From Patescibacteria group bacterium (GTDB taxonomy: Bacteria; Patescibacteriota; Gracilibacteria; Absconditabacterales; Absconditicoccaceae): a stretch of DNA of 35,952 nucleotides. The translations under genes and the position numbers were made by a program. The DNA is taken from assembly GCA_017992195.1 (NCBI GenBank), contig JAGOPC010000008.1, forward strand, positions 1 to 35,952, read 5' to 3'. Numbering within the stretch: the stretch's first letter is position 1; every line of letters begins with the position of its first letter. This document shows positions 1 to 35,952 of the stretch, piece after piece. The notes beneath the pieces were generated by a model, which was given only the letters and a program-made list of their open reading frames with translations, had not been told where the DNA came from and searched no databases.

Positions 1-878
1 ATCCTAATATTAAAGTGAAACGTCTTGATCTCCTCAAACGCGATCGTGTCTCCAAACTCTTTGCGTAAGATCTCGACCTGTCGGGTCATCATCTCTAAGA
101 ACATCGTCCGTTGCTGCGGCGATGTTTTTTGGTACTCAAAAATTTGGGCAAACATCTCTCTATAAAAATCCAATCCATCAAATCCTCATACAAACGCAGG
201 ACGAGGCTCCCACTTTCTCACATTATCCTCGGTCTGAGTGTCGAACACCTCATCAGGGATGTAGGGCAGATTGGCTACTAGGGTATAATCAATGCTCTGT
301 GGCTGATCAGCGCTCGTCACAATATGTTGCTCACCGAGGAACTGAATAAGATTCGAATGCACGAGCTGGATCTTCGTCTTCTCTCCAAGTTCGTTCTTAT
401 GCTGCTCATAGTTTTCCACCGCCAGCGACAACGTATCTTCATAATACTCAGTCAGATACGCACGATCAAAAAAGGTCGGATTCTCTATCAACACCGACAA
501 ACCTAGTACGCCAGTTCACGTGCCGACATCAAGCAACACCTTCTGTTTCCCATTATTTGTCGCGGCCTCAGCAGCTACATGCTCATTCACCGCTTCGATC
601 ATATATTCGGTCTCGGGACGCGGAATCAACGAACGCCCATCGATCTTAAATTTTCTTTGAAAAAATTCTACATATCAAAAAATGTACTCCAACGGTTTAT
701 CTTCTTTCACATACAGATCATAATCACGCTGGATTTTTCCTACTATCTCAGCGCTGATTTCATCGTCGTATCTCCTCACTAGCTCTTCTTTGGTCCAGGC
801 GGTATGGTGACAAAGTATCTTCTCCAACACCTTTTTCTGCTGATATTTCTGATCTGCCAGTAAGTCCCGTATTTTCAT
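1..878 (-). CDS. prmC: Peptide chain release factor N5-glutamine methyltransferase, 3' end outside window
   Basis: Methylates the glutamine of the GGQ motif in release factors, using SAM, in the cytoplasm. Seen: an N-terminal helical domain; the linker EYIFGYVEFF near residue 70; LIPRPETEY; the SAM loop LLDVGTGTGVLG around residues 115-126; the catalytic NLPY motif (NPPY type) at about 203-206; and EPRPAFVGGFDGLDFY near the C terminus. Three of these glycines (after EYIF, in GTGTG and after PAFV) are TGA codons, so the standard code would cut the gene into pieces. Reading stays open to base 1, so only the last few residues should be missing. The start is ATG at 878 with a GAGG about 13 bases upstream; an adjacent TTG at 881 is possible. 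In a UGA-recoded cell RF1 would be the main substrate, since RF2 would end chains at glycine codons (inference). Confidence 0.93.
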
Positions 879-1009
879 CAAACTACTATTTCCTCATATG
901 ATAAACGACCTATACTATAGGGAAATGGCCTGAGAAAACCATCTTAAACGATAAGGTTGTAATAAAATGTCAAATCTTTACTATTGTGCCACACTAAAAA
1001 CAAAGGACG

Positions 1010-1300
1010 ATGAACAATCTACCTGCAACTGGTGATAGGTATGAAACTAAAGCCAGCATTCCTGCTGCGTATCTGCAGCCAGGATCAAACGCTACAATAG
1101 AAAATTTGACCGATAAATTTATACATTCGAAAGTACAATTCGAAGTAGAGAAGAGCGATCTTCCCGGTTACCTCAAAGTCAGAACTTTAGGTAGTGAGTT
1201 ACTTGTGCCCCGTATTACTATCTTCTATATAAACGAAGCAGTATGGATGGAGCCACTTAACCGCAAATTTTTTGCTGAAGCTGAGGTGCACGCTGTATAA
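1010..1300 (+). CDS. Small hypothetical protein, 96 aa
   Basis: I do not recognise the family. The protein is soluble-looking, with no signal peptide or membrane segment. The middle is rich in alternating hydrophobic residues (KVQFEVEKSDLPGYLKV, then ELLVPRITIFYI), which suggests a small beta-rich fold. The start ATG is preceded by AAAGGACG, one of the few Shine-Dalgarno-like sequences in the window. It ends at TAA and is followed by its own terminator, so it is probably a single-gene transcript divergent from prmC. No in-frame TGA occurs. It is likely real because of the ribosome site, the terminator and the lack of a competing frame. Confidence 0.6.
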   Translation: MNNLPATGDRYETKASIPAAYLQPGSNATIENLTDKFIHSKVQFEVEKSDLPGYLKVRTLGSELLVPRITIFYINEAVWMEPLNRKFFAEAEVHAV

Positions 1301-1327
1301 TGCATATGGTCTGCGCCTCCCACATTA

Positions 1328-1360
1328 TCTACTGGTTTTATACTGCCAGTAGATTTTTTT
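1328..1360 (+). terminator. Rho-independent terminator
   Basis: An 8-bp stem TCTACTGG / CCAGTAGA (1328-1335 with 1346-1353) is followed by seven T. It closes the 1010-1300 gene just before the uvrC promoter. Confidence 0.85.
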
Positions 1361-1385
1361 ATAGTTTTTGGCGTTAATATCCGTA

Positions 1386-1391
1386 TATAAT
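1386..1391 (+). promoter_or_regulatory. -10 box TATAAT directly before uvrC ATG
   Basis: A perfect TATAAT lies only four bases (AACC) before the ATG at 1396, with no ribosome site. Transcription would start at about the start codon, giving a leaderless or nearly leaderless mRNA. No convincing -35 is seen. Confidence 0.6.
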
Positions 1392-1395
1392 AACC

Positions 1396-3360
1396 ATGGC
1401 ATTACGTTTATCCGATCTCACCAATATTCCGACGAAACCAGGCGTGTATATTTTTTCTGACGGGCGTGGGAAGATTCTCTATATCTGAAAAGCGAAAAAT
1501 CTCAAAAATAGACTGGCGCAGTACTTTCAGAAATGATCAGTGCGGAAGCAGGATATGCTGCAGAACGCTATCAAGGTTGAGTTTCATATCGTGACGACCG
1601 AGAGTGAGGCTTTGTTTCTCGAGGACAACCTGATCAAGAAGCATATTCCGCCTTACAATAACCTGTTAAAAGCCGACAACAGTTATGCATATATAAAAAT
1701 AACTAATGAAGACTATCCACAAATATTTCTTACGAGATTCCGTGACAATGATGGTTCAACCTACGTTGGGCCTAAAAACAACACCAGATCGCTTCGCGAG
1801 ATGCTGCATTTTTTTCGTCAACTATTTCAGTTCAGAGGCTGTAAGAAGATGCAGTTCAACCAGTGACAACTGTGCTCTGATTATTTCTTCGGGCTGTGCG
1901 AGTGACGATGCGTCTACGCGAAGATGAAGACCGTAGAGGAGAAACTAAAAATTATCAATCCGAATAAGATGATTCGTAAAGAAGACGGCGGACTCGATAT
2001 TAAAAATATAGAGCCGACGGTGCAAACTTCAGGAGACAACAAATATTTAAGCGAGGCAAAAAGAATCTGATTCGTGCCGAAACATGATTACATAAGTTCG
2101 AAAGAGCAATACAAAAGAATCATCTCATTGCTTACTGACTTCTTTACCGGCAGAACAAAAACATTAAAGGAGTATATCATGGAACGCCTTGAGGATGCGG
2201 TTCGCAAGGAACATTTTGAATATGCGGCGCAGATCAGAGACATGTACGGCAAAGTGGATATGCTCACCGAGAAGCAGAATGTAGTTCTCTCTCGTCCGGT
2301 GACAGGAAATATCGTGGAGATCAAGATGATCGGTGAGTGGCGAGTGTGTTGTATGGTAAAACTTTTTGAATGAAAGATTATTGATATCATCCGTTATAAG
2401 CAGCATCAAAATGATGGTGATGTTTCCTCATTGGCCAATGCGTTCAATCGTGAGGTTGGAGATTTTGCGTGGAGTTACTTTGCAGAAGGGAAGTTGACGC
2501 CGTGTGAGGATATTGTAACATGTGATGAAAATCTTTGAGAAAATGTTGTGTTGATCGGTGTGGAGACTGATAAACGTGTATTGAATGAGGCCTTGCATGA
2601 GATCATCGCGTTGCTGGAGAGGAGTATCGATGCGTATGTGCTGACGAGTGCGTTTGAAAAGGACAATCTGATGAATGAGCTGCTCAAGACACTGCACACG
2701 AGATATGGGTTTGAAAAGTTCCCGTATGCGATCGAGTGTCTGGATATCTCGCATCTTTCCGGCTGACGGGTGAGTGGCGGGCTGAGTGCGATGAAAGAGG
2801 GTTTGCCGAATAAGAAATGATATAGAAGATATAAGATCAAGTGAACGATGAAAACTACGGGCAAGAAGAAACGTGTCGAAACAGTAGAGGAGGAGCAGGA
2901 TATGACAACGTTCAATCAGTCCGATGACTACTCGTCGCTCGCCGAAGTGCTCACCAGAAGATTTGGCTTAGGGAAAAAATGCGAGGACGATTTTTTGCCT
3001 GACCTGTTCGTGATCGACTGAGGAAAAGGTCAACTATGAATTGTCAAATCGCTCTATGAGTCGTCAGAGGATTTTCGTGAGATCTGCCAAAAAGTACAGT
3101 TCGTCTCCCTAGGAAAAGGAGAAGCGAGAGAGAGGAGCGGCAAGAACAAGTGAGCGAAGGAGAAAATCTATTCGTTTGACGCCAACTTCCGCATCACTGA
3201 AAAAGAGCTCTGCTACGACGATGCGGATAGATTGCTGACGCAGCTTCGTGATGAGGCGCACAGATTTGCCAACGCATACAGAAAGAAGCAGATGAGCAAG
3301 GAACGGGACCAGACGAAGAAAATAAAGAAAAAGAAATGAACAAATTATAATATTCTTTAA
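1396..3360 (+). CDS. uvrC: UvrABC excinuclease subunit C
   Basis: Makes the dual incisions around UvrAB-bound lesions in nucleotide excision repair. Domains in order: GIY-YIG nuclease (GVYIFSDGRGKILYIGKAKNL, residues about 16-36), a middle region with LCEGRC, a UVR-type helix pair (LEDAVRKEHFEYAAQIRDM), and the RNase H-like nuclease with LDISHLSGG and FVIDGGKGQLG, ending in LRDEAHRFA. Fourteen in-frame TGA codons occur, including the G of YIG and a G of IDGGKG. The protein is 654 aa against about 610 in E. coli, yet it ends in a Lys-rich tail soon after EAHRFA. The usual C-terminal helix-hairpin-helix pair is not visible. The true stop is TAA at 3358; the TGA at 3337 is read as Gly. Confidence 0.95.
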
Positions 3361-3400
3361 CGAACATCCTGATTCTTATTTATCGCATTACTACTGTTTC

Positions 3401-3718
3401 ATGAAAGCTGAAATCATGGAGATCATGACGTGGATCCCGTATGGACGTGTGACCACCTATGGACACGTCGCTGAGCTGTTGGATATCCATTACGGTATGA
3501 AAACATCAGGACGGATGGTCGGAAAGATTCTCAGCTGAATGAGTTCTGAGGAACAGATCCGTTATCCGTGGCGACGTGTGATCAACATGCAGTGATATCT
3601 GCCGACCATGAAACTTGGCGAAAGAGGACTGAGACATAAAATGTTGCTTGAAAAAGAACACATTCCGGTGATCAATGATCTCGTAGATATGAAAGAATTT
3701 GGGTGGAGGAAAGTATAA
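3401..3718 (+). CDS. Alkyltransferase-like (ATL) protein, MGMT DNA-binding domain
   Basis: Homologous to the DNA-binding domain of O6-methylguanine-DNA methyltransferase: IPYGRVTTYGHVAELL, then SGRMVGKILSG, then YPWRRVINMQG, and a C-terminal LLEKEHIPV. The methyl-accepting Cys of the PCHRV motif is replaced by Trp (PWRRV), which is the hallmark of ATL proteins. These bind alkylated guanine without repairing it and hand the lesion to nucleotide excision repair (known for the family). It lies 40 bases after uvrC on the same strand, which fits that role. It has 105 aa, and two glycines are TGA (after KILS and after INMQ). Start ATG 3401, stop TAA. Confidence 0.85.
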
Positions 3719-3880
3719 ACGTGAAAAATAACAGCATTATTTTTTGGAATTTTTGTTATATTCCAACTGTATAAATCATAGGCTTCACCTATGTTCTCTT
3801 TTCTGGATAGTCACTTCGACTTGATTTTTTTTACTATTGGGTTACGTACCCACCACATTTATATCATAACCAATACTGCC

Positions 3881-4225
3881 ATGAGAATCATTTTAGGAAT
3901 TTTAGTGAGTGCCATCGCAATTGTGATTGCGGCATACATCGTACCGGGAGTGCAAATTGATAGTTTTTGGACGGCAGTCATCGTAGCTATCGTACTCGCA
4001 GTAGTTAACGGTTTACTTGGTTCGCTTTTACGTCTGCTTACTTTGCCGGTGAATATTCTGACACTCGGACTTGTGTCATTTATCATTACCGTGCTGATGA
4101 TCATGCTTGTAAGTAGTCTCGTTGACGGCTTTGATACTGGAGGATTTCTCGCAACAGCAGTATTTGCTATCGTGCTTGCACTGGTGAATATGGTCTTCGG
4201 CGTGGATAAGGTGACAAAAGTCTAA
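3881..4225 (+). CDS. Small membrane protein, YvlD / phage-holin-IV-like family
   Basis: A 114-aa protein with four hydrophobic segments: an N-terminal IILGILVSAIAIVIAAYIV, a second containing AVIVAIVLAVVNGLLGSLL, a third LVSFIITVLMIMLV, and a fourth FLATAVFAIVLALVNMVFG. The LRLLTLPVNILTLGL loop between segments two and three is typical of the YvlD family. The family name includes phage holin, but members are ordinary chromosomal membrane proteins of unknown role, and no phage genes are nearby. I chose ATG 3881 over the in-frame ATG at 3791 because it aligns with family starts and has TATCAT (3862-3867) upstream; the extra 30 residues look unlike the family. No TGA codons. Confidence 0.8.
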   Translation: MRIILGILVSAIAIVIAAYIVPGVQIDSFWTAVIVAIVLAVVNGLLGSLLRLLTLPVNILTLGLVSFIITVLMIMLVSSLVDGFDTGGFLATAVFAIVLALVNMVFGVDKVTKV

Positions 4226-4306
4226 TACCCGGTATGTCACATAACTCGGCGCGGCGCGTTTAGTATGTATAAGCGATATATTTTTTATATCGTAACCCCT
4301 ATGCTT

Positions 4307-4507
4307 ATGAATTTTATAGATGACGCTAAAGTAAGGATCGAAGAAGAACAAAAACAACTGGAGATAATAAAACAAAAACAGCTAGATCTTGCAGAGGCGG
4401 AACAGAAATTCCAGGAGACGATAGTCGGAGCGGTGGATATGCATACCACACCTGATGAAACGGGCGGCCCTGATGTATCTATCGGCGCGGCGATCCTCGG
4501 TAAGTAG
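4307..4507 (+). CDS. Small coiled-coil hypothetical protein, 66 aa
   Basis: It begins MNFIDDAKVRIEEEQKQ and continues as a charged helix to about residue 40, followed by a flexible tail rich in Gly, Pro and Asp (ETGGPDVSIGAAILG). Its start resembles that of the next small gene (MNLVDDAKDNIDE), which supports ATG 4307 over the in-frame ATG 4301. Function unknown; no TGA codons. The pair may be a small family of helical, possibly stress-related proteins, but that is a guess. Confidence 0.55.
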   Translation: MNFIDDAKVRIEEEQKQLEIIKQKQLDLAEAEQKFQETIVGAVDMHTTPDETGGPDVSIGAAILGK

Positions 4508-4568
4508 GGAGCATATCTTTCTCTTGCTCCTGAGAAAACAGATCTTTTATATTCTAATTGTATAAACC

Positions 4569-4706
4569 ATGAACTTAGTAGATGACGCAAAAGATAATAT
4601 CGATGAAGCCGCGGATAAAGCAAAAGATGCTGTAGAGGATACAGCTGATGCTATCCATGACAAAGCTGAAAAAATTGCAGACAAAACAGACACCGACGAA
4701 CTCTAA
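4569..4706 (+). CDS. Tiny charged helical protein, 45 aa
   Basis: Begins MNLVDDAKDNIDEAADKAKD and is almost wholly an amphipathic Ala/Lys/Asp-rich helix with 11-residue-like periodicity, ending in KTDTDEL. The composition resembles CsbD, YtxH-tail or LEA-like stress proteins, but the length is too short to assign. It starts with MN-hydrophobic-hydrophobic-DDAK like its upstream neighbour. TATAAA lies two bases before the ATG, with another AT-rich box TATATT at 4548-4553. A strong terminator follows 40 bases downstream. Confidence 0.6.
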   Translation: MNLVDDAKDNIDEAADKAKDAVEDTADAIHDKAEKIADKTDTDEL

Positions 4707-4745
4707 AACATTTTCAACATTATTCATCCCATGTAAAAACTCATG

Positions 4746-4773
4746 AAAACCCTGTGCAAGCAGGGTTTTCTTT
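4746..4773 (+). terminator. Rho-independent terminator
   Basis: A 9-bp perfect stem AAAACCCTG / CAGGGTTTT with loop TGCAAG, continuing into a T-rich run. It ends the unit of small genes. Confidence 0.85.
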
Positions 4774-4787
4774 ATCGTAGCTTGATG

Positions 4788-4815
4788 TGGACATCCGGCT
4801 CGAGAATGATATAAT
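4788..4815 (+). promoter_or_regulatory. Promoter of the 4823 gene
   Basis: TGGACA (4788-4793), 16-bp spacer, TATAAT (4810-4815). The ATG follows seven bases after the -10, so the transcript would begin at or next to the start codon. Confidence 0.6.
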
Positions 4816-4822
4816 ATCTCCC

Positions 4823-5380
4823 ATGAAAGAGCTTGAAGGAAAGACGATAGAATGAGTATATGCCTGCTATGCGGTGACGCCAGAGTCTGCGAAGATTTTG
4901 AGTGTAATTTCTCAGAAAATTATAGATATGATGAATGAGATCCCTGAAGAAAATAAGCCTATGATGAAACTGCCAAATTATCATCTTACTCTTGATTATA
5001 AGGGAAAGGTAGAAGATATGAGTGCTTATGTCTCAGAGATCTTTCGTAAGAAGCGTCCTGGTTCTAGATTGGATCTCGTCAAAATGAATGCATGGAGAAG
5101 TAACGTGACTGGCACACCGATTCCACATCTGGAAATTGAAAAATGAATAGAGATCCCTTTTGTTATGGCGAAGGAAAAGTCACCACATGTGACCTTATTG
5201 GAGATTGAAAACTCATGGAATTCATTTCGATGGTTTGTCTTGTGTCTCGATCGTATTGGGATTGCTTGGCAAGAGACCTGTGAAGGATTGCCTGAATGAA
5301 CATGAATACAGATAGACGTTTCAAAAATTCAAATCCGAGGCAAAGTAGACGGGGAGAAGCAGTTGATAGTGGAGGTGTAG
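4823..5380 (+). CDS. 2H-phosphoesterase-like hypothetical protein, 185 aa
   Basis: Two His-x-Thr-x motifs are visible: NYHLTLDYKGK (His54) and SPHVTLLEI (His122). They lie 68 residues apart, as in 2H phosphoesterases such as LigT/ThpR-type 2'-5' RNA ligases, where each motif supplies a His and a Thr to one active site. The rest is not recognisable to me, so the assignment rests on these motifs and spacing. If correct, it would act on a cyclic phosphate or phosphodiester in RNA or a nucleotide. Four TGA glycines occur (residue 11, after EIEK, and two in the PEGTGI stretch). It is convergent with the next gene: the two stop codons are one base apart. Confidence 0.5.
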
Positions 5381-5381
5381 A

Positions 5382-6902
5382 TTAGAAAATGAGATCGCCA
5401 TCCTCGTCATGAGTTCTTGGCTTTTCTCCGATCGTAGGTATATTTACTCGTTCTGGAATAGTGCGCTTGTCAGGTTTCTTTTCTGCTGCCGCGACTTCTT
5501 CAGGAGTAAGCATGTAGTACCATACAGGCTTCTTGTCATAATCCTCGCTTGCAAAATATGCAGGGCCGCTTGATCTTCCGTCTTTTACTCTAAATTTTCT
5601 TCTACCGATCCTTTTCGTATTATCAAACCATGATTCCAGGATTATAAATTCACCATCATTTTCTATAACGGTGCCTGTTACTTTTTTGTCGTCGTAATTA
5701 TATGGAATAAAAAGGTTTACAATCGCTCCGGGTTGTAATGTTTTGAAGTATTCTGCATTTTTAGTGTTTTTTTGTTTGAGTTGTTCCATTTCTTTCTTCT
5801 GGTTTTTTGTACGTATCGCATTGCGACTATGGTCTGCGTTATGTGTCCAGGCTGAAAGTTTTGCTGAATATCATCAGCGTAGCACGACGTTTGGATAGAT
5901 CTTTCTAAGCTTTTCCCATTCAAGTGGAGGAATACTCATAGAGCCAGTATCGCGGAGATCAAGCTCATGGAGAAATATTCGGTGCTTTATAGCAAAGAGA
6001 CAGCAGAGCTGAAACTCACTATATACACTATGAGCATAGAGATCTTCCAATACTTTCACGGCATGTATAGATTTTACGTATGCAATATTTTTGCATAACA
6101 ATCGCTGAAGTGGAGCATCATCAATATCATACTCAGTAAACTCCCCATAAAGATCCCGTCATTTTACGATGGCAAATCGATTGCCATAGAGTTTATTTAA
6201 AAACTGACCGTCATAAAATATATCGTCGGTGTCTGATCATTCAAGGTGCTCGCATAATGTAACCAGTGCCGGAAGATCAGTATCAGATAGTTTCATTCAA
6301 AGGAGAGCAGCGAGACACTCTTTGATCAATCTGTGTGGCGGTAGTTTGCTTTGTAGCAGATATTCAAAAATTACTTCTTTTGCTCACAGTGCGGCAAGAG
6401 CCTTAATTGCCTCACTTTTCAGATACTTTCCATCTTTCTGGTGTGTCATCGAGCTATCAAACCCATATTCATTACTTCCATGCAGCAATAGCTCTCTTAG
6501 ATACGGAATCGCTTTTTTGTCTCTAAGCCATCTTATTCGTTTTATACATGTTGCCCTTCATGCATGAGGAGTAAGATCAGTAGATAATAACAACCTGGAT
6601 GAAAATCTTCCAAAAGGGAAATAATCAATATCAGGTAGACTTTCATCTATGAGTGCATTTCTGAGAAGCTGTAGCGTCGCTTGTTGCTGATCCTTTAGTC
6701 TTTGAAATTCATGATGCGCAAGCGTGAGAGCAATATCTTTCACATAGAGTCCTTTATATCCATCCATCTTTACTGCATGCTCATCGATCTTTCTCACCTC
6801 AAAACTATCCGGATCAAAAGTAATTTCTCCTTGATGCCACGCGGGCACAAAGATAGACTCTTCATGTATGATGATCGGCTGTTTGCCGTGGAGGATTCAC
6901 AT
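5382..6902 (-). CDS. Unknown protein with HEAT-like helices, gene 3 of the minus-strand cluster, 506 aa
   Basis: No family recognised. ATG 6902 (MGILHG) is 18 bases after the stop of the upstream gene, and reading is open to TAA at 5384-5382. Standard-code ORFs see only three unconnected pieces. The middle (about residues 95-330) is a run of amphipathic helices of HEAT-like character, for example KAIPYLRELLLHGSNE and KSEAIKALAALGAKEVIFEY, suggesting an alpha-solenoid binding surface. A charged linker (TKNQKKEMEQLKQKNTKN) leads to a C-terminal beta-rich module (about 395-450: GAIVNLFIP, KVTGTVIEND, EFIILESWF), possibly SH3-like, then an acidic tail ending DGDLIF. No enzyme motif, signal peptide or membrane segment is seen. 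It is probably co-transcribed with the two genes upstream. Confidence 0.72.
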
Positions 6903-6920
6903 TCTTACTGCATCGTCTGT

Positions 6921-9029
6921 TTAAAACGGCAAATCATCGCCTAGTTTTTTTTCTCTCTCTGTGTAGAAATCTAATTTGCTCAGCAGATACTCATGCTCAT
7001 AGACGGTTGAGTCGTTCTCGAGTGCTATCAAGAATTCGTCAATATCGAGGAGAAGCTCCTTGAGTATAAAGTCATTGTCAAATGTGACATCGAACGTTGC
7101 GATCGACTCAGCTACTACCATAATGTCATAGATAATCCTGTGTGTATTCTCGTTTTTTCTGAGAAAAGCCATCTTCGATCGTTCCTTGATCTTACTGACT
7201 CTTTGTAAAGGATGAAACACTCCGAACTTATTCGACTGCATTATATTATTTTCCTTCGCTACTTTTTTATTGATTTCATCTTCTTTTTTTTGTCGTTGTA
7301 TCTCTTTCTTCGTTTGTTTATAGACGTACATGAGCTGCTTGTAAAGCTCTTCATTGGTATCTTTAAGCCTGAGTATTTCTATAGATCAAACGACTATCTC
7401 TGCCCTTTCTACTGCAAATTTTCCGAGATCGTGTAATATCTTTTGCGTACGTGCATCGGTGAGAAACTCATAGTCGCTTTCCATATGTTGAGGATCGTCC
7501 TTGTAGTGCTTTTGAGTCATTTCAAAAACAAGCAGTGGCTCTGACTCTCGCTCCCTGTCGATGAAAGGATACTTTGCACCAAGCTTTGTCTCTCGTTGCG
7601 GTAGTTTTGAGAACACAAAGTTGGTAAACTTGTCATCCCTTTTTTCTTTTCCATGATTGTCAGGTCCCTCTATCGCGTACTTATGCAGTCGTTTGTCGGG
7701 CCGCGCAAACTGAGGATAGTTCTCTTTCATATAATCCACACCTTCTTTTCCGATGAGCGCTTCCAGTAGGTGTTCTGCTGTAACATTAAAAAATCTATTG
7801 TTTACGACGCTTGCTATATACTCTTCGTGCTTCTGGAGTTCTTCTACGTACTGCGCATCTAATATACATTCTTTCTTATTGATACTATCAGGTGACTCCG
7901 GATAGTAGGCTTTGCCTCCTACAAGAAACACTCCTGTGTCGTTGCTGATCCAGGCGCGGGGCTGTTTCTCAAGGACTGATTCATATCAGTGATACTTATC
8001 CCGTTTATCAAAGACTGATGTATCTCCTGCTTTTATTTTTTTAAGAATCGGTGCGAGGTTGTCGGGATTGTAATAGAATATTCTCGGATAGAGTGTTAAA
8101 AGATATTGTTGATCGTTTTGTGTAAGAAGATTTATAGTTTTTTGTACCCTTTCTCTGCTGGAGTGAGTGATTTCAGGATAGTGTTTAAGAACATGACTTC
8201 CAATATCGTTGCCTAGTTTTTCTGTAAGAAAAAGTGACATATCTTGTAGCTTGCCTGCGTTTTTAAGAATGTTCGGATTCTCCTGTAAAAGCGTGTAGGG
8301 CGCTGTATTCGTACTAGTACAGAAATCTTTGAGATAGGTAAGAGCCTGTTCTACTTTTGCAGAACTCGTATTGAGCAGGTAAGGAAATCTTTTTAAGATG
8401 CTGAGAAAATACTCACCTCTGAGGAGAAGACGACGCGGGCGCTCAGAAAAGACCGTTTTCACTTCCTCTGTTGTGTGAAAAAACCAACGTGAGTGCTCGG
8501 CAACCAGATGCATGATCTGTAATATCTCTCTCGGGTCGTTGGCAGCAAGCCAGAGAGCTTCTTTTTTGAGGGTAGGATAGATTTTGGTGCCTTGATAGTG
8601 TGCTCCGCACATCTTTTGGAGAAGGCTGATCAATGAGATTTCACGCTCTTTGGTCTCGTATACATTCATATCTTTGCCATTATCGTCCTTTTTTTTGAAC
8701 TTATAGATGACGGGGATTTTCTCTTTTCTGAAATATAAAATCCTTTTAGCCTTCATGCAATGATACAGATAGTCATGAAGAGAGATCTCAGATCTTTCGT
8801 AGGTGGGTTTGTTTTTGTCGGGTCGCATCACTTCTTTTTTCTCCGCGTCCCATACGCGCTCCATATCTCAGCCATGTGTGCGGATGAACTCCTTATAACC
8901 TGTCTCTAATTGTGTTGCTTGCTGGCCATCGCAAAAATCTAAGATATGCATAATATCTTTTGATTTGAGGTACTCTTTACGTATACTCTCGGTGTATTTT
9001 TCTATGATGCTTTTTGGCTTTTCGCTCAT
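6921..9029 (-). CDS. Unknown protein with mTERF-like helical repeats, gene 2 of the cluster, 702 aa
   Basis: Reading from ATG 9029 (MSEKPKSIIEKY) is open to TAA at 6921 when TGA is glycine. Function unknown. Residues about 195-335 contain repeats of a helix pair, each with a conserved Pro in the form aromatic/Asn-Pro-x-hydrophobic: KRFPYLLN, QENPNILK, KHYPEITH, TLYPRIFY, spaced 36, 33 and 30 residues, with an earlier SERPRRLLL. This pattern resembles mTERF repeats, which wrap nucleic acid in organelles (family knowledge; homology not shown here). The C-terminal part has a strongly basic, probably coiled-coil stretch (KQTKKEIQRQKKEDEINKK) and an acidic helical end. No catalytic motif is recognised. 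A palindrome AAATCGCGATTT lies just upstream (9032-9043). Confidence 0.75.
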
Positions 9030-9031
9030 AC

Positions 9032-9043
9032 AAATCGCGATTT
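9032..9043. promoter_or_regulatory. Perfect palindrome AAATCGCGATTT before the 702-aa gene
   Basis: A 12-bp perfect inverted repeat two bases upstream of the ATG at 9029, in the 80-base gap of the three-gene cluster. The 10-bp core recurs at 25842-25851 in another upstream region. It could be a regulator site, but two copies are weak support. Confidence 0.3.
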
Positions 9044-9109
9044 ACAATAAGGGAAAGTATTATATGGGCTGCTTGTCTTAAGTCAATGATATGCTGTTCT
9101 AACCGTGAA

Positions 9110-11713
9110 TTACTCGTTAACTACTTGGAGGACTTTCAACTTTTTTGCTGCTCCTTCGTCTTTGTTAAACTCCTGCACAAAGGTTTGGAAACGAATGACA
9201 GTAAGATTCGTATTATGTTTTGCTTTTAATGCAACTACTTGTTCAACGAATTTGCTATAATCTTCGGCTATATTATCGATTCTTATGCTCTCTAATGGCT
9301 TTTCTACTTCCATATCACTGTCCCTATCATACACATATGCATATAGTGGTTCGTCTACATGGCGAGCATTCTTCCATCACTTTGGTCATGGAATCATCTT
9401 TTCGTGTAAGAGACGACGATGACTTTCTCTAAACTCTACATTTTTAGTATGAGCCGGTATAACAGTATCATTATTATTATATAAAAGTCTAGGATCTTTA
9501 AAGTAGTAATCTTTATTATTTTGCTCTTTGTATGTTGCAAGAAGATCCTTAGGTTCTTTGATTTCTCTTCTATCAATTACTTTTGTACACTCGAGGATAT
9601 ACTTGAAGATGTATGCCCTTAAAGGTTCATATATTTTGTCTCCTATCATAAAGAGAGCTGAGTCACTATTGAATCCATTGATCCCTAGCGAGCCATCTGC
9701 AAAAACTATGACTTTTAAAAACTTTGCAAACTCTCCGATCTGAAGATACGCATCGTTTTCTAAAAACATACCCTTCTTGATAATATTCTTAGCCTCTTTA
9801 TGAGAGATGTTCATAGTTGAATGAAGAAGGTTAGTGCTGTCTTCAAACTCTAAAAATTCTTGCAAAGTACCGATAGATATTACTCCCTTATACTTAGGGT
9901 TATTGATGAAATTTACTTCCATAAGGTTGTCGTATGCCTGTGTTGTTACTAACGAGTCATTTGCAAATACTATTGGACTGTCGTAAGGAACTTCGTCCCA
10001 TTGAATTTGAGAAAAGTAGAGATCTGCAATTTCTTTCCATGCATCTGTATCATTTTCCTCAATCTTACGTTCATCGATCAAGCCTTTAACCTTTTTACCA
10101 AGATTCATACATCCAAGTGCATGATTTGAAATATATTTAAACTCGCTCAGTCACTCCTGACATGCACTAATAAATCCTAGCATCTCTTCTGGTTCTTTTG
10201 GATGAGCACTGTCTTGTACATACTCTTCTTTATTTTTTACTATATCTTTCCAGTTATCTTTTTTCTCTCAGATAATATATTCGAATCTTTTCATCATATG
10301 CCATTGTTCATTTATTTTCGCATTTCAAAGCTGTTTAAGATGGGCTGACACAAAGTCCTCGATATAGGTCTTAAGAAGAGCAGATTTGTTTGAAGAATCT
10401 ATCCCTGTATTTCTTTCCGCAGTTGTTAACGCTAAGTCTAGAAAATAGCATCATACAAGTAGCCTACTAAACATAAGATCTCATCCTACACTTGGTAGTA
10501 TTGGACTTATCTTTTGATAAATAGTATCAGAAACTCATTCGATAGTTTCCTCAGTCCATTCTCAGCTCGGTAGATTCTCTAATATGGGAACGAGGAGATC
10601 ATGTATCTCATTTTCTATCTGTTGTGCTTTTTTGTTTTTTTTCTTTGGATCATGGTGTCCCATCATAGTAGCAAAAAAGACTGTAGCATGTTGAATATTT
10701 CTTGCCATAAGCTTTATGTCACTCATGCGTTCAACGCTTATATGCATTCACGCAAATTGCTCCATGATCATTGACATTGCTTTTTCATCATCCATATTAA
10801 CGTTTTCCATCGCCTCTAACTTGCTTCTCACTGCTTCTATATCAGAAGAAATTTCTTTTGCACCTTTTCTATTTTTCATAAATAAAATAGTCCAGTTTTT
10901 TGCTTTCTGGAAGTTCTTTCTGATTCTCATTCTTCTTTGTCATTCTTTTTTTGAGGTTGGCTTCGTTTGTAACTCTGACATTGAAAACATTTTGGGGTCT
11001 ATATGTTTGCAGTCATCGTAAAGGTCGTTCACTGCTTTTAACTCGTCTGCATATGCCAAGTACATAGCTATATTGAAAAATCCTTTCATATTTTTTGAAA
11101 CATCATTTGAGTCTAGCTCTTCAAGTTGCTTCATACTCTTACCATTAGATGTAACTTCGACAGATTGCTGATTTTCTCCCAGTGGATTTAAAATATATTT
11201 TATATGATCTTGAAGTTCAGCAACAGAGATGTTAGATTTCTTCACTGAGTTTTGGTCTAAAACTTCCTCACCGATTTTTACGATATCATTGTCAGCATTT
11301 TTTATCACTTCTTCATCCTTTGGAAATGTATCTTTTAAGTCGTGTAATGAGATGATTTTCTGTTTTTTCCCATCTGCAAATTTTGTTTCTGCCTGCTGAT
11401 AAATATGTGAAATCTGATCTTGCTTAGAAAGTAAGTAGTTTTTGATGACATCATCCTGAGAAATATAGTCAACAAGTTCTGACTTCTGCAAAAGAGCAGC
11501 AATAGTATTTTGTACTTCAACGCTTTTTTGCTGATAAAATTCGTTTTCAGAAAATCCTTGCACTTTTGAAAGCTTGCCTAATGCATCTTCATTTGCTGAA
11601 ATTTGCTCGCCTATCCCTGACTTATATGCGGCAATTGCTCCTTGATTTAAGGCTCATTGCTCAGTATAAATGTCAGTAAGAATATTTTGGAGTTTTCTGT
11701 TGGAAATAGTCAT
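9110..11713 (-). CDS. Unknown large protein, gene 1 of the cluster, 867 aa
   Basis: Open from ATG 11713 (MTISNRKLQNIL) to TAA at 9110, crossing about fifteen TGA glycines. I do not recognise any domain. The N-terminal half is mostly alpha-helical and charged (QSKSEL-type helices, KSMKQLEELDSNDVSK). A basic patch lies near residue 260 (EGQRRMRIRKNFQKAKNW) and a Lys run near 345 (HHDPKKKNKKAQQ). The second half contains more globular, hydrophobic segments, and the C-terminal 110 residues include HEKMIPGPKGWKNARHVDE and YAYVYDRDSD. No signal peptide, membrane helix or Walker motif is seen. It is first in a same-strand series with the 702-aa and 506-aa genes (80- and 18-base gaps) and divergent from sufB. 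Confidence 0.75.
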
Positions 11714-11750
11714 CTATTTATGGTAGATATAAAGTACTACATATTATAGC

Positions 11751-11756
11751 TATAAT
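11751..11756 (+). promoter_or_regulatory. -10 box TATAAT of sufB
   Basis: TATAAT lies 20 bases before the sufB ATG in the 63-base divergent gap, implying a short leader of about 14 bases. No clear -35 was identified. Confidence 0.5.
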
Positions 11757-11776
11757 AACGGATAAGTCAATTAAAC

Positions 11777-13174
11777 ATGGAAGAAACTAATCAGCTAAAA
11801 AACGCTATAGATAGCCACGATACCATACCCTATGCCATCCACCTCAAGGGTCTTTCTGAGGAGAATATTAGGGCAATTTCTGTCGATTTGAGTGAGCCGG
11901 AGTGGATGCTGGAACATAGGTTGGCGTCACTGAAAATATTTCAGGAGATGGCTATGCCGAGCCGAGGGCCGGATCTTTCAGAGCTTAATATAGACGAGAT
12001 CGTCTATTATGCTCGTCCGGAAAAAGGTTTTCAGGGTTACTCAAAGAACCGGGATGAGGTCGATCCGACTATTAAAGAGAAATTTGCCCGCTTATGAATT
12101 CCTGAGGCCGAGAAAAAATATCTTGCCGGGGCAGGAGGGCAGTACGATGCGGAGGTGGTCTACCATAACATCAAAACCAAACGGGCCGAGAAATGAGTGA
12201 TCTTCGAGGACATGTCTAAAGCTCTTCTTACACATCCTGAACTTGTCAAAAAATATTTCATGAAACTTGTTCCAAACAAGGATCACAAATTTGCTGCGCT
12301 GCACGGGGCGGTCTGGTCTGGTGGAACATTTATCTACGTACCAAAAGGAGTCAAAGTAACGGAACCATTACAAGCGTATTTCCGTATGAACACCTATGCC
12401 GGCGGACAGTTTGAACACACATTGATTATCATCGAAGATGACGCCACAGGCGATTATATAGAGTGATGTAGCGCTCCCAAGTATGATAGTAAATCACTGC
12501 ACGCGGGTTGTGTAGAAATTTATGTATGAAAAAATAGTCATATGCGTTACTCGTCGGTCGAGAACCGGTCGCTCAATACGTATAATTTGAATACCAAGCG
12601 TTCGCTCGTTGAGTCGCACGGATATATGGAATGGATCGGTGGAAATCTGGGTTCGTGTACAACGATGCTCTATCCGTGTTCTATTTTGAAATGAGATTAC
12701 TCGAAGGCCGATCATATCGGTGTAGCGGTCGCGAATGAGGGACAGAATCAGGATACAGGAAGCAAAATTATTCATCTCGGAAAACATACCTCATCAACGA
12801 TCATTTCGAAGTCGATTAGCAAGGACGGAGGAATCTCAACCTATCGCGGAATTGTAGACATCAAGCCAACGGCCGAAGGGGCGATCAATGCGACGGAGTG
12901 TGACGCATTACTTCTGGACGACAGATCGATCAGTACCACGATCCCTCAGATCAACGTCTGAAACGACAGCTCGACGGTCGCTCACGAAGCCAGTGCCGGC
13001 AGAGTAGACGAAACTCAGCTCTTCTATATGATGGCTCGCGGCCTCGACGAAACAAGAGCTATGGCAATGATCGTGAACTGATTCATCAGTCCGATCGTGA
13101 AAAAGCTTCCACTTGAGTACGCAGCAGAGTTAAATAGATTGGTAGAGATGGAAATGGAATGATCAGTTGGCTAG
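11777..13174 (+). CDS. sufB: Fe-S cluster assembly scaffold SufB
   Basis: Part of the SufBCD complex that builds iron-sulfur clusters. Family motifs are clear: [96 protein letters not shown] and MIVNGFISPIV. Length 465 aa is typical of SufB. Eight glycines are TGA, among them those in YIEGCSAP, NVGNDSS and IVNGF. It ends at TAG 13172 after EMEGSVG. sufC, sufD and sufS are not next to it here, which is unusual because suf genes normally form an operon. A -10 box lies 20 bases upstream, and the divergent neighbour is the 867-aa unknown gene. Confidence 0.95.
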
Positions 13175-13193
13175 CAGCTACTATAAACAGACA

Positions 13194-13221
13194 TTGACAA
13201 TATCTGCATAATGGATATCAT
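13194..13221 (+). promoter_or_regulatory. Promoter of the WG-repeat-like gene
   Basis: TTGACA (13194-13199), 16-bp spacer, TATCAT (13216-13221). Since the -10 lies downstream of the ATG at 13211, it supports the later start at 13250. Confidence 0.55.
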
Positions 13222-13249
13222 ATCGACATTTATGATTATCCTGATTACG

Positions 13250-14491
13250 ATGAGTAAACAAGTTTCATATCCTATAAGTATGTCTACTGTAGACAGTCGT
13301 GAAAAATACTACGACAACTTCTTCCAATGTTTTCAATCTCATCTGCATATAGAAAAATTAAATAAAAATGAGATCTATATTGAGCAACAATCTAATAATG
13401 CTGTCATAGTCTCGATAAAGTATAACAAATATCCAAATGTTATTCACGCGAGTTCTATAGAGACATACTATATGTTGTATGACACAGAAAGAGAGCAAGT
13501 AGTAATTTCTCCACAAAAAGAAAAAATTTCACTCATCGATGAAGATCTATTTGTGTATCAATCGATAGACAAGTGAATAGTTATCATCGATCCAACAAAA
13601 GATATGACTACAAGTTTCAAGCCATTCCCTTGAGATCCATGCTATCGTCGTGCTAAATCTGTAAAGAAAGCGAAAGACGGATATTATATTCTTGAATTAG
13701 ACTCAGATCGTGGTGATAAACGTTGTGTTCTGCTAGAAACATGAAAAGAAAATGAATGTAATAAATATGCTTTAAATATAGAACAACCTGAAGAGAACGT
13801 TTTTCAAATGAGATATATAAGTCCACGTGATGACGATGGAGATGATATGTATACACAATTTTATGATGCTGCCCAGAAAAAAGTAATTTTTACATGACCC
13901 GATCAAGAAATATTTGAAAAGGCAGGAGATCACGCATATATAAGTCACAATCAACGATCTTGAAATGGTCATCATAAGTGAAAATTCCTATGGAAAAAAA
14001 CTACTGAAAAGGGTCTCGAAAAGTTGAATGAAGAGAGGTATAAAGATTTAACAGCGTTGCAAGGAAACCTTTTTAAGTTTAGTATCGATCTCCCCTATGA
14101 TCCGCAATGTGATACCTTTAACTGCAATGGCGCGATAGATGTCGATAATAAGCAGATTTTGCCTCCGGAATTTTATAATCTTGCTGTCATATGAAACCAT
14201 TTTGTTGTTGTAAAACGTGTTAATAACGACCCTAAATATTGATTGTACAACTTGAAAGGAGTAAATGTGCTGCCCGTAGAATATGATGCGTACGATGCTT
14301 CTATATTTAATGGATTAAAAACATGATTCATTTTGTTCGAAAAGGGAGGGTTGAAAACTGTTGTTTGACCAAAGGGTGGTGTTATGCTTGATAAAATTTC
14401 AACTATCAGTGTTGTAAATGACAAAACATTGGATATTGTAAGTGATGGAGTTCGTGGATACTATACGAGGAGCTTTGAAAAGATTAGTTAA
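13250..14491 (+). CDS. WG-repeat-like protein, 413 aa
   Basis: Start ATG 13250 (MSKQVSYPISM) is preferred to the in-frame ATG 13211 because a TTGACA/TATCAT promoter sits between. The C-terminal third reads as WG-type beta repeats: NHFVVVKRVNNDPKYGLYN, LKGVNVLPVEYDAYDAS, FILFEKGGLKTVVGPKGGV. This resembles the G-L-x-x-x-x-G-x-x-x-x-P-x-x-Y-D pattern of WG repeats, found in diverse bacterial proteins of mostly unknown role. The N-terminal part is less regular but also beta-rich. Ten or more TGA glycines are present. No signal peptide is evident. It stands alone between sufB and the SRPBCC genes. Confidence 0.65.
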
Positions 14492-14541
14492 AATAGAGTA
14501 AATCATACATTGATTGTCTTTATATCTTGTCTCACATACAC

Positions 14542-14997
14542 ATGCAGAAAACACACTTCTCAATTGATATTAACGCTCCTAAAGAAAAAGTTTGGGATAC
14601 TATGTTAGGCGCTGAAACATATAAGCAATGGACAGCTCCATTCAATCCGGGTTCATTCTTTGAAGGTGATTGGTCAAAATGATCAGAAATGCGTTTCATC
14701 TGACCAGATCCGAAAGATCCAACACAGATGGGAGGTATGCTGGCCGTAGTGGAAGAGAATAAACCGCATGAGTTCATCTCACTGAGATATGAAGGAGAGA
14801 TCAGAAATGGAGAAATTCATAAAGATGAAAACCTATCATGGATCGGCGCTCATGAGAACTATACTTTGACAGAGAAAGACGGTGTGACAACAGTAGACGT
14901 GGATATTGATGTTGATGAAAGTTTTCAGGAGTTTATGAAAGATGCATGGCCAAAAGCGTTGCAGGCGTTGAAAGAGATAAGCGAGAAAGGGGAGTAA
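14542..14997 (+). CDS. SRPBCC (AHSA1-like) domain protein
   Basis: The N terminus HFSIDINAPKEKVWDTMLG, followed by YKQWTAPFNPGS and FEGDWSKGSEMRFIGPDP, is the classic start of the START-like SRPBCC fold of the AHSA1 branch. A central beta strand EFISLRYEG and the C-terminal helix EFMKDAWPKALQALKEI complete it. Such proteins have a hydrophobic ligand-binding cavity, but the ligand cannot be predicted. 151 aa, usual length. Two glycines are TGA. It lies 33 bases ahead of a second SRPBCC gene on the same strand, so the two are probably co-transcribed and may come from an old duplication. Confidence 0.85.
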
Positions 14998-15030
14998 TAG
15001 ATAGTTCTTTTATATGGTAATAGTATTCTC

Positions 15031-15456
15031 ATGCCTGCAATAACCGTATCAACAACCGTTAACGCGCCTATCGATCACGTATGGGAGGTGTGGAACAATC
15101 CGGAACATATTACACAGTGGTGCTTCGCATCAGATGACTGGCATGCTCCTAAAGCAGAAAATGATCTTCGTGTAGGCGGAAAGTTTACGACAAGGATGGA
15201 AGCGAAAGATGGAAGCTTCGGATTTGAGTTCGGAGGAATGTATACAAACATTAATGGTAAAGAAACTATTGAGTACTCTATGGATGATGGAAGAAAGGTA
15301 AGTATTAAGTTTGAAGATATGGGTGATAGCACGAAAGTGACAGAAACATTTGATGCAGAAACGCAGAACTCAGAAGAGATGCAAAGAGCCGGTCGGCAGG
15401 CGATCTTAGATAACTTTAAGAAGCGTGCGGAGGAGACATGACCAGCCTTATCGTAG
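15031..15456 (+). CDS. SRPBCC (AHSA1-like) domain protein, second copy
   Basis: TVSTTVNAPIDHVWEVWNNP, EHITQWCFASDDW and LRVGGKFTTRMEAKDG are clear AHSA1 signatures, followed by strands ETIEYSMDDGRKV and a C-terminal helix MQRAGRQAILDNFKKRAEE. 141 aa; a TGA at 15439 is read as Gly, so the chain ends GPALS before TAG at 15454. The standard code would trim only five residues. Same orientation as and close behind the first SRPBCC gene. Ligand unknown; some relatives are annotated as activators of Hsp90 ATPase, but that role should not be assumed. Confidence 0.87.
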
Positions 15457-15478
15457 ATTAAATTTCCTCTTGCAATCT

Positions 15479-15506
15479 TGTACAATATGTACATAATGTA
15501 CATATT
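15479..15506. promoter_or_regulatory. TGTACA operator array of the toxin-antitoxin locus
   Basis: Three TGTACA hexamers start at 15479, 15488 and 15497, exactly 9 bp apart. The last two lie in a perfect 11-bp inverted repeat around a single A (15484-15506). The array ends nine bases before the -10 TATAAC (15516-15521) of the antitoxin gene, so a bound protein would cover the -35 region. TGTACA is the known core of the E. coli YefM-YoeB operator, so this is very probably the autoregulatory site of the YefM-type antitoxin. Confidence 0.75.
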
Positions 15507-15526
15507 TAATTGGCTTATAACCTAAG

Positions 15527-15796
15527 ATGAATACAATTTCTATTGCAGAGTTCCGTAAAAATATGGCTACGTACCTTGATACGGTTAAGTATAAACGCAG
15601 ACCGATTTTAGTTGGTAAAAGAAACCATCCTGATTTTGTTATCATCCCTGCGCTCAGTGAAGAAGACCGTGAGATGTATAACTCAACAAACTTCTGGAAA
15701 GAATTGGAAGAGGCGAGAGCAGAAGTAAAAAACGGAAATTTTTATACTCTTGATGAGGTAAAAGAAATGCTTAAAAAGAAAAGAAAGTCAAAATAA
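15527..15796 (+). CDS. Phd/YefM-family antitoxin
   Basis: MNTISIAEFRKNMATYLDTV is the N-terminal DNA-binding fold of YefM/Phd antitoxins, followed by RRPILVGKRNHPDFVIIP (the strand and loop of that family). The C-terminal part, rich in Glu and Lys (FWKELEEARAEVKNG...LDEVKEML), would be disordered until it wraps the toxin. 89 aa. It neutralises the RelE-type toxin encoded 29 bases downstream and represses its own promoter through the TGTACA array just upstream (inference from the family and the site). The -10 TATAAC ends five bases before the ATG, with no ribosome site, so the mRNA is probably leaderless. No TGA codons. Confidence 0.88.
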   Translation: MNTISIAEFRKNMATYLDTVKYKRRPILVGKRNHPDFVIIPALSEEDREMYNSTNFWKELEEARAEVKNGNFYTLDEVKEMLKKKRKSK

Positions 15797-15825
15797 AAAA
15801 TATTACTTCATAAAAACAAAAATAG

Positions 15826-16092
15826 ATGCAACTTCGAAAAGTGAGTATACCTCCTAGGGTATATAAATACCTAGAAAAATTAGAAAATAATATAGCAGAT
15901 AGAATTGTTGAAAAGTTATACTACTATGCCTCTCTGCCTAATCCTAAAGACTACGCAGAAGCTGTAGTGGATTTCGAGTATTGATCTCATAGATATCGCA
16001 TTGGTGACTATCGTGTGATAGTTGATTTTGATGATGAAGGAAGGATGATTATCGTTGGGTTGATCGGAAATAGGAGAGATGTATATAAATAA
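15826..16092 (+). CDS. RelE/ParE-family toxin
   Basis: 88 aa with an N-terminal helical hairpin (PPRVYKYLEKLENNIADRIVEKL) and the RelE-family C-terminal signature FEYGSHRYRIGDYRVIVDF followed by IIVGLIGNRRDVYK. Family members with a YefM antitoxin usually cut ribosome-bound mRNA; the conserved Arg and Tyr residues of this region are present. Gly53, right before SHRYRIGDYR, is a TGA codon, so in a standard-code cell the product would stop at residue 52 without its catalytic end. It follows the antitoxin by 29 bases and is doubtless in the same operon. The true stop is TAA at 16090. Confidence 0.88.
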
Positions 16093-16118
16093 AAAAACCA
16101 GAACGAAAAACGTCCTGG
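16091..16118 (-). terminator. Terminator of the 281-aa paralogue
   Basis: On the minus strand: CCAGGACG, loop TTTTT, CGTTCTGG (one G-U pair), then seven T. Its sequence is closely related to the terminator at 17126-17152 of the sister gene. Confidence 0.8.
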
Positions 16119-16139
16119 CTGCGCGATCTTTAATAATAC

Positions 16140-16985
16140 TTACTTTCATTCTTTGATCTCCTTAAAATCCTCTATGTAAAGCATTGTGTTATTGATTTTA
16201 AGGTACTCTCCTTCGATGCTTACTTTCAGCATTCCCGGATTAAGTATATAGCCCTTCAGTCCTACCTCTGCCACTTGATAGTGAAATATTCGATCGAGAG
16301 GAGTGAATGTAAGACTTTTTAAAAGGTAAGCTGAACGGTGTATAGCAGGTTCCTGTTTGCCGTCGTATTTTTCCCATGCTGTAGCTTTAAAAGGATTCAT
16401 ATCCTCATGGGGAAAAGCAGATACTATGACACTGTAGGGGGTTTCAGGAAGATTTACTACAGTAGTTCGTTCATCTATCTTCATTGGTTTGTCCTTCCAA
16501 TACACGTGCTCTTCATCTTTATCAATACGTATTATAGACCAGCCGATAGTAGAAATGGTTAAAAATGTGTCCTTGTCGATAAATTTGCACTGCCATTTTT
16601 TATTTTGCTGATCTGCTTCGGTGTTAAACGCATATACCTTTAACGTTTCGCCAGTAAAGGAATGGATGGTTATGTACTCCTTAGTGCGCAGAACAATCCG
16701 CTGGTGCTCGATATCGATATGTTGGCTCATAATAACCTTATATCTTTCACGACTTTTGATGGTGCCGATAAACCGGTTTTCCTGGCGATCCCATACCTTA
16801 ATTTGCATAAACCATACTTCATTATTCTCTTTATGATCAAAATCATATGGTTTGGTAAATGCGATAAACCAGAAACGGTCATCTTCCATGGTTGCCCTGG
16901 GGCGCCACTTTAGTAGTTTGTTGTTCAGCGCATTCCACATGGTATTTTCGTCATGTGTAAATGATATTTGTTGTTGGTTGTCCAT
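16140..16985 (-). CDS. Paralogue A of a tandem pair of unknown beta-rich proteins, 281 aa
   Basis: Unknown family, clearly related to the next gene. Shared features include an N-terminal helix, then RFWFIAFTKPYDF matching YWFIVMTKTPTNH, then VWFMQIKVWDRQENRFIG matching TWYRKIWVWDTETDQMVN, and a C-terminal strand EGEYLKINN matching EENWLVADE. The repeating W/F-x-V/I strands and turns such as DRQEN look like a beta-propeller (inference). Start ATG 16985 (MDNQQQ) matches the start of paralogue B and lies about 90 bases after the promoter. The last TGA is Gly, so the chain ends EIKEGK before TAA 16142-16140. No signal peptide. Confidence 0.7.
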
Positions 16986-17082
16986 AAAAATTTTGTTTAA
17001 AAACCTGTTTTTGAATAAGATTAATTGTACGTACTCAGAGCTCGTCAAACTCATGCTTTGTAATGTTAAAGATCGCAAAGTT

Positions 17083-17110
17083 ATTATATACAACTAAATG
17101 ATGGAGTCAA
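17083..17110 (-). promoter_or_regulatory. Promoter of paralogue A
   Basis: Minus strand: TTGACT (17110-17105), 16-bp spacer, TATAAT (17088-17083). The same -35, spacing and -10 occur before paralogue B. The leader that follows contains TCTTTAACAT and AAGCAT in both. Confidence 0.7.
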
Positions 17111-17950
17111 TATCTCTTGGTCAACAAAAAAACCAGAGCATAAACGCCCTGGTTGTGGTCTTTCTCTGTGTCACCACAGAGGTATTTTTATCTCGTCTGC
17201 AACCAGCCAGTTCTCTTCTATTTGTATGGTATCAGTCGCAGGCATGTTGTGATAAGTATGAAGCGAGGCCCTTTGTGCAAAACATATTTCAGTATGTATC
17301 GCTAAAGTGCGGGAGTATTGCCATACCCGTAGGCCCTTGTGCAAAATATTATCGCCTGCCAGTATAAACAGCACGGTATTCTTTTTATCCTTGAAATACT
17401 TGATTTCAGTGATTTGCCGTACAATAGTTTCTATACTTGGAAACGCATAAATATCCACTTTATCATTGTAAGCTTCTTCTCCAATATAAAGTCGGTAGAT
17501 TTCATCTTGCCCTGAGACAAGGAGAGTCTTTTCGTCTACAAATTGCCATTCAATCCGCTTTGGTGCATGATGATGACGAATCACGTGTAGAGAAAAACCA
17601 CCATCTTTGAAAAAACTTACTACCTTTATAATATTTTCTTTGATAAACAAGATTTTATTGCACTTGTAGTTTATGGAGAAGATCCCTGAATTGATGAGAC
17701 CTACTTCATTGTTTCTATTAAAGCTCATCTTGTTAACCATCTGGTCAGTTTCTGTATCCCATACCCATATTTTTCTATACCATGTCTCATGGTTCGTTGG
17801 GGTTTTCGTCATAACAATGAACCAATACCGCTGTAGATTATCGCATTTGTGCAAATCGCCGCGTAGGTACTGTCTCATAGCTTGTCCATGTTGGGACATG
17901 TACTCCCATAAAGCTTTTGATTTTTCGTCGAATGTTTTCATTTTGTACAT
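17084..17950 (-). CDS. Paralogue B of the tandem pair, unknown; its 3' end is ambiguous
   Basis: Diverged copy of paralogue A, with motifs YWFIVMTKTP, KIWVWDTETDQ, WQFVDEKTLLVSG and IQIEENWLVADE; probably a beta-propeller-like protein (inference). Residue 260 is a TGA. Homology with paralogue A ends just there, at about residue 259. If TGA is Gly, reading runs on for 28 residues through the terminator to TAA at 17086-17084; an mRNA ended at the terminator (about 17126) would then lack a stop codon. This is the only gene in the window where TGA sits where a stop is expected, so the functional end may be 17171. Start ATG 17950; a second ATG at 17941 is possible. Confidence 0.65.
17126..17152 (-). 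terminator. Terminator of paralogue B
   Basis: Minus strand: CCAGGGC, loop GTTTAT, GCTCTGG (one G-U pair), then seven T. Homologous to the terminator at 16091-16118. Confidence 0.8.
17164..17181 (-). other. Hairpin with GTGA loop holding the last TGA codon of paralogue B
   Basis: A perfect 7-bp stem CTCTGTG / CACAGAG encloses a four-base loop GTGA (GNRA type). The TGA in this loop is in frame at codon 260 of paralogue B, twelve bases before the terminator stem begins. Confidence 0.6.
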
Positions 17951-18037
17951 TTTTTTAAGTTAATCATTGTTTATTGTCTCGGTGTACTTATAAGGCTCAC
18001 CAACCTTTATGCTTACTATGTTAAAGACCACCAAACT

Positions 18038-18065
18038 ATTATACATTCTCCCTGTGCGAAGTCAA
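18038..18065 (-). promoter_or_regulatory. Promoter of paralogue B
   Basis: Minus strand: TTGACT (18065-18060), 16-bp spacer, TATAAT (18043-18038), identical in design to the promoter of paralogue A, about 80 bases before the ATG. Confidence 0.7.
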
Positions 18066-18198
18066 TCTCTGAATTTTCTCTCAAAATTATCCATCTAAAC
18101 ATACAAAACACAAAACCTGTCACATAATCTATTGCACGACGTTCAATAATTGACTATACAGTCATTAACTAATTTTATCTTTCTTATTATGTTCACCC

Positions 18199-18981
18199 AT
18201 GAACGAGACAAATCATTCTTTTTTCCCACGTAACTTTTGGATTGCACCACTTATCGTAGCGGTGGCAATACTTATCGGTACATATATGATTGCACAGAGA
18301 CCTCAGCCGACGCAGACAAGTAGCTCAGGTAATCAACCTTTCGTTTCTAACAGCATCGCGGTAAACGGCGAAGGTAAAGTCTATGCGACACCGGATATTT
18401 TCATCTTTACGGTAGCGATCAATGAGAAAGCTATGACGACAAAGGAAGCATTTACGAAAGCAAACACAAAAGTGAGCGCAGTAAGAAAGGCGCTTAAGGA
18501 TTCAGGTGTGGCTGATAAAGATATTCAGACAACAAACATCTCTATGTATCCTCACTACGAGTATGATGGACAAAGATCTCTTCCACAATGATATGAAGCA
18601 AATCAGTCACTCACTATCACGGTAAGAAAACTCGAGGATGCGGGTAAGGTGATGGATCAGGTGACAAATGTCGAAGGTGCACAGATCCAAAGCACACAGT
18701 ATGATATCGACAACAAAGATAAGATCTACGAAGAAGCAAGAAAGCAGGCATTTACGAAAGCGAAAGAAAAAGCTGATCAGCTCGCTGACTTAGCAAACGT
18801 TCGTCTTGGTAAGGTCTCATCTATCAGTGATGTCGTGATGAACTATCAACCAGTTCCGATGTATGCAAATGTTGCTATGGATAAAGCAGTAGGCATGTGA
18901 GGTGGTGAAGGAAATGCGGGCATTGCTCCTGGTCAGATGGTCTTCACACTGTCAGTCAATGTGATCTACGGTATCGAGTAA
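18199..18981 (+). CDS. SIMPL-domain (DUF541) protein, membrane-anchored
   Basis: 260 aa. An N-terminal membrane anchor (FWIAPLIVAVAILIGTYMIA, about residues 14-33) is followed by a Ser/Thr/Gln linker, then the SIMPL domain: ISVNGEGKV-like SIAVNGEGKVYATPD, AFTKANTKVSAVRKALKDSGV, DIQTTNISMYPHYEYDG, and a second half ARKQAFTKAKEKADQLADLANVRLGKVSSISD. The domain should face outside the cytoplasm. SIMPL proteins are widespread, form oligomers and are of unclear function. Two glycines are TGA, one in MGGGEGNAG. A -10-like TATTAT ends eight bases before the ATG, with no ribosome site. A terminator follows. Confidence 0.9.
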
Positions 18982-19023
18982 AAGAGAAAACGATAAAAGC
19001 AGATAATGATAAAATACTGAAAG

Positions 19024-19055
19024 GAGGAAGTGTGAAAACGTTTCCTCTTTTTTTT
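19024..19055 (+). terminator. Rho-independent terminator
   Basis: Stem GAGGAA / TTCCTC followed by eight or more T, 42 bases after the SIMPL gene. The remaining bases up to 19251 hold no gene that I can see, only AT-rich upstream DNA. Confidence 0.75.
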
Positions 19056-19251
19056 AATTTCTCATCTAAACGATTATTCTAAGCCGTTCTCTTGATGTTA
19101 GTTCTATGTTCAAAGATTGTTAAAAAATCTCTTGCAGTATGTGTTGAAGTTACTATACAATAAGGAAATTGCACAAGCCGGAAACATCTGTTATTAGCGA
19201 ATATGATCAAGGTTAATTAAAGCCGTTTTATCATTTATCCTAATATACAAT

Positions 19252-19641
19252 ATGATGAATTATACAGCGTTAATTGTTGCAGCAGTCGTATCCTTTATTA
19301 TCGGAATGCTCCGATACTCTCCAATGCTTTTCGGGAAACTCTACATGAAAGCAGTAGGAAGCCACGATATGGGAAAAGGAAACATGGCAGGTATGATGGT
19401 GCTTCAGTTTATTTTCGGTCTTATCCAGGTATGGGCTCTTCGGTGGATTCTTAATTCACAGGGAGTTGCTACTATGAATGACGCACTTATGAGCGCAGGA
19501 ATTATCCGGTTAGGATTCTCTGTTATGAATGCATGGAGCACTCAGATCTGGGAGAACAGAAACGCTACTGGTATGTGGATCTCAGTATTCTGCAACCTCG
19601 TATGCTTGCTCGCTTCTGCAGCAATCCTCGTGACTATCTAA
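19252..19641 (+). CDS. DUF1761-family integral membrane protein
   Basis: 129 aa with four hydrophobic segments. The N-terminal LIVAAVVSFIIGMLRYSPMLFGKLYMKAVG is the DUF1761 signature (membrane helix, then a Y-S-P-x-x-F-G-K-x-W/Y motif). The following segments are MMVLQFIFGLIQVWALRWIL, an IRLGFSVMNAWSTQIWE region with a central helix, and WISVFCNLVCLLASAAILV. The role of the family is unknown. No TGA codons. Two ATG codons in a row (19252 and 19255) can serve as start; AT-rich TATACAAT abuts them. Flanked by terminators on both sides, so it is a one-gene transcript. Confidence 0.8.
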   Translation: MMNYTALIVAAVVSFIIGMLRYSPMLFGKLYMKAVGSHDMGKGNMAGMMVLQFIFGLIQVWALRWILNSQGVATMNDALMSAGIIRLGFSVMNAWSTQIWENRNATGMWISVFCNLVCLLASAAILVTI

Positions 19642-19671
19642 TTCCAATTTCAAAACATACTAATGCCGAAG

Positions 19672-19698
19672 AAAAGGGAGAGTAATCTCTCTTTTTTT
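19672..19698 (+). terminator. Rho-independent terminator
   Basis: Stem AAAAGGGAGAG / CTCTCTTTTTT around a TAAT loop, with a run of T; a strong GAGAG/CTCTC core closes the DUF1761 transcript. Confidence 0.75.
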
Positions 19699-19724
19699 AT
19701 TCTCATTTTCCGTACGGTTACATT

Positions 19725-20285
19725 ATGAATCTGATCCGTTGTCCATGGTGTTTGAAAGATGAGTGATATATCCGCTATCATGATGAGGAGCGGGGAGTGC
19801 CGATGCACGATGAGTGAAAGCACTTTGAATTCTTATTGCTCGAAACGATGCAGGCAGGTCTGTCGTGGCTGACTATTTTGCGTCGTCGCGAAAACTATCG
19901 CAAAGCGTTTGACGGATTTAATGCAAAGAAGGTAGCGAACTACGACGAGACTAAAATCCAGGCACTGCTTCAGGACGAATGAATCATTCGTAACCAGGCA
20001 AAGATCCGTGCTGCCGTCAAAAATGCTAACGCATTCCTCGCAGTGCAGAAAGAGTTTGGTTCGTTTGATCATTACATACGATCATTTACTGATGGGAAGG
20101 TGATTGACCACAAATTAAAGGGAATCGAGGACTATACGCCGACGAATGAGCTCTCCGACTCGATTGCCAAAGATATGAAGAAGCGCTGATTTAGTTTTAT
20201 GGGCTCTACGACCGTCTACGCCCACCTGCAGGCGATTGGCGTGATCAACGATCATCTCGTCAGCTGTTTCAGATATCGTTGCTAA
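19725..20285 (+). CDS. tag: DNA-3-methyladenine glycosylase I
   Basis: Removes 3-methyladenine from DNA in base excision repair. Family residues are all visible: IRCPWC at the N terminus, YIRYHDEERGVP, ETMQAGLSWLTILRRRENYRKAF with catalytic-type Glu40, GIIRNQAKI, and the C-terminal MKKRGFSFMGSTTVYAHLQAIGVINDHLVSC. The zinc ligands of E. coli Tag (Cys4, His17, His175, Cys179) have counterparts in Cys6, His19, His177 and Cys181. Length 186 aa against 187 in E. coli. Four glycines are TGA, including KRGF. It precedes the Fur-like gene by 39 bases on the same strand, so the two may be co-transcribed. Confidence 0.95.
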
Positions 20286-20324
20286 TGATCGATACGTGTC
20301 TTTTATGTTTTTAACAACTTTACT

Positions 20325-20786
20325 ATGGCCAATCAAAATCGTTATAAAAAAGAAGTTGAAATTCTGCTTTTGAAATGAGGAGGACACCGAACGGCAGAGC
20401 AGATTTTATGAGAACTCAAAAAGCAGTATCGATTTCTTAGTATAGGAACGATTTATAGAAATCTGACTGCGCTGGTGCAGGAAGGAAAAATCATGAAGAC
20501 TCCCGGTATCTTTGATAAGATCATTTATGAAACAGCGAAACCTTTGCATGGCCATATCGTCTGTCATGCTTCAGGGAGTATTTTTGACGTCGATATTAGT
20601 CATATTATGATAGATCAGAAGATTGTCCCGCCCAATTTTAATCTGCAGAGTATCAATGTGATTTTTGATGGTCACTTTTCAGGAGATGAGATGACATGCG
20701 CCGGAGTCGCTAAAATCATGCACGAAACAGAGGGGATGCATATTGATCCAGTAGAAACGAAGAAGATGTTGCGTATGGGGAAGTAG
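20325..20786 (+). CDS. Fur-family transcriptional regulator with missing structural zinc cysteines
   Basis: 153 aa. The winged helix is clear: HRTAEQILGELKKQYRFLSIGTIYRNLTALVQEGKIMK. The dimerisation domain starts with HGHIVCHASGSIFDV, matching the H-x-H-x-x-C-x-x-C region of Fur/PerR/Zur. The two His of the regulatory metal site remain (75 and 77), but the second Cys of the first CxxC is Ser (CHAS) and no second CxxC is present. The structural zinc site therefore seems lost, and the sensed signal cannot be predicted. Two glycines are TGA (after LLLK and after EQIL). The neighbours are redox and thiol genes, which could be targets. Confidence 0.87.
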
Positions 20787-20907
20787 TAATATGTAGGTGG
20801 AAACTCTTGTTTTGCCTCTATTATGATAATGATAGGGGCGATTGTTTCCGTGAGAGGATTTTCGTACTATCTCGCTATGACTTTTTATCTTTTCATACAA
20901 GAGAAAA

Positions 20908-21468
20908 ATGAAAAAAATACTTATTCCTTTGATTTTGCTAAGTTCTTTAACGCTTGCGGGATGTTCTCGAAATGGTCTGAGTAATAGTTCGGACACTGAC
21001 GCTATGATGAACTCTGATGATGCGATGATGCCGAGTAATGAGATGAACTCTGACGATGCAATGATGTCAGGTGATGCGATGGAAAAAGATGATACTATGA
21101 TGAAAAATGATCAATCAGATGATGCGATGATGCCAGAAACAGACACTATGATGAAAGAGTCTGCATATCAGGACTATAATGCTGATGCTGTGAGTAAGGC
21201 TGTGATGAGCGGGAAACATGTGGCATTGTTTTTCTCGGCATCACGATGTCCGACATGTAAAACATTGCATCAGGAGCTCAATAACAAACTTTCTTCTATT
21301 CCATCCAATGCTATTATCTTTAAGGTAGACTATGATAACTCGTCTGATCTGAAAAAGAAGTACGGAGTCACTGTACAGCATACTATCGTCTCCCTCGATG
21401 CGCAGATGAATATGGTAGAAAAGAAAATTGGAGCAAATGCCAACGAGGTGTTCGCTATGCTGCAATAA
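20908..21468 (+). CDS. Lipoprotein with Met/Asp-rich repeats and a thioredoxin-like domain
   Basis: 186 aa. A signal peptide MKKILIPLILLSSLTLAGC ends in a lipobox (LAGC, Cys19), so the protein should be lipid-anchored on the outer face of the membrane. Residues about 29-83 are low-complexity repeats of the type SDDAMM (DTDAMM, SDDAMM, GDAMEKDDTMM, TDTMMK), rich in Met and Asp. Residues about 90-186 form a thioredoxin fold with active site SRCPTCK (Cys114, Cys117) and a cis-Pro region replaced by VTVQHTIV. It is probably a thiol oxidoreductase partner of DipZ, encoded 40 bases downstream. The Met-rich segment could bind copper (inference). No TGA codons. Confidence 0.85.
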   Translation: MKKILIPLILLSSLTLAGCSRNGLSNSSDTDAMMNSDDAMMPSNEMNSDDAMMSGDAMEKDDTMMKNDQSDDAMMPETDTMMKESAYQDYNADAVSKAVMSGKHVALFFSASRCPTCKTLHQELNNKLSSIPSNAIIFKVDYDNSSDLKKKYGVTVQHTIVSLDAQMNMVEKKIGANANEVFAMLQ

Positions 21469-21508
21469 TGTATCCTGATAGCTATTTTACCCCTTCTTTC
21501 TATTTTGT

Positions 21509-23209
21509 ATGTCTTTATGAGTTCTTGCGTTTATAGCAGGAGTATTGAGTGTTCTCGCTCCATGTGTTCTTCCGGTCCTTCCCGTTATATTAGGTAGTTC
21601 TTTGGGCGCGCAGAAATGGTATAAGCCTTTGATTATCGTCCTTTCAACATGATTCTTTATTACCTTTTTTACGGTAATTCTCAAGGCCTCCACTTCTCTT
21701 ATCGATATACCAGAGTCATTCTGGATCTCTTTTTCTGCTGTCATTATTATTCTTTATGGAATAACCCTTCTATTTCCATCTCTCTGGGAAAAATTCGCCC
21801 ATATCCTGTGATTAGATAAAGCAAACACGCTCATAGGAAAAGCGAAAGATAAAAAAGGAATCGTCGGGGATGTTCTTCTCGGAGCGGCTTTGGGTCCTAT
21901 CTTTGCAAGTTGCTCGCCGACATATGCTTTGCTGCTCTCCCTTGTGTTCCCTCATAGTTTTATTATGGGTATTGTATATACGCTTATCTATTCTTTGGGG
22001 TTCTCGTTGTTTTTGCTTGTCATCGCATACGGAGGAAGAGCAATTGTGCAAAAGCTTCATCGAGCGGCAAATCCCCGCTGATGGTTCAAAAAAACTCTTT
22101 GAATTATCCTTGTAGTGACAGGTGTATTGATCGGTACGGGTTTGATAAAGAAAATTGAAACATGAATCCTTGATGCTGGTTTATTTGATGTTGGTATCAT
22201 TGAACAAGCTCTTATTGAAGAAAGCGGAATAGGCTCTAATAAAAATAGCGCATGTTTCACATCTCCAGCTGGAGTATACTCATGTGGTGGTTCAGCGGTG
22301 CAGATGACAGGCGGTGTTTCAACTATCACAAACAACGACCCGAGAGAAAGATTATTGAATGCGAACGTGGCTGCGCCGGAGTTCGCAGGTTTGGAAAACC
22401 GAATAAATACGTCGGGTTGGAGCTCGATTCGTGAATTGCGTGGTAAAGTGGTGATCGTAGATTTTTGGACTTATAGTTGTATCAATTGTATTCGCACATT
22501 ACCTTATATAGAGAAACTTCATGAGACCTATCAGGATAAGTGACTGGTGATCATTGGTGTGCACGCTCCGGAATTTCAATTTGAACGTAGTATCGATAAT
22601 GTCAAAAAGGCAGCGAAGAAGTTCTGATTAACCTATCCGATCGTACAGGATAATAATTTTGCGACGTGGAGAAATTATGACAATCTCTATCGGCCGGCAA
22701 AGTATATTATCGATCGCGATGGAGTGATCCGTTATACGCATTTTGGTGAAGGAAAATACGAAGAGACCGAACAAGTGATCCAATATCTGCTGGGGTTGAG
22801 TACGGGTTGAGTGATCCATGATAACGGAGCGGGTGGCACCTTGCAGCAGACGTCGGAGACGTATCTTGGGAGTTCTCGCAGAGCCCGTTATAGCGGCAGA
22901 GAGACCGATAAACTACACGAATGGCGGCTTACTGGTAAGCGGCAGACGGAAAATGAAAGAGTCGTGCTTACGACATGAGGAGGCTCAGTGACCATCAATG
23001 CATATGCAAAAGAGGTAAACCTTGTGCTGTGAGTAAACGCAGAGAGAGTACAAGCAGAGGTTTATATCGATGGTATGAAAACAAAGCAGATGATGATTGA
23101 CTCCTATCAGCTATACAATCTTATGAGTACTGAGATCGCCGGTAAGCACAAAGTTGAAATCCGTTTTTCTGAGCCAGGGGCTATGGCATATGCCTATACA
23201 TTTTGATAA
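21509..23209 (+). CDS. dipZ: DipZ-type fusion: CcdA electron transporter, TlpA-like thioredoxin, C-terminal beta domain
   Basis: Passes electrons from the cytoplasm through a CcdA membrane domain to extracytoplasmic thiols. Seen in order: the CcdA domain (residues 1 to about 230) with FIAGVLSVLAPCVLPVLPVI and GAALGPIFASCSPTYA, the two Cys-Pro-type motifs in membrane helices; a TlpA-like thioredoxin domain from about 290 with VIVDFWTYSCINCIRTLPYI and FATWRNYDNLYRPAKYIIDR; and a C-terminal beta domain ending EPGAMAYAYTFG, as in mycobacterial DipZ. 566 aa. Start ATG 21509 gives MSLGVLAFIAG, matching CcdA starts. Fourteen or so TGA glycines; the final TGA TAA is Gly then stop, not a double stop. 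Confidence 0.92.
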
Positions 23210-23229
23210 GAGAGAAATGATATTACACG

Positions 23230-23257
23230 TTGTTTTTTGCTATTACATTCTTATAAT
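23230..23257 (+). promoter_or_regulatory. Promoter upstream of the typA leader terminator
   Basis: TTGTTT (23230-23235), 16-bp spacer, TATAAT (23252-23257). It lies between dipZ and a terminator at 23285, so RNA started here would meet the terminator after about 45 bases. Confidence 0.5.
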
Positions 23258-23284
23258 CTAGCCAATCAATTACTGATTCGGCAG

Positions 23285-23309
23285 AGCCCTTCTCGGAGGG
23301 CTTTTGTTT
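23285..23309 (+). terminator. Terminator between dipZ and typA
   Basis: AGCCCT, loop TCTCGG, AGGGCT, then TTTTGTTT. It may end dipZ or act as an attenuator in the typA leader. Confidence 0.8.
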
Positions 23310-23352
23310 ACGAAAGATTTTGATTTTCTTTTTAATGCATTTGAAATTTGTT

Positions 23353-25164
23353 ATGGCTATTAGAAACATTGCGATTATTGCTCACGTTGACCACGGGAAG
23401 ACGACACTTGTCGATCAGCTTCTGAGGCAGTCTGGTACTATGAAAATGGCTGAAGACCAGGACTTAGTCATGGACAGTAACGACCAGGAGCGCGAAAGAG
23501 GGATTACGATCTATGCGAAGAACACGTCAGTACAGTACAATGGTAACACGATCAATATCATCGATACGCCGGGCCATGCTGACTTTGGTAGTGAGGTGGA
23601 ACGCGTTCTCCGTATGGTCGACTGCGTCTTACTTGTCGTAGATGCATATGAAGGACCGATGCCTCAGACAAAATTTGTATTGAAGAAGTCGTTGGAGTTA
23701 GGCCTTAAGCCGATCGTTGTGATCAATAAGATCGATAAGCCAACCGCAAGACCTCAGGAAGTTATTAATATGCTTTTTGATTTGTTTATTCTGCTTGGCG
23801 CAACGGATGAGCAGGCAGAGTTTCCTGTCGTCTACGCAAGCGCGAAAAATGGCTATGCGATGAAGAATCTCGGCGACGAAGCAAAAGATCTGACGCCACT
23901 TTTTGAGGCCATTTTCGAATATGTCCCTGAGGCGCCAAATGACTCTACTAAGCCTTTTCGTATGCAGATTGCAAATCTTGGTTACGATGACTTTCTCGGA
24001 AGACTTGGAATTGGTCGTGTCTATGAAGGAACAGCTAAAGCAGGGCAGCAGGTATCGATCATCGGTAATGACGGTGTAAAGAGAACCGGAAAGATCGTCA
24101 AGATATTCACGACACTTGGTCTTGCGAGAATCGAGACGAGCGAAGCAAAATGTGGTGATATCATCACTATTTCAGGAATCCCAAGTATTTTCGTGGGTGA
24201 GACGATCGGTGTAGGGGAGTTTGATGCTATGCCAGGTATCTCTATCGATGAGCCGACACTTCGTATGGAATTCCTCGTCAATGACAGTCCATTCGCAGGT
24301 AAGGAAGGAAAATATATGACGACAAGAAACCTCGCAGAGAGATTGACGAAGGAGCTCGAGACAAACGTAGGATTGAAAGTCGAAAATGAAGATGGACGCT
24401 TTATCGTCTCAGGAAGAGGAGAGCTGCACCTTTCAGTGTTGATCGAAACGATGCGTAGAGAGGGTCGGGAGCTGCAGGTTTGACCACCACAGGTGATTCT
24501 GAAAACCGTTGACGGCAACAAGATGGAGCCTATCGAGCAGCTTATCATCAATGTGGAAGACCATCTCGCAGGTTCTATCATCGAGATGATCGCTAATAGA
24601 AAAGGAATGATGCAGTCGATGAAGTCGGACAATGGGCTGACGACGATCGAATTTGACATCCCTACCAGAGGTTTGCTCGGCCTCAGAGGAGAGTTCATCC
24701 TGATCACCAGAGGTGAGGGAATCATGTACTCGTCATTTTCAGAGTATGGCGAGTTCAGAGGAGAGATCGCAAAACGTCAGGTTGGATCTATGATCTCAGG
24801 AAATACCGGAGGAGTGATGAACTACAGTATCTATAAGTTACAGGACAGAGGACCTATTTTCGTGGATCCTGCACAGCAGATCTACGAGGGTATGATCGTC
24901 GGTGAGCATCTCAAGTGAGGCGACCTCAAGGTCAATCTTACCGTCAACAAGCAGCTTACAAACGTCCGTAACAGTGGAAATGACGAAGCTATGCGTCTGG
25001 ATCCGATCGTCCACCTCACACTGGAGGATGCACTCGGTTATATCTGACCGGACGAGCTCGTAGAGATCACCCCAAAGAACATCCGTCTGAGAAAGAAATA
25101 TCTTACCGATCAGGCGAGAGAGTTAGCTAAGAAGAACGAAAAAGCCCAGCAGGCAAGCTCATAA
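23353..25164 (+). CDS. typA: Translational GTPase TypA/BipA
   Basis: Ribosome-associated GTPase related to EF-G. The G domain begins [19 protein letters not shown] (G1), with ERGITI (G2), [15 protein letters not shown] (G3), NKIDKP (G4) and a YASAKNG (G5) loop; then domains II, III and V ([47 protein letters not shown]) and the TypA-specific C-terminal domain ([36 protein letters not shown]). 603 aa, typical length. I chose ATG 23353 over the in-frame upstream ATG at 23338 because it gives the usual [11 protein letters not shown] start. Three glycines are TGA (after ELQV, after EHLK, and in GYIGPDE). Confidence 0.97.
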
Positions 25165-25166
25165 TA

Positions 25167-25616
25167 TTATTCTCTAGGGGACCATATAAGGATTTCCTCC
25201 ATATCATCAGGAGAAAATCATTCTAATTTCTGTAACAGTCTTTTGCCAAATTGAGGAGATGTAAGCATATTCGTTGTATATGCTTCTTCTTCTTGTGCAG
25301 AAAAAAAGAAAACGGGAGTAATATAAGCTTTTGTATCGCTATCATGAATGATGAAAAACGCTAGAGTTCTTCCCCCGTGTCTCCTGTTTTGCCCCTGTAA
25401 AGTTGTTTCTATTTTGTGATATCAAATAGAATCTCACTTGTTAATAGTTGCTTTTAAAAACTTTTCTTGCCTAGTAAAATAGCAATATTCTAAATAATGG
25501 AGAATATCATCTTGTAGATTTTTTGCGGTAAGGTTATAACTCTTAAGAAACTTACGAGAGTACTTGAGTATATAGTGTTTTGTGAATCTTCTATCATAGA
25601 ATCACTCTTTTTCCAT
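25167..25616 (-). CDS. Unknown protein, 149 aa, possible frameshifted 3' part
   Basis: Visible only with UGA = Gly: ATG 25616 (MEKEGFYDRRFTKHYIL) to TAA at 25169-25167, crossing four TGA. It contains a basic helix, an aromatic-rich middle (LEYCYFTRQEKFLK), RRHGGRTLAFFIIHDSDTKAYITPVFFFSAQEEEAY and a C-terminal EGFSPDDMEEILIWSPRE. The family is not recognised. The same-strand ORF 25591-25782 overlaps its start by 26 bases in another frame; the frame upstream of ATG 25616 stays open for about 20 more codons without a start. The two may therefore be one protein split by a frameshift. Convergent with typA, with two bases between stops. Confidence 0.55.
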
Positions 25617-25782
25617 TGCTTCATGTGATTTTGTTAAATGCGCGGACGCTTTTTGTATTTGTGACCTCTATAAACTCGTGAGGGGAGTAGGAAATCTCGC
25701 TTTTTGTTGAAATGAGACCTTTTTTAGGAGATCTATTAGCTGAAACTATCTTTGTAGAGTTTTTTTGAGCTGTTTTCATCAT
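25591..25782 (-). CDS. Short ORF, possibly the 5' part of the 149-aa gene
   Basis: ATG 25782 (MMKTAQKNSTKIVSANRSP) is preceded by TATATT six bases upstream, a typical start arrangement in this window. Residues up to about 50 look like a natural basic N terminus (SPKKGLISTKSEISYSPHEF), then the frame runs to TAG at 25593-25591 within the next gene. It is either a small separate protein or the N terminus of the downstream gene broken by an indel or sequencing error near 25630-25660. Confidence 0.4.
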
Positions 25783-25841
25783 GATTACAATATATGTGAT
25801 GATCTCCAAAAATCAATCGTAATCTTAAAGATTTGACCGAT

Positions 25842-25851
25842 AATCGCGATT
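25842..25851. promoter_or_regulatory. Palindrome AATCGCGATT, second copy
   Basis: The same 10-bp core as the palindrome at 9032-9043, here in the divergent region between the 25782 ORF and the polyphosphate polymerase gene. Confidence 0.25.
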
Positions 25852-25906
25852 TATTATACAAATATATATTATTACAATATAATGTCAATGATTATTGCCT
25901 CTGCTG

Positions 25907-25929
25907 AGGAGATTCTCTCTCTCCTTTTT
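25907..25929 (+). terminator. Short terminator or attenuator upstream of the polyphosphate polymerase gene
   Basis: AGGAGA, loop TTCTCTC, TCTCCT, then T run. A TATAAT at 25878-25883 lies about 25 bases before it, so a very short RNA of about 40 bases could be made. The T run merges into the -35 of the next promoter. Confidence 0.6.
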
Positions 25930-25956
25930 GACAGTCCAGGCGCTTTCCTCTATAAT
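25928..25956 (+). promoter_or_regulatory. Perfect consensus sigma70 promoter of the polyphosphate polymerase gene
   Basis: TTGACA (25928-25933), 17-bp spacer, TATAAT (25951-25956): full consensus in sequence and spacing. The leader to ATG 26009 would be about 45 bases. Confidence 0.85.
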
Positions 25957-26008
25957 TAATCATTATCCAAAACTTCTCAATTTATTCATATAAATACATA
26001 AAAAAGAT

Positions 26009-26887
26009 ATGGAAAAACACCATGACCTTTCGATCCTCAAGGAGTATACTACTATTTCTCTCGACCAGCTTAATGCCTCTATGAGTCTCTTAGAGCGTAT
26101 CGAAGCGAAGTATCTTTTGAATCTTGATCAGCTTGATAAAGTCCTGGCTGAATTACAGGATAAGTTTTCTGTGCTGACGATCAAGGATGTATGCGTGTTC
26201 ACGTATGACAATATCTATATGGATACAAACGATTACCTTTTCTACAAGTTACACGAGCAGGGGGAGAAGCAGAGAATTAAGGTAAGAACAAGACATTACG
26301 TGGATAGTGGAGACCTTGTATATTTTGAAATGAAATTGAGAGAAGGAGATGTGCTTCGTAAGTTCCGTTATCCATGTGGACTTGAGGGGCACGGTGTGAT
26401 GAATAAGGATGCGATGAGATTTTATAGCTCTCTTTGTCAGTCGCTTTCGCTTTCGTATGCGAAAGAGCCAATCTCGCCTTCGATGCAGACGAAATGTAAG
26501 CGTATCACGCTCTGTTCAAAGACAAGCGCGGAAAGAATCACGATCGACTTCGATATCGAGCTGAAGGATCTCAGAGATCCGAACTCTCGTACGATGAAGC
26601 TTGGAAACTTTGCGATCATGGAGAGTAAGGCAAAATCAGCCAAGGGGTACGGAAAGAAGCTTATGAAGAAGATGGATATCGACGAGGCTTCAGGATGCAG
26701 CAAATACTGTCTTGGTATCCACTATTTCGGCAGAATGAAGTCGCATGACAAGTTCAAGGATACGATCAAATTCATCAATAAACACCACGAAAAAGAAACG
26801 CATGCTATCTCGAAGATCCAGGAAAAACTTCTTGCGGTCAAAGAGGAGATCGCTCGCGTACCACATATAAAACTCAAAGATTTCTAA
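26009..26887 (+). CDS. VTC-domain polyphosphate polymerase-like protein
   Basis: 292 aa of the VTC family, the bacterial relatives of yeast Vtc4, which makes polyphosphate from ATP inside a triphosphate tunnel. Seen: RIEAKYLLNLDQLDKVLAEL (start of the tunnel domain), YDNIYMDTNDYLFYKLHEQ, RIKVRTRHYVDSGDLVYFEM with KLREGDVLRKFRY (basic and acidic tunnel strands), RITIDFDIELKD, and the late NFAIMESKAKSAKGYGKKLMKKM. A charged C-terminal helix follows. No TGA codon occurs in 292 codons, unlike most neighbours of this size. It is driven by a perfect sigma70 promoter and ended by a terminator, so it is probably strongly expressed as a single gene. Confidence 0.88.
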   Translation: MEKHHDLSILKEYTTISLDQLNASMSLLERIEAKYLLNLDQLDKVLAELQDKFSVLTIKDVCVFTYDNIYMDTNDYLFYKLHEQGEKQRIKVRTRHYVDSGDLVYFEMKLREGDVLRKFRYPCGLEGHGVMNKDAMRFYSSLCQSLSLSYAKEPISPSMQTKCKRITLCSKTSAERITIDFDIELKDLRDPNSRTMKLGNFAIMESKAKSAKGYGKKLMKKMDIDEASGCSKYCLGIHYFGRMKSHDKFKDTIKFINKHHEKETHAISKIQEKLLAVKEEIARVPHIKLKDF

Positions 26888-26936
26888 TTACTATTCTCCA
26901 TATCCTTCAAAAGCAGTAGTGCGCCGATGAAAAGAA

Positions 26937-26966
26937 AAAGCCTTCCCGTTATGAGGAGGCTTTTTT
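26937..26966. terminator. Bidirectional terminator
   Basis: AAGCCTTCC and GGAGGCTT arms around CGTTATGA, with A runs on the left and T runs on the right. It can end the polymerase gene on the plus strand and the GNAT gene on the minus strand. Confidence 0.75.
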
Positions 26967-26991
26967 GTAACTATAATGCTATGATGAATTA

Positions 26992-27450
26992 TTACATAAT
27001 TACTTCTAATTGTCTTACTCCTTCACTTACAGGGACGAAATTATGTTGATCTAAAAATGTGTTATATCTTTGATCTTCCGCCTTGATTGCAGAGGTAATA
27101 TAAGGAATACGCCTTGAGATGGCTGCTCTTTTGAGGGCCATTAAAAGAGTTTCTTCTACGCCTTGATTCATATTTATTTCATTCACAATAAGTCAATGTA
27201 AATCGCATGCGATAGTTTTCTCTCTCTTTCCAACCGTCGCTAATAAACATCAAACAAGTTGATTCTTCATAGTCGCTTTTATCAAGAAGTGATGTGTGCC
27301 TAACTCTTGACTCAACAGAGAGATCATTTCCTGTTGTTGATGTTCCGCCAAAAAATCTAAGATTTCACTAGGAACAGGAACTTGCTTATGATGAGGCGGC
27401 TTATCATGAAAATTAATCTGTTCAACGCCTATATTCTGTGGCATCGTCAT
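26992..27450 (-). CDS. GNAT-like N-acetyltransferase, 152 aa
   Basis: The order of elements fits the GNAT fold: an N-terminal helix (ILDFLAEHQQQEMISLLSQELG), strand FLIKATMKNQLVGCLLATVG, a strand IACDLHGLIVN, the acetyl-CoA loop region NQGVEETLLMALKRAAISRRIPYITSAI, and the end RYNTFLDQHNFVPVSEGVRQLEV, where NF-V-P replaces the usual GF. Two glycines are TGA, one of them in QLVGCLLA. Standard-code ORFs miss the link between its halves. The substrate is unknown. ATG 27450 is four bases after the stop of the CYTH gene, so they form an operon. Confidence 0.72.
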
Positions 27451-27454
27451 ATGC

Positions 27455-27958
27455 TTACTGTGCTAAAAGTTTTCTCGCACCTTTCTTTGAGGTCACATGA
27501 TCCTCTACATCAAGCGCTTTAATCCGTTTGAAGATCATCTTCTTTTTTGGCGCTTCTATCTCAAGCATCGGCTTCATCCCGTCATAAAAGTCTATATCAA
27601 ATTTCACATCCTCGATCAGATAACTGAGTCTCATCTTTTCTTTAAAAAATACCGGAAACAAACCGAAACTCGCGACAAAGTGCTCTCCGTGCTTCTGTGA
27701 GGCAAGGTCGACCTCATACTCTTCTCTTATCTTCACCTTTTTATCTTTTACTTTCTCTTTGAAACAAAGTTGGTGCGTTGTTCCATCGATAGTTCTTATC
27801 CTTAGTGAATAACCTCTTTCTTTCAGTGCTTTCTGGGGAAAATCATAGTACTGATCGGCGATCTTGCCTGCAAAAACCTTTTTCGCTCAAAACTTCTCCA
27901 GTTTGGCGATGATTTTCAGCGGATCTATATTAAGTATCTTCAGCTCTTTTTCTGTCAT
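27455..27958 (-). CDS. CYTH-domain protein (triphosphate tunnel metalloenzyme)
   Basis: 167 aa. It starts with the ExExK signature (TEKELKIL), then PLKIIAKLEKFGAKKVFAGKIADQYYDFP, YSLRIRTIDG, HQLCFKEK, KIREEYEVDL and FDIDFYDGMKPMLEIEAP, all CYTH elements. These line an acidic and basic tunnel that binds inorganic or organic triphosphate with a divalent metal. Relatives are thiamine triphosphatases, tripolyphosphatases or class IV adenylyl cyclases; which applies here cannot be told. The Gly of FGAKK is TGA. Start ATG 27958. The VTC polymerase at 26009 belongs to the same superfamily and converges on this operon. Confidence 0.85.
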
Positions 27959-28028
27959 GAGATCTTGCAATATAAACGAGTAAGGGTATAGTAGTCGTAG
28001 AAATACATTTGTCAATAGCAGCTTACCC

Positions 28029-29117
28029 ATGAGGAAAGCTATAGAACAGGCCAAAGGCCATAGCTCATACAAAAGTTTTATGGAAAGTTACCCTGAGGTG
28101 GAGCATTTTTTTGTTCACCAGGCTAAACAAATCGTCGATGTGGACGTCCAGTGGGTTGAGCGTGATTACCGGACGCAGGATACGGTGAGCGAGCTTTGTA
28201 AGCTCTTTAGGAAACAGAAAGAAACTCCTATAGTGGCATCAGAAATATATGCTCTCTTGGTGAATACCGTTGCACATTACAAATTCTTGGAGTCAATGCT
28301 GTTTGAAGAATCAAGAAGTAAGATCTCTGCATTGTGTAAAAGTAAATACAGAAACTGGGCAAGAGATGGTGAAATCGCAGCAAAACAGGGAAGCTTTGTC
28401 AGAAATAAAACTGTCATACTTTCTTGTGAAGAGCTGGGACGGAACTGTTTTGCAAATTATATTTTTACTAAGTATACGCGTGAATTCCCGGATGAGCAGG
28501 CTCTCATCGCATTGGTATCAGATCATATGGATATGAGTACCTACCAACTCGAAAGTGAAGCATTGCGCTATATCCCTTTCGACATACAGGAATATGAACA
28601 GCAGGAGGAGATAAAAAGTCTACTCTCTGGCGAGGCATGAGAAAACAGTAAGCTATGGCACGCATTTACGATGTTTTGTATATGGCTGCTCAAAAGTACT
28701 GATATGAAATCATTACAGGCTGCTATGCTTGAATTTGAAGATGGATGGGAGCTACTGCTTGTAGAAAAAGAGATTCGGGCAGAAAAATATCTGCAAAGGG
28801 AGCTCCACGAAGGATTTCATAATGCATATGTCGATGGAATGCGACGTCATCTCATAGAGGTGGCACAATGTTTTCTCCCTCATATAGAAGCGACGCTGAA
28901 CGAGCTCCGTAGCGAGTTGATGACAGATAAAACCAATGAGTCTGTCTGCTATTTTTTTCAACATGTGCATGAAGCATGTATCTCTGAGGATGATGAGAAT
29001 AGAAAAAACGCTCTGGAATCTATGCAAAGTATATATACTACCATCTACGAGGAAATGCTTCTGGATAAACTACTGGGCGAAGGAGGAAACAAGGAGGATA
29101 ACAGCGGAGAAGTCTAA
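28029..29117 (+). CDS. Unknown alpha-helical protein, 362 aa
   Basis: Not recognised. ATG 28029 to TAA 29115; a single TGA (28638) is Gly in SGEAGENSK and joins two standard-code ORFs in one frame. The protein is almost all helical and charged. Features are HYKFLESMLFEESRSK near residue 85, CKSKYRNWARDGEIAAKQGSFVR near 105, and a C-terminal part with YVDGMRRHLIEVAQCFLPHIEATLNELRSEL. It ends in a Gly/Asn/Asp-rich tail. No signal, membrane segment or catalytic motif. Divergent from the CYTH gene, with 70 bases between starts. Confidence 0.7.
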
Positions 29118-29161
29118 TATTTTCTATTGTATCTGAAACCAACAAGACTACTATCTCGACC

Positions 29162-29719
29162 ATGTATATTATCGGTATTACAGGCACGTTGGGTGCGGGC
29201 AAAGGGACGATCGTGGACTATCTGGTGAAGTCCAGAGGCTTTGTGCATTTTTCAGCAGGAGGATTCATCCACGAGCAGCTTATCGAAGCTGGATTGCCGA
29301 CCGACAGAGATCATTTGCATGCCATGGCAAATAAGCTGAGGGCAGAGGGAGGCGCAGATTTTATCATACGCACCCTCTATGAGAGAGCCGCACAGCAGGA
29401 CAAAAACGTCGTGATCGAAGCGATTCATACTCCAGGCGAGGCAGCGATGCTGAAGCAGAAAGAACATTTTGCGCTCCTTGGCATAGATGCGCCACTTGAA
29501 CTGAGATATGAAAGAATACGTAAAAGAGGGTCGAGCAAAGATGATGTAACTTTTGAAAAATTTAAAGAACAACAGGAACTGGAATCGAGTTCAGACGATC
29601 CGACGCATCAAAATCTGTGAGCGTGCATTAAGCTCGCGGACTACGTGATTATCAATAATGGCGACATGGATACGTTATATAAAAATGTGGAAGCGGTGCT
29701 TGAAAAGATAGGAGTATAA
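29162..29719 (+). CDS. P-loop kinase of the dephospho-CoA kinase / UPF0200-like group
   Basis: 185 aa. Walker A GTLGAGKGT (residues 8-16) opens the protein, followed by FVHFSAGGFIHEQLIEAGLP, LRAEGGADFIIRTLYERA, VVIEAIHTPGEAAMLKQ, the lid-like RYERIRKRGSSKDDVTFEKFKEQQELE, and ADYVIINNGDMDTLYKNVEAVL at the end. This order matches small nucleoside monophosphate kinases and the archaeal UPF0200 dephospho-CoA kinase-like group. The exact substrate cannot be set from the sequence. One TGA (after THQNL) is Gly; without it the chain would lose its last 33 residues, including the conserved I-N-N segment. Confidence 0.75.
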
Positions 29720-29746
29720 ATATTTATTTTTGATAGATTATATTGG

Positions 29747-30646
29747 ATGGATATTGTTAACCTTGTGGAAGCTATACAGGAGTGAGTTTTTCTGCGCAAC
29801 GAAATAGTGCCGTATGATCTGATCGTATGGGAAACGATGCCGCAGGAAGTGGACAAGAAATATAAGCATATGGCATTAAGTGATGTGGCGTATGATTTCG
29901 GCATAGCGGGGAAACTTGCGGCGCTTCATGAGAAGCACCCTCGTATGCTCGTGATCATCGAGACGCTCAACTCGCTCTATCTTTTGCCGTGGATTCATGC
30001 TCTGCCGAAAGAGGCGAATGTGACGATCTTACAGCTCAATGCTGGCATAGCATCATATATGAGTAAAAGTCAGCCAGATATGACGGATATAGCGCTTCTT
30101 TATGGAATGATCTCTGTGAAAGAGGTTTACGACATGGAAAGCTTGATGAGTCTGCTGCTGATGTCGGGGAAACAGTATATCAGAGTGCCAAACGGCGATA
30201 CACATAGCGCGATCTTCCCGAAACCTATTGCTATCCACGGTGGCGTAGGCGATATCAGGGATCGCTGATTTGAAGGAGTTGCAGGAACGGTTATCGCACC
30301 GGGCGGAGTTCTCGTGCAGACGATCCATGCGCTGCAACATCTCGAGAATGAAGGAAAGTCATACGATCTGTTCGTTCTGAGTGATTATGATTTCACGATA
30401 GGAAAAGAGCTCAAGGAGAGTATCATCAAAACGGAAAACATTATCTTCCTGCTTGATCAGAACAGAAGAACTATCTATGAGTCAGTCGTTAAGGCAAAAC
30501 TTTGGGATTCAGGACTGGTTGATACCGAGACACATTTTGTTTATCCGAATGCTGATAAGATCAACACGATCCTGCCGGAATATCTCCGGGAGCAGGCGAA
30601 CCGGGACGGACTTGGGATCGCAGAAAAAATCAATAGCATTCACTAA
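29747..30646 (+). CDS. Transketolase C-terminal-half-like protein (pyrimidine-binding plus C domains)
   Basis: 299 aa. The order resembles the second half of transketolase, DXS and the E1 beta subunit: AYDFGIAGKLAALHEKHPRM, a DIALLYGMISVKEVYDMESLMSLLL segment, YIRVPNGD (like the Y-I-R of transketolases), then APGGVLVQTIHALQHLENEGKSYDLFVLSDYDF and TENIIFLLDQNRRTIYESVVK, the C-terminal Rossmann-like domain. The TPP-diphosphate-binding half is not next to it in this window, so a partner subunit would have to be encoded elsewhere. Two glycines are TGA. The ATG follows TATATT by two bases. Weaker homology than most calls here. Confidence 0.6.
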
Positions 30647-30684
30647 TTACATTGTAAAAATTATTCATCTAACATAATCTTGCT

Positions 30685-31317
30685 TTGAATAAAAAACGCG
30701 GAGTCACTCTTATGGAAATCATCATCGCACTGTTTGTTTTTGCCGTGGGGATTTTGACGGTCATCAGAGTGATCACGACGAACATTTCGATCATCGACAC
30801 GATGAAGATAAGGATCCAGGCGCAGTCACTCGCGAAAGAGGGGATTGATATAATCTTCAACGTCCGTGATACCAACCTTGCAAGGGGAATGGACCGAAAT
30901 TGTGCCTATCTGACGCCTCAGGCTATCGCTGTGCTGAGTAATCCAGGTATCCCGTTTGCGGGGCAGCTCTGCGCTAATTCGTTTGGGGCCGGCAAAAAGT
31001 TCCGCATCTCTATTGATCCTATAGGAAAATTTCGTATCGGTTCGGCTATCACCGGCAGCGACTTCAACGATACGTTCACATTAAATCAACTGATGAGTAC
31101 AACAGGCATCGCAAACTATACAGGCAATGTGATCATCGACACACCCGGCGCACCATCCTACTTCGCAAGATATCTCAGCTTCTCAGCCGTCTCTCAGTCG
31201 GGTGTCATGCTCGATCAAACGAAACTGCTGAAAGTCACATCTCATGTTCTCTTCAAAAAAGGATCCATCAAAGGTGAAGCAACTCTCGAAAGTTTTATCG
31301 GCGCTATTAAAAAATAA
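30685..31317 (+). CDS. Type IV prepilin-like protein (PilV/GspI type), TTG start
   Basis: 210 aa. It begins MNKKRGVTLMEIIIALFVF, a class III signal: basic leader, cleavage after Gly6, +5 Glu, then a hydrophobic helix. The C-terminal globular part contains VRDTNLARGMDRNCAYLTP and a paired Cys (73 and 96, approximately). It should be a minor pilin or pseudopilin inserted in the membrane and assembled by a type IV pilus or secretion machine. The start codon is TTG at 30685, preceded by CATAAT (30673-30678) six bases upstream, so the mRNA may be leaderless. No TGA codons. The next prepilin follows after 11 bases. Confidence 0.82.
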   Translation: MNKKRGVTLMEIIIALFVFAVGILTVIRVITTNISIIDTMKIRIQAQSLAKEGIDIIFNVRDTNLARGMDRNCAYLTPQAIAVLSNPGIPFAGQLCANSFGAGKKFRISIDPIGKFRIGSAITGSDFNDTFTLNQLMSTTGIANYTGNVIIDTPGAPSYFARYLSFSAVSQSGVMLDQTKLLKVTSHVLFKKGSIKGEATLESFIGAIKK

Positions 31318-31328
31318 ACCCTCACATC

Positions 31329-31901
31329 ATGCTCCAAAAAATGCTGCACAGATCTGCAAAATCCGCATTTACTCTCGTCGAGGTACTCATCTCACTCGTT
31401 TTGGCAGCGATACTTTTCACGATCGTCTTCAGATCGTACGTGAGCATAACACAGGTTTCTACAAGACTTGAAAATGAGAAGAAACTGAATATGGAGATTA
31501 CATTCATCACCGAGACGGTGCAGAATATCGCAGATACCTATCAGATCGATTATACGAAATATGGCAGCACACTGATCGCTGCGCAGTGACGAACAAAAAC
31601 TCTCTACCTGACAGGCGGTTCACAAACTGGTGCTATGCTGCAGTTCTCAGGAGAAAACCTCTTACGAATTCACGCAAACATCGTCACTCCACTTATCTCT
31701 ACGGGTAATGCGTTCACATCGGGCTGAATATTTAAAATCATTCCATTCACTCGTCTTTCAACTGACAAGTTCCTTGATATCCAGCATCCCGGCTTCTGGC
31801 TCATAACTTCCCTACGTGCACCCAGATTCAATCCTCAGGAACGAATCCGAAACGTCCAGACAGATCTCCAGCAGTTTTATAATCTGCAGAGGGTAGAGTA
31901 A
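31329..31901 (+). CDS. Second prepilin-like protein
   Basis: 190 aa. N terminus MLQKMLHRSAKSAFTLVEVLISLVLAAILFTIV is a type IV prepilin signal with Ala instead of Gly at the cleavage site (KSA then FTLVE), and the +5 Glu is present. The globular part has TGGSQTGAMLQFSGENLLR and a C-terminal helix VQTDLQQFYNLQRVE. Two glycines are TGA (after LIAAQ, and in TSGGIFK). It probably works with the upstream prepilin as a minor pilin (inference from order and 11-base spacing). Pilus ATPase, platform protein and prepilin peptidase genes are not in the window. Confidence 0.8.
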
Positions 31902-31971
31902 CACTTAAGAATATATTAACTCTCATCATTATTATAACTGGTTCAGATCTCTTTATCTGCTATACAAAACT

Positions 31972-33255
31972 ATGCAAAGAAAACATTCTCGATGAATAGG
32001 AATATTAGGAGTGATCATAGGTGCTGCATCTATGGTGATCGTCTATGCAAGCGGAGTAGTGCATCCGGGGATGCAGTTGCCGCAGACGTCAACCGTAACG
32101 CTGCAGGATCGACGGAACAATCGGAAGTGATGAAATGGAGCCAATGCGAATGGTGGTACTTTTGAGTATGGTCAATTTGAAAAGATATATTCTTTATTAA
32201 AAAATCAGTACTACTATCAGGATAAAATCGCAACGGGTGCGATGATGGACGGCGCGTTGAAAGGAATGGTCGCTGCGCTTGGTGATCCCTACACAGCGTT
32301 CTTTGATGTCCAGCAAAACAATAGTTTCACTGAGGAGTTAAAAGGAGAACAGGACTTTGAGGGAATCGGTGCTGCGATCCTGAAGAAGGACGACGCCATA
32401 GAGATCCAGGAGGTCTATAAGTGAACGCCATCGTTTGAGGCGGGACTTCGCCCATTGGATCTGGTCGTGGAGATCAATGCAGAGAAGACAACAGAGATGA
32501 CGACTGAACAGGCAGTGAGTAAGATCCGCGGACCGGAGGGAAGCACAGTGGAGCTTACCATATTGCGTCTATCGGAGAAGGACGCCGCTAAGAGACTCTT
32601 TAAAGTGACGATCACCAGAAAGAAAGTGGTTATCCCATCGGTGAGCAGCAAACTCATTACGCTCGGCGCAAGAAAGATAGGATATATCAATATTTCGATC
32701 ATCGGTCAGGACACTGAGGTGGTGATGAAAAAAGAGGTTCGCTCACTGGTCGATCAGGGAGTGAACGGTGTCATCTTAGATCTGAGAGGAAACGGAGGAG
32801 GTTTCTTAGATATCGGTGTGGAGGTCGCGTCACATTTCATACAAAAGGGTAAGACGATCACGACAACCGAGTATCGCGACTCAGGCTACAACGAGGTCTA
32901 CGTATCGAAAGGCTATGGCGAATTTGAGCAGACTCCAACGATCGTCCTCGTCGACAGCCTCACTGCTTCAGCAGGAGAGATCATCGCTGCCGCGCTGCAA
33001 GAACACAACGGAGCACTGATCGTCGGAACAAAAACCTACGGTAAGGGTTCTATCCAGACCGTTGAAGAGTTCGGCTCTGGCCAGGCGATCAAATATACGA
33101 TCGGCAAACGGTATACACCAAACCACGAGAACGTCACCGGCACAGGAATGATCCCGAACATCGAGGTCCCATTTGACCTGGAGGCTTACAAGAAGAACAA
33201 GACAGACAACCAGCTGCTTAGAGCGGAGGAGGAGATGATAAAACTAATCAAATAA
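31972..33255 (+). CDS. S41-family C-terminal processing protease (CtpA-like)
   Basis: 427 aa. An N-terminal membrane anchor or signal (RGIGILGVIIGAASMVIVYASGVV) is followed by a short linker, a helical region with ATGAMMDGALKGMVAALGDPYTAFF, a PDZ domain (FEGIGAAILKKDDAIEIQEV, GTPSFEAGLRPLDLVVEI) and the protease core with VILDLRGNGGG (about 268-277), the Ser of LTASAGEI (about Ser333) and the Lys of TYGKGSIQT (about Lys358). It should cleave proteins near their C termini outside the cytoplasm. Four TGA glycines occur, including the first residue of GTPSFEAGL. TATACA (31961-31966) ends five bases before the ATG. Confidence 0.92.
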
Positions 33256-33293
33256 ACTTCTCCATTCAACATATAAATATTTAATGCATCTAC

Positions 33294-33325
33294 AAAAAAA
33301 CCTCCCGATTCGTCGAGAGGTTTTT
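33294..33325. terminator. Bidirectional terminator
   Basis: AAAAACCTC and GAGGTTTTT arms around an inner CGA-TTCG-TCG hairpin. It serves the S41 gene (plus strand) and the DUF4383 gene (minus strand), which converge here. Confidence 0.85.
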
Positions 33326-33351
33326 GAAAATAATTCTTCATTGTTTTATGT

Positions 33352-33708
33352 TTACTCTTTCGCTCCAAAACCGAAGTAGAGGAAGAGAAGTGCAAAAACA
33401 ATATGAAGCCACATATCTGCGTTGTTGTATGCGAGCAATCCCAAAAGCATACCTGAGTTGTCAAACATACCGAGAATCGCTACGAGAGCATATACTACAC
33501 CAAAGATCTGGAAAAATCTTTTTGCGTGACCACTGTTACTCATACAGAGGAGCGCAATGATACCTGTTGCGATATGGACGATGTTATGCCACATATTTAC
33601 TTTAAAGATACCGAGGAGCATTCCATCTGTTGTTATGCCAGGTATGAAACCAAGTATACCTGCTGCGAGAGTAATGATACCAAACCACATTGCTGCTTTT
33701 TTTATCAT
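33352..33708 (-). CDS. DUF4383-like integral membrane protein
   Basis: 118 aa with four hydrophobic segments: AAMWFGIITLAAGILGFIPG, NMWHNIVHIATGIIALLCM (with the family's H-N-x-x-H motif), FFQIFGVVYALVAILGMF and MWLHIVFALLFLYFGFG. The pattern of paired His within the second helix and a later W-L-H fits DUF4383 small membrane proteins, whose role is unknown. Start ATG 33708, stop TAA. No TGA codons. It has its own transcript, convergent with the protease gene. Confidence 0.75.
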   Translation of the reverse strand: MIKKAAMWFGIITLAAGILGFIPGITTDGMLLGIFKVNMWHNIVHIATGIIALLCMSNSGHAKRFFQIFGVVYALVAILGMFDNSGMLLGLLAYNNADMWLHIVFALLFLYFGFGAKE

Positions 33709-33845
33709 GATAGTACAATCAAAGGATAAATAATCTCACGCCAGTTGTATAGCCCGATCAAAGCAAAAAGCAAGTGGATATTGTAAACCCTTAAAAAATA
33801 ACTATCCTTTAACTCTGACTATTTATTACGGCACATCGACTAGCA

Positions 33846-34307
33846 ATGACACAACTAACTGATGATGATCAAAATAATTCATCTAACATACCTCCTACCG
33901 AAGGCATCCTTACTGGTGATGATCCACTTTTACCATCGCAGGATGGCGTTATTCATATAGAAGGAACTCCCGGTGAATGAACTCCGGAGGAGATTCATCC
34001 GGTGATGATTAAAATTGTTGATGAACAGGGCGATGTGATAACGGTCTTTCCTGGTCATAAGATAGGAAGTATCGTGGAAAGTGGAGAAAAACACGGTGTT
34101 GAGATCCCCGTCTCGTGTCAGGCCGGGGCGTGTTTTACGTGCGCCGCAAGGGTGAAACATGGGATGGAAGATATTGATATTTGAAAGGTTTCGGTGCCGC
34201 TCATTGATACCGATGAGGACCAGATCTTGTGTTGTATCGCAGGAATCAAGGACGAGTGTTTTACCGACGGGAAACAGCACGAAATAGTTTTAGAGAAGTA
34301 TATCTAA
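33846..34307 (+). CDS. 2Fe-2S ferredoxin
   Basis: 153 aa. The cluster-binding motif is complete: VSCQAGACFTCAARV gives Cys91, Cys96 and Cys99 (C-x4-C-x2-C), with the fourth ligand Cys129 in QILCCIAG after 29 residues, the plant-type spacing. Residues 1-50 are an acidic, probably disordered extension rich in Asp, Pro and Gly. It is a cytoplasmic electron carrier; the partner is not evident here. Two glycines are TGA (in GEGTPEE and before KVSVPLI). ATG 33846, TAA 34305, followed by a strong terminator. Confidence 0.92.
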
Positions 34308-34362
34308 TCAGCGCCTGAGCGGCAATTGAGCTTGCATTACGCGAGGAAATCCATATACAGAT

Positions 34363-34387
34363 CCCACACGCAATGTGGGTTTTTTTT
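34363..34387 (+). terminator. Rho-independent terminator
   Basis: CCCACA, loop CGCAA, TGTGGG, then eight T. It ends the ferredoxin transcript three bases before the first tRNA gene. Confidence 0.88.
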
Positions 34388-34389
34388 AA

Positions 34390-34460
34390 TGGGGAATCGT
34401 CTAATGGTAGGACAACAGACTTTGACTCTGTCTATCTAGGTTCGAATCCTAGTTCCCCAG
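34390..34460 (+). tRNA. tRNA-Gln (anticodon TTG)
   Basis: Seven-base-pair acceptor TGGGGAA / TTCCCCA, T arm CTAGG-TTCGAAT-CCTAG, anticodon loop CTTTGAC with TTG. CCA is not encoded. Confidence 0.93.
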
Positions 34461-34492
34461 GGAACTGAACTTATGAATACAACATATATAGA

Positions 34493-34564
<72 letters not shown>

Positions 34565-34619
34565 GATTAAAAAACCAGTCAAATAAATCTAAAAAATCAT
34601 AGAATAGAAAGCTTGTTAT

Positions 34620-34692
34620 TCGGGGATAGCTTAGCTGGTAGAGCGACAGACTCTGAATCTGTAGGTCCTAGGTTCGACCCCTAGTCCCCGAG
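34620..34692 (+). tRNA. tRNA-Gln (anticodon CTG)
   Basis: Acceptor TCGGGGA / TCCCCGA, D arm GCTT..., anticodon stem ACAGA / TCTGT with loop CTCTGAA, T arm CTAGG-TTCGACC-CCTAG. CCA is not encoded. Confidence 0.9.
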
Positions 34693-34701
34693 ATTACCCA
34701 T

Positions 34702-34785
34702 GCCAGGGTGATGGAACTGGTAGACATGCTGCGCTTAGAACGCAGTGCTTCGTGCGTGCAGGTTCAAGTCCTGTCCCTGGTACCA
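34702..34785 (+). tRNA. tRNA-Leu (anticodon TAG)
   Basis: Class II tRNA: acceptor GCCAGGG / CCCTGGT, anticodon stem CTGCG / CGCAG with loop CTTAGAA, short variable hairpin TGC-TTC-GTGC, T arm GCAGG / CCTGT. CCA is encoded (34783-34785). The 96 bases that follow, up to 34881, hold no RNA I can fold with confidence. Confidence 0.92.
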
Positions 34786-34881
34786 GAAATTAGATAAAGT
34801 AAAAGTTGAATAAAACTTGAAATCGGAGAGCAAATCTCTATAAATGCAGCCACGTGCCTTAAGCGCGTCTTCGCCGTTTAT

Positions 34882-34953
34882 TCCGGGGTAGCTCAGTGGT
34901 AGAGCAGTTGGCTGTTAACCAATTGGCCGTCGGTTCGAACCCGACCCCCGGAG
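34882..34953 (+). tRNA. tRNA-Asn (anticodon GTT)
   Basis: Acceptor TCCGGGG / CCCCGGA, D arm GCTC / GAGC, anticodon loop CTGTTAA, T arm GTCGG-TTCGAAC-CCGAC. CCA is not encoded. Confidence 0.94.
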
Positions 34954-35009
34954 GAAAAAATATTGGATGAAAAATTTGAAAAAGTTATTTATTGATTCAT
35001 ATATACTCC

Positions 35010-35270
35010 ATGCCAATTAAAAAGTCGGCAGCTAAAGCTGACAGAAGATCTCTTAAGAATAGAGCTACAAATCTTGAGCATAAAAATGCTATGAAGACAA
35101 CTATCAAGTCGCTTAAAAAAGCTGTCGTAAAGGGTGAGGTAACTACTGAGCTCGTAACGAAGGCATATAAGTTGATTGATAAGGCTGCTAAGCATCACAT
35201 CGTTCACAAGAACAATGCAGCAAGAAAGAAATCAAGACTTATGGCTATGGTCAACAAAGCAGGGAAATAG
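35010..35270 (+). CDS. rpsT: 30S ribosomal protein S20
   Basis: 86 aa, basic, alpha-helical. It starts MPIKKSAAKADRRSLKNR, the S20 N terminus, and continues NKNAMKTTIKSLKKAV-like (HKNAMKTTIKSLKKAVVKG), then AYKLIDKAAKHHIVHKNNAARKKSRLMAMV, the family's conserved end, in which H-K-N-x-A-A-R-x-K-S-R-L binds 16S rRNA. ATG 35010 is the correct start; upstream in-frame codons are not part of the family. TATATACTCC abuts the ATG, so the mRNA may be leaderless. Stop TAG 35268. It is embedded in a tRNA array, between tRNA-Asn and tRNA-Thr. Confidence 0.96.
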   Translation: MPIKKSAAKADRRSLKNRATNLEHKNAMKTTIKSLKKAVVKGEVTTELVTKAYKLIDKAAKHHIVHKNNAARKKSRLMAMVNKAGK

Positions 35271-35286
35271 TTATTTCCCTTGTGAT

Positions 35287-35361
35287 GCCGATTTAGCTCA
35301 GTGGTAGAGCAACTGCCTTGTAAGCAGTGGGTCGCAGGTTCAAGTCCAGCAATCGGCTCCA
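35287..35361 (+). tRNA. tRNA-Thr (anticodon TGT)
   Basis: Acceptor GCCGATT / AATCGGC, D arm GCTC / GAGC, anticodon stem ACTGC / GCAGT with loop CTTGTAA, discriminator T, encoded CCA. Confidence 0.94.
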
Positions 35362-35405
35362 TTCTTTATGGGAATACAATATGAAGTAGATATACATGGC
35401 CTTAT

Positions 35406-35482
35406 GGAGTCGTAGTTCAGCTGGCTAGAACGTCCGCCTGTCACGCGGAAGGTCGCGGGTTCGAGCCCCGTCGATTCCGCCA
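35406..35482 (+). tRNA. tRNA-Asp (anticodon GTC)
   Basis: Acceptor GGAGTCG / CGATTCC (one G-U pair), anticodon loop CTGTCAC, T arm GCGGG-TTCGAGC-CCCGT, discriminator G, encoded CCA. Confidence 0.94.
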
Positions 35483-35489
35483 TTAAGTT

Positions 35490-35564
35490 GGTCTCATCGT
35501 CTAATGGTTAGGACAGCGGATTTTCAATCCGTCAATCGGGGTTCAATTCCCCGTGGGACCGCCA
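35490..35564 (+). tRNA. tRNA-Glu (anticodon TTC)
   Basis: Acceptor GGTCTCA / TGGGACC (one U-G pair), anticodon stem CGGAT / ATCCG with loop TTTTCAA, T arm CGGGG-TTCAATT-CCCCG, encoded CCA. Confidence 0.94.
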
Positions 35565-35630
35565 GAATGGCATCAGATCATCTCAGAAAATTATCAGAAA
35601 GAAATTGAAAGTTACCAAAGAAATTGTTAT

Positions 35631-35707
35631 GGACGATTAGCTCAATTGGCGAGAGCATCTGCCTTACAAGCAGGGGGTTACTGGTTCAAGTCCAGTATCG
35701 TCCACCA
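35631..35707 (+). tRNA. tRNA-Val (anticodon TAC)
   Basis: Acceptor GGACGAT / ATCGTCC, anticodon stem TCTGC / GCAGG with loop CTTACAA, T arm ACTGG-TTCAAGT-CCAGT, encoded CCA. Confidence 0.94.
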
Positions 35708-35751
35708 TTAATTATTGCAATTAGATGAAAATAGATTACTACTACTGAGAA

Positions 35752-35828
35752 GGGCCTATAGCTCAGTTGGTTAGAGCAAGCGACTCATAATCGCTGGGTC
35801 ATTGGTTCAAGTCCAATTAGGCCCACCA
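35752..35828 (+). tRNA. tRNA with anticodon CAT: probably Ile2 (lysidine type), else elongator Met
   Basis: Acceptor GGGCCTA / TAGGCCC, D arm GCTC / GAGC, anticodon stem GCGA / TCGC with loop CTCATAA, encoded CCA. The body (GGNCCTNTAGCTCAGTTGGT pattern) resembles bacterial tRNA-Ile2 whose C34 is changed to lysidine by TilS, but elongator Met cannot be excluded. Confidence 0.85.
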
Positions 35829-35871
35829 TATATTACTAAAATTAGCCTCACTACTTAGGTGAAACACTCAT

Positions 35872-35948
35872 GCGGGTGTAACTCAATTGGCTAGAGTCAC
35901 AGCCTTCCAAGCTGTTGGTTGCGAGTTCGAGTCTCGTCGCCCGCTCCA
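35872..35948 (+). tRNA. tRNA-Gly (anticodon TCC)
   Basis: Acceptor GCGGGTG / CGCCCGC (one U-G pair), anticodon stem ACAGC / GCTGT with loop CTTCCAA, discriminator T, encoded CCA. It reads GGN-type glycine codons; it is not the UCA-anticodon tRNA-Gly needed for UGA. Confidence 0.93.
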
Positions 35949-35952
35949 AAAA

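What the first reader, a model, noticed from the sequence alone, without database searches (positions are those of the whole stretch)
15479..15521. Three TGTACA motifs at exact 9-bp steps control the toxin-antitoxin promoter
TGTACA starts at 15479, 15488 and 15497, the last two inside a 23-bp perfect palindrome, just upstream of the -10 of a YefM-type antitoxin gene. E. coli YefM also recognises TGTACA. The operator core thus seems kept across a very large distance and across a change of code, but with a tighter, threefold arrangement.
Basis: partly seen in the sequence, partly recalled or inferred. Interest (0 to 1): 0.6.

Follow-up and report, generated by a model that had tools for sequence, protein, structure and literature searches.

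The report
Antitoxin operator with nine-base steps
The three TGTACA boxes are almost certainly the self-control switch of a small toxin-antitoxin pair, and their unusual nine-base spacing (relatives use 11 to 13) turns out to be the shared mark of one branch of the antitoxin family, which makes it a new variant of a known switch, not a one-off.

Summary
Observation confirmed. TGTACA starts at 15479, 15488 and 15497, with a 23-bp odd palindrome at 15484-15506, 24 bp before a Phd/YefM antitoxin gene. No shuffle in 100,000 reproduces it, and no other place in the genome has even two TGTACA at this step.

GTAC-cored box pairs lie upstream of 49 of 109 Phd/YefM antitoxin genes of related genomes (0.7 expected by shuffling). 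The core is therefore an old operator, already known from E. coli yefM and P1 phd. The usual step is 12 bp (also 13 or 11).

The 9-bp step is new to me and not a one-off. It marks one protein clade of Phd/YefM antitoxins. All 16 clade members with two or more exact boxes space them at 9, 18 or 27 bp; one has four boxes. On the tree the spacing changes once (shuffles: 9-12). Twelve of the 16 were found by protein profile alone.

Reader corrections: the toxin is RelE/ParE-like, not YoeB; the other clade members' toxins checked are MazF/PemK-like, so the window's antitoxin looks like a 9-bp DNA-binding head on a RelE-binding tail. The better -10 is CATAAT at 15492-15497, inside the boxes, not downstream.

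Binding and repression are inferred.

The parts
15470..15475 (+). probable -35 element TTGCAA
   Evidence: best promoter-like pair in the region; inferred
15479..15484 (.). operator box 1, TGTACA
   Evidence: sequence
15488..15493 (.). operator box 2, TGTACA, 9 bp from box 1
   Evidence: sequence
15497..15502 (.). operator box 3, TGTACA, 9 bp from box 2
   Evidence: sequence
15484..15506 (.). 23-bp palindrome AATATGTACAT-A-ATGTACATATT holding boxes 2 and 3
   Evidence: inverted repeat, 11-bp arms 100% complementary
15492..15497 (+). probable -10 element CATAAT between boxes 2 and 3, ending just before the GTAC of box 3
   Evidence: the same register (-10 ending at the GTAC of the next box) is common in relatives; inferred
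15527..15796 (+). antitoxin gene, Phd/YefM family, 89 aa (P0001); N-terminal part of the 9-bp clade, C-terminal part like RelE-binding tails
   Evidence: PF02604 1.6e-10, TIGR01552 1.5e-7; tree; half-by-half comparison
15826..16092 (+). toxin gene, RelE/ParE-like, 88 aa under code 25 (P0002); one in-frame TGA read as Gly53 at 15982-15984
   Evidence: PF05016 1.2e-5; 2khe 3.7e-10
16096..16120 (-). terminator-like hairpin between the toxin gene and the convergent gene
   Evidence: pattern scan, 1 found against 0.3 expected

Best explanation
A self-regulated type II toxin-antitoxin operon. Dimers of the Phd/YefM-type antitoxin recognise each GTAC-cored palindromic box with the conserved N-terminal arginine (R10). 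Three boxes at 9-bp steps cover the promoter from the -35/-10 spacer through the -10 to about 20 bp before the start codon, so a row of bound dimers shuts out RNA polymerase. The toxin probably acts as co-repressor and, in excess, as de-repressor, as in YefM-YoeB and Phd-Doc. The 9-bp step is set by the antitoxin's DNA-binding half: it belongs to a clade that uses 9-bp multiples (2 to 4 boxes), whatever the toxin. Steps shown here: box array, family assignments, enrichment and clade-specific spacing of boxes, overlap with predicted promoters. Inferred: binding, repression, role of R10, co-repression, occupancy of all three boxes, the spliced origin of the antitoxin.
For: Array not from chance. 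Of 109 related antitoxin loci, 75 have GTAC, 53 TGTACA and 49 a pair 8-14 bp apart within 80 bp upstream; shuffles give 26, 4.6 and 0.7; control stretches of the same loci give 0 TGTACA and 0 pairs. Spacing: 9-bp clade exact pairs only at 9, 18, 27; other antitoxins 12 (38 pairs), 13 (11), 11 (4), 9 (1). Protein tree puts the window and the other 9-bp loci on one side of a branch, 91/81 support, one change of spacing against 9-12 in shuffles. Members found by protein profile only repeat the 9-bp multiple. Predicted -10 lies on or next to a box in 70 of 84 loci. Window antitoxin residues 1-44 rank closest to 9-bp, MazF-paired members, residues 45-89 to RelE-paired antitoxins.
Against: No binding or expression data. 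The clade's support is 91/81, below the tree tool's 95 star, on only 49 columns. Four of 20 clade members lack two exact boxes (L125, L126, L132, L161), and L107, L123, L124 and L127 keep exact boxes only at 18 or 27 bp, with degenerate ones between. The window's own promoter match is no better than chance on its own. The comparison by halves rests on short segments and a small local set.
Confidence: 0.87

Rival explanations
1. The boxes are ordinary YefM-type operator boxes whose spacing is loose; 9 bp here is drift of a 12-bp operator, and one of the three boxes is a spare.
For: Spacings 11, 12 and 13 all occur in the class, and triple arrays exist at 12 or 13 bp (L035, L016).
Against: Spacing follows antitoxin clades: one change between 9n and 11-13 on the tree, with 10 absent; all 16 clade members with two exact boxes use multiples of 9. 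In E. coli, altered spacing breaks cooperative binding (PMC3920265, PMC4803016).
Confidence: 0.08
2. The boxes are sites of an unrelated regulator that happens to sit here.
For: No binding was tested.
Against: GTAC box pairs go with Phd/YefM genes across the class, are absent from control stretches, and TGTACAN3TGTACA occurs nowhere else in the genome; a general regulator would have more sites.
Confidence: 0.03
3. The repeats reflect promoter composition only (repeated TACAAT / ATAAT -10-like words in an AT-rich stretch), not protein binding.
For: In many loci TACAAT of a GTACAAT box is itself the predicted -10.
Against: Dinucleotide shuffles do not give the array (0 of 100,000), and fixed clade-specific spacing is not expected from promoter words.
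Confidence: 0.02

Closest known systems
E. coli yefM-yoeB operator (and Enterococcus axe-txe)
   Same: TGTACA-cored palindromes overlapping the promoter of a Phd/YefM antitoxin gene (PMC7730913, PMC4803016). E. coli sequence checked here: GTAC at -32 and -20, 12 bp apart.
   Different: Two boxes 12 bp apart instead of three 9 bp apart; toxin YoeB instead of a RelE/ParE-like toxin; antitoxin of another clade.
Phage P1 phd-doc operator
   Same: Two palindromes with a GT.AC core (TGTGT.ACACA and CGAGT.ACACG) controlling a Phd antitoxin gene (PMC4257102).
   Different: Located between the -10 and the start codon; toxin Doc; different flanks.
Phd/YefM-MazF(PemK) modules of Patescibacteria (L070, L107, L117, L123-L132, L152, L158-L162)
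   Same: Same antitoxin N-terminal clade, same 9-bp multiple, 2-4 boxes.
   Different: Toxin PemK/MazF (PF02452 in 11 of 11 scanned) and, in most, another antitoxin tail ending in YSLNDLKKRYV.
Phd/YefM-RelE modules of Patescibacteria (e.g. L010, L101, L017, L022)
   Same: Closest toxins to P0002 and similar antitoxin tails.
   Different: Operator boxes at 11-13 bp, single, or absent.

Membership tests
Phd/YefM antitoxin family (PF02604) | profile match above the curated cut-off | tested here: met
   41.1 bits, cut-off 29.8, E 1.6e-10
Phd/YefM antitoxin family (PF02604) | conserved N-terminal DNA-contact arginine (YefM R10) | tested here: met
   R10 invariant in the 13-member alignment; its role is from PMC4803016
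Phd/YefM antitoxin family (PF02604) | fold beta-alpha-beta-beta of the DNA-binding domain | tested here: inconclusive
   secondary structure as expected (H6-19, E26-29, E36-41) but mean pLDDT only 52
YefM-YoeB module | YoeB toxin partner | tested here: not met
   toxin matches PF05016 ParE_toxin only, no YoeB match; no NCBIfam match
YefM-YoeB module | NCBIfam equivalog for YefM (NF008499) | tested here: not met
   15.4 bits, cut-off 121
YefM-YoeB type operator | TGTACA cores at 12 bp centre to centre | tested here: not met
   cores present, spacing 9 and 9
RelE/ParE toxin superfamily (PF05016) | profile match above cut-off | tested here: met
   26.2 bits, cut-off 23; 2khe 3.7e-10
9-bp clade of Phd/YefM antitoxins (defined here) | protein clade membership and boxes at multiples of 9 bp | tested here: met
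   tree 91/81; boxes 9, 9
autoregulated type II toxin-antitoxin system | antitoxin or complex binds its own operator and represses; antitoxin neutralises toxin | not testable with these tools
   needs experiment

The most novel reading that the evidence does not exclude
Phd/YefM antitoxins of this clade pack on DNA by a contact different from the known 12-bp mode: dimers every 9 bp, offset about -51 degrees instead of +51 degrees, able to extend over three or four boxes as a short filament. The DNA-binding head that sets this spacing has been exchanged between toxin classes (MazF to RelE) as a separate part.
Probability: 0.4. Interest if true: 0.6.

Novelty: new variant of a known kind. Interest (0 to 1): 0.47.

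Why it matters
It gives a clean natural experiment on how an antitoxin's DNA-binding half sets the geometry of its operator: one family, one core word (GTAC), and a single switch between 12-like and 9-bp steps on the tree. Since changing the step is known to break cooperative binding in E. coli, the 9-bp clade must use another dimer-dimer contact or no contact, which can be tested directly. The window adds that operator geometry follows the antitoxin head and not the toxin.

Tried and rejected
Chance clustering in an AT-rich stretch: rejected by shuffles. TGTACA pairs at this step as a genome-wide site: rejected. The exact TGTACA triple as a widespread motif: absent from 379 other phylum genomes; it is GTAC cores at 9 bp, not the full hexamer triple, that are shared. 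Close relatives of P0001 in plasmids, phages and species genomes: none. The viral-contig scan with the clade alignment could not be run. AlphaFold model of P0001: pLDDT 52, too poor to compare folds, so no fold search was made. The primary papers on the E. coli operator (Kedzierska 2007, Bailey and Hayes 2009) are not in the library; their results are cited through later papers.

Full report
What is there. TGTACA starts at 15479, 15488 and 15497, and boxes 2 and 3 lie in a 23-bp palindrome, 15484-15506, with one unpaired central base. The array is intergenic: the upstream AHSA1-type gene ends at 15456 under code 25, and the next start codon is at 15527. TGTACA as such is not enriched in the window (9 against 7.0 expected), but no shuffle in 100,000 of the 85-bp upstream stretch gives three TGTACA or a TGTACA-N3-TGTACA. 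In the 1.01-Mb genome TGTACAN3TGTACA is found only here.

The genes. 15527-15796 encodes an 89-aa Phd/YefM antitoxin (PF02604 1.6e-10; phd_fam 1.5e-7). 15826-16092 encodes an 88-aa toxin when TGA is read as glycine; it matches the RelE/ParE superfamily (PF05016) and a solved RelE-like protein, 2khe. It does not match YoeB, so the pair is not YefM-YoeB. Code 25 fits the window: ORFs of 120 aa or more total 14,579 residues under code 25 and 4,490 under code 11, and the longest grows from 382 to 867 aa (code 25 joins frames, so part of the gain is automatic).

The core word is general. I took 109 Phd/YefM antitoxin loci from genomes of the same class and phylum, chosen by protein only. In the 80 bp before the start codon 75 hold GTAC, 53 hold TGTACA and 49 hold two GTAC 8-14 bp apart. 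Dinucleotide shuffles give 26, 4.6 and 0.7 on average; stretches further upstream or inside the gene give no TGTACA and no pair. That TGTACA-cored pairs stand before yefM in diverse bacteria is known (PMC3920265, PMC7730913), and P1 phd has GT.AC palindromes too (PMC4257102), so this part is confirmation.

The spacing is the new part. Outside the window's clade the exact pairs are 12 bp apart (38), 13 (11) or 11 (4), once 9 (L029, which also has a 12), never 10. A tree of the first 60 residues put the window with L070, L107 and L117 (support 90), the loci with 9-bp or 18-bp spacing; L029 sits elsewhere. A profile of these four then found ten more members by protein sequence, and the enlarged profile found six in another class. 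Their upstream regions had not been seen before. L128, L129, L130, L152, L158, L159, L160 and L162 have exact boxes 9 bp apart; L131 has four boxes at 9, 9 and 9; L127 has 18; L123 and L124 have 27; L126 and L132 have a GTAC with a one-mismatch partner at 9; L125 has no GTAC and L161 only one. In all, 16 of 20 members have two or more exact boxes, and every such distance is 9, 18 or 27. On a tree of the first 48 residues the 14 rows of the clade stand on one side of a branch (91/81) and the state '9n' against '11-13' changes once over 12 and 51 rows, against 9-12 changes for shuffled labels. The first three members were noticed partly because of their spacing; the sixteen later ones were not, which makes them the fair test: 12 of 12 with two exact boxes agree.

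A spliced antitoxin. The toxins of the other clade members are PemK/MazF-like (PF02452 in 11 of 11 scanned). The window's is RelE-like. Residues 1-44 of the window antitoxin rank closest to the 9-bp, MazF-paired members L070, L132, L117 and L130; residues 45-89 rank closest to RelE-paired antitoxins; the toxin ranks closest to L101 and L010, RelE-like toxins. The simplest reading is that a 9-bp DNA-binding head is joined to a RelE-binding tail, and that operator spacing goes with the head. This rests on short segments and is an inference.

Promoter. The best promoter is TTGCAA, 16 bp, CATAAT, with the -10 ending just before the GTAC of box 3. Alone this match is not significant. In 84 loci with a promoter match of at least 8, 70 have the -10 on or beside a box, mainly in two registers: TACAAT/TACACT made from the box itself, or TATAAT ending just before the GTAC of the second box. 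The window follows the second register and L117 shares its GTACATAAT.

How it probably works. Each GTAC box is a two-fold site for an antitoxin dimer. R10, invariant in the clade, corresponds to one of the two YefM arginines needed for DNA binding (PMC4803016). At 10.5 bp per turn, 9 bp puts neighbouring dimers about 31 angstroms apart and turned -51 degrees, 12 bp about 41 angstroms and +51 degrees (established B-DNA geometry; my arithmetic). In E. coli changing the step from 12 abolishes cooperative binding to the second box (PMC3920265), so the 9-bp clade must use another contact, or bind without one. Three boxes would give a longer block over the promoter. Toxin as co-repressor and de-repression at toxin excess are carried over from YefM-YoeB and Phd-Doc and were not tested.

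Change of code. The nearest N-terminal relatives, L070 and L132, also come from genomes whose antitoxin frames hold TGA, while most other clade members read as standard code. Other Phd/YefM antitoxins of the window's own family (L058-L067) do not have paired GTAC boxes. The operator type thus follows the antitoxin clade and not the genetic code.

Verdict. Observation correct; interpretation partly right. The operator itself is an expected one. The 9-bp clade is a new variant of a known kind, well supported by sequence and untested at the bench.

Noticed in passing
window 15982-15984 (toxin codon 53): The toxin gene has one in-frame TGA (Gly) and the antitoxin gene none, so in a standard-code host the module would make an intact antitoxin and a 52-aa toxin fragment.
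   Followed up: partly
L037, L039, L042, L043, L045, L050, L052, L057, L075-L078 upstream regions: Many antitoxin genes of this class have a TATAAT-type -10 ending only 6 bp before the ATG, which suggests leaderless transcripts.
   Followed up: no
L058-L067 upstream regions: Phd/YefM antitoxins of the window's own family lack paired GTAC boxes and several instead carry TTAATTTAG / TAAATTTA-like repeats; these may be a second operator type.
   Followed up: no
L131, upstream of the antitoxin start: Four GTAC boxes at exact 9-bp steps (GTACaatctGTACacattGTACttttcGTAC), the longest array seen.
   Followed up: partly
L016 and L035, upstream regions: Triple boxes also occur in other antitoxin clades, at 13+13 and 12+12 bp, so threefold arrays are not tied to the 9-bp step.
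   Followed up: partly
window 16143-17054 and 17087-17950, minus strand: Two adjacent genes whose proteins look alike by eye (WFI..TK, VWD words) and have no clear Pfam match; possibly a tandem duplication.
   Followed up: no
window 14542-14994 and 15031-15453: Two adjacent AHSA1-type genes directly upstream of the toxin-antitoxin operon.
   Followed up: partly
class-wide spacing table: Box spacings 11, 12 and 13 occur but 10 never does; 9 and 12 lie symmetrically about one helical turn of 10.5 bp.
   Followed up: no
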